The position numbers and the translations under genes were made by a program. From contig NZ_NKTX01000001.1 in assembly GCF_003207815.1 (NCBI RefSeq), positions 310,001-374,000 on the forward strand: a stretch of DNA of 64,000 nucleotides. The letters are read 5' to 3'. The DNA comes from Komagataeibacter oboediens. Its GTDB lineage: Bacteria > Pseudomonadota > Alphaproteobacteria > Acetobacterales > Acetobacteraceae. Below the pieces are notes generated by a model. The model was not told the origin of the DNA, made no database searches, and saw only the letters and a list, made by a program, of their open reading frames with translations. Shown here in pieces: positions 1 through 64,000 of this stretch. Each line of letters opens with the position of its first letter. Position 1 is the stretch's first letter.

Positions 1-257
1 AGGGGCGTTTCGAAGTGACCCATGACCCCGCCGACATGGAACGCTTCAAGGTGCCCAACCTGCGCAACATCGCGCTGACCGGTCCCTACTTCCATGATGG
101 CAGCATCAAGACGCTGGATGGGGCCGTACGTGACATGGCGCGTTACCAGACGCCCGACCATAACATTTCCGATCAGGACGTGACGGATATCGTGGCGTTT
201 CTCAACACGCTGACCGGGCGCTATCAGGGCGAGACCCTGCGCAATACCGCGCCGTAA
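1..257 (+). CDS. Di-haem cytochrome c peroxidase / MauG family, C-terminal end only
   Basis: This is the 3' end of a gene that begins before the window; the frame is open from base 3 to a TAA at 255-257. The translated tail contains FKVPNLRNIALTGPYFHDGS, the conserved block around the C-terminal haem of bacterial di-haem cytochrome c peroxidases, followed by a short helix ending in DIVAFLNTLTG, also typical of that family. Family members reduce H2O2 in the periplasm using c-type cytochromes as electron donors. The haem CXXCH motifs themselves lie outside the window, so peroxidase cannot be separated from other MauG-like di-haem enzymes. GTG at 15 is an internal valine codon rather than a start, because homology continues upstream of it. 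Confidence 0.85.
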   Translation, partial: GRFEVTHDPADMERFKVPNLRNIALTGPYFHDGSIKTLDGAVRDMARYQTPDHNISDQDVTDIVAFLNTLTGRYQGETLRNTAP

Positions 258-285
258 AACGGTTTTTCCTATCCGGGAACGCAGG

Positions 286-312
286 CCCTGCCGCACATGC
301 GGCGGGGTTTTT
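286..312 (+). terminator. Rho-independent terminator after the cytochrome c peroxidase gene
   Basis: The arms CCCTGCCGCA and TGCGGCGGGG form a ten-pair GC-rich hairpin (one G-T pair, very tight loop) followed directly by five T residues. It lies 29 bases after the stop codon of the peroxidase gene. Confidence 0.7.
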
Positions 313-402
313 GCGTATGTGGTCATGCCTGAAAACATGGACCTGCCGGGCGCGGTATGATTCTATGGCCAAGGCCATCGGCCGGGAGAAAGGAATCATA
401 CC

Positions 403-1014
403 GTGAGGCAGCGCAGACTGAACGAGGAGGAACAGGCCCTCTGGGCGGCCTTCGCGCAGGGAATCGCGCCGTTGCGGACCGCCCGGCAGGCAAAACCCGC
501 GACCCTGCCACCCGACCCTCCGGTTTCGCCCTCCACCACCCCGGCAAAACCGGGCATGAGTCGTGCCGCCATCATGCAGAGGCTGTCATCGGGCGGGGTG
601 CATGCGGTGCATGGAACCGCCAGCCACAGTCTGACCGTGCAGAAGGGCAGGGGCGGCGCAGTTGAAATTGGTGTGCGCAGGCCGGGACTGGATGACACAA
701 GCTGGCGTGGGCTGGTCAGTGGCAAGCTGCGTCCCGCCCGCAGGCTGGACCTGCATGGGCAGGTGGCGCAGACGGCGTTCCACCGCCTGCATGGTTTCAT
801 CATTCAGGCACATGCAGACAATGTGCGCTGTGTCGAGATCATAACCGGGCTGGGCAGCGGCCATAATGGCGGCATCCTGCGCCGGGAACTGCCATTCTGG
901 CTGGGGCGTGGGGATCTGGGCCGCCTGATTCTGGCGGTCGTGCATCCGCATGCCGCCAATCAGGGCGCGGTGCGCGTGCTGCTGCGCCGTTCAGCACGTG
1001 GAAACGGTTTCTGA
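403..1014 (+). CDS. Smr domain protein (MutS2 C-terminal-like, DNA/RNA-binding or endonuclease family)
   Basis: This 203-residue protein has a disordered, proline-rich N-terminal third and a C-terminal Smr domain. The domain is recognised by LDLHG near residue 113, an ITGLGSGHNGGILRRELP block (the usual TGkG...GvLr motif) and HPHAANQGAVRVLLRR at the end. Stand-alone Smr proteins of Proteobacteria are implicated in nucleic-acid nicking or RNA binding, but the role of this subfamily is not settled. The chosen start is GTG at 403, which gives the MRQRRLNEEE beginning common to this family. It sits alone between a terminator and an oppositely oriented gene. Family assignment is firm; activity is inferred only from the family. 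Confidence 0.85.
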   Translation: MRQRRLNEEEQALWAAFAQGIAPLRTARQAKPATLPPDPPVSPSTTPAKPGMSRAAIMQRLSSGGVHAVHGTASHSLTVQKGRGGAVEIGVRRPGLDDTSWRGLVSGKLRPARRLDLHGQVAQTAFHRLHGFIIQAHADNVRCVEIITGLGSGHNGGILRRELPFWLGRGDLGRLILAVVHPHAANQGAVRVLLRRSARGNGF

Positions 1015-1062
1015 AACAGGCGGCGCGAAGGGCAGGACGGCGGCGAGGGACCGCGTGCGGCC

Positions 1063-2154
1063 TCAGCCCAGACGCCATGTAGGCAGGTGGGCGGCCAGCC
1101 AGCGGCGCAGCGTCATGATGGTGGACGTATCCCCCGATGCCAGGCGCAGGGCCTCGGTCGCATCCGTGCCGGTCAGGAGCGTGCGGCCGGACTGATGGGC
1201 CATGGACTGTATGGCGCTGTCATGCATGGCCTGCGTCGTGCCCGCCCGCCACCGCGCCAGTGTCGCGGATTGCGTCAGCATGGGCAGCACAAGGGCAAGG
1301 TCCACCCCTGCCGCCGCGGCCAGTGGTTTCCATGCGGCGTACAGCAGGTCATGCAGGGCGGAATGCGCGTCCTGCTGCAGGCGGGCCTGCAGGCTCATGA
1401 CCTGCTGGTCATTGGGCAGGGGGAGGGGATCAACCTGCGTGCCCAGTGTGAACAGGGCAGGAAACCCCGCCTGCGCCAGCGTGCTGATCAGTGCGGTGGT
1501 TTCCGGTGTGCCCAGCGGGTCGGTGATCTGTATGGTATCAACCTGGTTGTCACGCAGGGCTGCGGCGGCGGCCTGCGGCGTGGCAAGGCCCGTGACCGGA
1601 ATGGGGCGAAGCCCGAACAGGCTCATGGCCAGTACGGTCGGCAGTTCGATCCCCGTCAGGGTCGATACGGCAATGCGCACGGGCCGGTCACGCATGAAAT
1701 TGCCAAGGCTGCGGTGCAGTTGCGCCCGTCCGATGACCACCGGCATGGTCAGGCTGAGCAGCAGCGGCAGCCAGCGGCTGTAGTCAAAATGCACGCGCGG
1801 ATCCCCGCACAGGGAGGACACCAGCGCCGAACCCGGCGCCGCCAGCGCGACCATGCCATCGGACGCGAACTGGGAATCAAACAGGTTTGCCCCCGTCACC
1901 CCGTCCTGCCCCACGGTATCGCGCACCGGCAGGGGGGCGGGCAGGTCCAGCCCCTGCGCCAGCGCCGTGGGCAGTACCGGCACCCATCGGTCGGCCATGG
2001 CGCTGTGGTTGCCTGCCACCAGCAGGGTCGCCCCGCCAGATGCCCCCGTGGGCATGAGCAGGCGTTCACGCGGCAGTTCGGACGCAGCCCCCCTGCGCAG
2101 GGGCATGGCAGCTCCCCCGGCCAGCAGGGCCAGAAGCGCGCGCCGACCGATCAT
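1063..2154 (-). CDS. Exported TctC/Bug-like solute-binding protein, probable
   Basis: This 363-residue protein starts with an arginine pair and a hydrophobic stretch (MIGRRALLALLAGGAAMP), a Sec or possibly Tat signal. The mature part resembles tripartite tricarboxylate receptor (TctC/Bug) proteins. It has an N-terminal segment with glycine- and alanine-rich turns, a FDYSRWLPLLL segment matching the family's FDP..DF.P block, followed by a hydrophobic strand. A later region, PVRIAVSTLTGIEL, fits the second lobe. No TctA/TctB membrane partners lie nearby, as is usual for orphan Bug proteins. The similarity is by pattern only, so a lone receptor of unknown ligand is the safest reading. It lies downstream of hemF on the same strand, 80 bases away. 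Confidence 0.5.
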   Translation of the reverse strand: MIGRRALLALLAGGAAMPLRRGAASELPRERLLMPTGASGGATLLVAGNHSAMADRWVPVLPTALAQGLDLPAPLPVRDTVGQDGVTGANLFDSQFASDGMVALAAPGSALVSSLCGDPRVHFDYSRWLPLLLSLTMPVVIGRAQLHRSLGNFMRDRPVRIAVSTLTGIELPTVLAMSLFGLRPIPVTGLATPQAAAAALRDNQVDTIQITDPLGTPETTALISTLAQAGFPALFTLGTQVDPLPLPNDQQVMSLQARLQQDAHSALHDLLYAAWKPLAAAAGVDLALVLPMLTQSATLARWRAGTTQAMHDSAIQSMAHQSGRTLLTGTDATEALRLASGDTSTIMTLRRWLAAHLPTWRLG

Positions 2155-2234
2155 GGCTGCACCTGCGCACGCAGGGAAATGCGGGCGTTCAGGACGGGAC
2201 GGAATGGCGGGTATGGGGCGGACATGGCCTATTC

Positions 2235-3143
2235 TTATGGCCAGTGGACTTCCGGGGGAAGGCTCATGAGAATGGCTTCGGTATTTCCGCCGGTTTTCAG
2301 GCCGAAAATGGTGCCCCGGTCATGCAGCAGGTTGAATTCCACATACCGTCCACGGCGGACAAGCTGCGCCTTGCGCTGTTCATCGGTCCACGGTTCCATC
2401 ATCCGGCTGCGCACGATATCGGGGTAGGTTTCCAGAAAACCCAGCCCCACGTCGCGGGTGAAGGCGAAGTCGGCATCGATGTCACCGGTATTGAGCCGGT
2501 CATAGAAAATGCCGCCCAGACCGCGCGCTTCATTGCGATGCGGCAGGTAGAAGTACTTGTCGCACCATTCCTTGAAACGCGGATAATATTGCGGGTCATG
2601 CTTTTCGCAGGCCTGCCGGAACCCGTCATGGAACCGGGCGGCGTCGCTTATGGCTTCGGCGCTTTCGGGGAACATGGGGGTAATGTCGCCACCGCCGCCA
2701 AACCAACCCTGCGTCGTGATGATCATGCGGGTGTTGAAGTGGGCGGCCGGCACAAGCGGGCTGCACATATGGGCGACAAGGCTGATGCCCGTGGCGAAGA
2801 AGCGTGGGTCTTCCGACGCGCCGGGGATCGAGTCGCGAAAGCCGGGGCTGAATTCCCCGCTGACGGTGGATACATTGACCCCCACCTTTTCAAACACGCG
2901 CCCGCGCATGAGGCTGATCACGCCACCGCCGCCGGGGGTGCCATCATCATTGGTACGGTTCCATGGCGTGCGTTCGAAGCGGCCGGGGGTCTCCTTCCCC
3001 GGCAGGGTGGGGGAACCCTGTGCCGCGGCGTCATCCTCGATCCGTTCGAAGGCGTCACATATCCGGTCACGCAGGTTTTCAAACCAGGCGCGGGCCGTGT
3101 CCTTCAGTCCGTCATGGGCGACTGGGGTGCGGGATGTTGTCAT
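2235..3143 (-). CDS. hemF: Oxygen-dependent coproporphyrinogen III oxidase
   Basis: HemF decarboxylates two propionate side chains of coproporphyrinogen III to give protoporphyrinogen IX in haem synthesis, using O2, in the cytoplasm. The 302-residue length matches the family (about 300). The family signature is present at [18 protein letters not shown], followed by LGGIFYD, and the N-terminal [20 protein letters not shown] and the central [11 protein letters not shown] segments are also characteristic. The C-terminal block [19 protein letters not shown] is intact. It is transcribed away from the cytochrome c1 gene, and a haem-rich respiratory chain is encoded elsewhere in the window. Confidence 0.97.
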
Positions 3144-3317
3144 GGTCGTATCATTCTGCCCGTTCTGGTCGTTCGCGATGATATTACGGGTGCCCGTTTG
3201 TCCCGCCTATTGCAAGACGGGCGATTGCAAGACCCGCTACCCACCCGCTAGGAAGGGGGCGCACTTCCGGCAGGAATGCGGAAGGAAGCACGTAATTGCG
3301 GCGGGAACGTAGCGGAC

Positions 3318-4139
3318 ATGCATGAACGGGGCCAACAGCAGGGCAGGACGCCATTCGCGCGGAACGTGTTGCGGCGTGGTGTGCTGCTGTCCTGCCTTGT
3401 CATCCCGTCGTGCCTTGGGGGTGGCGCTTCAGCGGCGTGGGCGCGTGATTACCGTGAACCACCCCGGCAGGACTGGAGTTTCCGTGGGCCGCTGGGCCAT
3501 TTCGATATGGCTTCGGTCCAGCGTGGCTATACCGTTTACGCACAGGTCTGTTCCGCCTGTCATGGCATGAAATCGCTCACCTATGGTGACCTTGCCGGAC
3601 TGGGGCTGAAGGAAGCGGACGTCAATGCCATTGCAGGGGCGCACCATGTCCCGGCAGGGGTGGATGGCAGCGGCCATCCGGCTACCCGGCCGGCCAACAC
3701 GGATGATCACCTGCTGTCCCCCTATCCCGATGCGCATGCGGCGGCGGCAGCCAACCATGGCGTTGCCCCCCCTGACCAGTCGCGGCTGGCAGTCGTGCAT
3801 CCCGGCGGGGTGGACCGTATCGATGCCTTCCTGACCGGCTATGGGCAGACCCCGCCGCCGGGCATGACGGTGGCGCCGGGGCTGTTCTACAACCCCTATG
3901 CCGCGAACGGGCAGACCGCCATGCCACCACCGCTGCATGATGGCAGGGTGACCTATCCCGACGGCACGCCCGCGACGGTGGCGCAGCAGGCGCGTGATGT
4001 CACCACCTTCCTGGCGTGGGTGGCCAGTCCGCACCTGACGGAACGGCACCGCGTGGGGGTGGGGGCGGTCGTGTTCCTTCTGATCCTGCTTATTCTTTCC
4101 ATCTGTCTGAAACGGAGAACGTGGTCCAATGTCCACTAA
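3318..4139 (+). CDS. petC: Cytochrome c1 (bc1 complex haem subunit), stand-alone copy
   Basis: This 273-residue protein has a basic N-terminus and a hydrophobic signal segment (residues 19-40), CSACH haem attachment at 78-82, and the axial-methionine block NGQTAMPPPL (Met202). DGTPATVAQQARDVTTFLAW follows, and a single C-terminal membrane anchor spans about 247-264. These are the landmarks of cytochrome c1, which passes electrons from the Rieske protein to soluble cytochrome c at the periplasmic side. The ATG at 3318 gives a short basic leader; an in-frame start at 3276 would add 14 unusual residues. Neither the Rieske (petA) nor the cytochrome b (petB) gene is next to it: hemF is divergent upstream and mtnP overlaps downstream. 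It may be a second copy or a displaced subunit gene. Confidence 0.88.
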   Translation: MHERGQQQGRTPFARNVLRRGVLLSCLVIPSCLGGGASAAWARDYREPPRQDWSFRGPLGHFDMASVQRGYTVYAQVCSACHGMKSLTYGDLAGLGLKEADVNAIAGAHHVPAGVDGSGHPATRPANTDDHLLSPYPDAHAAAAANHGVAPPDQSRLAVVHPGGVDRIDAFLTGYGQTPPPGMTVAPGLFYNPYAANGQTAMPPPLHDGRVTYPDGTPATVAQQARDVTTFLAWVASPHLTERHRVGVGAVVFLLILLILSICLKRRTWSNVH

Positions 4140-5034
4140 CCCTGCTGCCGGTGAGCAGATCGAGCCGGTCATCGGCCTGATTGGCGGTTCCGGCCTGTAT
4201 GATATCGAAGGCCTTGAAGACAAGGAATGGCGCACGGTTGAAACCCCGTGGGGCAAGCCGTCCGACCAGCTTCTGTTTGGCAGGCTGGACGGGGTGCGCT
4301 GCGTGTTCCTGCCGCGGCATGGCCGTGGCCACCCGCTGCCGCCTTCGCGCCTGAACTATCGTGCCAACATCGACGCGCTGAAGCGGTCGGGTGTTACCGA
4401 CATCGTGTCGCTGTCTGCCGTCGGTTCGCTGAAGGAAGAACTGCCGCCGGGACATTTCGTGGTTATCGACCAGTTCATCGACCGGTCGTTCGCGCGTGAA
4501 AAAAGCTTTTTCGACACGGGCTGCGTGGCCCATGTCGGCATGGCCGACCCGCTGTGCCCGCGCATTGGCGACGTGCTGGAAAGCCAGTGCCGCGAACTGG
4601 GGCTGGATGTCACCCGTGGGGGCACGTATCTGGTCATGGAAGGGCCGCAGTTTTCTACCCGTGCGGAGAGCAACCTGTACCGTTCGTGGGGCTGCTCGGT
4701 CGTGGGCATGACCAACATGCCCGAAGCCAAGCTGGCCCGCGAAGCCGAGATCTGTTACGCCACCGTTGCCATGGTGACCGATTATGACTGCTGGCATGAT
4801 GATCATGACAGCGTGACGGTGGATGCCGTGGTCAAGGTGATGCAGGAAAACGCCAGCCGTGCCCGTGCCCTTGTCCGTTCGGTCATCCCGAAACTGGGGA
4901 CGAAGCGTGGCCCGTGTTACGCGGGCTGTGACCGGGCGCTGGAACATGCCATCATCACCGCACCTGACAGGCGTGACCCTGCCCTGCTGAAGAAGCTGGA
5001 AGCCGTTGCGGGTCGTGTGCTGAACCGGGGCTGA
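4129..5034 (+). CDS. mtnP: S-methyl-5'-thioadenosine phosphorylase
   Basis: This enzyme phosphorolyses 5'-methylthioadenosine, a by-product of polyamine and homoserine-lactone synthesis, to adenine and methylthioribose-1-phosphate. The 301-residue protein has the phosphate-binding GGSGLYDIEGLED at the start. It also has the ribose/phosphate block MEGPQFSTRAESNLYRSW and GMTNMPEAKLAREAEI, which separates MTAP from purine nucleoside phosphorylases (usually GMSTVPE). The gene overlaps the end of the cytochrome c1 gene by 11 bases, so the two are probably translated from one mRNA although no functional link is known. A hairpin at 5096-5121 follows. Confidence 0.95.
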   Translation: MSTNPAAGEQIEPVIGLIGGSGLYDIEGLEDKEWRTVETPWGKPSDQLLFGRLDGVRCVFLPRHGRGHPLPPSRLNYRANIDALKRSGVTDIVSLSAVGSLKEELPPGHFVVIDQFIDRSFAREKSFFDTGCVAHVGMADPLCPRIGDVLESQCRELGLDVTRGGTYLVMEGPQFSTRAESNLYRSWGCSVVGMTNMPEAKLAREAEICYATVAMVTDYDCWHDDHDSVTVDAVVKVMQENASRARALVRSVIPKLGTKRGPCYAGCDRALEHAIITAPDRRDPALLKKLEAVAGRVLNRG

Positions 5035-5084
5035 ATGACGGCTGCCTGCGCTCATCACCCGGTGGTGGCGGGGGCATGTCCTGA

Positions 5085-5145
5085 AAGTCTTCAGACGCCG
5101 CCTTTTTTCAGAAAGGCGGCGTTCTCTGAATCTCTTTGAAAGCAG
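5085..5145. repeat. Dispersed hairpin element, also the likely terminator of mtnP
   Basis: A perfect ten-pair stem CGCCGCCTTT/AAAGGCGGCG (5096-5105 with 5112-5121) is preceded by GTCTTCAGA and followed by CTCTGAATCTCTTTGAAA. The combination of a CTTCAG box and a GCCGCC...GGCGGC stem with T/A tracts recurs at about 45641-45690 and 48262-48395. It can act as a terminator in either direction between mtnP and the oppositely oriented hydrolase gene. Confidence 0.7.
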
Positions 5146-5189
5146 CGCCCATGGCCGGCACGGCATGGGCATTTTTCATGCGCGACGTG

Positions 5190-5852
5190 TCAGAGCCAGT
5201 GTTCAAAAAAGCTCAGCGTGCGCTGCATGGCCAGCGTGGCGGCAGCTTCGTTATAAGATGGGCGATCAGTACAGCCGAAGCCGTGATCGGCGCCGTCATA
5301 TGTGAAAATCTCGATATCCTCATGCGCGGCACGGATGGCGTCGACCTCGTCAGCGGGGATATGGGCATCTTCCGCGCCGAAATGAAGCTGCACCGGGCAG
5401 TTGGGGACCTGGTTGCGGGTTTGGGCAATGCCCCCGCCATACCATGCCACCGCCGCCGCGAACGCCTTGGTATGGCACGCCGCTTCCCATGCCAGCTTGC
5501 CGCCCCAGCAGAACCCGACAATGCCTTTTTTCTCTGCCGGAAGCATGTCCGCCGCCGCGACAAGATCCTTCAGCGTGTCGTCCTGCGCAATCTGGCTGCG
5601 CAGGGTCAGGCCTTCCTGCATGCCGGTGCCGTCATAGGGCAGGATGGTGTTGCGCCTGACGCGGTCAAACAGGGCAGGGGCAATGGCCTGATACCCTTCC
5701 GCCGCAAATGAATCACATACGGACCGGATATAGGGCGTTACCCCGAAGATTTCCTGTACCACCACAACGCAGCGCGCGGCATCCGGCCGACCGGCCCGGT
5801 AGGCGGAAAATGTGTGCCCGTCCGCCGCTGTAACGGTGATGTCTGCGCCCAT
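5190..5852 (-). CDS. Dienelactone hydrolase family protein
   Basis: This is an alpha/beta-hydrolase of about 220 residues. The nucleophile elbow is GFCWGG (Cys as nucleophile, as in dienelactone hydrolases rather than Ser), and the catalytic His lies in DHGFG near the end. VVVVQEIFGV in the N-terminal part carries the conserved active-site Glu. Family members hydrolyse dienelactones or related esters; many genomic copies have no known substrate. I chose ATG at 5852 because GGAG lies eight bases before it and the protein then begins MGADITVTAADG as in relatives. A start at 5870 (MNGVKAMG) has its GGA run directly abutting the codon. Confidence 0.85.
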   Translation of the reverse strand: MGADITVTAADGHTFSAYRAGRPDAARCVVVVQEIFGVTPYIRSVCDSFAAEGYQAIAPALFDRVRRNTILPYDGTGMQEGLTLRSQIAQDDTLKDLVAAADMLPAEKKGIVGFCWGGKLAWEAACHTKAFAAAVAWYGGGIAQTRNQVPNCPVQLHFGAEDAHIPADEVDAIRAAHEDIEIFTYDGADHGFGCTDRPSYNEAAATLAMQRTLSFFEHWL

Positions 5853-6273
5853 GGCTTTTACTCCATTCATTCCTTCGTTGCCCGTCACACAATGATGCGG
5901 GGACCCCATGCGTCAATATGAAACCCGCGTGAGGAGACAGTTTATAAGAATTTTCCCCTGTCCTGCCGACCGGCCTGCCGTGCGCATATGGCCTGATCTG
6001 CTGGTGGTTTCCTGCTGTCGGGCGGGCATGCACCGGGGAGCCCTGCATTCATGCCTCTGGCCCGTTCGGAATGGACGGGCCCCGCGTGGCGGGAACGGTG
6101 TTCATGGAGAAGACAGGGGGTATGTGACCCGGCAATATCGCGGTCGCGTGCACTACAGGGCAGTGAAGGCATCTGGCGAAACGCATGGGATAGCTGCCTT
6201 ACCTGATCGCCGGTCCGGCGTGGGCGGCCTGTTCATTCAACGGAAAGTAAACAGGTGGTTGCCCATCAATACA
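5853..6273. other. Intergenic region without a recognisable gene
   Basis: About 420 bases lie upstream of the hydrolase gene and downstream of the Hint-domain gene. Short open frames exist on both strands (for example 5908-6276), but they have no ribosome binding site, no recognisable domain and arginine/proline-heavy composition typical of chance frames. I see no RNA gene. Promoter elements for the hydrolase are expected here but none is clear. Confidence 0.6.
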
Positions 6274-6310
6274 TGAAAGGGGAGGCATTCCCGGAATGCC
6301 TCCCCTTTCA
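6274..6310. terminator. Perfect 17-bp inverted repeat, terminator of the Hint-domain gene
   Basis: TGAAAGGGGAGGCATTC and GAATGCCTCCCCTTTCA are exact reverse complements separated by CCG. It lies 27 bases beyond the stop of the minus-strand Hint gene. There is no long T tract on the minus strand beyond the repeat, so this may be a factor-dependent terminator or an RNA-stabilising end structure. Confidence 0.6.
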
Positions 6311-6336
6311 TCAGGCTACGCAAGGCGCAGGCGGAA

Positions 6337-7929
6337 TCAGGCCTGCATGCGCGACATATGGGCATCGCCTGCGGGGGTGTCGTCATTTTCTGCGCCAGCC
6401 TGATCCCAGTACTGCCCGTTCGCATGCTGCAGGGTCAGCGTCAGGGTAACCTGGCCCTTGCAGTTCGCCCATAACTCGGGGGGCAGGTGCAGGTCACCGC
6501 GGGTCCAGCGCCATGCCACGTTGTCAGCCGCTTCGCCTTCATGGAACTGGTTTTCAAGGTTGGCATGATCCAGTGCGATGTCCGCTTCATGACCCAGTCC
6601 GTCGGCAATGTGCAGACCAGACAGGGACAGGCCGAGCGTACGGGTGTCGGAACAGCTTTCCCATTCGGCAGGACGGAACGTACGGCTGCGGAGATGCACG
6701 TTCTGTGCTGTCGCCGGGAAGGTGAAGCAGGCCTGATCGCCATTCATCACGGCCTCGACCCGCCTGCCATCCACAGTCAGGTGCATGTTGGAACGGCTTG
6801 AAACCTGCCAGCCCAGACCCCGTGCCCGGGCGACAAGGCGTGCACGGATGGCGTCGATGACCGGCCCGTCTTCAACCAGCGGACGGGCATAATCCGACAC
6901 GGACGCAGCCGGACGCAGGGCAGGGACATTCAGCCCGAGCGCCGCGCGGTTGCCCACGTCCAGATAGCTTTCACTGGGCAGGTTGTTCGACAGCAGCACG
7001 TCATGGCTGTCCAGTTCCACATGCCAGTAGGTCACGCTGTCACGTGGTTCCTGGCGGATCGTCGCGCCATTGACCAGACGGATGGCCTGGGTGAACACTT
7101 CGTCCATGACGGTCACGGCAATGGCGTGACCGGGGGAGACGACCAGATCCCGGTCGGGTACGTTGGTCGCGAAGGCATGCGCCGCGATGCGTACCGGCCA
7201 CAGGTTCCGTGCCCGTGCGCAGTCCTGCGATGGCAGGTTGGTGACATGCAGGTTGCCGATCCAGCGTACCGGCCGGATCTGCCCGCTGGATGTCAGCACC
7301 ATGTCCCCGACCTTCAGATCCTCGACCGTGACATCCCCATCGGGCGTGCGGATGAAGGTGCCGGTTACGAAGCAGGCGGTATCGATCGGTGCAAAGGAAT
7401 TGCCATTGCTGACGAGATCCTGAGAGGACGGAATGTCATTGGCAGCCGTATATGTCGTGGACGTGGCTTCAATGTAATCCCCTTCGCCGCCTACTACGCC
7501 CTCATCATAGGTCTGACCATTATATGTGTCGGTTATTGTCTGCTCGGGCACGTAGAAGATGGTGCCGGTCCCGTCCGCCGTCGTGTACGGGGTCTGTTGC
7601 AGCAGCATGCTTTCCTTGCCACCATCGCCGCCCGTTGTTGTGGCTTCGACCAGGCCGGTATTCGTTGTGCCATTATAATCGCTGTTCAGCGATATCGTAT
7701 TGTCGCCAGCCATCCCTGCATCGGCCTGCATGATATCGGAGCTGGAAGGCGCGTAATTTTCGTCTGCAATCGAAACAGGATCGAACGTGTTGCCGTTCAG
7801 GGTGCCTTCAAAAATCTGACTGCTTTGAACGGTAACCTGCGCGCTATCATCATCCGGATGACTGGAATCTATCTGAGGCTGATTTTCATGATAGGTAGCA
7901 CCTTGGTAGTCCTTGTATTCATTTGCCAC
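6337..7929 (-). CDS. Hint (hedgehog/intein) domain protein
   Basis: This 530-residue protein has a low-complexity N-terminal region of about 180 residues rich in Thr, Asn, Gly, Asp and Ser. A Hint domain follows, beginning DTACFVTGTFIRTPDGDVTV (catalytic Cys186), with VEDLKVGDMVLTSSGQIRPV next and the SPGHAI block at His268. Hint domains cleave the peptide bond before their first Cys (self-splicing or hedgehog-type processing). This Hint_2-like class is frequent in Acetobacteraceae but its biology is poorly known. The C-terminal 230 residues have no known domain. I chose GTG at 7929 because GGAAGGGG lies eight bases upstream; a TTG at 7986 would add 19 residues without a good binding site. 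No secretion genes adjoin it. Confidence 0.8.
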   Translation of the reverse strand: MANEYKDYQGATYHENQPQIDSSHPDDDSAQVTVQSSQIFEGTLNGNTFDPVSIADENYAPSSSDIMQADAGMAGDNTISLNSDYNGTTNTGLVEATTTGGDGGKESMLLQQTPYTTADGTGTIFYVPEQTITDTYNGQTYDEGVVGGEGDYIEATSTTYTAANDIPSSQDLVSNGNSFAPIDTACFVTGTFIRTPDGDVTVEDLKVGDMVLTSSGQIRPVRWIGNLHVTNLPSQDCARARNLWPVRIAAHAFATNVPDRDLVVSPGHAIAVTVMDEVFTQAIRLVNGATIRQEPRDSVTYWHVELDSHDVLLSNNLPSESYLDVGNRAALGLNVPALRPAASVSDYARPLVEDGPVIDAIRARLVARARGLGWQVSSRSNMHLTVDGRRVEAVMNGDQACFTFPATAQNVHLRSRTFRPAEWESCSDTRTLGLSLSGLHIADGLGHEADIALDHANLENQFHEGEAADNVAWRWTRGDLHLPPELWANCKGQVTLTLTLQHANGQYWDQAGAENDDTPAGDAHMSRMQA

Positions 7930-8590
7930 GGAATCAGCCCCTTCCAGAATTTTGGACCTGTTACAAATCCATATGTCATCAAACAATAAAAACTCTGTAT
8001 CAGTTTTAAAAAAATTTAAATATCGTTTTGTGTGGAAATTAGCGAAATATCAGTTTGTGGGTTTGGTTTATGGTGTGACTTAACCATACTGTACCAATCC
8101 CTTTTCCAGAAAATGGCGTCCGAAAATATTCGGGATCGATACATCCTTTGTGGATCCAGAGATGGGTGCGACAGGAACAGGGGTTTCATGGCGCAGCTAC
8201 GGCAGGACATCAGAACCGGCTGCATGCGTGCATTCCATTCGGGGCGGGGCGATTGCCCTGTGACCGGGATGCGGCGTAATCGGCCTGCTGCCGAGTGATG
8301 GTCACCGGAAGGCAGGATACCCCATCAAGGCTACGGTTACGGGCATTCCGACAGTGGGCTGGCAGACATCGGAAAAGACGTCGGGCACGCAGGCTGTTCA
8401 CGCAGGCCGTTCCTGTCTGGCGGAAGGAATCGGCAGCCCCGCCATCATGCGCTGGGGTGAAGGCTGGGCTGCCGCTTTTGACGGGGTCGGCTGATATTGA
8501 ATAAGTATCTGATATAAAATAATAAAAATGGGGCGTCATTCTTTGTGGCCCCTGGGGTGCGAATTATGCGCGCCCGGCCCCGTCGCGCTT
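7930..8590. other. Intergenic region upstream of groESL
   Basis: This stretch of about 660 bases separates the Hint gene (leftward) from the groES promoter. 7985-8060 and 8495-8535 are AT-rich, unlike the surrounding coding DNA, and are the likely promoter area for the Hint gene and a possible spacer. Short open frames at 8032-8298 and 8210-8539 lack ribosome binding sites and family similarity. I see no RNA gene or repeat. Confidence 0.6.
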
Positions 8591-8620
8591 CTTGACACCT
8601 GTCGGGGGGCTTCCTATCTG
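8591..8620 (+). promoter_or_regulatory. groESL promoter with RpoH-like and housekeeping elements superimposed
   Basis: CTTG at 8591-8594 and CCTATCTG at 8613-8620 are 18 bases apart, matching the alphaproteobacterial heat-shock sigma (RpoH) pattern CTTG-N17/18-CYTATNT. The same bases read as TTGACA-N17-TATCTG for the housekeeping sigma factor. It lies just upstream of the CIRCE operator. Confidence 0.7.
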
Positions 8621-8624
8621 CTTC

Positions 8625-8651
8625 TTAGCACTCTCATGAGGGGAGTGCTAA
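8625..8651 (+). promoter_or_regulatory. CIRCE operator (HrcA-binding site)
   Basis: TTAGCACTC-N9-GAGTGCTAA is an exact match to the CIRCE consensus, the site bound by the HrcA repressor in front of groESL operons. It overlaps the expected transcription start region. HrcA itself is not encoded in this window. Confidence 0.97.
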
Positions 8652-8733
8652 CGCGATGCGGCCTGGCGCGCGCGCCAACCGGTGGCGTTGCTTGATTCAA
8701 GGGCGTTACCTTTTAAGAGATTTGGAGCGATCC

Positions 8734-9024
8734 ATGACGAAATTTCGTCCCCTGCATGACCGTGTGGTCGTCCGTCGCCTCAAGAGCGAGGAAAAAACAG
8801 CAGGTGGTATCATCATCCCTGAGACCGCCAAGGAAAAGCCGATGGAAGGCGAGGTGATCTCGGTGGGCGCAGGTGCCCGTAACGAGCAGGGCCAGATCGT
8901 GCCCCTCGACGTGAAGGCGGGTGACCGCGTCCTGTTCGGCAAGTGGTCGGGCACGGAAGTGACGATCGACGGTGAAGAACTGCTGATCATGAAGGAAAGC
9001 GACATCATGGGCGTGGTCGGCTGA
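8734..9024 (+). CDS. groES: GroES co-chaperonin
   Basis: This 96-residue protein forms the heptameric lid of the GroEL chamber. It begins [15 protein letters not shown], contains the mobile loop [18 protein letters not shown] and the roof/body segments [14 protein letters not shown], and ends ESDIMGVVG, all standard. The start is the ATG at 8734, with GGAG six bases upstream (TTTGGAGCGATCC). It is the first gene of the CIRCE-controlled groESL operon, with groEL 62 bases downstream. Confidence 0.98.
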
Positions 9025-9044
9025 TCCACCCGGTGCTTTCCTGA

Positions 9045-10736
<1,692 letters not shown>

Positions 10737-10813
10737 GTCCGGCCTCCGGCTACCCTGGAGGGACGGGGATGGCGGGTTCGCCCGCTGTCCCTTTTCCATC
10801 CGGACCGTTGAAG

Positions 10814-10850
10814 AAAGCGGGTGTGACTTCGGTCACGCCCGCTTTTTTTT
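10814..10850 (+). terminator. groESL terminator
   Basis: AAAGCGGGTGTGAC and GTCACGCCCGCTTT form a 14-pair stem (one G-T pair) closed by a TTCG tetraloop and followed by a run of eight T residues. Confidence 0.93.
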
Positions 10851-10862
10851 ATGGGCCGGATT

Positions 10863-11603
10863 TCACGGGGCCGCCTGTTTGCGGGCGGCGATCAGCAGGA
10901 AGGTCGGCCGGTCCCGTTCGGGTGCCCAGTCGGGGTGGGCGGCAAGGTCTTGGTCGGTCGGACTCCATTCTTCCACATGCGTCACGGTAAAGCCCGTGTC
11001 GATCAGCGCGTTGATCAGGGTACCCAGCGTGCGGTGCTGCTTGATGACGCCGGGCGCCAGCCAGTCCGTGCTGCGCGGGCCTTCCTTCTGGTAGTCATTT
11101 AGGGGCCAGATCCGCGCCCCCGTCGCGTCCTGCGTCCAGTCGGGATGGGACGGGGCGGTGTAGATCGGGTGTTCGGTGGAAAACACGAAATGGCCGTCCG
11201 GTAGCAGGCTGTCATGAATGGTCTGCAACAGCGCGGCCAGTTCGCTGACATAGTGCAGCGCCAGCGAACTGTAGGCCAGGTCAAACACAGCCGGGGGCAG
11301 TTCCAGCGTTTCCAGATCCTGCCGGACATAGGTAATGGCCGCGTCATGACCGAAGCCGCGGGCACGGGCCAGCATGTTTTCCGACAGGTCTATCCCCAGT
11401 ATGGACCGGGCATGGCGCGCGCTGGCCCAGCGGCAGAACCAGCCAAACCCGCAGCCCAGATCAACGATGCGCGTGCCCTCAAGCGGTGGAAGCAGGGCCT
11501 GCATGGCAGGCCATTCCGCCGCCGCGTCCAGCCCGTCGCGCGAACGGGGCAACTGGCTGTAGCCATGAAAGAAATCCGGCTGGTCATATATGTTCTGGCT
11601 CAT
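10863..11603 (-). CDS. Class I SAM-dependent methyltransferase
   Basis: This is a protein of about 246 residues with the Rossmann-fold methyltransferase motif I VDLGCGFGWFCRWA, motif II acidic GIDLSENML, and the post-motif segments YVRQDLETL and FDLAYSSLALHYV. This is the ubiquinone/menaquinone-type Methyltransf_11 fold; the substrate is unknown, and the N-terminal YDQPDFFHGYSQLPRS pattern is found in small-molecule methyltransferases of proteobacteria. I chose ATG at 11603 because the protein then starts just before the conserved part. ATG codons at 11636 or earlier would add a proline/arginine-rich extension that looks non-coding. Its neighbours give no functional hint. Confidence 0.85.
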   Translation of the reverse strand: MSQNIYDQPDFFHGYSQLPRSRDGLDAAAEWPAMQALLPPLEGTRIVDLGCGFGWFCRWASARHARSILGIDLSENMLARARGFGHDAAITYVRQDLETLELPPAVFDLAYSSLALHYVSELAALLQTIHDSLLPDGHFVFSTEHPIYTAPSHPDWTQDATGARIWPLNDYQKEGPRSTDWLAPGVIKQHRTLGTLINALIDTGFTVTHVEEWSPTDQDLAAHPDWAPERDRPTFLLIAARKQAAP

Positions 11604-11941
11604 GGGCGCTCTGTCCTGCGGGGAGGGGTGAGGCATGTCCGGGCTGTCCTGTCGCCTGCCTGCGGGTCGTGGCATGCGGCGCGGCCGGATGCCGGAAATC
11701 AACGGGTCCGCCATCGGGAGGAAGATCACTGTTTTTTGATATATTATATCTCGATCCAGGGGGGCGGCGTATCTCATGATTTGACAGGGCGGCCCATTTC
11801 ATGCTGCCCCTATGGTGCACGAACGACGTGAAAGCTGCAGGGTGTTTTCCGGATGCCCCGTTTTTTTCATGGCCGTAAAGGCACGCGCCCGGATTGCCGG
11901 TATTAGGACCGGCAAGGATGGCGCTGGAGAAGAGACTGGCT
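11604..11941. other. Divergent intergenic region, including a long cold-shock-gene leader
   Basis: The 338 bases between the methyltransferase and the cold-shock gene include a small AT-rich palindrome GATATATTATATC (11738-11750), a plausible shared -10 region. If transcription of the cold-shock gene starts near there, its untranslated leader would be about 180 bases, as is common for csp mRNAs. No gene is recognised in between. Confidence 0.5.
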
Positions 11942-12145
11942 ATGGCTACCGGAAAAGTAAAATGGTTCAACGCAACCAAGGGTTTTGGCTTCATCATGCC
12001 TGATGATGGCGGCAAGGACGTGTTTGTGCACATCACCGCGGTGCAGGCCGCCGGCCTGCGTGGCCTGAACGAGGATCAGGCGGTCAGCTATGACATCGCC
12101 ATGGAACGTGGCAAGGCCGCCGCGACTAACCTCAAGGCGCTCTGA
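11942..12145 (+). CDS. Cold-shock domain protein (CspA family)
   Basis: This 67-residue single-domain OB-fold protein has RNA-binding motif RNP1 as KGFGFI and RNP2 as VFVHI, with the start MATGKVKWFNATKGFG typical of CspA proteins. Family members bind single-stranded RNA and DNA and act as RNA chaperones on temperature downshift or in growth transitions. An upstream in-frame extension from 11894 is rejected because homology starts at 11942. Which paralogue it is cannot be told from the sequence. Confidence 0.95.
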   Translation: MATGKVKWFNATKGFGFIMPDDGGKDVFVHITAVQAAGLRGLNEDQAVSYDIAMERGKAAATNLKAL

Positions 12146-12187
12146 CGCACAGCCCCTGGCGGGGCGGGAAGCATTGGGGAGCACTGA

Positions 12188-15127
12188 TCAGGAAAGCTGA
12201 TCCACGGAGGTGTCCTGCGCCTGCAGGAAGGCCGTGATCTCCCGTGCTGCCGCGCTCAGTCCAAGGCGGCGCACCGCCACCCCTTCGGGGAAGGCGGACA
12301 GGAGGCGTGACGGGGTGCGCCGGTCCAGCAGGACGAATACACCCCTGTCCTGCCGGCTGCGGATCAGGCGCCCGAATGCCTGGCGCAGGCGCAGGCGGGC
12401 GATCCGGTCATCATAACGGCCCGGCGCGCCACCGGACAGGTGAATGCGCCGTTCACGGTGCAGGATATCGGGACGCGGCCACGGCACGCGCTCGAACGCT
12501 ACCAGCCGCAGCGCATTGCCCGGCACATCCACCCCATCACGCATCGCATCCGTGCCCAGCAGGCAGGCATTGCGCTCACTGCGCAGAATGTCCACCAGCG
12601 TGGCATTGTCCATCGGGTCCACATGCTGCGCGAACAGCGGCAGCCCTGCTGCCTCCAGCGGGGTCAGGATGCGCCTGTACACCTCCCTCAGCCGCGATAT
12701 GGCGGTAAACAGCCCCAGCGCGCCACCGTTCGATGCCATGAACAGCGTGCGGTAAGCCCCCGCAAGGGCGGCGGGATCATCATGCGCCACGTCGGTGATG
12801 ATGAAGGCGCGGCTCTGTCGGGCGTAATCGAACGGGCTGGGAAATGACGACCGGATGGCGGGGGATGGCAGGTGAATTGCACCGGACCGGGCTTCCGCCG
12901 CGTCCCATGCGCGTTCGGCACTGTCATTCGCCGTGTCCTCGCCCGTTTCATCACGCAGCGTCGCGGATGTGACCAGAACGCCATGCGCCGGGGCCGCCAG
13001 CACGCTGGCAAACGGAATGGTCGGGTCCAGCCAGTGGCGGTACAGGCCCACATCCCGCTCGCCGGGGTTCTGGCCCTCGCGCCGGTCCATGCGGATATAG
13101 TCGATATACTGCGGTGTCCCGCCATCGGGCGGTGGCTCACCTGCCTGCATGGTGCCCAGCATGGCGCACCAGCCATCCACGCGCGATAGCGCGCGGGGAC
13201 GGATCGAGCGGATGGCGGCGGCAATCCGCTCGCGCATGGGGGTATCCAGCCAGTCGGCTTCGGTTTCCAGTGCTTCATCCAGCCGCGCGATCAGGATGCG
13301 CAGCGGTTCGGCCAGCCGACGCAGCGCGCGTTCCAGTCTCTGCGCCGCCGCATGCAGGGAGTCGGGCATGGGGTGCAGGTCGCATTCGCTGTCGCTGCGC
13401 CGGCCACCTCCTTCGGGACTGCCGTGCGTGCGGGCCAGCACCTGCTGGCGCAGTTCATGCAGCAGCACCTCCGATGGGTTGGACAGGGCCGGTTCCCCGG
13501 TTTCCACTGGCGTATCGGCCGGGGCTGCTGTCCTGCCGCCGGGGTCGAGGGCGGCAAGGCGGGCGGACCAGCCGGGCGCGGGCAGGGCGCGGGCGGCCAT
13601 GAGAGCCGTGTCCAGCGGCGTCTCGATCCGGGGGATATGCACCATCAGGTCTTCCAGCCTGCGCCGCAGTCCCCGCGCGCGCGACCGTGCGCCTTCCGCC
13701 CCCAGCAGCCACCGCCGCAGTTCGGCGGCTTCCAGCCCGGACAGTTCCAGGGCGAAGGCGCTGTCGGCGGCATCCGCAATATGATGCCCCTCGTCCATGA
13801 TGTAGCGGGTGGGGGTGTTGTCCTCGTTATTGGTGTCCGTACCATCCATGGCGTGCCATGCGGCCTGTGACATGACCAGCGCATGGTTTGCGATCACGAG
13901 GTCGGCCGTGCGGGCACGGCGGATGGAATGTTCGACCATGCACTGCTGGTAATGCGGGCACGCGCCATGGATGCATTCGCCGCGCCGGTCGGCAATGCTG
14001 GTCAGCAGGCCGCGCCCGAACAGGTCGGCAAACCATCCCGGCAGGTCGCCGCCAAACAGGTCGCCATCACGCGTATGCGCCGCCCACAGCGCCACAAGCG
14101 CCAGCCCGATGATGGTGTGGTTGCCTGCCTGCCCACGTGACAGCGCGATATTCACGCTTTCTTCCATGTTCAGCAGGCACAGATAGTTCTCGCGCCCCTT
14201 GCGCACCACCACATGGCTGCGCCGGATGTCGGGATCGGGATAGACGCGGGCCAGTTCCGATTCGATCTGGCGTTGCAGGTGGCGGGTATAGGTACTGATC
14301 CAGACCGTCCCGCCGTTACGGGTTGCCCAGATGCTGGCAGGGGCGACGTAGCCAAGGGTCTTGCCGGTGCCGGTGCCCGCTTCCGCCAGCACCATATGCG
14401 GGTCGCCCTGTGTCGTGCGGGGGGCGAAGGCACGGGCGGCAACGTGGCTGAAGGCATCCTGCGCCGGGCGGTGTTCCGCCCCTTCACCCAGTATGGTGCG
14501 CAGGTGGGCGCGTGCTTCCTCCCCCGTGACGGGGTGGGCCGCAGGGGCCGGGCGGGGTGCGGTTTCTTCCCATTTTGGCAGGCGCGTCCAGATCTTCAGC
14601 GCCTCGTTGGGCTGGATCATGCCTGCAGGCAGGCCGCCTGCGGGGGAGAGTCCCAGTGCGGCGCAGACCGACGGCCCCCATGCCCATCCGGCCTTGCGCA
14701 TGCTCCATGCCAGCGCTGTCCTTATGCCGCCTTCGGGTGTGTTGCGGATGGCCGCGATCCGGCGCAGCAGTTCAAATGCCAGGTCGGGCAGCAGGTCAGC
14801 CTCGGGTGCATCCAGCCTGTTCTCGGCAATGCCCAGCGCCGTTCCCAGCCCGCGCGCGGTCGGTGGCACGCCGTGGGCGGGCAGGGCGAAGGCGAACAGT
14901 TCCAGCAGGTCCAGCCATGGGCTGGGGCGCGGTGGCGGCGGCAGGTCCAGCCTGCGTGCGGTGGCGGGCGCATGGATGACCATGGGCGCCGGCCACTGTG
15001 GCAGTTCACGCCGTATGTCGTCGGCCGACATGGACAGGATTTCCCCATCCGGGGTCAGGACCGACCATGCGCCGTTGCGGGGAATGATCGCCGGCGCACT
15101 GTCCGGCAGGGGCGGGGTGTCTGGCAT
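12188..15127 (-). CDS. DinG/XPD-like ATP-dependent DNA helicase
   Basis: This 979-residue superfamily 2 helicase has Walker A EAGTGTGKT (249-257) and the DEAH-type box MDEGHH (residues 445-448). Four cysteines (C317, C385, C390, C396) are placed between them as in the iron-sulphur domain of DinG and XPD. The C-terminal RecA domain carries GTDAMRDGVDVPG and RLRQAFGRLIRSRQDRG (motif VI). The N-terminal 200 residues are unlike E. coli DinG and may be a family-specific extension in alphaproteobacteria. DinG enzymes unwind R-loops, D-loops and forked DNA in repair. It is divergent from lysK and convergent with the cold-shock gene. Confidence 0.92.
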   Translation of the reverse strand: MPDTPPLPDSAPAIIPRNGAWSVLTPDGEILSMSADDIRRELPQWPAPMVIHAPATARRLDLPPPPRPSPWLDLLELFAFALPAHGVPPTARGLGTALGIAENRLDAPEADLLPDLAFELLRRIAAIRNTPEGGIRTALAWSMRKAGWAWGPSVCAALGLSPAGGLPAGMIQPNEALKIWTRLPKWEETAPRPAPAAHPVTGEEARAHLRTILGEGAEHRPAQDAFSHVAARAFAPRTTQGDPHMVLAEAGTGTGKTLGYVAPASIWATRNGGTVWISTYTRHLQRQIESELARVYPDPDIRRSHVVVRKGRENYLCLLNMEESVNIALSRGQAGNHTIIGLALVALWAAHTRDGDLFGGDLPGWFADLFGRGLLTSIADRRGECIHGACPHYQQCMVEHSIRRARTADLVIANHALVMSQAAWHAMDGTDTNNEDNTPTRYIMDEGHHIADAADSAFALELSGLEAAELRRWLLGAEGARSRARGLRRRLEDLMVHIPRIETPLDTALMAARALPAPGWSARLAALDPGGRTAAPADTPVETGEPALSNPSEVLLHELRQQVLARTHGSPEGGGRRSDSECDLHPMPDSLHAAAQRLERALRRLAEPLRILIARLDEALETEADWLDTPMRERIAAAIRSIRPRALSRVDGWCAMLGTMQAGEPPPDGGTPQYIDYIRMDRREGQNPGERDVGLYRHWLDPTIPFASVLAAPAHGVLVTSATLRDETGEDTANDSAERAWDAAEARSGAIHLPSPAIRSSFPSPFDYARQSRAFIITDVAHDDPAALAGAYRTLFMASNGGALGLFTAISRLREVYRRILTPLEAAGLPLFAQHVDPMDNATLVDILRSERNACLLGTDAMRDGVDVPGNALRLVAFERVPWPRPDILHRERRIHLSGGAPGRYDDRIARLRLRQAFGRLIRSRQDRGVFVLLDRRTPSRLLSAFPEGVAVRRLGLSAAAREITAFLQAQDTSVDQLS

Positions 15128-15259
15128 GTCCGTAAATGATATAGGGCACCTGCGGGCATCTGTCGCCCGCCGTGTGTCATGTCATTATTATTGCTGTACC
15201 CCCGGGTGTGGAATAGGATGGATTGACCCGCGCCCCTCCTGTCCATAGCTTGCCGGTCC

Positions 15260-16873
15260 ATGTCAGAACAGCATCGTCCCCTTATCTCGCCCCTCCCGAA
15301 GTCCTGGCCGTTCGAGGAGGCCGCCAAACTGTCCGCGCATGTCGGCAACACCGCGCGTGAGGTGACGGCTGACCGTCCTGTTCTGCTGGAAACCGGCTAT
15401 GGCCCGTCGGGCCTGCCCCATATCGGCACGTTTGGCGAGGTCGCGCGCACCTCATGGGTGCGGCAGGCGTTTACGAAGCTGACCGGTCTGCCCACGCGCC
15501 TGCTGGCGTTTTCCGATGACATGGACGCCCTGCGCAAGGTGCCGGACAACGTGCCCAACCAGGACATGCTGCGCCAGTTTATCGGCAGGCCGCTGTCGCG
15601 CGTACCCGATCCGTTCGGCACGCACGAATCCTTTGCCGCCCATAATAATGCCCGCCTGCGTGCCTTCCTTGACGGGTTCGGGTTTGATTATGAATTCGCA
15701 TCCTCCACGCAGTATTATGAAGGCGGCCGCTTTGATGCGGCCCTGAAGCGCGTGCTGGAAGTGCATGACAAGATCGTGGCCGTGATCGCCCCCACGCTGG
15801 GCGAGGAACGTCGCGCCACCTATTCCCCCGTCCTGCCCATTCACCCGCGTACCGGCCAGGTCATGCAGGTGAAGATGGACGCCATCGACCCCGTGGCGGG
15901 CACGGTGCGCTGGACCGATGAGGACGGCGAGACGTTCGAGACCCCGGTCACCGGTGGCCATGCCAAGATGCAGTGGAAGGCCGACTGGGCCATGCGCTGG
16001 TATGCGCTGGGCGTTGATTATGAAATGTCGGGCAAGGACCTGATCGACAGCGTACGTCTGTCGGGCAGGATCTGCCGGATCCTTGGTGGTCAGCCGCCTG
16101 CGGGCCTGACCTATGAACTGTTCCTGGATCAGAACGGGCAGAAGATTTCCAAGTCGAAGGGCAATGGCATCTCGGTCGAGGAATGGCTGCGCTATGCCCC
16201 GCCCGAAAGCCTGGGACAGTACATGTTCAATGCGCCGCAGCGTGCCAAGCGCCTGTTCTTTGACGTGATCCCCAAGGCGACGGATGAATATCTGGCCCAT
16301 GTGGCCAGGGCAAAGACGCTGGCGGCGGAAGATCCCGTCCTGCTGACCAATCCGGCATGGTTCATCCACAAGGGCACGATCCCGGCGGATGCGGGCAGCC
16401 CGATCACGTTTGGCATGCTGCTCAATCTCGCCTCCGTCGCCAATGCCGAGACGCCGGACGTGCTGTGGAAGTTCATCCAGCGTTATGACGCGCAGGCCAC
16501 GCCAGAAAGCTGCCCCATGCTGGCACGTCTGGTGGACCACGCCATCGTCTATTATGCCGATTTCGTTCGCCCGACGAAGCATTACCGTGCGCCGGATGCA
16601 CATGAACGCAAGGCGCTGGCCGATCTGGCCGAAGCCCTGCGTGGACTGGAAGGGGAGGATGTCTCCCCCGATACCTGCCAGAACCTTGTGTTCGAGATCG
16701 GCAAGACCCATGGCTTCGAACCGCTGCGGGCCTGGTTCGGCTGCCTGTATGAAGTGCTGCTGGGGCAGAAGGAAGGTCCGCGTTTCGGGATTTTCGTGGC
16801 GCTGTACGGGATTTCGGAAACCGTGGCCCTGATCGAGGCCGCGCTGACCCGTAACGAAGGGGCCGTGGCCTAA
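15260..16873 (+). CDS. lysK: Class I lysyl-tRNA synthetase
   Basis: This 537-residue enzyme attaches lysine to tRNA-Lys. It is the class I type found in archaea and many alphaproteobacteria, not the class II LysS. Visible signatures are the HIGH box as PHIGTF (53-58) and the KMSKS loop as KISKSKGNG (about 295-303). GGHAKMQWKADWAMRWYALGVDYE and the C-terminal anticodon-binding helical part are as in the family. The ATG at 15260 gives a standard N-terminus. Only ten bases separate its stop from the mprF-like gene, so the two are probably co-transcribed. Confidence 0.96.
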   Translation: MSEQHRPLISPLPKSWPFEEAAKLSAHVGNTAREVTADRPVLLETGYGPSGLPHIGTFGEVARTSWVRQAFTKLTGLPTRLLAFSDDMDALRKVPDNVPNQDMLRQFIGRPLSRVPDPFGTHESFAAHNNARLRAFLDGFGFDYEFASSTQYYEGGRFDAALKRVLEVHDKIVAVIAPTLGEERRATYSPVLPIHPRTGQVMQVKMDAIDPVAGTVRWTDEDGETFETPVTGGHAKMQWKADWAMRWYALGVDYEMSGKDLIDSVRLSGRICRILGGQPPAGLTYELFLDQNGQKISKSKGNGISVEEWLRYAPPESLGQYMFNAPQRAKRLFFDVIPKATDEYLAHVARAKTLAAEDPVLLTNPAWFIHKGTIPADAGSPITFGMLLNLASVANAETPDVLWKFIQRYDAQATPESCPMLARLVDHAIVYYADFVRPTKHYRAPDAHERKALADLAEALRGLEGEDVSPDTCQNLVFEIGKTHGFEPLRAWFGCLYEVLLGQKEGPRFGIFVALYGISETVALIEAALTRNEGAVA

Positions 16874-16883
16874 GGGCCAGCCC

Positions 16884-18980
16884 ATGGCCGACCGTCCGTT
16901 GCACACTCCCCCCTCCCCGCGGGATGAGGACAGGGATGCGGCCAGGACCAGGCCATCTCCCGCCCGGCATCCCCTGCTGCGGCACCTGCCGCATGTGCTG
17001 GGGCTGCTGCTGCTGGTCGGGGCCGTAGTGGTGGTGCAGCGCGAGGTACGCCACCTGCACTGGCGTGACATAAGCCACGCGCTGGCGGCCATTCCGGTGG
17101 GGACATTATGGGCCGGGGCCGGGTTTACGCTGCTGTCCTATCTGGTCCTGTCCTTCTATGACTGGCTTGCGGTGCGGCAGGTGGGCTGCCCGCTTGGCTT
17201 CAGGCGTACTGCGTTTGCCGCGTTCTGTTCGTATGTGCTGTCGCATAATCTCGGGTTTTCCGCCATTTCCGGTGCCGCGGTCCGCTTCAGGCTGTATGGC
17301 AACTGGGGGCTGAAGCCGCTTCAGGTCGCGCAGATCATCGCCTTCTGTTCCGCCACCTACCTTTTGGGGGCGGCGGTGCTGATCGGTAGCGTGCTGGTGC
17401 TGGAACCCGGTACGGTGCCATTCATCGGCCATACGTTGCCCGCCATCCTCATGCGGCTGGTGGGGATCATGCTGTGGGGCGGGGTTCTGGCCTATATTAT
17501 CATGGGCCGTTATGTGGACGAGGTGCGGATATGGCGCTGGCAGATCACATTCCCGTCCTCGGGCATGGCGATCATGCAGACGGTTGTTGCGACACTGGAA
17601 GTCGCGGCGACAGCGGCCATTGCCTACACCTTCCTGCCTGTGGCACCCGGTCTGGATTACGGTACGTTCCTTGCCATCTATATCGCCTCCTATACCGCAG
17701 GGCTTGTGGCCAGCGTGCCTGGTGGCCTTGGCGTCTTTGATGGTGCGATGATGTTCGCGCTGGGTCCTTACGTGCCCGCGACCCGCATCGTGACCGCCAT
17801 CCTGATCTTCCGGCTGTTCTATTATATCGTGCCCCTGTTCGTGGCCGGGATCATGTTCGCCGCCCATGAACTGTTCCTGCGGGGGGACGCCGCCCTGTCG
17901 CGCAAGGTGGACGCGCGAAGTCCGGTGCGGGGGCCGCGCATGGGCCGCCCCAGCCAGGTCATACGGGAAAGCGAGGCCGATTTTTCCGTGGCGGTGGCAA
18001 CGGGGGCGGTCTCGCTATGTGGTGGCCTGCTGCTGGCGCTGACGTTGCTGGACCCGGAAAACTGGCTGAATGCAGGGCGCATGCAGCCCCTGTTTGCGAC
18101 GTTGGGGGATTACCTGCTGTCGCTGATCGGGGTGGTGCTGATCGGGCTTGGCATTGGCCTGTCGCAGCGCGTGACGCTGGCGTGGAAGGCCACGATGGTG
18201 CTTCTGGCCGCGGCGTGCATGCTGACGCTGCTGCGGGGCTCGCCGGTGGGTGTGCCGGGACTGTTCATGCTGGTGTGCATGCTGATCGCCCCCTTCCGCG
18301 GGTCATATTACCGCCATGCGCGGATCATGAGCGAACCGCTGTCCTCCCATACCATCGTGTCGCTGGTGCTGCTGATCAGTTCCATCGTGATTCTGGTCAT
18401 GGCGGGTCCGCATGATTCCGCGGGTGGAAGCTGGTGGGAAATCATGCTGTTCGCCACGCGTCCGGGCATTGCCCAGTGGACGCTGGGGCTTGCGGTCATG
18501 CTGGCGCTGGTCATGATCGTGCGGCTGGTGCGGCCGGGCCGCATTCAGGTGATGCCGTGGAATGCGCAGACGCAGGCCCTGTATCACAGCTTTGACCACT
18601 CGCTGGACGATCTGGGGCAGACGACGCCGGTGCCGGAGGGGCTGATACCCGGCGCGCGCAGGCAGGCGCTGCTGCCGTTTGTGCGGCTGGGTCCGTATCT
18701 GGTCGGGCTGGGCGATCCGGCGGGCAAGGCGGATGACTGCACATCTGCCATATGGTGGCTGCGCGACCTTGCGGTACAGGAGGGCTGCCAGCCGGTTTTC
18801 TGGCATGTCGGGGTCAGCCTGCTGCCTGTGTATAACGAACTGGGCCTGACGCCGTGGCCCCTGACGGAAGAAGGACATCCCACCCATCCGGGATACCTGT
18901 GCGCGGCGGCGGATGACCTGAGCATGGTCCGCATCCTGATGCGCTCCTCGTTCCATGTCCCGGCACAGGCGCAAGAATAA
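16884..18980 (+). CDS. MprF-like membrane protein with a shortened synthase domain
   Basis: This 698-residue protein has a basic cytosolic start and about 13-14 hydrophobic segments forming the flippase part of lysyl-phosphatidylglycerol proteins. Conserved pieces include SHNLGFSAISGAAVRFRLY and ASVPGGLGVFDG. After the last membrane segment only about 150 residues remain. They contain FVRLGPYLVGLGDPAGKADD and FWHVGVSLLPVYNELGL, the first half of the DUF2156 aminoacyltransferase domain. Normal MprF proteins (about 840-870 residues) carry a second GNAT-like half, which is missing here: the frame ends and marC begins 36 bases later. Full MprF moves lysine from Lys-tRNA to phosphatidylglycerol and flips the product, protecting against cationic peptides; adjacency to lysK fits that substrate. 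Catalysis by this version is doubtful. Confidence 0.8.
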   Translation: MADRPLHTPPSPRDEDRDAARTRPSPARHPLLRHLPHVLGLLLLVGAVVVVQREVRHLHWRDISHALAAIPVGTLWAGAGFTLLSYLVLSFYDWLAVRQVGCPLGFRRTAFAAFCSYVLSHNLGFSAISGAAVRFRLYGNWGLKPLQVAQIIAFCSATYLLGAAVLIGSVLVLEPGTVPFIGHTLPAILMRLVGIMLWGGVLAYIIMGRYVDEVRIWRWQITFPSSGMAIMQTVVATLEVAATAAIAYTFLPVAPGLDYGTFLAIYIASYTAGLVASVPGGLGVFDGAMMFALGPYVPATRIVTAILIFRLFYYIVPLFVAGIMFAAHELFLRGDAALSRKVDARSPVRGPRMGRPSQVIRESEADFSVAVATGAVSLCGGLLLALTLLDPENWLNAGRMQPLFATLGDYLLSLIGVVLIGLGIGLSQRVTLAWKATMVLLAAACMLTLLRGSPVGVPGLFMLVCMLIAPFRGSYYRHARIMSEPLSSHTIVSLVLLISSIVILVMAGPHDSAGGSWWEIMLFATRPGIAQWTLGLAVMLALVMIVRLVRPGRIQVMPWNAQTQALYHSFDHSLDDLGQTTPVPEGLIPGARRQALLPFVRLGPYLVGLGDPAGKADDCTSAIWWLRDLAVQEGCQPVFWHVGVSLLPVYNELGLTPWPLTEEGHPTHPGYLCAAADDLSMVRILMRSSFHVPAQAQE

Positions 18981-19016
18981 GGACATGTGCTTTCCCGGCA
19001 GCATGAAAGGGCATCC

Positions 19017-19754
19017 ATGACCAGTCATGCAGGGCTGCTGACCCATTTTTCCACCGTAGTGGGGCTGCCCAGTCTCTCCGGCGCCTTTCTCATGGCATTC
19101 CCGGCGCTGTTTTCCATTGTCAATCCGCTGGGTGCGGCGCTGATCTTTGCACAGGTCACGGCGGGACATGACCGGCGGACCTGCATGGTGCTGGCACGCA
19201 AGGTCGCATTCTATTCCGCCATGCTTATGCTGGCCTCGATCTGGATCGGGGGGCTGGTTCTGTCATTCTTTGGCATTACCATCGATGCCCTGCGCATTGC
19301 GGGGGGACTGGTGGTTGCAGTGCGGGCCTGGGCCCTGCTGCAGGCCCCCGAAACGGAAGAGGCCCGCAAGCAGGCGCAGGCAAGCCAGGGTAGTAACGCA
19401 CAGGCCAGCAGCAACATGATGGGGCAGGCGTTTTTCCCCCTGACCATGCCCTTTACCGTCGGTCCCGGCACGATTGCCGTCGCGATCGCACTGGGGTCGG
19501 AAGGGCCTGCGGGTGGGCATCACCTTGTCTTTTATGGTGTGCTGTCACTGGCGGGCATGCTGGTGGCCGCGATCGTATGGGCAGCCTATACCTATGCCGA
19601 TCAGTTGCTGTGCCTGCTGGGCACGACCGGCACGCGTATTGTCTCGCGCCTTGCTGCGCTGATCCTGCTGTCGATCGGAGTGCAGATCCTGATTACCGGC
19701 ATACAGGGCGTGATCCTGTCCAGTGCGCGGGCCGTCCTGCTTATGGCGAACTGA
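19017..19754 (+). CDS. MarC family integral membrane protein
   Basis: This 245-residue protein has six predicted membrane segments. It shows the family blocks FSIVNPLGAALIF near the first helix and FFPLTMPFTVGPGTIAVAIA in the middle. MarC proteins have no established transport substrate; the old link to multiple antibiotic resistance in E. coli was not confirmed. The start is the ATG at 19017, 36 bases after the mprF-like gene, so it may belong to the same transcript. Its last 14 bases overlap the end of the convergent UDG-family gene. Confidence 0.92.
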   Translation: MTSHAGLLTHFSTVVGLPSLSGAFLMAFPALFSIVNPLGAALIFAQVTAGHDRRTCMVLARKVAFYSAMLMLASIWIGGLVLSFFGITIDALRIAGGLVVAVRAWALLQAPETEEARKQAQASQGSNAQASSNMMGQAFFPLTMPFTVGPGTIAVAIALGSEGPAGGHHLVFYGVLSLAGMLVAAIVWAAYTYADQLLCLLGTTGTRIVSRLAALILLSIGVQILITGIQGVILSSARAVLLMAN

Positions 19755-20370
19755 AGGCGGGGGATAAAGGCGGGATGTCCGGCAGGTCCTCACCTGCCAG
19801 AACGGCCTGCACGCAGGCCCGTAGCGCGGGCAGCACGTCCGAACCGAACCGGGGCGTGCGCCGTTCCCACGCCCCCGTGCGCCATGACGGATGGGGCAGG
19901 GGGAAATACCGTGGCAGGTAACGCCGGAAATCAAGGCAGCGCTCGCTGACGCGTCCCTTGCCCAGGATATGCTGCTGGGCATAGGACCCCACCACCAGTG
20001 TCAGCCTGATATCGGGCATCTGCGCCATGATGCGCGCGCGCCATTGGGGTGCGCATTCGGGGCGGGGCGGGCAGTCGCCACCCTGTGGCAGCCTGCCGGG
20101 GTAACATAGCCCCATGGGAACCAGCGCAATGCGGCTGGCATCATAGAATGTTGCCCGGTCGATTCCCATCCAGCCACGCAGCCTGTCACCAGAAGCATCA
20201 TTGAAGGACTGTCCGGTTTCATGCACGCGGGTGCCGGGGGCCTGGCTTGCGATCAGTAGCCGCGCTGTGCGCGAGACGTGCAGCACCGGCCGTGGGCCAA
20301 GCGGCAGGTGGGCGGCACAGGTCTGGCACGCGCGGATGGCGTTCAGCAGTTCTTCCAGTGTTTCGGACAT
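19741..20370 (-). CDS. Uracil-DNA glycosylase superfamily protein
   Basis: This 209-residue protein has the UDG fold markers: motif A-like IASQAPGTRVHETGQSFND, a middle strand LTLVVGSYAQQHIL, and the C-terminal motif B-like PHPSWRTG. Cysteines at the start (CQTC, residues 15 and 18) and CYPG...DCPPRPEC in the middle could hold an iron-sulphur cluster as in family 4/5 enzymes, though the spacing differs. UDG-family enzymes remove uracil or related bases from DNA, but members of this branch are largely uncharacterised. It follows the sirtuin gene by nine bases on the same strand, suggesting a two-gene operon. Confidence 0.8.
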   Translation of the reverse strand: MSETLEELLNAIRACQTCAAHLPLGPRPVLHVSRTARLLIASQAPGTRVHETGQSFNDASGDRLRGWMGIDRATFYDASRIALVPMGLCYPGRLPQGGDCPPRPECAPQWRARIMAQMPDIRLTLVVGSYAQQHILGKGRVSERCLDFRRYLPRYFPLPHPSWRTGAWERRTPRFGSDVLPALRACVQAVLAGEDLPDIPPLSPAFSSP

Positions 20371-20379
20371 GGTCCAGCC

Positions 20380-21084
20380 TTATGCTTCCAGCAGGTCGCG
20401 TGTCCATGCCGGGACGGTCCGTGTGGCGGGACCGACAATGACCTGATCAAAGGCGGAGGGGCCGGGTGGAACTTCAAGGTTGAACAGCATCGTATCCGCG
20501 TGCCCGGCCACGCTGTCCCCAAAACCGGCGGCGGGATAGACCACGCCGGATGTGCCGATGGCAACGAACAGATCACATTCCGCCAGATGTCGGGCGATGC
20601 TGTCCATGTGATAGGGCATTTCCCCAAACCAGACGATATCGGGTCGTAACGTCGGCTGACCGCAGGCAGGGCAGGGGGTATCAGGGTAACAGTCCGTCCG
20701 CCATTGCGGGGTGGCGTGGCAGCTTGTGCAGCGCAGGCGCAGCAGTTCACCATGCATGTGGATAACGTTCCGGCTGCCAGCGCGTTCGTGCAGATCGTCG
20801 ATATTCTGGGTGATGACGGTCATCTGCCCGTTCCAGCGGCCCTCCCGCCCCGCCCGTTCCAGATCCGCCAGGGCCACATGGGCGGCATTGGGGTGAACGC
20901 CGGGCAACTGCGCGCGCAGGCCGTTGTAAAAGCGGTCCACGCGCATGGGGTCACGCCGGAAGCCTTGTGGCGTGCAGATATCCTCGATCCGTTCATGGTT
21001 CCACAGGCCATCCGCCCCGCGAAAGGTCTGCAATCCCGATTCCTGGCTTATGCCGGCCCCGGTCAGGACCACGATGCGTTGCAT
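20380..21084 (-). CDS. cobB: NAD-dependent protein deacylase (sirtuin)
   Basis: This 234-residue sirtuin removes acyl groups from lysines using NAD. Visible are the NAD-binding GAGISQESGLQTFRG, TQNIDDLHERAGS, the catalytic His111 in HMHGEL, and zinc cysteines C119, C122, C138 and C141. GTSGVVYPAAGF and the C-terminal nucleotide-binding strand follow. In bacteria CobB homologues reactivate acetyl-CoA synthetase, which fits an organism handling much acetate, although that link is inference. I chose ATG at 21084, preceded by GGGAG at eight bases; an extension to 21219 has no homology. Confidence 0.95.
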   Translation of the reverse strand: MQRIVVLTGAGISQESGLQTFRGADGLWNHERIEDICTPQGFRRDPMRVDRFYNGLRAQLPGVHPNAAHVALADLERAGREGRWNGQMTVITQNIDDLHERAGSRNVIHMHGELLRLRCTSCHATPQWRTDCYPDTPCPACGQPTLRPDIVWFGEMPYHMDSIARHLAECDLFVAIGTSGVVYPAAGFGDSVAGHADTMLFNLEVPPGPSAFDQVIVGPATRTVPAWTRDLLEA

Positions 21085-21139
21085 GCCGGTGACTCCCCTG
21101 TTGGTTTCGGCCCCAGTGTGGAGGACTGCCGTACATAAG

Positions 21140-21172
21140 AAAACCGCCACGGACCGGGTCCATGGCGGTTTT
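21140..21172 (-). terminator. Terminator of the adhA-adhB operon
   Basis: AAAACCGCCACGGA and TCCATGGCGGTTTT pair over 14 positions with one mismatch around a five-base loop. On the minus strand the hairpin ends in four T residues. It lies 57 bases past the adhB stop and before the sirtuin start. Confidence 0.8.
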
Positions 21173-21228
21173 CGGTAACATGTATCAGGAGAAGGCGGTG
21201 GTCCCCGCAGGGGGACCACCCACCCACC

Positions 21229-22635
21229 TTACTGTGCGGCGTCCTGACCAGTGTGCGTCTGCGGAGCAAACGTCCAGCCCGAGCCATAAGGCTGCGGCAG
21301 GAAGACCGACCAGCCACTGCTGACGCTGTTCCAGCCGGAGCTGGAAACCGGGGCGCCCGTATCGCGCAGCTTGGTAACATCCGCGGCCGTAACGGTGCCG
21401 GGTGCCTTGTTGCCCCAGCTGGTGCGGATGAAGTTGACCACATCAGCAATCTGCTGGGCGGACAGCGACTTGCTGTAACCCGGCATTGCCACTGCGGACG
21501 GTGCCCAGTTGCTCGGCGGCAGTACGCCACCATGTGCGATCACGTTCACCAGCGAGGTCGGGTTCTCGGTCACGACAACCGGGTTACCCGCCAGCGGCGG
21601 GAACATACGGGCCACGCCACCACCGTCGTTACGGTGACAGATGGCGCATTCCTTCACATACGTATCAGCACCCGGAACGCTGGAGGTATTACCCGAAGCC
21701 AGCATGTTCGCGGTGGACGGATCGTAGGTGTAGTTGCCCTGTGACGGCGGCACCGGCGGCAGGCTCTTCAGGTACTTTGCGATGGCGTGCAGGTCGTCAT
21801 CGGTGAAGTACTGGGTGCTCCATGCCACCACATCGCCCATGCCACCGAACACGGCGGAATGATCGATACGGCCGGACTTCAGGAAGGTGTAGATGTCATC
21901 CTCGGACCAGCGGCCCAGACCAACGACAGGATCGTTGCGCAGGCTCGGCGCGACCCAGTTGTCGATCGGTGCACCACCGGAAAGGAAGTCAGGTCCACCA
22001 GACGCATCGAGCGCCTTTTCCTGCATGGCGAAACCACGCGGGGTATGACACGCACCGCAGTGGCCGGGGCCGGTGACCAGATAATCGCCACGTGCGATTT
22101 CAGGATCCGTGCCCGGCGCCGGCGTGAAGTCCTTCGGCGAAGGCGAGAACATCATGCGCCAGATGCCCAGCGGCCAGCGCATGGACATGGGCCAGGAAAT
22201 GTCCGGCTGCTTGTCCGGCTGCGCGACCGGCTTCACCCCATGCATGAAGTACGCATACAGCGCCTGCATGTCTTCCTTCGTCATGCGCGAGAAGGAGGGA
22301 TACGGCATGGCCGGATACAGCGTGGAGCCGTCCTTGCGGATACCGTGGCGCACAGCTTCGTCGAATTCTTCGAAGGTGTAGCGGCCGATACCGTAGGTCG
22401 GATCCGGCGTGATGTTCGTGGAGTAGATCGTACCGATCGGGCTCTTGATTTCAAGCCCGCCTGCGTACGGCTGCCCATGGAGAGCGGTATGACATGCTAC
22501 GCAGTCACCCAGTCGCGCGACATATGCCCCCTTCTGGACCAGCGCGGAGTCAGCATCTGGCGTCTGTGCCAGTGCCGTTCCTGCCAGCAGACTAAACGCT
22601 GCCGCGCTGAATGTCACCTTAAGTCTGTTGATCAT
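21229..22635 (-). CDS. adhB: Quinohaemoprotein alcohol dehydrogenase, cytochrome c subunit (subunit II)
   Basis: This 468-residue triple-haem cytochrome c has CVACH (45-49), CGACH (193-197) and CAICH (330-334). The signal peptide is MINRLKVTFSAAAFSLLAGTALA, with cleavage after ALA. It takes electrons from AdhA at the outer face of the cytoplasmic membrane and reduces ubiquinone. The sequence closely resembles, from memory, the AdhB subunits of Komagataeibacter/Gluconacetobacter. I chose ATG at 22635 because it begins the clean signal peptide; ATG at 22650 adds five residues. It lies 53 bases after adhA on the same strand. The small third subunit (AdhS) is not encoded here, as usual. Confidence 0.97.
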   Translation of the reverse strand: MINRLKVTFSAAAFSLLAGTALAQTPDADSALVQKGAYVARLGDCVACHTALHGQPYAGGLEIKSPIGTIYSTNITPDPTYGIGRYTFEEFDEAVRHGIRKDGSTLYPAMPYPSFSRMTKEDMQALYAYFMHGVKPVAQPDKQPDISWPMSMRWPLGIWRMMFSPSPKDFTPAPGTDPEIARGDYLVTGPGHCGACHTPRGFAMQEKALDASGGPDFLSGGAPIDNWVAPSLRNDPVVGLGRWSEDDIYTFLKSGRIDHSAVFGGMGDVVAWSTQYFTDDDLHAIAKYLKSLPPVPPSQGNYTYDPSTANMLASGNTSSVPGADTYVKECAICHRNDGGGVARMFPPLAGNPVVVTENPTSLVNVIAHGGVLPPSNWAPSAVAMPGYSKSLSAQQIADVVNFIRTSWGNKAPGTVTAADVTKLRDTGAPVSSSGWNSVSSGWSVFLPQPYGSGWTFAPQTHTGQDAAQ

Positions 22636-22688
22636 TATGTTCACCATCATGCGTCGCGTTGATGCGAAAAATTGTCAAAACCGGGAGA

Positions 22689-24908
22689 TTACGGCAGCTG
22701 CTCGGGGATACCGTCAGCGTTCTTCCGGGCATCAACTTCCCTCTGATAGGTCTCGTTCGCACGCTTGATCAGGAACTGGCGGATGTCCTCAATCTCGGTC
22801 GGGTTCATGTTACCGTCGAAGCGATCCATACCGTAGGCGGTAAGCGCGCCGCGGCCGACAACATTGTAGAACGCGTCCTCATGACGGATGGACCCGGACC
22901 AGCGCAGGTCAGGCAGCACGCCAGCACCTTCCGCGTTATCGCCATGGCAGGCGGCGCAATAGGTCTGGAACTGGAAGTAACCGTTATCGGTACGCTTGCT
23001 GTCGAACTGTGCCGGCGGCTTGACGGGCAGGAAGCCCTGGTCATTCTGCTTGGGCAGCGGGCCGGACTTGCCATCGAGCGAGAAGGCAATGATGCGCGAG
23101 TGGTTGACGGTCCAGCCGCTGGTACGTGCCAGGCCACCAAGGAAGAACGGATAGATGCCGCCCCAGCCCACTTCAACCGCAACATACTGCTTGCCATTGG
23201 CAAGGTAGGTCACAGGCGGTGCGATGATGCCGCTGTCTGCCGCGAAGTGGAACAGGTCGGACCCGTTCGTCGCGTCATAGGCATGGAATTCGCCGTTCGC
23301 CAGGCCCTGGAACAGCAGGTCGCCGCCAGTTGCCAGGATGCCGCCGTTCCACGGACCCTTGTGGTCCACGCGCCATGCTTCAGCCTGCTTCTGCGGATCC
23401 CATGCAACGATCCAGCCCTTCAGGTCCTTCACGAAGGCCTGCTTGGCTTCGGGCGAGTCGGGGATACCGACCTTGTTCATGTCCAGACCAAGGTTCCAGC
23501 TGTCGGGATGCGGCGTGAAGCCACCGACCTGGTTGGTGTACAGGAACGGAACCTGCTGTGCCGGGATATAGACCAGCCCGGTCTTGGGGCTGAACGCCAT
23601 GGCTGCGAAGTTATGGCCGCCAAGGTCACCCGGAATCCCGTACCATTCCTTGCCCGTAAGGGTGTAGAGCGCATCGGGGTTGTAGATCGGACGACCGGTC
23701 TTCGGATCAAGGCCGCTGGCCCAGTTCACATAGACGTAGTTCTTGCCCGAGATGAACTCACCGGTCTTCGCATCGATGATGTAGAAGAAGCCGTTCTTCG
23801 GGGCGTGAACGATGACGTGGCGGGTTTCACCGTTGATCGGCAGATCAAGCGTCATGATCTGCTGGACCGAGGTGAAGTCCCACTGGTCCATCGGCGTTTC
23901 CTGGAAATGCCAGACGTATTCGCCGGTTTCCGGCTTCAGTGCGACGATGCTGCCCAGGAACAGGTTGTCGCCCTTGCCTTCGGAACGGTACTTGTAGTTC
24001 CACGGCGAACCGTTACCCACGCCCAGATAGACCAGGTCGCTCACGGGGTCATACACGATGGAATCCCACACCGTGCCGCCGCCGCCCTGACGGGTCCAGG
24101 CGCCGGTCGGGCTCCAGGTCTGGTAGGCCTTGTTCATCAGCACGCTGTCGGATGCAGCGTGGTCCGGTTCGTTCTTGGGGTTCGGAACCGTGAAGAAGCG
24201 CCAGTCCAGCTTGCCGGTTTCGGCATCGAACGCGGAGACGAAGCCACGTGCGCCGAATTCGGAACCACCGTTACCGATGATCACGCGACCCTTGGCGATG
24301 CGCGGTGCACCGTCAACCGTGTAGGAACGCTGCTTGCCCAGTTCCGCTTCGGGCGGAATGGTATTGACGCTCCAGACCAGCTTGCCGGTCTTGGCATCAA
24401 GCGCGATCAGGCGGCCGTCGAACGTGCCGAAATAGACCTTGCCATTCCAGTATGCCGCGCCACGGTTGACCGTGTCACAGCAGCCCTTGTCGGCAATGTT
24501 GCCGGGCACGCGCGGGTCATAGGACCACAGCAGCTTGCCGGTTGCGGCGTCGACGGCTTTCATCATGCTCCAGTTGGTGGTGGCGTACATGACACCATCA
24601 ACAACCAGTGGCGTGCCTTCCTGGCCGCGGTTGGTATCAAGATCCAGATACCAGGCCAGCTTCAGGTTGCCGACATTGGAACGGTTGATCTGATCCAGCG
24701 GGCTGTAGCGCTGTTCAGAATAGGTGCGGCCATAGGTCATCCAGTTACCGGGATGATCATCGGCATGGATGATCGCTTCCCCTGTGGCGCCCTGCCCCTC
24801 ATCCGCGGACGCCATGGTGGCATAACCGGAGATGAGAGCCGCACATATCGTTCCGGCTGTAAGCGTTCTGCTCAGAGAACGTCTTTTTCCGAAAACGGCA
24901 GAAATCAT
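22689..24908 (-). CDS. adhA: PQQ-dependent quinohaemoprotein alcohol dehydrogenase, large subunit (subunit I)
   Basis: This 739-residue periplasmic enzyme oxidises ethanol to acetaldehyde, the first step of acetic fermentation. Visible are a signal segment ending near TMASA, an eight-bladed propeller with repeated W-docking motifs (for example AATGKLLWSYDP), and the adjacent disulphide pair C143-C144 next to the PQQ site. A C-terminal cytochrome domain has CAACH at 651-655. I chose ATG at 24908, with GAGGA eight bases upstream; the frame opens further upstream but without homology. The leader contains a strong hairpin (24994-25028) and a palindrome (25120-25143) that may regulate it. Confidence 0.98.
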   Translation of the reverse strand: MISAVFGKRRSLSRTLTAGTICAALISGYATMASADEGQGATGEAIIHADDHPGNWMTYGRTYSEQRYSPLDQINRSNVGNLKLAWYLDLDTNRGQEGTPLVVDGVMYATTNWSMMKAVDAATGKLLWSYDPRVPGNIADKGCCDTVNRGAAYWNGKVYFGTFDGRLIALDAKTGKLVWSVNTIPPEAELGKQRSYTVDGAPRIAKGRVIIGNGGSEFGARGFVSAFDAETGKLDWRFFTVPNPKNEPDHAASDSVLMNKAYQTWSPTGAWTRQGGGGTVWDSIVYDPVSDLVYLGVGNGSPWNYKYRSEGKGDNLFLGSIVALKPETGEYVWHFQETPMDQWDFTSVQQIMTLDLPINGETRHVIVHAPKNGFFYIIDAKTGEFISGKNYVYVNWASGLDPKTGRPIYNPDALYTLTGKEWYGIPGDLGGHNFAAMAFSPKTGLVYIPAQQVPFLYTNQVGGFTPHPDSWNLGLDMNKVGIPDSPEAKQAFVKDLKGWIVAWDPQKQAEAWRVDHKGPWNGGILATGGDLLFQGLANGEFHAYDATNGSDLFHFAADSGIIAPPVTYLANGKQYVAVEVGWGGIYPFFLGGLARTSGWTVNHSRIIAFSLDGKSGPLPKQNDQGFLPVKPPAQFDSKRTDNGYFQFQTYCAACHGDNAEGAGVLPDLRWSGSIRHEDAFYNVVGRGALTAYGMDRFDGNMNPTEIEDIRQFLIKRANETYQREVDARKNADGIPEQLP

Positions 24909-24993
24909 ATGTGATGTCCTCAGAAAACTAACGGTTTCGAATTCAGGATGCCGCCGCCGCAACTTTCCGTCCGGACAGGCTTTCTGAATGTAT

Positions 24994-25028
24994 CCGGCAA
25001 AAAAAGCGTGACGGTGCTTTTTTTCCGG
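24994..25028 (-). promoter_or_regulatory. Hairpin with U-tract in the adhA leader (possible attenuator)
   Basis: On the minus strand the sequence reads CCGGAAAAAAAGC, an eight-base loop, then GCTTTTTTTGCCGG. It is complementary apart from a single bulged base. It lies about 86 bases upstream of the adhA start codon. The seven-U run in the 3' arm resembles a terminator, but the arms are A/U-rich, so strength is uncertain. Confidence 0.45.
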
Positions 25029-25119
25029 CCAGACAGGAAACCGGCTTCAGACAGGGAAGAGAAAGCAGGTGGTCCGTTTCATCCGAACATACCGAGGCTA
25101 GCACGCCCGTCTTCTGACA

Positions 25120-25143
25120 TTTTAGTGTTCGAGCTCACTAAAA
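25120..25143. promoter_or_regulatory. Palindrome upstream of adhA, possible operator
   Basis: TTTTAGTG and CACTAAAA are exact reverse complements with an eight-base spacer TTCGAGCT, about 212 bases before the adhA start. The symmetry and AT-rich setting suit a dimeric regulator site; no known regulator can be named. Confidence 0.4.
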
Positions 25144-25370
25144 CGTGAATATGCTGTCGCATAAGCAATGAAACGGATATCTCCACATTCCGGACAATTT
25201 TATGAAATCTCTTATTATTTCAGGAGAAATTACAAGGTGTGTCTGCCGGCCGCGTGCAGGTGGTTCACAATAATTGAGAAGAAATATATTTTTATTATTC
25301 ATAAATGGAATAAATTTTTGGTGACGGGGGCGTTTGAACCCGTCCATCCCCGGTTGGGCGGGGCGGAGAA

Positions 25371-25919
25371 TCAGAACCGTAACGGATAATGTTCCAGTGG
25401 CTCGTAAACCGGGCCATCCGCATGGCGCATGGACTGGAACAGGGTGAAATGGCCAATGGCCTGCGCCGCGACGGGGGGCAGGGTCATGGCCAGCCACCGC
25501 TGTCGCCGGACCTGATCGGGATGGTCCATACGGCCCGTGGTGATGTGCGGTGTGAAATGGCGGCTGTTTTTCTCGCCCGGGGGGATTGCCCGGTTGAGTC
25601 CCTTGCGAATGCGATCCCGCAGGGACAGCAGCGCCGCATCCGGCGCGCAGCCGATCCACAGCGTATCGGATCCATGTGGCCGGGAGGTCATGAACAGGCC
25701 CGCCCCGCCGGGCTGCAGCACTGGCGGGGTGGAACGGATGGCGGACAGGGTATGATGAATCTCTTCCAGCAGATGGCCGTGGGTCACCTCACCAATGAAA
25801 TGCAGCGTGAGATGATAGGACTCGGGCGGCAGCCAGGTCACATCCGGCAGGCTGCCACGTAATCCGGCGATCGCATGAAGCAGGGATGGCGGGAGTTCTA
25901 GACCAACGAAAAGACGCAT
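25371..25919 (-). CDS. thpR: RNA 2',3'-cyclic phosphodiesterase (2'-5' RNA ligase family)
   Basis: This 182-residue 2H-phosphoesterase has both catalytic HxTx motifs, HLTLHF around residue 38 and HITTGR in the second half (within HFTPHITTG). The start MRLFVGLELPP is typical of ThpR/LigT proteins. These enzymes act on 2'-5' linkages or cyclic phosphates of RNA; the physiological role is unclear. I chose ATG at 25919 because homology begins there. It stands upstream of adhA on the same strand with a 460-base gap, so it is probably a separate unit. Confidence 0.93.
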   Translation of the reverse strand: MRLFVGLELPPSLLHAIAGLRGSLPDVTWLPPESYHLTLHFIGEVTHGHLLEEIHHTLSAIRSTPPVLQPGGAGLFMTSRPHGSDTLWIGCAPDAALLSLRDRIRKGLNRAIPPGEKNSRHFTPHITTGRMDHPDQVRRQRWLAMTLPPVAAQAIGHFTLFQSMRHADGPVYEPLEHYPLRF

Positions 25920-26114
25920 GAAGGAACACCTGCGGCAGGGGGAAACGGCATGTGCCGTCATAACCGGACGTACAGTATATTAAGGAGATGTGCCCGGGGG
26001 CTGCGTTGCTGTATTGTAATGTATTGGACACGCCCCCGTTCTTGAACGTGTTCTAACATATTCCCACATGCAGGGAGAGGCACGTCAGTCAACGACGTGG
26101 AGGAAGGAAACACA

Positions 26115-26891
26115 ATGGCTTTTGGCCCTGATTCGCGGAGTTTCATCCGCCCCACCGCTGATAGTGCCGCAGGTTCTGTCGATATGGGCCTGCGCGCCTA
26201 TATGCTGCGAGTCTATAACTGGATGGCGTCGGGACTGGTTCTGACCGGTCTGGTCGCCTATCTGATCGCCAATACCAGCCTGCAGGCCCTGTTTTACCAG
26301 CATGTGCCGACGCCCATGGGCATGGCACTGAAGCCGACCGGCCTGTCCATGCTGGCCATGATCGCGCCGCTGGGCTTTGTCCTGGTCATGTCGTTTGGTG
26401 TGAACCGGCTGTCCACGCAGGCGGTGCAGACCCTGTTCTGGCTGTTCTGCGGTGTGATGGGGGCCAGTCTGTCCAATATCTTCATGGTCTTTACCGGTGT
26501 ATCGGTGACGCGGGTGTTCTTCATCACCGCGGCAACGTTCTGCACCATGTCGATCTGGGGATATACGACTCGTACCGATCTCAGCCGCTTTGGTTCGTTC
26601 CTGATGATGGGGCTGTTCGGTCTGATCATCGCGGGCGTGGTGAACATGTTCCTGCATAGCCCCGGCCTGTACTTTGTTTATAGCGCGGTGGGGGTGCTGC
26701 TGTTTGTCGGTCTGACCATGTTCGATACGCAGCAGATCAAGGCGAACTACCAGCAGTTTGCCTATTACGAGGGGCCGGAACAGGCGGCCAAGCGTTCGGT
26801 GTATGATGCGCTGAACCTCTATCTGAACTTCATCAACCTGTTCCAGTTCCTGCTACAGTTCATGGGTGTGCGGAACAACAGCGACAACTGA
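26115..26891 (+). CDS. Bax inhibitor-1/YccA family membrane protein
   Basis: This 258-residue protein has seven predicted membrane helices after a soluble N-terminus of about 35 residues. It has the family block GLTMFDTQQIKANYQQF, carrying the conserved Asp region of the calcium-leak pore, and ends NLYLNFINLFQFLLQFMG, as in bacterial BI-1 proteins. Characterised homologues are pH-sensitive calcium leak channels or modulators of membrane proteases. AGGAAGGAAA precedes the ATG at 26115. It is monocistronic, with its own terminator at 26947-26975. Confidence 0.95.
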   Translation: MAFGPDSRSFIRPTADSAAGSVDMGLRAYMLRVYNWMASGLVLTGLVAYLIANTSLQALFYQHVPTPMGMALKPTGLSMLAMIAPLGFVLVMSFGVNRLSTQAVQTLFWLFCGVMGASLSNIFMVFTGVSVTRVFFITAATFCTMSIWGYTTRTDLSRFGSFLMMGLFGLIIAGVVNMFLHSPGLYFVYSAVGVLLFVGLTMFDTQQIKANYQQFAYYEGPEQAAKRSVYDALNLYLNFINLFQFLLQFMGVRNNSDN

Positions 26892-26946
26892 TGGGCAGGA
26901 GTCCTGCCGATCCAGAACCATATTGGTCTGGTATAAGGATATGGAA

Positions 26947-26975
26947 GGGTCGTCACGGAAGTGGCGGCCCTTTTT
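26947..26975 (+). terminator. Terminator of the BI-1 family gene
   Basis: GGGTCGTCAC and GTGGCGGCCC form ten pairs (two G-T) around a GGAA tetraloop, followed by five T residues. Confidence 0.85.
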
Positions 26976-27543
26976 GCATGGAAAGACGGCCCGGCCGTGC
27001 GGCCGGGAAAAAAAGATAAGACTTATTCATATATAGAAAATATAAGATGACAGGAGTGTGAGGTTCGCGACACTTACGCAACCCATTGTAAAACATAGAC
27101 TTTTTTAAATAAATTTTTGGCAATGAAATATATTGAAATATTATGTGAAGGCTTGCCTCTGAGGCCATTCAGGTCGGATAACCCTTGAATAGAAAAACTA
27201 TATGAAAGGGTATGCGGCACAGAACATGCGCTTCAGCACACAGGACGGCGTCGCGATTTATGGTCCGATCTGCCCTGACAGTAATAATTACGTAAGGTCT
27301 GGCGGGCCGTATTGATCAAGATCATGGTCAGCCGGTCGGCAACTAACTCATGACGGATGCAAACCGAAAAAGGCCGTGTGCCGCTTTCGGAAGTCGACTT
27401 AGGCGCGATGTCGCTGGGTGCCAGGGGGAAAGCCGGATGCATTTTTCCTGCCAAGCGTATAACGTGGCCGTTGTTGTCTAAGCCCGTGGATGAAGCGAGG
27501 ATGTGAGCAAAACAGGGTGATGTCGAAACCAACGAGGCGTGAG
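26976..27543. other. Intergenic region upstream of cyoABCD
   Basis: These 568 bases hold the promoter region of the oxidase operon. A GC hairpin CCCGGCC/GGCCGGG at 26990-27007 is followed by a strongly AT-rich stretch to about 27160. An FNR-like site lies at 27312-27325 (listed separately). No gene with a ribosome binding site or known domain is visible; a minus-strand frame at 27233-27565 has no similarity. Confidence 0.6.
27312..27325. promoter_or_regulatory. FNR/CRP-family-like site upstream of cyoA
   Basis: TTGATCAAGATCAT differs by one base from the TTGATC-NN-GATCAA form recognised by alphaproteobacterial FNR-type regulators. It is about 218 bases upstream of the cyoA start, so activation or repression depends on an unmapped start site. 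Confidence 0.5.
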
Positions 27544-28470
27544 ATGAAGAAAAAAATCTTGCCAAGATTAACGAAGCTGATGAGCCTATCTTCGGCAGCG
27601 CTGCTAGCAGGCTGTTCGTGGGATACGCTTGACCCCAAAGGCGTGATCGGCGCTCAGGAAAAAAGCCTGATCCTGACCTCGACCTACGCGATGCTGCTGG
27701 TAGTCATACCGGTCTGCATCCTGACGCTGCTGTTTGCGTGGCAGTACCGTCAGTCCAACACTGCGGCGGAATATCTGCCGAAATGGTCGCATTCCAACAA
27801 GATCGAAGTGATCATCTGGGCCGTTCCCAGCCTGATCATTCTGTTCCTGGCGGTTCTGACCTATCAGACATGTCATTCGCTTGACCCGTACAAGCCGCTT
27901 GAGGCTGAAGCCAACGTCAAGCCTATTCATGTCGATGTTGTGGCGCTGGACTGGAAGTGGCTCTTTATCTATCCGGATGAAGGGATCGCGACCGTCAACC
28001 AGATGGCCATGCCGGTGAATACGCCGGTTGATTTCCGGATCACCTCTGACTCCGTGATGAACTCCTTCTTCATCCCGCAGCTCGGTACGATGATCTACGC
28101 CATGGCCGGGATGCAGACACAGCTGCACCTGATCGCGAACGAAGCTGGTGATTTCCAGGGTGAATCCTCCAACTTCAGCGGCCGTGGCTTCTCCGACATG
28201 CGTTTCCGTGCGCTGGCAATGCCGGCGGACCAGTACAGCGCATGGGTCGAGAAGGTGAAGGCTTCTTCCGAGCAGCTGGACAGCGCAAGCTATCCGAAGC
28301 TGGCCGCGCCGAGCGAGGCCAACCCGGTTGAATACTTCTCGCATGTCGATGCGGGTCTCTTCGATGACATCGTTGCCAAGTACAACAATGGCATGGTCAT
28401 GGATAAGAGCACCGGCAAGATGCTGCATGTGCAGCAGTCCGCGATGTCCGACATGAACATGAAGGAATAG
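27544..28470 (+). CDS. cyoA: Cytochrome o/a1 ubiquinol oxidase subunit II
   Basis: This 308-residue lipoprotein subunit of the terminal ubiquinol oxidase has a signal ending LLAGCS, with the lipidated Cys at residue 24, and two membrane helices. The periplasmic cupredoxin-like domain contains [13 protein letters not shown] and [18 protein letters not shown]. As in quinol oxidases, the CuA-binding residues of cytochrome c oxidases are absent. I chose ATG at 27544, with GAGG six bases upstream; in-frame ATGs at 27490 and 27520 have poorer sites and would lengthen the signal oddly. It is first in cyoABCD; acetic-acid-bacteria literature also uses cya names for this operon. Confidence 0.96.
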
Positions 28471-28475
28471 GACAG

Positions 28476-30470
28476 ATGTTAGGCAAATTAACTTTGTCGG
28501 CCATTCCTTATGATGTGCCGATCCTTGTTGGGACGTTCATCGGTGCGGCCATTGCTGGCCTGGCCGTTGTCGGTCTCATCACCTATTACGGTAAATGGGG
28601 CTACCTGTGGCGTGAATGGCTGACCTCGGTCGACCATAAGCGCATTGGTGTCATGTATATCGTTGTCGCACTCGTGGCGCTGTTCCGTGGCTTCGCGGAC
28701 GCGATCATGATGCGTTCCCAGCTTGCGCTGGCCTATGCCGGTAACCCTGGCTACCTGCCGCCGCACCATTATGACCAGATCTTCTCCGCACACGGCACGA
28801 TCATGATCTTCTTCATGGCCATGGCGTTCATGCAGGGTCTGATGAACATCGTGGTGCCGCTGCAGATCGGTGCGCGTGACGTGGCCTTCCCGTTCGTGAA
28901 CACACTGAGCTTCTGGATGACGACCATCAGCTTCCTGCTGGTCAACGTCTCGCTGTTCATCGGTGAGTTCTCGCAGTGCGGCTGGCTGGCTTACCCGCCC
29001 CTGTCCGAACAGCAGTTCAGCCCCGGTGTCGGTGTTGACTACTACATCTGGGCGGTTCAGCTGTCGGGTGTCGGCACGCTGCTGACGGGTGTGAACTTCT
29101 TCGCGACCATCGTGAAGATGCGTGCGCCGGGCATGACCTACATGCGTATGCCGGTGTTCACCTGGACCATTTTCTGCACGACCGTGCTGATCATGGTGGC
29201 CTTCCCGATCCTGACCGTGGCCATGGGCCTGCTGGGTCTGGACCGTTATCTGGGCATGCACTTCTTCACCAATGACGGCGGCGGCAACCAGATGCTCTAT
29301 CTGAGCGTGATCTGGGGCTGGGGCCATCCGGAAGTGTACATTCTGGTTCTGCCTGCCTTCGGTGCATTCTCCGAAATCACGCAGACCTTCTCCCGCAAGC
29401 CGCTGTTCGGCTACAAGACCATGGTCTACGCGACCGCTTCCATCATGGTCCTGTCGCTGGTGGTCTGGGTTCACCACTTCTTCACCATGGGTGCCGGCCC
29501 GAACGTCAACGCGTTCTTCGGTATCATGACGATGATCATTGCGGTTCCGACCGGGGTGAAAATCTTCAACTGGCTGTTCACGATGTACAAGGGGCGTATC
29601 GACTTCCACGCGACCATGTACTGGGTGATCGGCTTCATGATCACCTTCTCCATCGGTGGTATGACCGGTGTCATGCTGGCCATCCCGGCGTCTGACTTCG
29701 TTCTCCACAACAGCCTGTTCGTTATCGCTCACTTCCATAACGTGATTATCGGTGGTGTGTATTTCGGTTACGTCGCTGCCATGAACTTCTGGTTCCCGAA
29801 GGCTTTCGGCTTCAAGCTGAACGAAGCCTGGGGCAAGCGCGCGTTCTGGTTCTGGTTCGTTGGTTTCTATGTTGCGTTCATGCCGCTTTATGTCCTCGGT
29901 TTCGAAGGCATGACCCGTCGTATGAACCACTATGACAACCCCGAATGGCACCCCTGGCTGCTGATTGCTGAAGTTGGTGCGGTTCTGATCGCATGCGGTA
30001 TCGTGTGCCAGCTGACCCAGCTGTATGTCTCGATCCGTGATCGTAACCTGGCCGAAAACCGTGACCTGACGGGCGATCCCTGGAACGCACGTACGCTGGA
30101 ATGGTCCACGTCTTCGCCGCCGCCGTTCTACAACTTCGCCATCCTGCCGGAAGTCCATGAACTGGACGCCTTCGCCCACGACAAGGAAGCCGGTATCGAT
30201 ACGCGTCAGGCCGGTGGTAACTATCAGCCGATCCATATGCCGAAGAACACGGCATGCGGTTTCCTGATTGGTGCCTTCAGCTTCGTGATGGGCTTCGGTG
30301 CGGTCTGGTACATCTGGTGGCTGGCAGCTGTTGGTCTGATCGGTGTCATCGCTACGGTGATCGCCCGTTCGTCCGACAACGACGTCGACTACTACGTGCC
30401 GGTGTCCGAGGTGGTCCGCATTGAGCAGGAGCACACCCATAACCTCATGGCAGCACAGGCAGCGGAATAA
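28476..30470 (+). CDS. cyoB: Cytochrome o/a1 ubiquinol oxidase subunit I
   Basis: This 664-residue catalytic subunit has about 15 membrane helices. It carries the haem and CuB ligands in the family blocks [40 protein letters not shown] and [11 protein letters not shown]. It reduces O2 to water with electrons from ubiquinol and pumps protons. The sequence alone does not tell whether haem O or haem A occupies the binuclear site, and both occur in acetic acid bacteria. It starts five bases after cyoA and overlaps cyoC by one base. Confidence 0.98.
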
Positions 30471-31075
30471 TGGCGCAAAACATGACTGCTGATGCAGCCC
30501 ACGCCCATGATGAACACCACGAATCTCCCGTGGTGTTCGGGTTCTGGCTGTATCTGATGACGGACTGCATCATCTTCGGTACGCTGTTCGCAGTGTTCGC
30601 GGTGTTGCGTGACCAGTTTGCCGGCGGTCCGACCGGCCACGAAGTGTTCGAACTTTCGGGTGTTGGCATTGAAACGGCAATCCTGCTGTTCAGCTCCATC
30701 ACCTACGGTTTCGGCATGATTGCCGCCCACGAGAACAAGGTCAGCACCATGCGGACCTGGCTCGGGGTGACTTTCCTGCTGGGGCTGGGCTTCCTGTTCA
30801 TGGAAATCCGTGAGTTCTCTCACATGATTGCCGAAGGCAATGGCCCGGATCGCAGCGCGTTCCTGTCCGCCTTCTTCACGCTGGTTGGCACGCATGGTCT
30901 GCATGTCACCTGCGGCCTGCTGTGGATGGCGGTCCTGCTGTTCCAGACGGCTGGCAAGACCGAGCTGAACGAACGCATGATCGGTAAGCTGACCTGCCTC
31001 AGCCTGTTCTGGCACTTTCTGGATATCGTCTGGATCTGTGTCTTCACCTTTGTCTATCTGATGAGTGTGATCTGA
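30470..31075 (+). CDS. cyoC: Cytochrome o/a1 ubiquinol oxidase subunit III
   Basis: This 201-residue subunit has five predicted membrane helices and the quinol-oxidase III landmarks FGFWLYLMTDCIIFGTLFAVF and THGLHVTCGLLWM. The His-rich N-terminus HAHDEHHESP is common in this subunit. Subunit III stabilises the complex and lines the oxygen path. The start overlaps the cyoB stop as TAATG, and its own stop overlaps cyoD as TGATG, indicating translational coupling. Confidence 0.96.
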   Translation: MAQNMTADAAHAHDEHHESPVVFGFWLYLMTDCIIFGTLFAVFAVLRDQFAGGPTGHEVFELSGVGIETAILLFSSITYGFGMIAAHENKVSTMRTWLGVTFLLGLGFLFMEIREFSHMIAEGNGPDRSAFLSAFFTLVGTHGLHVTCGLLWMAVLLFQTAGKTELNERMIGKLTCLSLFWHFLDIVWICVFTFVYLMSVI

Positions 31076-31404
31076 TGGCAGACCATATTTCTTCCTCGGG
31101 AGAGAGCCACGGGAGTGTAGGGTCTTACCTTACCGGGTTCGTACTTGCCGTTATCCTGACGGTTGCATCCTTCGGTCTGGTGATGTCGCATGCGATGTCA
31201 CCGGCTGGCACCGGCGGGGCGATTGCCCTGCTGGCAGTGGTGCAGATTGTTGTTCACCTGATCTACTTCCTGCACATGAACGGTTCGTCCGAACAGCGCT
31301 GGAACGTCATGGCTTTTGTCTTCACGGTGCTTTCGGTTCTGGTCCTTGTGGCTGGCACGATGTTCATCATGCATGACACCGCCATCAACATGATGTCGCG
31401 CTAA
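31075..31404 (+). CDS. cyoD: Cytochrome o/a1 ubiquinol oxidase subunit IV
   Basis: This 109-residue subunit has three membrane helices and the conserved HLIYFLHMNGSSEQRWN segment. It assists assembly of the CuB centre in subunit I. It is last in the operon and is followed by an 18-pair bidirectional terminator. No haem O synthase (cyoE) follows, so that gene is elsewhere. Confidence 0.95.
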   Translation: MADHISSSGESHGSVGSYLTGFVLAVILTVASFGLVMSHAMSPAGTGGAIALLAVVQIVVHLIYFLHMNGSSEQRWNVMAFVFTVLSVLVLVAGTMFIMHDTAINMMSR

Positions 31405-31458
31405 GCGGCATCATGTCAGGGTGCGGGGGCAGGCGACTGCCCCCGGGCCGGACGGCAT

Positions 31459-31498
31459 AAAAAAAGACCGGCACGATCACTCGTGCCGGTCTTTTTTT
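31459..31498. terminator. Bidirectional terminator between cyoD and fdxA
   Basis: An 18-pair perfect stem (A7-GACCGGCACGA with its complement ending T7) is closed by TCAC. T runs are present on both strands, so it serves both convergent genes. Confidence 0.95.
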
Positions 31499-31527
31499 AT
31501 GGCGTAACCCGATGGGAAAGGTCTGGA

Positions 31528-31860
31528 TCAGCCTTTCTGGGGTTCGGGGGAAAGCAGCTCTTTCTTGTTGGGCTTGTCTTTCCATTCCTCGGCATCGGCC
31601 GGGGCATCGATCTTGCGCGTGATGTTGGGCCATACGGCGGCGTATTTGGCGTTCAGTTCAGCCCAGGGGGTGGCGCGGTCGTCGCTATCGGGGAAGATGG
31701 CCTCAGCCGGGCATTCCGGTTCGCACACGCCACAGTCGATGCATTCGTCCGGGTTGATTACCAGAAAGTTCTCACCGGCATAGAAGCAGTCAACCGGGCA
31801 GACTTCGACACAATCCGTGAATTTGCAGCGAATGCAGTTTTCGGTGACCACATAGGTCAT
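31528..31860 (-). CDS. fdxA: Seven-iron ferredoxin ([3Fe-4S][4Fe-4S])
   Basis: This 110-residue ferredoxin has cysteines at 9, 12, 17, 21, 40, 43, 46 and 50. The spacing matches seven-iron ferredoxins: C9, C17 and C50 for the three-iron cluster, C21, C40, C43 and C46 for the four-iron cluster, with C12 free. It carries electrons at low potential in the cytoplasm. It is the last gene of a probable unit helicase - S4 protein - fdxA, an order also found in other alphaproteobacteria as I recall. Confidence 0.96.
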
Positions 31861-32049
31861 CGCCTATCTCCGATCATTATTTGTTCGGCCTGCGGCAATA
31901 GGCCCGGCCATTGAAAGGGATGAGGCGCCACGCAGGGCATGACCTCATCGGGAATGGCGGAAGATATGAGAGTGTTTTCCGGCCGTGGCAAGCCCAAGAC
32001 GGCGGGTAATGCATAATCATGGCCTGTATTGGCCTGTTCGACACAATAT

Positions 32050-32343
32050 TCAGACAGTTTCCGGAACAATTTCATACAGAAGTTGTGCAAGTGGGGCGGA
32101 TTGCCGCCGTTCGGCACAGCCCACGACACGTATGACCATGACGGTTTTACGGTCCGGGGCCGGCAGGGTCAGGATATCGCCCACATGCACCTGTGCGTGT
32201 GCCTTGGTCACGCGCTGCCGGTTTATGCGCACCTGCCCGCCGGTGGCGATCTTTGCGCATATGCTGCGGCTGCGGCCAAAACGGGCATGAAGCAGCCACA
32301 GGTCCAGTCGCTGGTTCACGATGGGGTCAGGCGTGTGTGTCAT
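32050..32343 (-). CDS. S4-domain RNA-binding protein (Hsp15-like)
   Basis: This protein of about 97 residues consists of one S4 domain: QRLDLWLLHARFGRSRSICAKI, then GGQVRINRQRV and VHVGDILTL, as in Hsp15 and related heat-shock RNA-binding proteins. E. coli Hsp15 binds stalled 50S subunits carrying nascent chains. I chose ATG at 32343; a TTG at 32352 would overlap the helicase stop and add three residues. The five-base gap from the helicase gene suggests coupling. Confidence 0.88.
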   Translation of the reverse strand: MTHTPDPIVNQRLDLWLLHARFGRSRSICAKIATGGQVRINRQRVTKAHAQVHVGDILTLPAPDRKTVMVIRVVGCAERRQSAPLAQLLYEIVPETV

Positions 32344-32348
32344 GGTGT

Positions 32349-34961
32349 TCAACGACGGTTGAGCAGGGTTGCAAGGGCGGCAAAAGGACTGTCGGCCCGC
32401 CGGGGACGCAGCGTCGCTGCCGGTCGCCTGCCGGCCTTCGGGGGGGTAGCATGTGCGGCTTTTGCCTTTCCGCCCTTTTCGCCTTCGGGCAGGAAGCGGA
32501 TCATGAGGGGGGCAGGCGGTCCGTAGTGGTTGGCCGCCATGGGGCGTGGATGGTGCACGCGCATATTCAGTCCCTTCATTACCGCAGGCAGCATTTCCCG
32601 ACGGATGCCCAGTCGGGATGCCAGGTGAAGGGGCAGCGGCACGGGCGCGCGGCGCGTCATGCGGGCCAGTTCAAGGATGAATTTCTCCGCGATATCCAGC
32701 CTGATCCGCACCGGCCCGGCATCCAGCCAGCCCATCCGGTCCATGAAGATGGGCGGCAGCGCATCGGGCAGTAATGTAATGCGGCCCATGGCGGGCAGGG
32801 ATGGACAGGGGATGTTCAGGCTGATCGCCACCAGCCACGCCCGCAGTCGCATGGGGCGTTCCTTCAGGATCGCGGGCATGAAGATGCTGTAGTGCCCGAC
32901 CCGCACGCCCAGCCGCCGTAGCCGCTGGATCATGTCATGTCCCGGCCGCTCGCCACGATGCAGCGGGGCGATTCCGGCCCCTTCCATCAGCCGGTGGATG
33001 AGACCGCGCAGCTCGGGCGTGCTGGCGACTGCGGCCTGCACGGCAAACAGGGGTGCAAGGTGTTCGCGCACGACCTGTTCCAGCCATGCCTGCAGGCGGT
33101 TGCGGATGCGCTCGCGCTGGGCATTATCCAGCAGCGGGTTATCCAGAACCTGTGGGCGGGGGGACAGTATGTCACTGCCCGGCAGCATCCGCGCAATGGG
33201 CATGTCCTGCCAGAGGATATGAGACCCATCGGAGGAAAACGCGAACTGCTGGTCATCATCGCGCACCAGAAGCGCGACGCGGCGGGGGATTTCGCTGCGG
33301 ACCGCACGCCGTGCCGCGCGCATCAGCAGGCGTCCGTCTTCCGCATCGGTATGTTCGCCCGCGATCAGGTCCAGCCCGGCAATGCGACCGACCTCATGCC
33401 CTTCCACCACGACATTGCCCTGCGCCGTTACGGCGGATAGCAGGTTGTCATGCCCACCTTCATCCAGCCTGCGGATAAGGGTGGTGGCGCGACGATCAAC
33501 AAAGCGGGCGGTCAGCTGTTCATGCAGTACGTCAGATAGCCGGTCCTCGGCTTCCCGCGTGCGGGCCTGCCAGTGTTCGGGATTGGCGATCCAGCCGGGC
33601 CGGGCTGCGATGTAGCTGCACACGCGGATTCCCGCCAGACGCTGCATAAGCGAATCTATGGTGCCCGCCGTCTGGAAAAAATGGGTGATCTGGCTATCCA
33701 TCCATGCCGACGGAATGCGCCCGTCTCGGATCAGGTGCGTAAAGATCCGGCCACACAGACGGATATGACTGTCATCGCCCAGCTTGCGGAAATCAGGGAT
33801 CTGACAGCTTTCCCACAGCATGCGCGTGGCGGCGCGCGAATGCACCAGCGGGCGGATGTCGGAACTGGCTGCAAGCGCGGACAGGGCCAGCATGTCACTC
33901 GCCTCATGCCCCGCGACCAGTTCGGGACGGGGGGAAGGACGGTTGAGGCTGGATAGCAACAGGTCAGGCGAGGAGAAATCCAGATCGCTGTTGCGCCATG
34001 CCAGACGGGTCAGCGGGTCGAAACGGTGTTCCTCCACCGCTTCAGCCACTTCCTCGGACAGCGGCGGACAGGTGCCGGTGGTGCCGAACGTGCCGTCCCG
34101 CAATCCCCGCCCCGCCCGTCCCGCCACCTGCGCGATTTCCCCTGCCGTCAGCGGGCGGATGCGCGTGCCGTCGAATTTGGACAGGCTGGCAAAGGTCACA
34201 TGGTTTACGTCCATGTTCAGCCCCATGCCGATCGCATCGGTCGCGACCAGGTAATCGACTTCCTTTTCCTGGTACAGCGCCACCTGCGCGTTGCGGGTGC
34301 GTGGCGAAAGCTGGCCCATGACAATGGCGCAGCCCCCGCGCCTGCGGCGCAGCAGTTCGGCAATGGCGTAAACTTCGCCGGCGGAAAAGGCGACAATGGC
34401 CGAACGCGGCGGCAGGCGCGTCAGCTTGCATGCCCCCGCATGCGTCAGTTGCGACAGGCGGGGACGATGTTCGATCTCGATCCCCGGTACCAGACGGCGG
34501 ATCAGGTGGCGGATGGTGTCCGCGCCCAGAAACATGGTTTCCGACAGGCCACGGGCATGCAGCAGGCGGTCGGTAAAGATATGGCCACGATCAGGGTCGG
34601 CGCAGAGCTGTATTTCATCCACCGCCACGAATTCCACGCGGCGGTCCAGCGGCATGGCCTCTACCGTGCAGGAAAACCAGCGTGCCTTTGGCGGGATGAT
34701 CTTTTCCTCGCCCGTGATCAGGGCGACGGCATGCTCGCCCTTTTTCGCAACCATCCGGTCATAGTTTTCCCGCGCCAGCAGCCGCAGGGGGAAACCGATG
34801 ATGCCGCTGGAATGTGAAAGCAGCCTTTCTATGGCCAGATGGGTCTTGCCGGTATTGGTCGGGCCGAGCACGGCCCGCACCAGCATATCGGAATGGGGGC
34901 CGGAACCGTGTCCGGCCGCTGCGCGATAGGGGCCACCAGTGCCCTTGGGTACACCCGTCAT
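32349..34961 (-). CDS. SUV3-like superfamily II RNA/DNA helicase
   Basis: This protein of about 870 residues has Walker A GPTNTGKTH (33-41), the box II VDEIQLC (in place of DEAD), YLVATDAIGMGLNMDV, and motif VI QVAGRAGRG. This set is the bacterial homologue of the mitochondrial degradosome helicase SUV3, found in alphaproteobacteria. The C-terminal 400 residues are poorly conserved, ending in a lysine/alanine-rich tail. I chose ATG at 34961 because the frame upstream has no homology and runs into the leader of the divergent aminopeptidase gene; a start at the internal MLVRAVLGPTNTG is also possible. Substrate (RNA versus DNA) is unknown. Confidence 0.88.
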   Translation of the reverse strand: MTGVPKGTGGPYRAAAGHGSGPHSDMLVRAVLGPTNTGKTHLAIERLLSHSSGIIGFPLRLLARENYDRMVAKKGEHAVALITGEEKIIPPKARWFSCTVEAMPLDRRVEFVAVDEIQLCADPDRGHIFTDRLLHARGLSETMFLGADTIRHLIRRLVPGIEIEHRPRLSQLTHAGACKLTRLPPRSAIVAFSAGEVYAIAELLRRRRGGCAIVMGQLSPRTRNAQVALYQEKEVDYLVATDAIGMGLNMDVNHVTFASLSKFDGTRIRPLTAGEIAQVAGRAGRGLRDGTFGTTGTCPPLSEEVAEAVEEHRFDPLTRLAWRNSDLDFSSPDLLLSSLNRPSPRPELVAGHEASDMLALSALAASSDIRPLVHSRAATRMLWESCQIPDFRKLGDDSHIRLCGRIFTHLIRDGRIPSAWMDSQITHFFQTAGTIDSLMQRLAGIRVCSYIAARPGWIANPEHWQARTREAEDRLSDVLHEQLTARFVDRRATTLIRRLDEGGHDNLLSAVTAQGNVVVEGHEVGRIAGLDLIAGEHTDAEDGRLLMRAARRAVRSEIPRRVALLVRDDDQQFAFSSDGSHILWQDMPIARMLPGSDILSPRPQVLDNPLLDNAQRERIRNRLQAWLEQVVREHLAPLFAVQAAVASTPELRGLIHRLMEGAGIAPLHRGERPGHDMIQRLRRLGVRVGHYSIFMPAILKERPMRLRAWLVAISLNIPCPSLPAMGRITLLPDALPPIFMDRMGWLDAGPVRIRLDIAEKFILELARMTRRAPVPLPLHLASRLGIRREMLPAVMKGLNMRVHHPRPMAANHYGPPAPLMIRFLPEGEKGGKAKAAHATPPKAGRRPAATLRPRRADSPFAALATLLNRR

Positions 34962-35091
34962 GGACGTATGCTCTGGCCAAGTGGCGGCAAATGCAAGCAA
35001 AACCACATGCTGATCGCGCTGGGGTGTTGCGTTGCCCGGATGGGGGACGCACCCTGCCGGGAACAGGAACATATTCAGGAAGGGACGTGCG

Positions 35092-36531
35092 ATGAACGTG
35101 TTGGACACGCAGGACTGCCTGGTCGCGGCAGATGATGTGCAGGATGGGGACGTGGGTACGGTGCATGTCGTCCGTCCCTCCATGCTGGAGGGGCTTGATG
35201 CGATGGTGGGCGACGCCGCAGCCCGTTTCGCCCGTCAGGCCGGTTTTGCCGCCCGTTATGGCCAGGTGCTGCTGCTGCCCGGTGCGGATGGCGCCATTAC
35301 GTCGGCCCTGCTGGGCATTGCGGAAGAAGCAGATGGTGCAGATCCGTTCGTATTCGGGGCATTGCCCGACTCGCTTCCTGCCGGGCCATGGCGGGTACGC
35401 GCGCCGGTGGATGTGCAGGCCGGAGAGGTCGCGCTGGGTTTCTGCCTCGGGGCCTATCGCATGCCCGCCTTTGGCCGTGACAGCGCGCCCGCCGCACCGT
35501 GTGCGCGACTGGTGGTGGACGCTGCGGGACAGGCGGCCGCCAGCATGGCGCGGTGCATGAATCTTGCGCGCTCGCTGATCAATACGCCGCCCAACCTTAT
35601 GGGGCCGGATGACCTGGCCCGCGCGGCGGAGGAGGCGCTGGCCCCGCTGGGGGCAGATGTCTCGGTCATCCGTGGTGCGCGGCTGACGCAGGAATTTCCC
35701 ACCGTGATGCATGTCGGTGAGGGATCGGACCGTGCCCCCTGCGTGGTGGAGGCCCGCTGGCACGGCAGCACGGCGACCGATACAGCCCCGCTGGTATCGC
35801 TGGTGGGCAAGGGAGTGTGTTTCGATACCGGCGGGTATGACCTCAAGCCACCATCATCCATGCTGCGCATGAAAAAGGACATGGGGGGCGCCGCCATCAT
35901 GCTGGCCCTTGCGCGGCTGATCATGCTGCGTGATTTGCCGGTGCGTCTGGAACTGCGGCTGGGCTGTGTGGAAAACAGCGTGTCGGGACATGCCATGCGG
36001 CCGTCCGACGTGGTGAAGACGCGCGCGGGGCTGACGGTGGAAATCGGTAATACCGACGCCGAAGGCCGGCTGGTCCTGTGTGACCTGCTGCATGCGGCGT
36101 GCGAACGCCAGCCTGACCTTCTGGTGGATGCCGCAACCCTGACCGGGGCCGCCCGCGTGGCGCTGGGGCCGGATGTGCCCGCGCTGTTCAGCAACCATGA
36201 CGGAACGGCGGCGACGTTTGTGGCATCCGGCATGGCCTGTGGCGATCCGCTTTGGCGCCTGCCGTTGTGGCCGGGCTATCGCAAATGGCTGGGGAGTCCG
36301 GTTGCGGATATGAACAATATTTCATCCAAACCCATGGCTGGCGCGATCACGGCGGCGCTTTTTCTAGAGAAATTTGTCAAAACTGATGTGCGCTGGGTTC
36401 ATATCGATACCTACGGATGGAATGATTCTTCGCGTCCTGGCCGACCAGAGGGTGGAGAAAGTCTTGGTTTAAGAGCGACTTACGAAGCGATGTTAAAAAT
36501 ATTTAATATCGAGGACAGAATGCATCACTAA
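35092..36531 (+). CDS. Leucyl aminopeptidase family protein (M17)
   Basis: This 479-residue cytosolic zinc aminopeptidase releases N-terminal residues from peptides. The M17 signature NTDAEGRL is at residues 320-327. The metal-binding VGKGVCFDTGGYDLKP and KDMGGAA segments, with the catalytic Lys in the latter region, are intact. The N-terminal domain is divergent, as in the PepB-like branch. The last 55-60 codons use A/T-ending codons (CTA, AAA, TTA, ATA) far more than the rest of the gene, while the protein motif DTYGWNDSSRPGRPEGGE remains conserved. AGGAAGG precedes the ATG at 35092. Confidence 0.93.
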   Translation: MNVLDTQDCLVAADDVQDGDVGTVHVVRPSMLEGLDAMVGDAAARFARQAGFAARYGQVLLLPGADGAITSALLGIAEEADGADPFVFGALPDSLPAGPWRVRAPVDVQAGEVALGFCLGAYRMPAFGRDSAPAAPCARLVVDAAGQAAASMARCMNLARSLINTPPNLMGPDDLARAAEEALAPLGADVSVIRGARLTQEFPTVMHVGEGSDRAPCVVEARWHGSTATDTAPLVSLVGKGVCFDTGGYDLKPPSSMLRMKKDMGGAAIMLALARLIMLRDLPVRLELRLGCVENSVSGHAMRPSDVVKTRAGLTVEIGNTDAEGRLVLCDLLHAACERQPDLLVDAATLTGAARVALGPDVPALFSNHDGTAATFVASGMACGDPLWRLPLWPGYRKWLGSPVADMNNISSKPMAGAITAALFLEKFVKTDVRWVHIDTYGWNDSSRPGRPEGGESLGLRATYEAMLKIFNIEDRMHH

Positions 36532-36691
36532 AGAAACAATGCCGGATGCGAACTAAAATGCATGGTGCGACTTATATATGCCGTAAATGCCAATTATATA
36601 GGCAGAACCAAATCACACCACGCCAGCCTACCCGAGTCCGCATTCAGGCGCACGGGTCTGCAGGCTGACCTTTGACAGAGGATTTTCACCG

Positions 36692-37108
36692 ATGGCCAAG
36701 TCATCACAGGCTAACACGGATCAGATGATCAATTCCCTGCGCGACACCATTGTCGCGATGGTCCGCCGCGACGGGCCCGACCTGTCCGCGCGGCAGCTGG
36801 CCGTTTTCCTGACCTGCTACCTCCGCGACGATTCGCACACCGTGCGTGGCCTCGCCGCCGACCTGAACGTGTCCAAGCCCGCGATCACCCGCGCGCTGGA
36901 CCGGCTGAAGGCGCTTGACCTTGCCCGTCGCACGCCCGACCCGATGGATCGCCGTTCCGTGCTGATCAAGCGCACGCTCAAGGGGAACGCCTACCTGCGC
37001 GACCTGTGCGCCATCGTGACCGAGACCGCGGCACAGGAAAAGGCGGCAGCCCCCGCCCGCAAGCCCGCACGTGGCCGACGGACAGAGGAACTCCGCCGCG
37101 CAGGCTGA
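36692..37108 (+). CDS. MarR-family transcriptional regulator
   Basis: This 138-residue protein has a winged helix-turn-helix: SARQLAVFLTCYL, VRGLAADLNVSKPAITRALDRLKALDLARR and the wing DPMDRRSVLIKRTLKG. The C-terminus is alanine/arginine-rich and may bind DNA non-specifically. MarR proteins usually respond to small ligands and repress neighbouring genes; the adjacent exported-protein gene 50 bases downstream is the obvious candidate target. AGAGGA precedes the ATG. Confidence 0.92.
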   Translation: MAKSSQANTDQMINSLRDTIVAMVRRDGPDLSARQLAVFLTCYLRDDSHTVRGLAADLNVSKPAITRALDRLKALDLARRTPDPMDRRSVLIKRTLKGNAYLRDLCAIVTETAAQEKAAAPARKPARGRRTEELRRAG

Positions 37109-37158
37109 GTTACATGAGGGTTCACTTCATGCCGATACGGACAGAAGGTTTCAGTTCC

Positions 37159-37614
37159 ATGCGTATCTCACGACGTCTGGTTGCCCTTGCCATGATCATG
37201 GCACCGATTGCGGGCGGACCGGTGCTTGCCCATGCCGCGGAATCCTCGCTGGGCACGCCTTCCGGACAGGTTACGATGAAGTTCAAGTCGCTTGATGTGG
37301 GTGTGGGCCACACATGGGGCACCGGCAGGCTGGTGTTCCGGAACCACACGTACCGCTTCAAGATCGAAGGTGGATCGCTGGCGGCCGTTGGCTTTGCCAA
37401 GATCAGTGGCCGTGGTGAGGTTTATAACCTCACGAAGGTCAAGGATTTCGAAGGCAGCTATGCGGCCGTCAATGGCGATGTCACGGCGGGAACAGGCGTG
37501 GGCGCGGTGCTGCTCAACAATCCCGCTGGCGTCCGTATCCGCCTTGATACGTCCAGCTCCGGCGGCCGTCTGGCGGCTGCGGCGCAGGGCATGAAGATTA
37601 CCCTGACCAAATAA
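37159..37614 (+). CDS. Small exported protein of unknown function
   Basis: This 151-residue protein has a clear Sec signal (MRISRRLVALAMIMAPIAGGPVLAHA, cleavage after AHA or nearby). The mature part of about 125 residues is rich in Gly and short beta-strand patterns, such as GHTWGTGRLVFRNHTYRFKIEGG and GDVTAGTGVGAVLLNN. It has no cysteines and no metal-binding pattern. I do not recognise the family; it reads like a small periplasmic or outer-membrane-associated beta protein. The start at 37159 is chosen for the signal peptide. It probably shares a transcript with the MarR gene. Confidence 0.75.
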   Translation: MRISRRLVALAMIMAPIAGGPVLAHAAESSLGTPSGQVTMKFKSLDVGVGHTWGTGRLVFRNHTYRFKIEGGSLAAVGFAKISGRGEVYNLTKVKDFEGSYAAVNGDVTAGTGVGAVLLNNPAGVRIRLDTSSSGGRLAAAAQGMKITLTK

Positions 37615-37637
37615 AATCTGCTGTCAGGTTACAGGGA

Positions 37638-37675
37638 ACAGGGGAAATGGCCAGCGGGCGGTTTCCCCTGTTTTC
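37638..37675. terminator. Terminator between the exported-protein gene and the WecA-like gene
   Basis: ACAGGGGAAA and TTTCCCCTGT are perfectly complementary over ten pairs with a 14-base loop, followed by TTT. It lies between convergent genes. Confidence 0.75.
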
Positions 37676-37679
37676 GTTG

Positions 37680-38720
37680 TTACCATGACAGATCGGGCGT
37701 CCGTCTCACCCGGCGTATGACCGCTGCGATCCAGACAGACTGGATCAGGCCCGTGCCCAGCAGGGCCGGGACGGGCGGTATCCATCCCAGCCCGACAGCC
37801 ACGGCCCCCATGCCGCCGCATATGGTGCCTGCCCATGCCACGGTGGTGACGTCCATGGCCCGCATGCCGCTGCGCTGCGCCATCTGGTAGACATGTTCCC
37901 GATGCGCCTGCATGAGCGGACGGCGATGGCATGCCCGGCGCAGCAACGTAATGCTGACATCCAGCAGCAGGCCTGACAGCATGAGGGGCATAAGCCACGC
38001 CCCATGGGCCAGTTGCCCCATGCCCGCCATGCGCAGCCCCAGCGCGCCCAGCACCAGACCGCAGCACTGGCTGCCAACATCGCCCATGAACAGTCGTGCC
38101 TGGGGGATGTTGAAGGGCAGGAATCCGGTGATGGCCGCCGCCAGCACCAGCGCGGTTCCCCACGTTTCCACCCCGCCGCCCACGGCTGCGCACAGCCCCG
38201 CCGTCACCAGCGCCGCAAGCAGCGTGCAACCACTGGCCAGTCCGTTCAGGCCGTCCATGAAATTCAGGCAGTTGCACAGGACTACCAACCACATGATCCG
38301 AACGCCCATGCCGTCCAGCGTCACGGTATGGGCGCCAGCGCCCGCCATGTCGCCCCATGCCACCATTACGGCTGCGGCAATCTGCGCCCCCAGTTTCCAT
38401 GTGGGTGACATGGGTTGCATGTCATCACGCCACGAAAACAGCCCAAGCCATACCGTGGCCAGCAGCAGTGTCACGTCGGTCGTATCCGCATGATGGTGGA
38501 ACAGCAACTGCCCTAGCGGCACGCCCACCACGAAGACGATCAGAATCGCAAGTCCGCCACCCTTGGGCACCGGGGTGTCATGGGCGCTGCGCCCGGTGGG
38601 GTAATCCAGCACGCGCAATGCGATGACCCGGCGCGACAGGATGGCCGACATTACGGCCACAACCACCAGAAACAGCCCGAAAAGGCCGGTTTCGGTATAA
38701 AATGAATGGGTCATCGTCAT
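37680..38720 (-). CDS. WecA/MraY-like undecaprenyl-phosphate sugar-1-phosphate transferase
   Basis: This 346-residue membrane protein has about ten helices. It shows the family pattern GRSAHDTPVPKGGGLAI, LGLFSWRDDMQPMSP (acidic active-site pair), CNCLNFMDGLNGLASG and ARLFMGDVGSQCCG. HREHVYQMAQ lies in the C-terminal cytosolic loop, matching the HRxHxYQ motif of WecA-type enzymes. It loads a sugar-1-phosphate (probably an N-acetylhexosamine) onto undecaprenyl phosphate to start a surface glycan. It is divergent from the dehydratase gene, which probably makes its sugar. Confidence 0.9.
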   Translation of the reverse strand: MTMTHSFYTETGLFGLFLVVVAVMSAILSRRVIALRVLDYPTGRSAHDTPVPKGGGLAILIVFVVGVPLGQLLFHHHADTTDVTLLLATVWLGLFSWRDDMQPMSPTWKLGAQIAAAVMVAWGDMAGAGAHTVTLDGMGVRIMWLVVLCNCLNFMDGLNGLASGCTLLAALVTAGLCAAVGGGVETWGTALVLAAAITGFLPFNIPQARLFMGDVGSQCCGLVLGALGLRMAGMGQLAHGAWLMPLMLSGLLLDVSITLLRRACHRRPLMQAHREHVYQMAQRSGMRAMDVTTVAWAGTICGGMGAVAVGLGWIPPVPALLGTGLIQSVWIAAVIRRVRRTPDLSW

Positions 38721-38787
38721 GAAAGCGGGAAGGGACGCATGATCTCTCCTTCTTGCCCTGCGTCTGCTCGGCTATAGGGGGAGGGTA

Positions 38788-40752
38788 ATGGTTACGCAAT
38801 CCTCAGGCGGCGGCAGCATGGCGGAGTGTCTGCGCAAGATACGGACGCTGGCGGTCAACAGTGCCCTTGATACGCTGATGGGCGCGCTGGCCGCGGTCGT
38901 GGCGATGGGATTGTGCCGTTATCCCGGTGACACGTCATTGTCGTGGCGGGGCCTGCCTGTCCTTGGCATGGCGGCCATTGTCATTGCGGGCTGGCCTTTT
39001 CGCATATTCCAGCAGCACTGGCGTTTTGCCGGGCGGTCCGATTTCTGGCGGCTGGGATGGGCGTGCGCGCTGGCGGGAACCCTTGTCATGGGCGGACTTG
39101 CGCCGTGGTGGGGGCCGGGCGCCGTGGCGTTTGGCGTGGCGTACGCCATGGCGGCTTTCGTCATCATGGCGGGCACGCGGGCGGCCTACCAGCGGTGGCG
39201 ATATTACCGCAATGGCCGGGACACCGCGCGCCGGCGCGTGATTCTGCTGGGTGATGGGGAGGATGCCAGCCGCTTCCTCAGCCTGATGCCGGATATGGGC
39301 GGGCTGGTCGTGGGCATGGTGGTCGAGGGCCGCCAGCGCCGTCCCGGCCGGCGGCTGCGCGGCGTGCCGGTGCTGGGACAGGTCACGGACCTGCCGGACA
39401 TCCTGTCATCCTTCCACGCGGAAGACGACCTGCTGCTGGTGGTGGCGGACCCACGCTTCAGGGGGGAACGGCTGTCCACCGTGCTGCGGATGGCGCAGGC
39501 AACGGGCACGCAGGTCCGCTGCATGCCCGACCTGTCGGAAATCGCACGAAGTGCTACGGCGCCGTTGCATCCGGTCAGGTTGTCCGACCTGCTTAACCGC
39601 CCGGCCATCGCACCGGACGGGCAGGGGATTGCGGACATGCTGCGGGGGCGGTGCGTGCTGATTACGGGGGCTGGGGGATCGATCGGCAGCGAACTGGCCC
39701 GCCAGATCGCAGGCCACGGTCCCGATCAGCTTATCCTGCTGGACATGGGGGAATTCCCGTTATGGCAGGTGGATATCGACCTTGCGGAAAAGGCGCCTGA
39801 CGTCACGCGGCATCTTGTCCTGGCCGATATACGCGATGCCGGACGGATGGAGCGTATCTTCGCCCGGTTCCGTCCCGAACTGGTGTTTCATGCAGCCGCG
39901 CTGAAGCACGTGCCCATGGTGGAGGAAAACCCCTGCGAAGGGCTGCTGACCAACGTGACCGGCACCCGCATCGTGGCCGATACCGCGGCCCGGCACGGGG
40001 TGACGGCCATGGTTCTGGTTTCAACGGACAAGGCGGTCAATCCCGCCAGTGTCATGGGCGCATCCAAGCGCATTGCGGAAATGTACTGTCAGGCGCTGGA
40101 TGTGGATGCGCGCAACAGTCGTGACAGCAGCGCCATGCGGTGCGTGACGGTGCGGTTTGGCAATGTCATGGGGTCGACGGGGTCGGTCATTCCCCTGTTT
40201 CGCCACCAGCTGGAGTGCGGCGGTCCGCTGACGGTGACGGACCCGCGCATGACGCGGTATTTCATGACGGTATCCGAAGCAGTGGGGCTGGTGCTGCAGG
40301 CCAGCGCGCGCGGGGTGGGCGCGCGGGCGGATGGCATGGCCGCGCTTTTGCGCAGTGGCGGGGTGTTCGTGCTGGACATGGGCACGCCGGTGCGCATCGT
40401 CGATCTGGCGCGGCAGATGATCGTCCTGGCCGGACTGCGGCCCGATCGTGACGTGCAGATCCGTTTTACCGGGCTGCGACCGGGGGAAAAGCTGGCTGAA
40501 GATCTGTTTTACAAGCAGGAAATCCTCCAGCCCACCGACTGTCCCGGCCTGCGGATGGCAACGCCGCGTACTGTGGACCTTGCGCAGGTCGCCAATATCA
40601 TGGATGCACTTACTCTGGCATGCCGGGATGGTGATGGCGCACGCGCGCTGGCGCTTGTCCGCAGGCTTGTCCCCGAATTTGCCCATAACCCGCATGGCGT
40701 GGCCACTCCGGACACAGCGGGGCAGATCGATGTGGAAAGGAATGCATCATGA
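38788..40752 (+). CDS. Membrane-bound UDP-N-acetylhexosamine 4,6-dehydratase (PglF/WbpM/CapD-like)
   Basis: This 654-residue protein has four N-terminal membrane helices, a nucleotide-binding-like CoA-binding domain, then a short-chain dehydrogenase domain starting ITGAGGSIGSELARQI. The catalytic region STDKAVNPASVMGASKR has Met in place of the usual Tyr of YxxxK, as in WbpM and PglF. It should convert UDP-GlcNAc to the 4-keto-6-deoxy sugar used for bacillosamine-, quinovosamine- or fucosamine-type residues. GGAGGG precedes the ATG at 38788. It overlaps the aminotransferase gene by four bases. Confidence 0.92.
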   Translation: MVTQSSGGGSMAECLRKIRTLAVNSALDTLMGALAAVVAMGLCRYPGDTSLSWRGLPVLGMAAIVIAGWPFRIFQQHWRFAGRSDFWRLGWACALAGTLVMGGLAPWWGPGAVAFGVAYAMAAFVIMAGTRAAYQRWRYYRNGRDTARRRVILLGDGEDASRFLSLMPDMGGLVVGMVVEGRQRRPGRRLRGVPVLGQVTDLPDILSSFHAEDDLLLVVADPRFRGERLSTVLRMAQATGTQVRCMPDLSEIARSATAPLHPVRLSDLLNRPAIAPDGQGIADMLRGRCVLITGAGGSIGSELARQIAGHGPDQLILLDMGEFPLWQVDIDLAEKAPDVTRHLVLADIRDAGRMERIFARFRPELVFHAAALKHVPMVEENPCEGLLTNVTGTRIVADTAARHGVTAMVLVSTDKAVNPASVMGASKRIAEMYCQALDVDARNSRDSSAMRCVTVRFGNVMGSTGSVIPLFRHQLECGGPLTVTDPRMTRYFMTVSEAVGLVLQASARGVGARADGMAALLRSGGVFVLDMGTPVRIVDLARQMIVLAGLRPDRDVQIRFTGLRPGEKLAEDLFYKQEILQPTDCPGLRMATPRTVDLAQVANIMDALTLACRDGDGARALALVRRLVPEFAHNPHGVATPDTAGQIDVERNAS

Positions 40753-41885
40753 ACGCTCCGGCGGACGCACCCATAGGTTTTCTGAACCTGCCCCAGCAGC
40801 AGACCCTGATTGCAGATGAGATCAGGCAGCGTGTCGATGCGGTCATGAAACACTGCCGCTTTGTCATGGGGCCTGAAGTCACCGAACTCGAGGGGCGGCT
40901 GGCCAGCTACAGTGGCGCTGCGCAGTGTGTTGGCGTCTCGTCCGGGACGGACGCCATCCAGATTGTGCTGATGGCCGAGGGAATCGGCGCGGGCGACGCC
41001 GTATTCCTGCCCGCCTTCACCTATACTGCCACGGCGGAGGTACCGCTGGTGCTGGGGGCGACCCCGGTTTTCGTGGATGTGGACCCCGCAACCTTCCAGA
41101 TCGATCCTGCCAGCCTGCGCCGCCGCATTGCCGATGTCCGCAAGGCAGGCAGGCTGAAGCCGCGTGCGGTCATTGGCGTTGACCTGTTTGGCCAGCCGGC
41201 CCCGTGGTCCGAACTGCGCGCGATTGCGGAGGAGGAAAAGCTGTTCCTGATGGCGGACTGTGCGCAGGCTTTTGGCGCGACGCTGTCGGGCCGCAGGCTG
41301 GGACGTGAGGCCGTTGCGACCACGCTGTCCTTTTTTCCTTCCAAGCCGCTTGGCGCCTATGGCGATGCGGGTGGCATCCTGACGGATGACCCCAGGCGGG
41401 CCGAACTGTACCGGTCGCTGCGCACGCATGGGGAAGGCAAGACCCGGTATGAAGTCCTGCGCACCGGCATGAATGCGCGCCTGGACACCATCCAGGCCGC
41501 GATCCTGCTGGCCAAGCTGGATGTGTTCGACATGGAACTGGGGCGCAGGCGCGCCATTGCCGACGCGTATGACGCGGGTATTGCGGGCCACGTGATCCCG
41601 CCGGCGCGCGTGCCGGACAGCCACGCTTCGTGGGCGATCTATTCCGTCCTGACGAAGGGGAAGGACGACCGCGCAGCCCTGCAGCACAAGCTGAAAAGCC
41701 ATGGCGTGGCGTCGGCCATCTATTATCCCCTTCCGCTGCACAAGCAGCCTGCCTATGCCGCCGCACATGATGGTGTAGCGCTGCCGGTGGCGGAAGACCT
41801 GTCGCGCCGGATCATGGCGCTGCCGCTGCATGCGGAACTGTCGGATCATGACGTGGGCCGGGTCATCGCGGCCGTGCGTGCATAA
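40749..41885 (+). CDS. DegT/DnrJ/EryC1 sugar aminotransferase
   Basis: This 378-residue PLP enzyme has SSGTDAIQIVL, FLPAFTYTATAEV, the aspartate block MADCAQAFGA, and the PLP lysine in FFPSKPLGAYGDAGG. Relatives transfer an amino group from glutamate to a 4-keto (or 3-keto) nucleotide sugar. The ATGA overlap with the 4,6-dehydratase gene makes the 4-keto product of that enzyme the likely substrate, as in PglF-PglE pairs. C3 versus C4 amination cannot be decided from the sequence alone. Confidence 0.93.
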   Translation: MNAPADAPIGFLNLPQQQTLIADEIRQRVDAVMKHCRFVMGPEVTELEGRLASYSGAAQCVGVSSGTDAIQIVLMAEGIGAGDAVFLPAFTYTATAEVPLVLGATPVFVDVDPATFQIDPASLRRRIADVRKAGRLKPRAVIGVDLFGQPAPWSELRAIAEEEKLFLMADCAQAFGATLSGRRLGREAVATTLSFFPSKPLGAYGDAGGILTDDPRRAELYRSLRTHGEGKTRYEVLRTGMNARLDTIQAAILLAKLDVFDMELGRRRAIADAYDAGIAGHVIPPARVPDSHASWAIYSVLTKGKDDRAALQHKLKSHGVASAIYYPLPLHKQPAYAAAHDGVALPVAEDLSRRIMALPLHAELSDHDVGRVIAAVRA

Positions 41886-41900
41886 GGAGATCATACGCAA

Positions 41901-42389
41901 ATGAGACGCGAGACAGCCCTACTGATCGGGTTCCTTGTCATCACGATCGGTACGGCAGCGGGGTTGTGGCTGATCGCCCTGCCCAATTTCCGGCCCCTCA
42001 GCTTTCCCACCATGGAAGCCGGCACCATTGCCGTCGGCCCCATGCGCAAGGAACGCACGCTGACGGCAACGCAGGTCCATACGCTCAATGACTGGCTGCA
42101 GGCCCATACCGCAGGCTGGGGCCCGCTGGGCCAGACCCCGCCGTCCAGCGGGGACGCAGTTCTGGAAATGCAGGTCGAACACAAGGGCGACCAGCCCGCG
42201 GGCGATGCGACGCAGCCCTACCGCATTACGTTGTGGACCGGGATCAGCGCTGCAGACTGGAACAACACCGTGTTTGTGGAAGAACGCCCCGGCGCGGTCA
42301 TCCGCTTCCATCATTTCAAGGACAAGGATTTCAACGCCCTGCGTGATCTGGTCAACCAGTACGATTATCCCCGGTCCGCTTTCCCATGA
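41901..42389 (+). CDS. Membrane-anchored protein of unknown function
   Basis: This 162-residue protein has one N-terminal membrane helix (ETALLIGFLVITIGTAAGLWLIALP) and a periplasmic domain of about 130 residues containing a long amphipathic stretch LTATQVHTLNDWLQAH. It has no cysteines and no motif I recognise. AGGAG lies upstream of the ATG. It sits 15 bases after the aminotransferase gene and overlaps the HAD gene by four bases, so it belongs to the glycan operon, but its job is unknown. Confidence 0.75.
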   Translation: MRRETALLIGFLVITIGTAAGLWLIALPNFRPLSFPTMEAGTIAVGPMRKERTLTATQVHTLNDWLQAHTAGWGPLGQTPPSSGDAVLEMQVEHKGDQPAGDATQPYRITLWTGISAADWNNTVFVEERPGAVIRFHHFKDKDFNALRDLVNQYDYPRSAFP

Positions 42390-42970
42390 CCCTGGTGCGC
42401 GCGGATACGGCTGGCCTGATCTTTGACTGCGACGGCACGCTGGTCGATAGCCTGCCCCTCTACCGCGAAGGCTGGATGGCGGCCCTTGAGGACGCCATAA
42501 GGCAGGCCGTGCCGCCTGAATGGTTCCATGGCCATGGCGGGATGTCCGAGCATATGGTGCTGGATATTGTCGAGGCGCGACTGGGCCAGCGCGTGGACCG
42601 CGACGGCATTATTTCGCAGGCGCGCGAAAGCATGCTGCGCAAGCTGCATGTGCTGCGGGAAATTACCGTGGTGGCGGACATTGCCCGCGCGTACCATGGA
42701 CGCCTGCCCATGGCGGTGGCGTCCAACGGGTCACGGCAGATTGTCTCCGCCTGTCTGCGTCATCTTGGGCTGGAACGGCTGTTTGACGTCATCATCACCA
42801 TAGATGACGTGACAAATCCGAAACCCGCGCCGGACATGTTCCTGCTGGCGGCGGGCAGGCTGGACCTTGCGCCTGCATCCTGCCTCGTGTTCGAGGACAG
42901 CCGGGAGGGAATGCTGGCGGCCACCCGCGCGGGCATGACGCATGTGGACGTGAATACGCTGCTGCCCTGA
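42386..42970 (+). CDS. HAD-superfamily hydrolase, phosphoglycolate phosphatase/beta-phosphoglucomutase-like
   Basis: This 194-residue protein has HAD motif I FDCDGTLVDS (nucleophile Asp14, acid Asp16), motif II VASNGS, motif III lysine in NPKPAPDMF, and motif IV FEDSREG. A small helical cap lies between motifs I and II. Such enzymes hydrolyse small phosphate esters or interconvert sugar phosphates; the glycan-operon context favours a sugar phosphate. ATGA overlap with the preceding gene; a strong terminator follows. Confidence 0.9.
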   Translation: MTLVRADTAGLIFDCDGTLVDSLPLYREGWMAALEDAIRQAVPPEWFHGHGGMSEHMVLDIVEARLGQRVDRDGIISQARESMLRKLHVLREITVVADIARAYHGRLPMAVASNGSRQIVSACLRHLGLERLFDVIITIDDVTNPKPAPDMFLLAAGRLDLAPASCLVFEDSREGMLAATRAGMTHVDVNTLLP

Positions 42971-42995
42971 GGCACGGCGTGCGGATGAATGGCAG

Positions 42996-43030
42996 ACGGG
43001 GGCGGGAGCATGATCTCCCGCCCCCGTTTT
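42996..43030. terminator. Bidirectional terminator after the HAD gene
   Basis: A 13-pair perfect stem ACGGGGGCGGGAG/CTCCCGCCCCCGT with a six-base loop is followed by TTT. It separates the convergent HAD and AI-2E family genes. Confidence 0.92.
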
Positions 43031-43034
43031 GCGT

Positions 43035-44171
43035 TCATACCCGTTCGTCGTCCTTCAGCTTCGGGGTCGCGCGATCCGCGGTCGCCAGCAGGGCCGCCGT
43101 AAGTGGCGAGGCCAGGATAAGCCCCGGAATGCCAAGGATGGTGCCAAAGATCGTCTGGGACAGGATGGTCAGCCCGGGCGGCATCTGCACCGCGTGGCGC
43201 TGGATCAGCGGCGCCATGACGTTCCCTTCGAAAAACTGGATGGCGGCATACAGTCCCAGCACCATGAACCCTTCGCGTGTGCCCTGCGACAGGCCGATCA
43301 GCACGGCTGGCACCGCGCCGACAAAGGCGCCGATATAGGGAATGAAGTTGGCCATGCCCGCCACAACCCCCAGCGCCAGCGCCAGCGGCACGCCAATGCA
43401 CCATAGCCCGATGAAGGACAGCAGCCCCACAACGGTCATGTCCAGCGCCTGCCCCGCCGTCCATGCCCACAGGGTACGGCCCGCCGTCAGCAGCAGTTCA
43501 CGCGATGTGTGGCGGTATTCATGCGGGATCAGCCGCAGCATGCCGTTGACATACAGTTCGGGCGAGATGGCGAAATACAGCCCCGCGATCAGGATGACCG
43601 CCAGCGTGCCGGCCGCCCCGAACGCGGAGGAGACGAACCCCGTCATCGACCCCGCCAGCGATCCGAATCCGCCGCTGCTGGCTGCCTGTTCGTTCCCGCC
43701 CAGCGTGGTGGGCAGGTTGTCGAGGATCATCCGCCCGGTGGAGGAATGGCCCATGCTGTCGCGCAGGTTGTGGGCCTGCTCACTCAGCGCGGTGCGCAGT
43801 TTCAGGGCCTGTTCCGATATTTCGGGGCCGCTGCTCCAGATCAGTCCGGTCAGCGCGCCGATTATGACCACGACCACCGCCGTAAGGGACAGCCAGTAGG
43901 GCATGTGCGTGCGGCGTTCCAGCAGCCCGGCAAGGTTGTGCAGGATCACGGCGACAAGGGTTGCCGCGAAAATGACCATCAGCACATCGCCCACCACCCA
44001 GATCAGCATGACCACGATGGTAATGACCAGCGTCAGCCGCAGCAGGGCATAGATGCGCGCAAGCTGTTGCGCGCGCGGGTCGGGTGTGTCGTCTTTTTTC
44101 GGGGAAGAACCGGAATCCGGCGCGTGGCCGTTTGTAGCGTCGGTAGATGCCGACGGGGGGGAGGCTGTCAT
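43035..44171 (-). CDS. AI-2E family (PerM-like) transporter
   Basis: This 378-residue protein has a charged, proline-rich N-terminus and eight predicted membrane helices. LARIYALLRLTLVITIVVMLIW begins the membrane part, and GVVAGMANFIPYIGAFVGAVPAVLIGLSQG is the family hallmark loop region. Members are called AI-2E after the AI-2 exporter TqsA, but many act as permeases or Na+/H+ antiporters. No quorum-sensing genes adjoin it, so the substrate is unknown. Confidence 0.9.
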   Translation of the reverse strand: MTASPPSASTDATNGHAPDSGSSPKKDDTPDPRAQQLARIYALLRLTLVITIVVMLIWVVGDVLMVIFAATLVAVILHNLAGLLERRTHMPYWLSLTAVVVVIIGALTGLIWSSGPEISEQALKLRTALSEQAHNLRDSMGHSSTGRMILDNLPTTLGGNEQAASSGGFGSLAGSMTGFVSSAFGAAGTLAVILIAGLYFAISPELYVNGMLRLIPHEYRHTSRELLLTAGRTLWAWTAGQALDMTVVGLLSFIGLWCIGVPLALALGVVAGMANFIPYIGAFVGAVPAVLIGLSQGTREGFMVLGLYAAIQFFEGNVMAPLIQRHAVQMPPGLTILSQTIFGTILGIPGLILASPLTAALLATADRATPKLKDDERV

Positions 44172-44387
44172 CTATATGTCCGTATGGTGGGCATGAAACG
44201 GGCTGCATGGAATGTGAACGCCAGCACGGCCACAGCCGGGTTAACGTCCCCGGAGGGGTATGGATTGCGCTGGCCTAAAATTCCGCTAACTGACGGCGGG
44301 TCAGGGCGCGTGGGATACAGGCGGGCGTATCCCTGCGTGACCGGTTAAGGCGTAAGCCAATATTTCCTGTCGGAAAAGGGCAGACAT

Positions 44388-45602
44388 GTGAGCACTCCGG
44401 ATATTTCATCTTCGCGTCCGGCCATGCCCGCGCGCCTCGGGGCGGCAGGGTGGGCACTGGCTGTTGCAACCTTTGCCATAGGCACGGGGGAGTTCGCATT
44501 GATGGCGATGCTGCCCGGTGTCGCCCGTTCGCTGGGCATCTCGGTGCCGGTGGCGGGGCATGTCATCAGTTCCTATGCCATGGGCGTGGTGATTGGTGCC
44601 CCGCTTGTCGCCCTTGTCGGCGCGCGCCTGTCACGGCGCAGGCTGCTGCTGGCGCTGCAGGCGATGTTTGTCGTGGGCAATGCGGCATCGGCGCTGGCGC
44701 CGGGCTATGGCGCGCTGCTGGTCATACGGTTCCTGACCGGGCTGCCGCATGGGGCCTTCTACGGTGTGGCGGCACTGGTCGCGGCGGACATGGCCGATCC
44801 CGCGCGGCGGGGACGGGCGGTGGCTGGCGTGTTCGTGGGGCTGACGGTCGCCCATGTGGTGGGGGTGCCGCTGGTGACATGGGCGGGACAGATGTTGGGC
44901 TGGCGCGCGGTTTACGGGTTCATCACGGGCATGGAGCTTCTGGCCCTTGTCATGATCGCGCGCACGGTGCCCGCCATGACGCCCGACCTGCAGGGGTCAC
45001 TGTTACGCGAAATGGGGGCGCTGCGCCGGCCACAGGTCTGGTTCACGCTGGCGACCGGGGCAATCGGTTTTGGCGGCATGTTCTGCGTCGGTACATACCT
45101 GTCAACGGTGCTGCTGGGCGTGACCGGGGTGCCTGCCTATGTCGTGCCGCTGTCGCAGTCGCTGTGGGGTGTGGGCATGGTGGCGGGCAACATGGCGGGC
45201 GCGCGGCTGGTGGATATCAGCCCCGTCCTTGCGGTGGTGGTGACGCTGGTGGCCAGCACGGTCATGCTGTGCCTGTTTTCCCTGTGCGCACACAGCATGG
45301 TGCCGGTGCTGATCGTGACCAGCCTGATGGGGGGCATCATCGCCCTGCTGCCCGCGCTGCAGACACGGCTTATGGACGTGGCCGGGGATGCGCAGGGGCT
45401 GGTGGCGGCGCTGAACCATTCCGCTGTCAATGTGGCCAATGCATTTGGCGCGTGGCTGGGCGGGATGGTGATCGCAGCGGGCTACGGCGCGCAGGACGTG
45501 GGCTGGGCGGGCGCCGGGCTGTCGGCGGCGGGACTGGCGGTTTTCCTGACCGGGCTGCTGGCGCGGCGTGGCAGCGCGCGTTCTGTACCTGACCTAGTTT
45601 AG
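44388..45602 (+). CDS. MFS transporter, DHA1 drug/sugar efflux family
   Basis: This 404-residue protein has 12 predicted helices. It shows ATFAIGTGEFALMAMLPGVA in the first helix, the loop motif A-like GARLSRRRLLL between helices 2 and 3, and GLPHGAFYGVAALVAADM. This pattern is that of the AraJ/YdhP/PbuE group of exporters of sugars, purines or drugs. The start is GTG at 44388, with AAGGG upstream. No regulator adjoins it. The substrate cannot be deduced. Confidence 0.9.
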   Translation: MSTPDISSSRPAMPARLGAAGWALAVATFAIGTGEFALMAMLPGVARSLGISVPVAGHVISSYAMGVVIGAPLVALVGARLSRRRLLLALQAMFVVGNAASALAPGYGALLVIRFLTGLPHGAFYGVAALVAADMADPARRGRAVAGVFVGLTVAHVVGVPLVTWAGQMLGWRAVYGFITGMELLALVMIARTVPAMTPDLQGSLLREMGALRRPQVWFTLATGAIGFGGMFCVGTYLSTVLLGVTGVPAYVVPLSQSLWGVGMVAGNMAGARLVDISPVLAVVVTLVASTVMLCLFSLCAHSMVPVLIVTSLMGGIIALLPALQTRLMDVAGDAQGLVAALNHSAVNVANAFGAWLGGMVIAAGYGAQDVGWAGAGLSAAGLAVFLTGLLARRGSARSVPDLV

Positions 45603-45640
45603 GAATTATCTCAACTCAGGCAATTGATGAATGGGGCATA

Positions 45641-45690
45641 AAAGGTTCCGGACATCGCCTCCTTGAAAAAGGCGGCGTCCAGAACGCCTC
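45641..45690. repeat. Dispersed hairpin element between convergent genes
   Basis: GGACATCGCCTCCTT, a short loop and AAGGCGGCGTCC form an imperfect stem like the elements at 5085-5145 and 48262-48395 (shared GCCGCC/GGCGGC core with A/T tract). It probably also terminates the MFS and ABC-F genes that converge on it. Confidence 0.6.
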
Positions 45691-45710
45691 CATGCCGTGT
45701 GGGCCGGTGT

Positions 45711-47597
45711 TTATTCCGCGCTGGCGGCTTCCAGTTCCGTTTCTGCTTCCAGCCAGTCTTCTTCCGCGCGGTCATGTTCGCGCGCGATGGCGGCCAGACG
45801 GGTGTTCAGCGCGGTGACTTCATCGGCCCTGCCGCTTTCATACAGCTTCGGGTCGGCCAGACGGGCTTCCAGCTTCGCGCGTTCGGCCACCAGTCGGGCC
45901 ATCAGCTGTTCCGCGTCACGGATGCGCTTGCGCAGCGGGGCCGTGGCCTTGCGGGCTTCGGCGCGTTCGCGGCGGTCGTCGCGTTTCGGGGCGGCGGCAG
46001 GGCGGGCGGGGTCGTTGTTCGATACCGCGCGCGCGCGTTCGGTCAGCCACGTGCGGTATTCCGCCATGTCGCCGTCAAACGGACGCACGGTGCCATCGCC
46101 CACCAGCCACAGCCGGTCGGCCACCAGTTCAACCAGATGCGGGTCATGGCTGATCAGCAGGACCGCACCTTCGAATTCCGCCAATGCGCGGATCAGCGCA
46201 TCGCGTGCGTCAAGGTCAAGATGGTTGGTCGGTTCATCCAGAATCAGCAGGTGCGGCGCATCGCGCGTGGCCAGTGCCAGCAGCAGGCGGGCCTTTTCGC
46301 CCCCGGACAGGTCGCGCGTGGGTGTTTCCGCACGTTCCGCGTCCAGCCCGAAGCGGGCAAGCTGCGCGCGCACGGCGGGCGGCGTGGCGTCGGGCAGGGC
46401 GCGGGCCATGTGGTCCACCGGGGTTTCGTCGGGGCGCAGTTCCTCGGCCTGATGCTGGGCGAAATAGCCGACCTTCAGCTTCGGACTGTGCTGCATTGTG
46501 CCCGATTGCGGTTCCAGCCGTCCCGCCACCAGCTTGGCGAAGGTGGATTTGCCGTTGCCGTTCGCACCCAGCAGGGCGATCCGGTCTTCCATGTCGATGC
46601 GCAGCGACAGGTTGGACAGGATGGTGTGGTCGCCATACCCGGCCGAAACCCGTTCCATGGTCAGCATGGGCGGCGGCAGGGGGGAGGGTTCGGGAAAGGA
46701 AAAGTGGCTGGGCGTATCCTCCACCACGCTGTCGATCTGCGGCAGTTTTTCCAGCGCCTTGATGCGGGCCTGCGCCTGCTTGGCCTTGGTGGCCTTGGCG
46801 CGGAAACGGTCCACGAAGGACTGCATGTGCGCGCGCTTGGCATTGATGCGTTCGGCCATGCGGGCCTGCTGCAGGGCCTGTTCGGTGCGGACGCGCACGA
46901 ATTCCTCATACCCGCCCGGCGTCAGCGTCAGCTTGCCGCGGTCCAGATGGGCGATGGCGTCAACCGCGCGGTCCAGCAGCCCCCGGTCGTGACTGACGAT
47001 CAGGGCCGCGCCCGAAAAGCGCGCCAGCCAGTTTTCCAGCCAGATCGTGGCCTCAAGATCGAGGTGGTTGGTCGGCTCATCCAGCAACAGCAGGTCGGGG
47101 TTGAGGAACAGCGCGGTGGCAAGGGCGACGCGCATGCGCCACCCGCCCGAAAAGTCCGATACCGGGCGTGTCTGCGCCTGCGCATCGAACCCCAGCCCGG
47201 ACAGGATGGCCGCCGCCCGCGCCGGTGCGCTGTGGGCATCAATCGCCAGCAGGCGTTCATGAATGTCGGCAATGCGGGCGGGATCGGTCGTGGTTTCGGA
47301 TTCGCGCAGCAGCTCCGTCCGTTCGGTATCGCCCGCCAGCACCGTATCCAGCAGCGAGCCATAGCCCGTGGGCGCTTCCTGCCTGATCCGCGCCATGCGC
47401 GCGCGCGACGACATGTGGATCGTGCCGCCATCGGGCGCGATATCCCCCGCGATTGCGGCCAGAAGGGTTGATTTGCCTGCCCCGTTGCGGCCGACCAGGC
47501 CGATCTTGCGCCCCGGATCAATGCTCAGGCTGGCACCATCAAGCAGGGTGCGTCCTGCGATGCGCAGGGTCAGGTCGGATATGACGAGCAGGCTCAC
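45711..47597 (-). CDS. ABC-F family ATPase (translation-associated)
   Basis: This 628-residue soluble protein has two ABC domains. Domain 1 has GRNGAGKST and the signature FSGGWRMRVALA; domain 2 has GANGNGKST and LSGGEKARLLLALA. Each is followed by LLLDEPTNHLDL-type Walker B. A charged helical linker (AKRAHMQSFVDRFRAKATKAK) separates the domains, and a coiled-coil-like C-terminal arm (residues about 545-625) resembles YheS/Uup. ABC-F proteins act on the ribosome rather than transport. The exact subgroup cannot be fixed without an alignment. Confidence 0.93.
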   Translation of the reverse strand: MSLLVISDLTLRIAGRTLLDGASLSIDPGRKIGLVGRNGAGKSTLLAAIAGDIAPDGGTIHMSSRARMARIRQEAPTGYGSLLDTVLAGDTERTELLRESETTTDPARIADIHERLLAIDAHSAPARAAAILSGLGFDAQAQTRPVSDFSGGWRMRVALATALFLNPDLLLLDEPTNHLDLEATIWLENWLARFSGAALIVSHDRGLLDRAVDAIAHLDRGKLTLTPGGYEEFVRVRTEQALQQARMAERINAKRAHMQSFVDRFRAKATKAKQAQARIKALEKLPQIDSVVEDTPSHFSFPEPSPLPPPMLTMERVSAGYGDHTILSNLSLRIDMEDRIALLGANGNGKSTFAKLVAGRLEPQSGTMQHSPKLKVGYFAQHQAEELRPDETPVDHMARALPDATPPAVRAQLARFGLDAERAETPTRDLSGGEKARLLLALATRDAPHLLILDEPTNHLDLDARDALIRALAEFEGAVLLISHDPHLVELVADRLWLVGDGTVRPFDGDMAEYRTWLTERARAVSNNDPARPAAAPKRDDRRERAEARKATAPLRKRIRDAEQLMARLVAERAKLEARLADPKLYESGRADEVTALNTRLAAIAREHDRAEEDWLEAETELEAASAE

Positions 47598-47757
47598 GGG
47601 CGGAAAACTCCGGCAATATGGGGGACATGGCTGGTTTCGTGCGGGTTGTACCTACCAGTCTGCGGCGATATGCTCTAGATGGCGCTTGTAAGGTGATGTC
47701 GGCTTATGTCCAATGCCGCCTCGTATATTTCAGAACCCGTTTGAAAGGAGCTGTCCC

Positions 47758-48180
47758 ATGGCAGTCGAACGTACCCTCTCGATCATCAAGCCCGATGCGA
47801 CCCGCCGCAACCTGACCGGCAAGATCAATGCCGTGTTCGAAGGCAACGGCCTGCGCATCGTCGCACAGAAGCGCATCCAGCTGACGAAGGCGACCGCTGG
47901 CGCATTCTATGAAGTGCACAAGGAACGCCCGTTCTACAACGATCTGGTGTCCTTCATGATCTCTGGCCCGGTCGTGGTGCAGGTTCTCGAAGGTGAGAAC
48001 GCTGTCCTGAAGAACCGCGAAGTGATGGGTGCCACCGACCCGAAGAAGGCCGAAGCCCACACCATCCGTGCGCAGTTTGCCGAAAGCATCGAAGCAAACT
48101 CCGTCCACGGTTCCGACAGCCTTGAAAACGCGAAGAACGAAATTTCCTTCTTCTTCGCCGGCACGGAAATCCTGCCCTGA
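47758..48180 (+). CDS. ndk: Nucleoside-diphosphate kinase
   Basis: This 140-residue enzyme transfers gamma-phosphate between nucleoside di- and triphosphates. It has [15 protein letters not shown] and [17 protein letters not shown]. The catalytic His lies in the NSVHGSDS signature, and FFFAGTEI at the end is typical. AAAGGAG precedes the ATG at 47758. It is monocistronic, followed by a GC-rich terminator, and is upstream of repeats. Confidence 0.98.
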
Positions 48181-48224
48181 TCCCTATGGGTCATGGTGGC
48201 GGGGGCTTTCGTCCCCGCTAATGG

Positions 48225-48252
48225 AAAAGCCGGCCCTCGGGCCGGCTTTTTT
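48225..48252 (+). terminator. ndk terminator
   Basis: GCCGGCCC and GGGCCGGC pair around TC, extended by AAAA/TTTT and ending in a T run. A smaller hairpin GCGGGG...CCCCGC precedes it at about 48199-48218. Confidence 0.9.
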
Positions 48253-48261
48253 CATGTCTGG

Positions 48262-48395
48262 AGGCTGTTCAGAAAGGCAGCCTTTGCGCCATCGCGCAGA
48301 ACATCAAAGAAGTTTTTGGTGAAGCTTTTTTCAAAAAGCTTCAGAAGACGCTGCCCTTTGAAGAGGGCAGCACCTGAAAACGTTTGTTTTTGTCT
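48262..48395. repeat. Composite hairpin repeat between ndk and purN
   Basis: Two stems in tandem: AGCTTTTTT/CAAAAAGCT at about 48323-48340, then GCTGCCCTT/AGAGGGCAGC at about 48350-48371, joined by TCAGAAGAC and flanked by GAAGTTTTTGGTG and CTGAAAACGTTTG. A partial copy AGAAAGGCAGCCTTT precedes them at 48271-48285. The core is related to the elements at 5085 and 45641. Komagataeibacter genomes carry similar intergenic sequences as I recall, but I cannot check copy number here. Confidence 0.65.
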
Positions 48396-48403
48396 ATCAA
48401 CGA

Positions 48404-49027
48404 TCAGACCGATAGCAGGCAGTCCGCCGCGGTGGCGGCGGGCGCTGCATCTGGAACCAGCACGCGCCGCAGCGCGGCGGGATACAGGCGGTGCTCCTGC
48501 TGCAGTACGCGCGCGCCCAGCACATCGGGTGTATCATCGGCCAGAACGGGCACCGCCGCCTGCCCGATGATCGGGCCTTCATCCATCCCCTCCGTCACCC
48601 AGTGGACGGTGCAGCCATGGATGCGCGCGCCACTTTCCAGCGCGCGTTCATGCGTATGCAGCCCGGGGAAGGCCGGCAGCAGACTGGGGTGGATGTTCAG
48701 CATCCGCCCCGCCCATGCGGTGGTCAGGAACGGGGTCAGCAGGCGCATGTAGCCCGCAAGGCAGACATATTCCACGCCCGCCGCGTGCAGTGCCGCGTCC
48801 AGTGCGCGTTCGTGCGCTGCGCGGTCCCGGCGGTAGTCGCGATGGTCGATGGCCTGTGTGGCAAGGCCCGCCGCGCGCGCCACCTCCAGGCCCGGCGCAT
48901 CGGGGTTGTTGCTCAGCACAAGGGCGATGCGGGCGGGGTAATCGGGGCGGGCGCACGAATCGATCAGCGCGCGCATGTTGCTGCCGCGCCCGCTGATCAG
49001 GATCGCGATGGGTGTTTTATAGGTCAC
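48404..49027 (-). CDS. purN: Phosphoribosylglycinamide formyltransferase
   Basis: This 207-residue enzyme uses 10-formyl-tetrahydrofolate to formylate GAR in purine synthesis. Visible are the start AILISGRGSNMRAL and the catalytic block NIHPSLLPAFPGLHTHERAL (Asn and His). GCTVHWVTEGMDEGPIIGQ carries the catalytic Asp. It lies eight bases after purM on the same strand. Confidence 0.97.
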   Translation of the reverse strand: MTYKTPIAILISGRGSNMRALIDSCARPDYPARIALVLSNNPDAPGLEVARAAGLATQAIDHRDYRRDRAAHERALDAALHAAGVEYVCLAGYMRLLTPFLTTAWAGRMLNIHPSLLPAFPGLHTHERALESGARIHGCTVHWVTEGMDEGPIIGQAAVPVLADDTPDVLGARVLQQEHRLYPAALRRVLVPDAAPAATAADCLLSV

Positions 49028-49035
49028 AGGCCGGT

Positions 49036-50136
49036 TCAGTCACGCAGTTCGGGCAGTTCGTCAAAGCTCAGCGTGGCCGGGCTGTCGGGGCTGTCGCCCT
49101 GCGTGATCGTGCCGATGACAAAAGCCTGCTGCCCGCGTGCGGTCAGGCGTGCCATGGCGGCGTCGCTGTCGCGCACCACCAGCACCATGCCCACGCCGCA
49201 GTTGAAGACGCGCAGCATTTCTTCGGTCGTGACATTGCCGATGCTGGCCAGCCACGGGAAGACCGGCGGGATCGGCCATGCCGTGCCATCCACCACCGCC
49301 CGCACGCCCTCTGGCAGTACGCGCGGCAGGTTGCCCGGCAGGCCGCCGCCCGTAATGTGGGCCGCCCCCACCAGAAGGCCCGCGTGGTGCAGGTCCAGCA
49401 CCGGGCGGACATACAGCGTGGTGGGCGTCATCAGCGCCTGCGCCAGTGTCTGGCCATCGGCGAAGGGGCACGGTGCGTCCCATGCCAGTCCGCTGCGCCT
49501 GACGATGTCGCGTACCAGCGAGAATCCATTGGAATGCACGCCGGCGGAGGGCAGGGCGATCAGCGTATCGCCGGGCCGGATATCACCCGGCAGCAGCGCC
49601 GTGCGTTCCGCCGCCCCGACCGAGAAACCGGCAAGGTCATAATGGCCGGGCGCGTACATGCCCGGCATTTCCGCGGTCTCCCCCCCCACCAGCGCGCAGC
49701 CGGAGTCGGCACAGCCTCTGGCGATGCCACGCACGACCTTGGCCGCGTCCTCGATCGACAGTTTGCCGGTCGCGAAATAATCCAGGAAGAACAGCGGTGT
49801 TGCGCCCTGCACCACCAGGTCGTTGACGCACATGGCGACAAGGTCGATGCCCACCGTCTCATGCAGGCCGCTTTCAATGGCGATCATGAGCTTGGTGCCC
49901 ACGCCATCGGTGCAGGACACCAGGATGGGATCGGAAAAACCGGCCGCCTTCAGGTCAAACAGCGCGCCGAAACCGCCCAGGCCCCCCATGGTGCCGGGAC
50001 GGTCCGTTGCCTTGGCGGCGGGCTTGATGACTTCGACAAGCGCGTCACCGGCGGCAATGTCCACCCCGGCATCGCGGTAGGTGGCGCCAGGCGCTGTATC
50101 GGATGAAGCATTGGGCGGGCAGGGGGCGGACGTCAT
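49036..50136 (-). CDS. purM: Phosphoribosylformylglycinamidine cyclo-ligase (AIR synthetase)
   Basis: This 366-residue enzyme closes the imidazole ring of AIR using ATP. It begins with a short extension, then [57 protein letters not shown], and [16 protein letters not shown], all diagnostic of PurM. The ATG at 50136 is the only good start. Divergent from the HdaA-like gene. Confidence 0.97.
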
Positions 50137-50192
50137 GCGGGGGCCTTTTTCGTAATCAAACTATCACTTTCCCGGACTCCCGCACGCGGGCT

Positions 50193-51041
50193 ATGAAAAC
50201 CGTCGTATGGGACCGGGGTCGAACGGACTTCCGGCCTTCTTTACGTCAAGGCGGGGCAACGCACAAAGCGGTGGTTGAAGGCACGAAGCTGAAAACGGAT
50301 GAAAACGCGGTTGCGGGGGTGATCGGGCAACTGGTGTTGCCGTTTGCCCACACGCCACGTTTTGCAGTGGGGGACTTTGTCTTTTCCGCTTCCAACGCGG
50401 CTGCGCGCAGCTGGGTTCTTGGTCCCACGCCATGGCCCGAGCGCAGGCTGGCACTGTGGGGGGCGGCCGGCACGGGCAAGACCCATATGCTGGAAATATG
50501 GGCGCGTGTGCATGATGCGGTGCTGCTGCATGGCGGCAGCCTGTCCCTTGCACATGTCACCGCCCTGTTCGCCGCGCGCGCCACGGGGGCTCCGGTCATG
50601 GCCATGGCGGTGGACCGGGCCGATGAATGCAGGGATGAACGCGCGCTGCTGCACCTGCTCAATACCGCGCGTGAACAGCGGATTGCCCTGCTTCTGGGCG
50701 GGCGGACACCACCGGCGCGCTGGCCCGTGGCCCTGCCTGACCTGGCCAGCAGGCTGCGCGCGACCATGGCGGTGGCCATACGGCAGCCGGGCGACGGGCT
50801 GCTGCGCGTGCTGCTGCTGCGCCTGCTGGCGGAACGGCAGATTGTCGTATCGCAGCCGGTTGTGGAATGGCTTCTGCGGCGCCTGCCACGGACTGCGCGG
50901 GCGATGCAGGACGCGGTGGACCGGCTGGATCATGCCGCCCTTGCCTGCGGGCGGCCCATTACCCGCGGCCTTGCCGCACGCGCGTTGGCGGACATGCTGG
51001 TGGACACGATATCGGCCGCCGCCAGCGTGCCCGGGGACTGA
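50193..51041 (+). CDS. HdaA/DnaA-like AAA+ ATPase (regulatory inactivation of DnaA), probable
   Basis: This protein of about 282 residues has the DnaA-type P-loop LWGAAGTGKTHML and QLVLPFAHTPRF near the start, the beta-clamp-binding-like motif seen in Hda proteins (QL.LP). A DnaA-like lid and C-terminal helices follow; the DNA-binding domain IV of DnaA is absent. Hda with the loaded clamp stimulates ATP hydrolysis by DnaA to limit re-initiation. The start is uncertain: ATG at 50193 leaves 42 extra residues before the clamp motif, and GTG at 50319 would begin directly before it. It precedes ppk by 48 bases. Confidence 0.82.
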   Translation: MKTVVWDRGRTDFRPSLRQGGATHKAVVEGTKLKTDENAVAGVIGQLVLPFAHTPRFAVGDFVFSASNAAARSWVLGPTPWPERRLALWGAAGTGKTHMLEIWARVHDAVLLHGGSLSLAHVTALFAARATGAPVMAMAVDRADECRDERALLHLLNTAREQRIALLLGGRTPPARWPVALPDLASRLRATMAVAIRQPGDGLLRVLLLRLLAERQIVVSQPVVEWLLRRLPRTARAMQDAVDRLDHAALACGRPITRGLAARALADMLVDTISAAASVPGD

Positions 51042-51089
51042 ACCATACGGTTGCTCTGGCCAACAGGCGTGTCGCTGGCCTAGGGTCAT

Positions 51090-53402
51090 ATGCAACAAAG
51101 AACACCACCCCCGAACGGGAGACCGAATCCATTGGCTACATCGCCACGCAAAGCCCCGGAAGATACCCCGCGCAAGCCGCGTCCGCGCGCGCGCAGCCGC
51201 AAGCCGGCCGCGACCGGGCGGCAGGTTGCGGTACGTGCGCCGATGGAACCCGTACCCGACGCCACATCGCCCGCGCGCTTCATCAACCGTGAACTGTCAT
51301 GGCTCGATTTCAACCAGCGCGTGGTGGACGAAGCCGACAACCCACGCAATCCGCTGCTTGAACGCGTGCGCTTCCTGTCGATCAGCGCCAGCAACCTTGA
51401 CGAGTTCTATTCCGTGCGCGTGGCCGGGCTGGTGGGGCAGGTGCGCGAGGGGCTGGTCAAGACATCCCCCGACGGGCTGACGCCACAGCAGCAGCTGTCC
51501 GCCGTGCGCGAGCGTACCGGGCGCCTGCTGCAGGAACAGCAGCGCATCTGGCGCGACCTGCAGCGCGAGCTGGAGGAGGCGGGCATTGTCGTGCGCGATG
51601 AAATCTCCTTCACGCCAGAGGAGCAGGCATGGCTGGAAACCTGTTTCATGGAACGGGTCTTTCCCGTCCTGACCCCGCTGGCCATCGACCCGGCCCATCC
51701 GCTGCCCTTCATTCCCAACATGGGTATTGCGCAGGCATTGCGGCTGATGAATGCCGAAACAGGCCAGTTCGTGATGGAGGCGCTGATCCTGCTGCCCGCG
51801 CGGATCGAACGCTTCATCCGCCTGCCGGCTGCCCTGTCGCCACCGGGGGTGACGCGTTTCATCCTGCTGGAACGGCTGATTGTCATGTGCATCGACCGCC
51901 TGTTCCCCGGTCTTGTGGCAGGGGACTGGGGGGTGATGCGCGTGGTGCGCGATACGGACGTGGAATTCGAGGACGAGGCCGAGGATCTGGTCCGGTCGTA
52001 TGAAAGCGCGCTGAAACGCCGCAGGCGGGGCGTGGTGATCCATCTGGACATCGAGGCCCGCATGCCCGAGGACCTGGCCCGGTCCATGGCCGAGGGGCTG
52101 GCCCCGCCACCGGATGAAGTGTTCGTGCAGTCCGGGCTGATCGGCGTGGTCGACCTCAAGCAGCTGATTGTCGATGACCGGCCCGACCTGCTGTTCGCCC
52201 CCTATACCCCACGTTTTCCCGAACGGATTGTCGATTGCGGGGGCGACTGCTTCGCTGCCATCCGCGCGCGCGACATGATCGTGCATCACCCCTTTGAAAG
52301 CTTTGACGTGGTGGTGCAGTTCCTGCGTCAGGCCGCCATCGATCCCGCCGTGGTCGCGATCAAGCAGACGCTTTACCGCACATCGCGCGACAGCCCCATC
52401 GTCAAGGCCCTGATCGAGGCGGCGGAAGCTGGCAAGGCCGTGACCGCCATGGTGGAACTGCGTGCGCGCTTTGATGAGGAAGCCAACATCCGCCTTGCCC
52501 GCGCGCTGGAAGGGGCGGGGGTGCAGGTGGTCTTTGGCTTTTCCGACCTCAAGACGCATGCCAAGCTCAGCCTTGTCGTGCGGCGCGAGGGGGGGGCGTT
52601 GCGCTCCTACGCCCATTTCGGCACCGGCAATTATCACCCGATCACGGCGCGGATCTATACCGACCTGTCGTTTTTCACCTGCAATCCCGAACTGGCGCGG
52701 GACTCGGCGCGGCTGTTCAATTACATGACCGGCTACGCCGTGCCCGCGCGGATGGAGGCGATCGCATTTTCGCCCGTGACCATCCGCCGCACGATCGAGG
52801 AACTGATCGCGGGGGAAATCGCCCATGTGCAGGCAGGCCGTCCGGGGCAGATCTGGCTCAAGATGAACTCACTGGTTGATCCCGACCTGATCGACCGGCT
52901 GTACGCCGCGTCATGCGCCGGGGTGAAGATCACGGCCGTGGTGCGGGGGATCTGCTGCCTGCGCCCCGGTGTTCCGGGGCTGTCGGACAATATCAAGGTC
53001 AAGTCGATTGTCGGGCGTTTTCTGGAACATGCCCGCATCTACGCCTTTGGCGACGGGCACCGGCTGCCCAGCCGGCAGGCGAAGCTGTATATTTCCTCGG
53101 CGGACTGGATGCAGCGCAACATGGACTGGCGGGTGGAAAGCATGGTGCCCATGCTGGACCCGCAGGTCCATGCCCGCGTGCTTGAGCAGATCATGATGAT
53201 CGACCTCAAGGACAACCTGCAGTCGTGGATTCTACAGCGGAACGGTGTATGGCGTCGGCTGGAGCCGGGGCGTCGACCCTTTTCATCCCATGAATATTTC
53301 ATGGAACATCCGGTCCATGCAGGACGGGCCACGGTGGGCGATGCCCCGATCCGGGTCAGCGCGTCCCAGCCATGGCATGCGGAACAGACGATTGAGGACT
53401 AG
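51090..53402 (+). CDS. ppk: Polyphosphate kinase 1
   Basis: This 770-residue enzyme makes polyphosphate from ATP. After a basic proline-rich extension of about 60 residues it has [17 protein letters not shown], the [11 protein letters not shown] region, and [15 protein letters not shown] with the phosphorylated catalytic histidine. [12 protein letters not shown] and a second histidine region near [20 protein letters not shown] follow, all typical of PPK1. The ATG at 51090 lacks a good binding site; a later start is possible because the first 50 residues are not conserved. ppx follows 27 bases downstream. Confidence 0.97.
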
Positions 53403-53429
53403 GGATTACGGTATGGGTGCGGTCATGGC

Positions 53430-54944
53430 ATGGTGGGCTGGCGACATATGGGGCCGGATGTGACGGTGGATGGCGGGTTTCGCCGCTCGGCGGTCATAGA
53501 TCTGGGATCGAATTCCGTCCGCCTTGTGGTGTTTGACGGGATTTCGCGCAATCCGGCTCCCATTTTCAATGAAAAGGTGGTCCTGCGACTGGGGCGGGGC
53601 CTGAATGCGACGGGACGCCTGAATGAGGAAGCCGTACCCCTGGCGATGGAGGTCATGGCCCGTTTCAACGCCATCGCGCGCGGGATGGAGGCCAGTCCGT
53701 TCGAGGTCCTGGCCACCGCCGCCGTGCGTGACGCCAGCAACGGGCCGGAATTCGTGGCGGGGCTGAAATCCCGGCTGCCCGGCGTTCCGATCCGTATCCT
53801 GAGCGGGGAGGAGGAAGCCGATTATTCCGCCACCGGCGTCCTGTGCGGCATACCGGACGCCAACGGGCTGGTGGCCGATATTGGCGGCGGGTCGCTGGAA
53901 CTGATCCGGCTGGAAAACGGGCGCAAGCTCAATGCCTGCACGCTGCCGCTGGGTGTGATCAGGCTGAATGACCGTGCCGATGGCGATCTGGCCCGCGCCC
54001 GCGCGCTGGTGGACGAGGATCTGGCCAGGGTTGGGTGGCTGGATGACGTGCATGGCCAGGACCTGTACCTGGTGGGCGGGGCGTTTCGCGCGCTGGCACG
54101 CATGCAGATCGCCCGGACGGCCTACCCACTGAATATCGTGCATCTGTACAGCCTCACGCCCGATGTTACGCGGGAAATGGCGGACTGGATCATTGGTGCG
54201 GGCAAGCGTTCGCTCGAACGCCTGCCCGGCGTGCCGCGCAAGCGGCTGGAGGATGCGCCTTACGCCGCGACGGTGCTGCGCAGGCTCATGCGGCGTACGC
54301 ATTCAACGGGGCTGGTGTTCTGTGTCGATGGCCTGCGCGAAGGCTGGTACATGCGCAACGTCGCCGCCAGCGTGTCGGGAAATGACCCGCAGGATGCCGT
54401 CGCGCGTGAAATGTGCAGCATGCTGGGACGCAGCATGACCCTGCCCGAACGTCTGGCGGAATGGACCGCGCCCCTTTTCCCGGATGAAGGTCAGGTCGCA
54501 ACCCGCCTGCGCAGCGTTGCATGCTGGCTGTCGGACGTGGGCGCGCATGATCACCCCGAGTACCGCGCGGAACAGACCTATCTGCGTATCCTGCGCATGC
54601 AGGGGGTGGGCTTTACCCATCAGGCGCGTGCGTTCCTGTCACTGACGCTTGCGGTCCGGTATGGCGCGGATCTGTCGGTGGCGTATCTGCAGCCGTCGCG
54701 GCAGCTGCTGGATCAGGTACAGTTTGGCCGTGCCGTGGCGCTGGGGCAGGCATTGCGGCTGGCCTATACCGTCAGTGGCGGGACCGAGGCGCTGCTGGAT
54801 GGCACGCGGCTGGACTGTATGGACGGCGTCCTGTCGCTGCATTTCGCGCCGGGGCGCGATGTGGTGCAGGGCGAAAGCGTGCGCCGCAGGCTGGAACGGC
54901 TGGGCACTGCGCTGGATATGACGGTCAGGATCCGCGATCACTGA
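53430..54944 (+). CDS. ppx: Exopolyphosphatase (Ppx/GppA family)
   Basis: This 504-residue protein has the actin-like phosphatase domain: AVIDLGSNSVRLVVFDG, ATAAVRDASNGPEFV, LSGEEEADYSATGVLCG and VADIGGGSLELI. The C-terminal HD-like helical domain is present. It degrades polyphosphate or pppGpp; pairing with ppk favours polyphosphate. The N-terminal 15 residues are not conserved, so the start may be the ATG 18 bases further on. Downstream 31 bases lies the hydantoinase-like gene, which could be read through. Confidence 0.95.
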   Translation: MVGWRHMGPDVTVDGGFRRSAVIDLGSNSVRLVVFDGISRNPAPIFNEKVVLRLGRGLNATGRLNEEAVPLAMEVMARFNAIARGMEASPFEVLATAAVRDASNGPEFVAGLKSRLPGVPIRILSGEEEADYSATGVLCGIPDANGLVADIGGGSLELIRLENGRKLNACTLPLGVIRLNDRADGDLARARALVDEDLARVGWLDDVHGQDLYLVGGAFRALARMQIARTAYPLNIVHLYSLTPDVTREMADWIIGAGKRSLERLPGVPRKRLEDAPYAATVLRRLMRRTHSTGLVFCVDGLREGWYMRNVAASVSGNDPQDAVAREMCSMLGRSMTLPERLAEWTAPLFPDEGQVATRLRSVACWLSDVGAHDHPEYRAEQTYLRILRMQGVGFTHQARAFLSLTLAVRYGADLSVAYLQPSRQLLDQVQFGRAVALGQALRLAYTVSGGTEALLDGTRLDCMDGVLSLHFAPGRDVVQGESVRRRLERLGTALDMTVRIRDH

Positions 54945-54975
54945 TCTGACCGGCAGGAACTGAATACAGGGCGAT

Positions 54976-56364
54976 ATGGGCATGCGGCATGGACATGGGC
55001 GCGACCTGCTGCTGATCCGTGGCGGCATGGTGGTGACGGGGCAGGCCAGCCTGCGGGTGGATGTGCTGTGTGGCGGCGCGGACGGGATCCTGGCCGTCGG
55101 TCCCGATCTGGATATTCCCGCCGGGTGCGCGGTGGTGGATGCCGGTGGCCTGCTGGTTATGCCCGGCGGGGTGGACGCGCATACCGCCATCGGCGCGGAT
55201 GAGGCGGGATTCGCCTGCACGATGGACGCCCTGTCCGGTGGTACGACCACCATACTCGACACCATGTGCCCCGGGAATGACGGGCTGGATGCGGCGTGGC
55301 GGGCGTGGCGGCATGCGGCACGCCGGTCGCATGTCGATGTCGGGCTGCATATGGCGCTGCCGGATGCGGGCGAAGCCGTGCTGGATGGCATGGACGCGCT
55401 GGTGATGGACAGGGGCGTGAACACCTTTCATCTGTCCATGGCGGCCGGGCTGTCTGACCGCGCCATCCTGAAACTGTCCCGCCATGCCACGGATTGCGGG
55501 GCGTTGTGCCGGATTGCCGCCCAGAACGCGCAGGCCGTGGCCTATCTGCGTGCGGAACTGGATCAGGCGGGCATTACCGGCGGGGAAGCCTGCCTGCTGT
55601 CGGCCCCCCCGCAGGTCGAGGCCGAAGCGGTGGACCGTGCCATCATGCTGGCGGGCCTCGTGGGTGCGCCAGTGCATGTGGGGCCGGTTTCCACCACCGG
55701 GGCCACGGAGGGCCTTGCGCGCGCGCGCCTGCGCGGGCAGCGGGTGGAGGGGCATGTGCTGGCCCCGCATCTGGTCGTGGATGAAGCGGTCTATGATCCC
55801 GAAGGGGATAGGGCAGGCGAACCCGACCCGTATCTGACCCTGCCGCCCTTTCGTGACGTGGCCCATCGGCGTGCGCTGTGGGGGGCTGTGGCATCGGGCA
55901 ACATCGGCATGGTCGCCAGCGGGTTCCGTGCGGCGGGCATGGGGGACGACGGGCTGGTGGACGGCCTTGCGCAGCGCATGCGCGTGGTCTGGCGGCATGG
56001 CGTGCAGGCGGGCGTGCTGACGGCGGAGGAATTCGTGGCCGTCACGTCACAGGCGGCGGCGCGCGCCTTCAATATTTACCCTCGCAAGGGGGCGATCATG
56101 CCGGGCGCGGATGCGGATATCGTCCTGTGGGACGGCGGGGCGGAAGAAACGTGCCCCGCTGCCCCGTCCGCCCTGTATGCGGGGATCACGCTGGGGGGGC
56201 GTGCGGTGCAGGTCATTCGCGGCGGGGTGACGGTGTGGAAGGACAACAGGCCGTACGCCGCCGCGTGGCGCGGGTCGTATGTGCCATGCCCGGCGTTCCG
56301 TCCCGCGCTGTCGGCACGGATGCGCAGGGCGGCGCACCTGTCCACGCGTGACGGGGAACCATAG
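54976..56364 (+). CDS. Dihydropyrimidinase/hydantoinase-fold protein lacking all metal ligands (putative pseudo-enzyme)
   Basis: This 462-residue protein aligns along its length with D-hydantoinase/dihydropyrimidinase: MPGGVDAHT, DALSGGTTTILD, RGVNTFHLSMA, GALCRIAAQNA, APVHVGPVSTTG, and a very well conserved end, RAFNIYPRKGAIMPGADADIVLWD. The metal-site residues are changed: HxH reads H69-T-A71, the carboxylated Lys is H152, the next His is A181, the following His is P237 and the catalytic Asp is G316. With these gone it should bind no binuclear zinc and be inactive on hydantoins. The frame is intact and the C-terminal fold residues are kept, so it is likely a folded non-catalytic homologue, as animal CRMPs are. 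It precedes xdhA by 142 bases on the same strand. Confidence 0.82.
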   Translation: MGMRHGHGRDLLLIRGGMVVTGQASLRVDVLCGGADGILAVGPDLDIPAGCAVVDAGGLLVMPGGVDAHTAIGADEAGFACTMDALSGGTTTILDTMCPGNDGLDAAWRAWRHAARRSHVDVGLHMALPDAGEAVLDGMDALVMDRGVNTFHLSMAAGLSDRAILKLSRHATDCGALCRIAAQNAQAVAYLRAELDQAGITGGEACLLSAPPQVEAEAVDRAIMLAGLVGAPVHVGPVSTTGATEGLARARLRGQRVEGHVLAPHLVVDEAVYDPEGDRAGEPDPYLTLPPFRDVAHRRALWGAVASGNIGMVASGFRAAGMGDDGLVDGLAQRMRVVWRHGVQAGVLTAEEFVAVTSQAAARAFNIYPRKGAIMPGADADIVLWDGGAEETCPAAPSALYAGITLGGRAVQVIRGGVTVWKDNRPYAAAWRGSYVPCPAFRPALSARMRRAAHLSTRDGEP

Positions 56365-56415
56365 GATCACGACCTTTCTTGTTTTGCCGGGGTGACAAGG
56401 CGCGATCAGGTTCCA

Positions 56416-56477
56416 TATATTACGTATATCAAAACAAAAGGCTGTTCCGGCTGTCTGCCTTGAGGGGGGTGAGGCAG
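56416..56477. promoter_or_regulatory. AT-rich near-palindrome and hairpin before xdhA
   Basis: ATATATTACGTATAT (around 56416-56429) is a near-symmetrical AT-rich block in an otherwise GC-rich area and could be a promoter or LysR-type site. CTGCCT/AGGCAG (about 56457-56477) forms a small hairpin just before the xdhA binding site AGAGGGA. Function is conjectural. Confidence 0.3.
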
Positions 56478-56506
56478 TCATGTGGCCATGATCAGAGGGA
56501 ACAGAT

Positions 56507-58006
56507 TTGACGGGGATCAGACACGGTATCCGTTTCTATGTCGGAAACGAATGCCACACGTTGGCCGATGTCGCGCCAACGCGTACGCTGCTGGACTGGC
56601 TGCGCGAGGATCGCGGCCTGACCGGCACCAAGGAAGGCTGTAACGAAGGCGATTGCGGGGCGTGCACCGTTCTGGTGGTGCGGTTGGAGGGCGACCGGCT
56701 GGTCTGGCGTGCGGTCAATGCCTGCATCCAGTTCGTCTCGATGCTGGACGGCGCGCAGGTCCTGACCATCGAGGACGTACGCGCCCCCGATGGCAGCCTG
56801 CATCCGGTACAGCAGGCCATGGTGGACCAGCATGGCTCGCAGTGTGGCTTCTGCACGCCCGGCTTTGTCATGTCCATGGTGGCGGGCCGCAAGGCCGACG
56901 GACTGGCGCAGGATGAGCACGCAATTGACGACATGCTGGCGGGCAACCTGTGCCGCTGCACCGGCTACGCGCCCATCGTGCGTGCCATGCGGCAGGCCAT
57001 GGAAGCAGGGCCTGACCATTTTGATGCGCAGGCCCATGCGATTGCGGATCGCCTGCGCGCCCTTCGCGATGGCGCGACGGTGGAACTTGGCGGGCCTGCG
57101 GGCCGCCTGACCATTCCGGCGACAGGGGACGCGCTGGCGCAGACCATGGTGGCGGACCCCGATGCACGGATCGTGGCCGGCGCGACCGATGTGGGCCTGT
57201 GGGTGACCAAGGGTATGCGCGACCTGCCGCATATCGTCACCATCGGGCAGGTGCCCGACCTGCGCCGGATCGAATGCAGTGCGGACGGCGTGTACCTGGG
57301 TGCCGCCGTAACGTGGCAGGAAGCGCGTGCGGCGCTGGCGGACATCCTGCCGCAGCCGGATGCGGAGGTAATCCGCCGCATCGGGTCCGTGCAGGTGCGC
57401 AACAGCGGCACGGTATGCGGCAACATCGCCAACGGTTCGCCCATTGGTGACGGACCGCCGGTGCTGATCGCGGCGGGGGCGAAGCTGCACCTGCGCCGTG
57501 GGGATGCGCGGCGTGTTATCGCGCTGGAAGATTTCTTCATCGATTACGGCAAACAGGACCGCGCGCCGGGTGAGTTCGTGGAAGGCGTGAGCATTCCCCG
57601 TCCCACGCCGGATACCGTGGTCCGGGCATGGAAGGTTTCCAAACGGTTCGATCAGGATATTTCGGCCATTCTGGGGGCTTTTTCGCTCACGATCGCGCCT
57701 GATGGCACCATCACCAATGCCCGCGTGGCCTTTGGTGGCATGGCGGCCACACCGCGCCGCGCCAGCCGGACGGAAGCCGCACTTGAAGGCCGGAAGTGGG
57801 ACGAGACCACGCTGGCTGCTGCGCGGCAGGCCATGATGGATGATTTCGCGCCCATTACCGACATGCGGGCCAGCGACTGGTACCGCCGCACCGTCGCGGC
57901 CAATCTGCTGACCCGGCTTTACGCCGATTGCGGACCACGGGACGCACGTGCACAGACCAGCGTGCGCGCCGCGTGCGCCGCTGCGGGAGAACACGCACAT
58001 GGCTGA
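56507..58006 (+). CDS. xdhA: Xanthine dehydrogenase, small subunit (2Fe-2S and FAD domains)
   Basis: This 499-residue subunit has a plant-type [2Fe-2S] cluster (C45, C50, C53, C73) in EGCNEGDCGACTVLV. A second [2Fe-2S] cluster follows (CGFC at 113-116, CRC at 149-151), then an FAD-binding domain (IVAGATDVGLWVTKG, GNIANGSPIGDGPPVLI). It passes electrons from the molybdenum subunit to NAD or another acceptor. The start is TTG at 56507, chosen because AGAGGGA lies eight bases upstream and homology starts immediately; no ATG fits. It overlaps xdhB by eight bases. Confidence 0.95.
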   Translation: MTGIRHGIRFYVGNECHTLADVAPTRTLLDWLREDRGLTGTKEGCNEGDCGACTVLVVRLEGDRLVWRAVNACIQFVSMLDGAQVLTIEDVRAPDGSLHPVQQAMVDQHGSQCGFCTPGFVMSMVAGRKADGLAQDEHAIDDMLAGNLCRCTGYAPIVRAMRQAMEAGPDHFDAQAHAIADRLRALRDGATVELGGPAGRLTIPATGDALAQTMVADPDARIVAGATDVGLWVTKGMRDLPHIVTIGQVPDLRRIECSADGVYLGAAVTWQEARAALADILPQPDAEVIRRIGSVQVRNSGTVCGNIANGSPIGDGPPVLIAAGAKLHLRRGDARRVIALEDFFIDYGKQDRAPGEFVEGVSIPRPTPDTVVRAWKVSKRFDQDISAILGAFSLTIAPDGTITNARVAFGGMAATPRRASRTEAALEGRKWDETTLAAARQAMMDDFAPITDMRASDWYRRTVAANLLTRLYADCGPRDARAQTSVRAACAAAGEHAHG

Positions 58007-60365
58007 TGGAAACGGCTTTGCCACGACGGCCCCTGCGTCGGGGGACGGCATTGTGGCCGGTGGCGCATCACGCAGCCTGCGGCATGAAAGTGCCGCCATG
58101 CACGTGCAGGGCAGTGCCGCCTATATTGATGATCTGCCCGAACCGCGCGGCACGCTGCACCTTGTCCCGGGGCTGAGCGCGCGCGCCCATGCCCGCATCG
58201 TGTCCATGGATCTTGATGCAGTAAGGCAGGCCGAAGGCGTGGTGGGTGTCTATACCGCCGCCGATATTCCCGGCGAGAATCAGATCAGCCCCGTCGGCAA
58301 GGGGGATGAGCCCCTGCTGGCGAGCACCGAGGTCTCGTTTTATGGCCAGCCTTTATTCGTGGTCGCCGCGACCACGCGCATGGCTGCACGCCGGGCCGTG
58401 CGGCTGGCCAGAGTGGAATATGAAGACCTGCCTGCCATCCTGAACGTGGCCGAGGCCCGCGCGGCGGGTAGTCCCATGGTCTGGCGACCGATGGAAATGA
58501 AGCGTGGCGACGTGGTGGCCGGGCTGGAGCACGCGCCCCGCAGGCTGTCTGGCCGCATTACCGTGGGCGGGCAGGAACATTTCTACCTCGAAGGGCAGAT
58601 CGCCCTTGCCCGTCCGGGTGAGGAAGGGGAGATGCATGTCACCTCCTCCACCCAGCATCCGACCGAAACCCAGCACATGGTCGCCCATGTGCTGGACCGT
58701 CCCGCCAACCTGGTGACGGTGGAGGTCCGGCGCATGGGCGGCGGCTTTGGCGGCAAGGAAACGCAGGCCAATGCCTGTGCCTGCCTTTCGGCGCTGGTGG
58801 CCGACCTGACCGGGCGCGCGGCCAAGATGCGACTGGACCGTGACGACGACATGACCATGACCGGCAAGCGGCATGATTTCGTCATTGATTACGATGTCGG
58901 CTATACCGACGAGGGACATATCCTTGCGGTGGACATGGTGCTGGCGGCGCGGTGCGGGTGGTCGGCCGACCTGTCCGGCCCCGTGATCGACCGTGCGCTG
59001 TTCCATGCGGACAATGCCTATTTCTATCCCGATGTGCGCCTGCGCTCCGAACCGCTGCGCACCAATACGCAGTCCAATACCGCCTATCGCGGCTTTGGCG
59101 GCCCGCAGGGCATTGTCGCGGCCGAGCGCGTGATCGAGGAAATTGCCTTCGCCACCGGCCTTGATCCGCTGGAGGTCAGGCTGCGCAATGCCTATGGCAC
59201 GCATGACCGCAACGTCACGCCCTACAACATGGTGGTCGAGGACTCGATTACCGCAGACGTCCTGCCTGAACTGGCGCGACGCTGCCATTATGTGAAACGG
59301 CGCGAGGCCTGCCGTGCATTCAATGCCGGCAGTCCCTACCTGCGGCGCGGTATTGCGATCACGCCGGTCAAGTTCGGCATTTCCTTTACCGCCACGCATT
59401 ACAATCAGGCGGGCGCGCTGGTTCATGTCTATACCGACGGGTCGGTGCAGGTGAATCACGGCGGCACGGAAATGGGGCAGGGCCTGCATACCAAGATGGT
59501 GCAGGTCGTCATGCGTGAACTGGGGCTGGGCACGGATCAGGTGCGCATTACCGCCACCACGACGGGCAAGGTGCCCAATACGTCGGCTACCGCCGCGTCG
59601 TCCGGGGCGGACCTCAATGGCATGGCGGTGCTGGACGCGGTGCGCCGGATCAAGCGCAGGCTGGTGGAATTCGCGGCCGGCCACTGGAACGTGGCCGAGG
59701 ACGACGTCCGCTTCGCGCCCGATGGCGTGCATGTCGGGCAGAAGGTGATCGCGTTTTCGCACCTGACGCGGCAGGCCTATTTTGCACGTGTGTCCATGTC
59801 CGCCAACGGGTTTTACAAGACGCCCAAGATTTCATGGAACGGGGATACGGGGCAGGGCCGTCCCTTCTATTACTTTGCATACGGGGCGGCGTGTTCGGAG
59901 GTCGTGATCGACCTGCTGACGGGGGAGATGAAGATCGACCGCGTGGACATCCTTCATGACGCGGGGCAGTCCCTGAACCCTGTTCTGGACATCGGGCAGG
60001 TCGAAGGCGGCTTCGTGCAGGGCGCCGGATGGCTGACCTGCGAGGAACTGGTATGGGATAAGGCGGGCCGCCTGCGCACGCATGCGCCCAGCACGTACAA
60101 GATCCCGGCCTGCTCCGACCGCCCACGGGTGTTCAATGTCGAACTGCTGGAAAACGCGCCCAACCGGGAATACAGCATTTTCCGCTCCAAGGCCGTGGGG
60201 GAACCGCCATTCGTCCATGGGGTGTCGGTGCTGCAGGCGGTGTCCGATGCGCTGGCCAGTCTGGATGACTATCGCACCTGTCCCCGTCTGGACGCGCCCG
60301 CCACGCCGGAAATGATCCTGCGCGTGGCCGAACGCATGCGGCACGGCAACCCGCCCGCCGCCTGA
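57999..60365 (+). CDS. xdhB: Xanthine dehydrogenase, large molybdopterin-binding subunit
   Basis: This 788-residue subunit has the molybdopterin-binding segments GGQEHFYLEGQIAL, RRMGGGFGGKETQ and AYRGFGGPQG, then QVNHGGTEMGQGLHTKM. The catalytic Glu735 is in VGEPPFVHG. These match bacterial XdhB, which hydroxylates hypoxanthine and xanthine to urate. Given the neighbours, other N-heterocycles are possible. The ATG at 57999 has GGGAG upstream; the eight-base overlap with xdhA implies coupling. Confidence 0.95.
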   Translation: MADGNGFATTAPASGDGIVAGGASRSLRHESAAMHVQGSAAYIDDLPEPRGTLHLVPGLSARAHARIVSMDLDAVRQAEGVVGVYTAADIPGENQISPVGKGDEPLLASTEVSFYGQPLFVVAATTRMAARRAVRLARVEYEDLPAILNVAEARAAGSPMVWRPMEMKRGDVVAGLEHAPRRLSGRITVGGQEHFYLEGQIALARPGEEGEMHVTSSTQHPTETQHMVAHVLDRPANLVTVEVRRMGGGFGGKETQANACACLSALVADLTGRAAKMRLDRDDDMTMTGKRHDFVIDYDVGYTDEGHILAVDMVLAARCGWSADLSGPVIDRALFHADNAYFYPDVRLRSEPLRTNTQSNTAYRGFGGPQGIVAAERVIEEIAFATGLDPLEVRLRNAYGTHDRNVTPYNMVVEDSITADVLPELARRCHYVKRREACRAFNAGSPYLRRGIAITPVKFGISFTATHYNQAGALVHVYTDGSVQVNHGGTEMGQGLHTKMVQVVMRELGLGTDQVRITATTTGKVPNTSATAASSGADLNGMAVLDAVRRIKRRLVEFAAGHWNVAEDDVRFAPDGVHVGQKVIAFSHLTRQAYFARVSMSANGFYKTPKISWNGDTGQGRPFYYFAYGAACSEVVIDLLTGEMKIDRVDILHDAGQSLNPVLDIGQVEGGFVQGAGWLTCEELVWDKAGRLRTHAPSTYKIPACSDRPRVFNVELLENAPNREYSIFRSKAVGEPPFVHGVSVLQAVSDALASLDDYRTCPRLDAPATPEMILRVAERMRHGNPPAA

Positions 60366-60369
60366 TCAC

Positions 60370-61224
60370 ATGGGCATGCAGATGCGCGCGGATCTGGCGC
60401 GATGGCGGATGTCAGGCCAGCCCATCGCCCGGATCAGTGTATCGGACGCGCGGGGGTCCACCCCGCGTGAGGCCGGAACCTTCATGCTGGTCACCCCCAC
60501 AGAACAGTCTGGCACGATCGGTGGCGGGGATCTGGAATGGAACGCCATCCACCACGCCCGCAGGCTGCTGGAACATGGCGGCGACGCGCTGGTCCAGCGC
60601 ATAAGCCTGGGGGGTAATTCGGGCCAGTGCTGCGGCGGGGAGGTCTGGCTGAACCTTGACCTGCCCGCCCCCCACAGGCTGGACGCCATCATGGAACAGC
60701 TGGAACACCAGCGCCGGATGCAGCCGCTGCTGCTTCTGTTCGGGGCGGGGCATGTGGGCCGCGCGCTGGCGCATGTGCTGGTCCCGCTGCCGCTGCGCCT
60801 TGCATGGTGCGATTCGCGCCCGCATGAATTCGGTTCAACCATTCCCCCGGGGGTAGAGGTGCATGACGATGGCGCATGGGAACGTCTGGTCGCCAGCGCG
60901 CCCGCGGGTTCAGGCGCGCTGGTCCTGACGCAGAGCCATGCGCTGGACAGCGTTATTGTTGCATCCATCCTGGAACGGGGGGATTTTCGATATGTCGGCC
61001 TGATTGGTTCGCATACGAAGCGCCGCCGGTTCGAAGCCGGGTTCCGCCAGATCGGCCTGCCGGAAGACCGCATCGCCGCACTGGTCTGCCCGATCGGGGA
61101 CCGGGGCGTGCGTGACAAGCGGCCCGCCGTCATCGCCGCACTGGTCGCGGCAGAAATTGTTACCCGCTTCCTGCACCCCGTGCAGGCGGGCGGTCATGTA
61201 AACGGGGATGACACCAGCCCATGA
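60370..61224 (+). CDS. xdhC: XdhC, molybdenum-cofactor insertion/maturation factor
   Basis: This 284-residue protein has the XdhC/CoxI N-terminal part (GSTPREAGTFMLV, IGGGDLEWNAIHHARRLL, GGNSGQCCGGEVWL) and a Rossmann C-terminal domain (FGAGHVGRALAHVL, YVGLIGSHTKRRRF). It binds and sulphurates the molybdenum cofactor before insertion into XdhB. It begins four bases after xdhB and overlaps the LysR gene by four bases. Confidence 0.95.
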   Translation: MGMQMRADLARWRMSGQPIARISVSDARGSTPREAGTFMLVTPTEQSGTIGGGDLEWNAIHHARRLLEHGGDALVQRISLGGNSGQCCGGEVWLNLDLPAPHRLDAIMEQLEHQRRMQPLLLLFGAGHVGRALAHVLVPLPLRLAWCDSRPHEFGSTIPPGVEVHDDGAWERLVASAPAGSGALVLTQSHALDSVIVASILERGDFRYVGLIGSHTKRRRFEAGFRQIGLPEDRIAALVCPIGDRGVRDKRPAVIAALVAAEIVTRFLHPVQAGGHVNGDDTSP

Positions 61225-62177
61225 ACGATCCGCTTTCCCGTACGCCCCGCATGATGCGGCTGCACGCGCGGGGCATTTCCTATTTCAACGCCGTGCGGGA
61301 ATGCCGCTCCATCCGCGAGGCGGCGCGAAGGCTGAACGTCACGCCGTCCGCCCTGACCCGCCAGCTTGCGCAGATGGAGGCGGAAATCGGCGCCCCCCTG
61401 TTCGACCGCCTGCCCGATGGCATGGTGCTGACGGAAGTGGGCACGATCATGGCCCGGCATATCGTTACCGTCATGCAGGATGCCGCCCGGACGGAGGAAC
61501 AGATCAACGCCCTGTCCGGTCGGCATGACGGGCGGCTGCGTATCATGGCGGTGGAAGGGATTGCGGGACAGCTGCTGCCCGCCCTGCTGGAACGCATCAT
61601 TTCCGCCTATCCGGCCGTGGAACTGCATGTGGAAGTCGGTGCGCCCAAGACCATCGTCTCCGCCCTGCAGGACGGGCGGGTGGATCTGGGCATTGCGTTT
61701 TCGCTGGCGCTGTACCCCGAACTGCGGCGGGTGGCGGTGGGGCATTTCCCTGTTGGCGCGGTGGTGCGCGCGGACCATCCGCTGGCGCACCTGCGCACGG
61801 TCACGGTGGAGGAATGTACGGCCTATCGCCTGATCCTGCCTACACGCACGCTGTCGCTGTACCGTGTCATGGAACCCATGCTGCGCCCGTGGCAGGACCG
61901 GCTGAACGTGGTGTTGCAGACCGGATCGATCGAACTGACCAACCGCATGGTGCAGGCGGGCGTCGGGCTGGCGTTCCAGTCCCCGCTGGCGGTGGGCGTG
62001 CAGCCGGGACAGGACACCCTGCGCCATGTGCCGCTGCGTGATACCCGGGCGGTTACGGACCTCGGGGCCTATGTGCGGGAATCCCGCTGGCTGCCGCCGC
62101 TGCTGGAAACGGTGATTGAGGAACTGCGCCTGGAACTGCGGCGTGTGCAGGGTGTCAGCGATGAACGGGTGGTCTGA
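61221..62177 (+). CDS. LysR-family transcriptional regulator
   Basis: This 318-residue protein has the helix-turn-helix YFNAVRECRSIREAARRLNVTPSALTRQLAQMEAEIGAPLF. An effector-binding domain with two lobes follows (for example GRLRIMAVEGIAGQLLPALL, TGSIELTNRMVQAGVGLAFQ). It lies downstream in the same direction as xdhABC, overlapping xdhC (ATGA), rather than divergent as is usual. It probably controls the xdh cluster and possibly the following flavoprotein gene; the effector is unknown. Confidence 0.93.
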   Translation: MNDPLSRTPRMMRLHARGISYFNAVRECRSIREAARRLNVTPSALTRQLAQMEAEIGAPLFDRLPDGMVLTEVGTIMARHIVTVMQDAARTEEQINALSGRHDGRLRIMAVEGIAGQLLPALLERIISAYPAVELHVEVGAPKTIVSALQDGRVDLGIAFSLALYPELRRVAVGHFPVGAVVRADHPLAHLRTVTVEECTAYRLILPTRTLSLYRVMEPMLRPWQDRLNVVLQTGSIELTNRMVQAGVGLAFQSPLAVGVQPGQDTLRHVPLRDTRAVTDLGAYVRESRWLPPLLETVIEELRLELRRVQGVSDERVV

Positions 62178-62331
62178 CATCTGTTGCGTTTTGGGCAACG
62201 GAACGGTCAAATCATTATACTAGACGAAACAGGGGGAAGGCTGGTTAGATTTCCCCATCATGGTGCGGTTGGGGGAATATCCGCATGGCGTCGGGGGACG
62301 CCATGCGGGCTGCATCAACACACAGTAAAAA

Positions 62332-63807
62332 ATGAATGGGAACCCGCAGATGGATACCACAACGCAGCCGAATGCCGGGACGGCCGGCGGGCTTGCTGCA
62401 CTGGATGCGGCAGTGCGCCGGGATCTTGAGATCATCCGTTATCCCCGCAAGGAATGGGTTCCCCCCATGGAACGTGACGGCCAGCGCGTGCTGGACGTGG
62501 CCATTATCGGGGGCGGGCAGGGTGGTCTTGCCACAGCCTTCGCGCTTAAGCGCAATAACATCACCAATGTCCGCATCTTTGACCGTGCGGCCAAGGGGGG
62601 CGAAGGCCCGTGGGTGACATTCGCGCGCATGATCACGCTGCGCACGCCCAAATACGTGACCGGCCCCGACCTTGGCGTGCCGTCCCTGACCCCGCGTTCG
62701 TGGTACGAAGCGCAGTATGGCGCCGAAGCCTGGGAAAAGCTGGACAAAATTCCGCGTGGGCAGTGGCAGGCCTATCTGGACTGGTACCGCGACATCCTGA
62801 AGCTGCCGGTCGCCAATGACCATGATTTCCAGGGCGTGACATGGGAAGGTGGCCTGCTGCGCCTGACCTTCCGTCGTCCCGACGGTTCGACCCATGTGCA
62901 TTACGCGCGCAAGCTGGTGCTGGCTACCGGGATCGAAGGCTGCGGGTCGTGGCATGTGCCCGACTTCGTCCGCGATGGCCTGCCGCGTGCGCGGTATGCC
63001 CACACGTCGGAAAACATTGATTTCGCGGCGCTGAAGGGCAAGCGGATCGGTGTGCTGGGGGCTGGTGCCTCGGCGTTTGATAACGCGGCCACGGCGCTGG
63101 AAGACGGTGCGGGCAGCGTGACGCTGTGCCTGCGGCGCAAGGAAATCCCGTCCATCAACCCGTACCGGTGGATGGAAAATACCGGCTTCCTCGCCTATTA
63201 CCCCGCCCTGTCGGATGAGCTGCGCTGGGGCTTCATGCGCCGGATTTTCGAACTCAACCAGCCGCCGCCGCAGGATACGTTCTGGCGCTGCCGTCGGCAT
63301 GCGAACTTCTCCTTCCGCACGGGCTGTCCCTGGACGGGCGTGCGCATGGACGGGGATGAGATCGTGGTCGATTCGCCCACTGGTGAGATGCGGTTCGATT
63401 TCGTGATTATCGGCACGGGTTTCACAACCGACCTGTCCCGCAGGGCCGAGACGAAATCCTTCGCCCCCTCCGTCGCGCTGTGGGGTGATCGCTACACCGC
63501 ACCCGCCGGGTCGGAAAGCGCCGTGCTGGAAAGCTATCCCTATCTGGGGGAAAACTACCAGTTCCTGCCGCGCCGTGCGGATGATCCGCTGGCGCCCATG
63601 CTGGCGAACATCCATAATTTCACGTTCTCCGCCACGCCAAGCATGGGTCTGTCGGGGGCGTCCATCAGCGGCATGCGCTTTGGCGTGGAGCGTCTGGCAC
63701 ACGGGCTTGGGCGTGACCTGTACGTGGCCGATGGCAGGCAGCACCTTGAAAGTCTGCTGGCCTATGACGTGCCGGAACTGGTCAGTCTCGACCCTCCTGT
63801 TGCATGA
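62332..63807 (+). CDS. FAD/NAD(P)-binding flavoprotein monooxygenase-like protein
   Basis: This 491-residue protein has two Rossmann nucleotide sites, AIIGGGQGGLATAF (60-65 core) and GVLGAGASAFDNAA (243-247 core). Between them lies a region like the flavin-containing/class B monooxygenases (FAD/NAD(P)-binding or SidA-type proteins) with ATGIEG. A near-C-terminal IIGTGFTTDLSRR completes the FAD pattern. Such enzymes hydroxylate N- or C-atoms using NADPH and O2. The first ATG is at 62332; ATG at 62350 (MDTTTQPNAG) is an alternative. It is separate from the LysR gene by 154 bases and is next to an AtzG-like gene, which fits N-heterocycle breakdown. Confidence 0.85.
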   Translation: MNGNPQMDTTTQPNAGTAGGLAALDAAVRRDLEIIRYPRKEWVPPMERDGQRVLDVAIIGGGQGGLATAFALKRNNITNVRIFDRAAKGGEGPWVTFARMITLRTPKYVTGPDLGVPSLTPRSWYEAQYGAEAWEKLDKIPRGQWQAYLDWYRDILKLPVANDHDFQGVTWEGGLLRLTFRRPDGSTHVHYARKLVLATGIEGCGSWHVPDFVRDGLPRARYAHTSENIDFAALKGKRIGVLGAGASAFDNAATALEDGAGSVTLCLRRKEIPSINPYRWMENTGFLAYYPALSDELRWGFMRRIFELNQPPPQDTFWRCRRHANFSFRTGCPWTGVRMDGDEIVVDSPTGEMRFDFVIIGTGFTTDLSRRAETKSFAPSVALWGDRYTAPAGSESAVLESYPYLGENYQFLPRRADDPLAPMLANIHNFTFSATPSMGLSGASISGMRFGVERLAHGLGRDLYVADGRQHLESLLAYDVPELVSLDPPVA

Positions 63808-63850
63808 TGCGTCCCGGGTAGAGTTATCCATTCGGGAGAAAGTTGATCAG

Positions 63851-64000
63851 ATGAGCAGTGCAGCACACCTTTCCCCTTCCGCGCCGGCCATGACCGGCGC
63901 GGGGGGGCATGATGACCGCAAGGGGCCACCCGTGGCCGATATGGCGCGGATTATCGGCCTGTCCATTCCGGCCGCCTGCATGCCCGATGTCGTGGCGAAT
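63851..64000 (+). CDS. AtzG-like small subunit (DUF4089 family), N-terminal part, probable
   Basis: The frame is open from ATG 63851 to the window edge (50 codons). After a low-complexity start it reads DMARIIGLSIPAACMPDVVAN, which resembles the first helices of AtzG-like proteins (short hydrophobic helix, then LP/IP...P.V..N). AtzG is a small partner subunit that stabilises the amidase AtzE (1-carboxybiuret hydrolase) and its hpx-type relatives. If correct, an amidase gene should follow beyond the window. The match is short and the start may be later, for example the ATG at 63890 (MTGAGG). Confidence 0.55.
   Translation, partial: MSSAAHLSPSAPAMTGAGGHDDRKGPPVADMARIIGLSIPAACMPDVVAN

Follow-up and report, generated by a model that had tools for sequence, protein, structure and literature searches.

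A dihydropyrimidinase homologue without its metal site is maintained beside a predicted ureide pathway in two genera of acetic-acid bacteria

Between polyphosphate genes and xanthine dehydrogenase genes of Komagataeibacter oboediens lies a long open reading frame that belongs by sequence with the dihydropyrimidinases (DHPs), and that an earlier note on this DNA had described as a hydantoinase-fold gene in which every metal-binding residue has been replaced. The question raised by this locus is whether a metalloenzyme gene has been kept after the loss of its metal site and, if so, what the protein now does. The window analysed is a stretch of 64,000 nucleotides (contig NZ_NKTX01000001.1, positions 310,001 to 374,000), and we refer to the protein as pDHP, for pseudo-dihydropyrimidinase. 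The gene and its surroundings in the window are:

51090-53402, forward strand: ppk (polyphosphate kinase), fixed upstream context by synteny, named by reading its sequence rather than by a family search
53430-54944, forward strand: ppx (exopolyphosphatase family), 31 bp upstream of pDHP; TIGR03706 at 286 bits, cut-off 307
54976-56364, forward strand: pDHP, 462 amino acids, free of internal stops; predicted DHP fold, best NCBIfam model TIGR02033
56392-56421, forward strand: weak sigma-70-like consensus match in the gap between pDHP and xdhA (the scan gave 2 matches, with 2.1 expected)
56507-58006, forward strand: xdhA, xanthine dehydrogenase small subunit, off the locus in 5 of 23 genomes
57999-60365, forward strand: xdhB, molybdopterin subunit, absent genome-wide (at E 1e-80) from the same 5 of 23
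60370-61224, forward strand: xdhC, accessory protein, assigned by family search and synteny
61221-62177, forward strand: LysR-type regulator, downstream of pDHP in 23 of 23 genomes; no NCBIfam model above cut-off
62332-63807, forward strand: flavin-dependent oxidoreductase (FMO; Pyr_redox_3 / Lys_Orn_oxgnase), uncharacterised, downstream of pDHP in 23 of 23 genomes

The top NCBIfam model for pDHP is the dihydropyrimidinase equivalog TIGR02033, which the whole protein matches at 279.1 bits, below the curated cut-off of 393.25. When solved structures were searched by sequence, the Pseudomonas aeruginosa DHP came first (E 7e-78), followed by other bacterial DHPs and only then by the CRMPs, the first of which was DPYSL4 (E 3e-59); in this PDB ranking (CRMPs were absent from our tree) pDHP is therefore not closest kin to the CRMPs. 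An AF2 model computed from an alignment of 54 rows (alignment A2; 6 pDHP sequences and 48 others) reached a pLDDT of 87.3 and a pTM of 0.89, and Foldseek matched it to the P. aeruginosa DHP 5e5c (TM 0.88-0.89; 36-37% identity in the structure alignment, over nearly the whole length) and to CRMPs (TM 0.87-0.89). The barrel and beta-sandwich are present in the predicted model and its structural matches, and in the alignment with solved DHPs both the N-terminal sandwich and the C-terminal NIYPRKGAI-GADAD block are retained. We predict with high confidence that pDHP folds as a DHP; because the model derives mostly from DHP homologues, it speaks for compatibility with that fold and not for the detail of the pocket.

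The metal positions of pDHP were read against 31 distinct canonical DHP genes (40 rows, nine being a gene fetched twice) and against solved DHPs:

55180-55182, forward strand: H69, first His of HxH, kept in the window; replaced by Q, L or R in 8 of the 23
55186-55188, forward strand: A71 in place of the second His of HxH; A, G, S or R across the 23, with a 7-residue loop deletion after it
55447-55449, forward strand: G158 in place of the carboxylated Lys; G, A, E or D across the 23, with a 4-residue deletion after it
55516-55518, forward strand: A181 in place of a metal His; E in 17, D in 4 and A in 2 of 23
55684-55686, forward strand: P237 in place of a metal His; P in 23 of 23
55921-55923, forward strand: G316 in place of the metal Asp; G in 23 of 23, with a loop deletion after it

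Five of the six metal ligands are thus missing from the window protein, and H69 alone survives. The statement that every ligand had been replaced holds for those five and not for the first His; A71, A181, P237 and G316 had been read in the right register, whereas H152, taken for the carboxylated Lys, corresponds to the first Lys of FKHFMAYK; the carboxylated Lys is the last of that motif and aligns with G158. No ligand was found in another register or restored in any of the 23 orthologues. In alignment A2 the gap placement puts the second-His position inside the deletion, and in neither alignment is there a His at that position. The binuclear site formed by HxH, carboxylated Lys, His, His and Asp is incomplete in the window protein and in all 23 orthologues, each of which keeps one ligand or none, and the absence of the same five ligands throughout two genera is far beyond chance.

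The losses extend to the loops of the active site, which are shortened by 7 residues after HxH, by 4 after MAYK and by a further stretch after TDHC. Canonical Y157 and S289 are not conserved in pDHP and the Asn of IPNG is deleted; we take these three to be the substrate-binding residues of canonical DHPs. Among 193 columns invariant in 24 canonical rows, pDHP keeps 75, is fixed for something else at 29 (a deletion at 15 of these) and is mixed at 89, and 14 residues fixed in all 23 pDHPs never occur in those 24 rows. In the alignment as a whole all six ligands are present in 40 rows, and five more distant rows have D or E for the Lys; in alignment A2 the Lys, both later His and the Asp are retained in 48 of 48 other rows, some of these genes being repeated from the first alignment. 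Hydantoinase-like genes of the more distant kind (L029, L030, L036, L037 and L038) have D or E for the carboxylated Lys and keep HxH, the later two His and the Asp. Because five ligands and parts of three loops are gone, metal-dependent hydrolysis by the known mechanism is, to judge from the chemistry of the family, very unlikely in pDHP.

Orthologues of pDHP were found in 19 of 19 Komagataeibacter genomes, the other 18 copies being 65-94% identical to that of the window, and in 4 of 4 genomes of a second genus, g97 (L043-L046), which are 47-50% identical and have suffered the same ligand losses. All 23 frames are full-length and open; three Komagataeibacter matches (L007, L009 and L015) cross a stop at the C-terminal end, with frames of 458, 454 and 480 amino acids before it. 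In a draw of 299 genomes of the family, 69 had a match at E 1e-60, at 70 places, and the 34 places that were read comprised 11 pDHPs, 22 genes with all six ligands and one truncated gene. An exact DNA pattern for V[HQ]xGPVST, which a diverged carrier would escape, matched in 22 of 397 family genomes, including all 14 Komagataeibacter and all 4 g97 genomes of the draw and four others. At the sites of three of these others (L193-L195) and at two extra sites (L201 and L207) there was no protein match, and by this pattern, with G321 and two extra sites left out of the reading, the 397 genomes held no further pDHP carrier.

Is a gene so altered at its active site still under selection? dN/dS for pDHP was 0.098-0.301 in nine close pairs and had a median of 0.27 (range 0.10-0.61) over 244 pairs with dS of 0.1-1.2. 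Neutral simulations at four divergences (60 each, 240 in total) gave a minimum dN/dS of 0.67, and at the largest divergence one of 60 simulated pairs was free of stops, a conservative count since simulated dS lay under the observed (0.09-0.40 vs 0.11-0.58). Because dN/dS is far under neutral and so few simulated pairs stayed open, we conclude that pDHP is maintained under purifying selection. The earlier note had seen here a maintained, non-catalytic homologue rather than a decaying gene, and this view is borne out as to maintenance and agrees with the residues as to probable inactivity. The combination found, an enzyme fold by prediction, a lost catalytic motif and retention by selection, would make pDHP a pseudoenzyme.

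The constraint is relaxed, since pDHP evolves faster than the active enzyme and most of its neighbours. In the same five genomes dN/dS was 0.029-0.122 for canonical DHP and 0.205-0.331 for pDHP, and by the same method pDHP is as loosely constrained as hdaA (median 0.27) and more loosely than xdhC (0.22), xdhA (0.158), ppx (0.125), FMO (0.096) and LysR (0.077). This relaxation, and a transposase-like ORF lying between ppx and pDHP in one genome (G004), would suit a dead gene in slow decay, constrained only against misfolding or against polarity on the genes downstream. We consider such decay unlikely, because pDHP is open in 23 of 23 genomes across two genera, its dN/dS and the single stop-free pair among 60 set it well apart from neutral evolution, and its slowest stretch, residues 361-390, evolves at a dN/dS of 0.05 (the fastest, residues 121-150, at 0.41).

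Given that pDHP probably still folds and is still selected, it would work without its old metal catalysis. One way to do so would be as a metal-free enzyme, in which newly fixed residues of a reshaped pocket would take the place of the metal in a new reaction, with a ureide or some other metabolite as substrate. V66, I72, G73, D75, G236, P237 and G316 are fixed in pDHP at or beside the former metal positions (by position in the sequence), residue 181 is acidic in 21 of 23 orthologues, and the neighbouring genes are those of ureide breakdown, all of which favour this idea. However, positions 71 and 158 are variable, the window protein and a sister sequence have Ala at 181 where most orthologues have Glu, and the only residues fully fixed at ligand positions are Pro and Gly, neither an obvious catalyst; a new catalytic activity therefore seems to us quite unlikely.

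In all 23 genomes pDHP lies directly behind ppk-ppx and ahead of LysR-FMO-AtzE (the AtzE of the window genome is in L092). The proteins scoring above cut-offs near pDHP are XdhA, XdhB, XdhC, an AtzE-family amidohydrolase, an M20 allantoate amidohydrolase, a PuuE allantoinase and UraD. The cluster also carries AtzG-like and HIU hydrolase/transthyretin proteins, an aminotransferase closest to the ureidoglycine-glyoxylate aminotransferase 3nnk, and a gamma-glutamyltransferase homologue that falls under its cut-off and has 5hft, presumably HpxW, as its best solved relative. In the window genome the cluster (62332-63807 together with positions 1-9349 of L092) includes UraH, UraD and PuuE. From these family assignments, the cluster beside pDHP is a predicted purine-to-ureide pathway. 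Neither uricase (PF01014) nor the PuuD-type Urate_ox_N domain (PF06181) was found in any of 26 genomes, and HpxO gave no match above cut-off in the same 26 (weak matches in 13, the best at 207 of 500 bits); a candidate for this apparently absent step, the oxidation of urate, is the conserved FMO.

xdhABC stands next to pDHP, in the same orientation, in 18 of 23 genomes, which is what recommends the idea, raised in the earlier note, that pDHP scaffolds or regulates xanthine dehydrogenase. As a general role this does not hold up: the locus lacks xdhABC in five genomes (G002 and all four of g97), a genome-wide search of these five gave no xdhB match at E 1e-80, and each of them retains pDHP. In addition, a canonical DHP occupies the same slot beside the same xdhABC in Gluconacetobacter, so the adjacency is probably older than the loss of the active site, and we regard the proposal as highly improbable.

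DHPs and CRMPs form homo- and hetero-tetramers, but for most genomes the thought that pDHP is an inactive subunit assembling with a canonical DHP is scarcely credible, since a second match at E 1e-60 occurs in only 5 of 19 Komagataeibacter genomes and in none of the 4 g97 genomes (five candidates scored per genome). More distant hydantoinase-like genes are present in some genomes. pDHP as the remnant of a working reductive pyrimidine pathway was likewise rejected, as PreA is complete in only 5 of 19 Komagataeibacter genomes and above cut-off in none of the 4 g97 genomes. A further Komagataeibacter genome, G011, in which a second DHP was not found at E 1e-60, contains a partial PreA match (positions 122-420 at C193:5752-6645); this may reflect a pyrimidine pathway in decay or the end of a contig. 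Homologues of the M20 enzyme of the pyrimidine pathway were found in 26 of 26 genomes searched, at 34-78% identity, so this enzyme alone says little about that pathway. pDHP persists in genomes that lack xdhB, and most of its genomes lack PreA or a second canonical DHP, so its role must be sought elsewhere.

Where did pDHP come from? A tree built from 35 canonical rows and 16 of the 23 pDHP rows places pDHP in one clade on a long stem (SH-aLRT 100). The long stem leaves its placement among canonical DHPs open: in AU tests two groupings escape rejection, one joining pDHP to the Gluconacetobacter copies (p 0.434) and one joining it to the second DHP of Komagataeibacter (p 0.267). Gene order is the better guide. 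In G. diazotrophicus and G. liquefaciens (L124 and L122) the order is ppk-ppx-NCS1-AptA-M20b-canonical DHP-xdhABC-LysR-FMO-AtzE, and in G. azotocaptans (L121) it is the same from NCS1 onward, the examined stretch ending short of ppx. A further genus (G027) has ppk-ppx-NCS1-AptA-M20b-canonical DHP-FMO-AtzE, and DHP-FMO-AtzE recurs in L098, L099 and L103. Around the DHPs examined in G. asukensis and G. tumulicola the gene order is different, which counts against an origin from a shared slot. On the shared gene order, we conclude that the DHP slot is probably old, that neighbouring pyrimidine genes were lost from it, and that the DHP was altered in place. The canonical DHP in this slot of Gluconacetobacter shares 44-46% identity with pDHP and is a more remote relative than the orthologues. 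Five Komagataeibacter genomes have a second DHP, of the canonical kind, on another stretch no more than about 20 kb from PreA and from an M20b homologue. Of these second DHPs, the three included in the tree cluster with another, non-ppx type of locus; synteny and tree thus disfavour pDHP as a recent duplicate of that gene, which the AU test does not reject.

Our preferred explanation, to which as a whole we give a probability of roughly 60%, is that pDHP is a DHP altered in situ that now serves ureide breakdown, either as a non-catalytic partner or by binding a ligand. An ancestor shared with Gluconacetobacter would have carried a canonical DHP between ppk-ppx and the ureide (purine) genes. 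The NCS1 permease, the AptA aminotransferase and the M20 amidohydrolase would then have disappeared from this slot, and the DHP would have had its metal ligands and active-site loops replaced, most simply before Komagataeibacter and g97 split. The surviving protein may act as a structural or ligand-sensing partner of the adjacent pathway (LysR, FMO, AtzG-AtzE, HpxW-like, HpxK/HpxJ-like and PuuE). The constant companions of pDHP are the downstream ureide genes and upstream ppk-ppx, and a ureide role is the one we favour; with LysR, FMO and AtzE downstream in every genome, scaffolding of the amidase or ureide binding, both suggested in the earlier note, are possible. We infer that pDHP is inactive and oligomeric and has a partner or a ligand. 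A sharper version would make pDHP an indispensable partner for one of the ureide enzymes, perhaps the conserved FMO, which might supply urate oxidation, and so a CRMP counterpart with a metabolic job; this strikes us as doubtful.

Two known systems offer parallels, which would have arisen independently. The CRMPs of animals are, according to an excerpt of PMC4051505, DHP homologues without DHP activity, and CRMP-4 retains two of the six metal residues, with Leu for the carboxylated Lys. Like them, pDHP is a DHP homologue without the canonical metal site; unlike them, it is a separate, bacterial case with one ligand or none, shortened loops and a setting in purine catabolism. The pseudo-dihydroorotase (pDHO) of Pseudomonas, described in an excerpt of PMC7053772 as inactive yet required for ATCase, is likewise a bacterial cyclic-amidohydrolase homologue that has lost its activity, as pDHP probably has. 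pDHO belongs, on that account, to the dihydroorotase branch and to pyrimidine synthesis, with ATCase as its partner, whereas pDHP belongs to the DHP branch and its partner is presumed. In the literature searched we found no paper covering both Komagataeibacter and dihydropyrimidinase, and none on an inactive or pseudo DHP or hydantoinase under such names.

pDHP thus appears to represent an independent origin of a pseudoenzyme from dihydropyrimidinase. Together with the canonical DHP at the same locus in Gluconacetobacter, an active-looking positional counterpart, it provides a before-and-after pair of genes with which one can ask, in readily grown bacteria, how a metalloenzyme becomes non-catalytic. 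Selection on pDHP in two genera points to a new job, probably tied to purine breakdown. In 22 of 23 genomes only 2-297 bp separate pDHP from ppx, less than the distance to any of the ureide genes, and a connection with ppk-ppx is therefore also possible. In G004 the ORF that separates ppx from an open pDHP frame (L081:10558-11658) encodes 366 amino acids and was judged transposase-like by eye.
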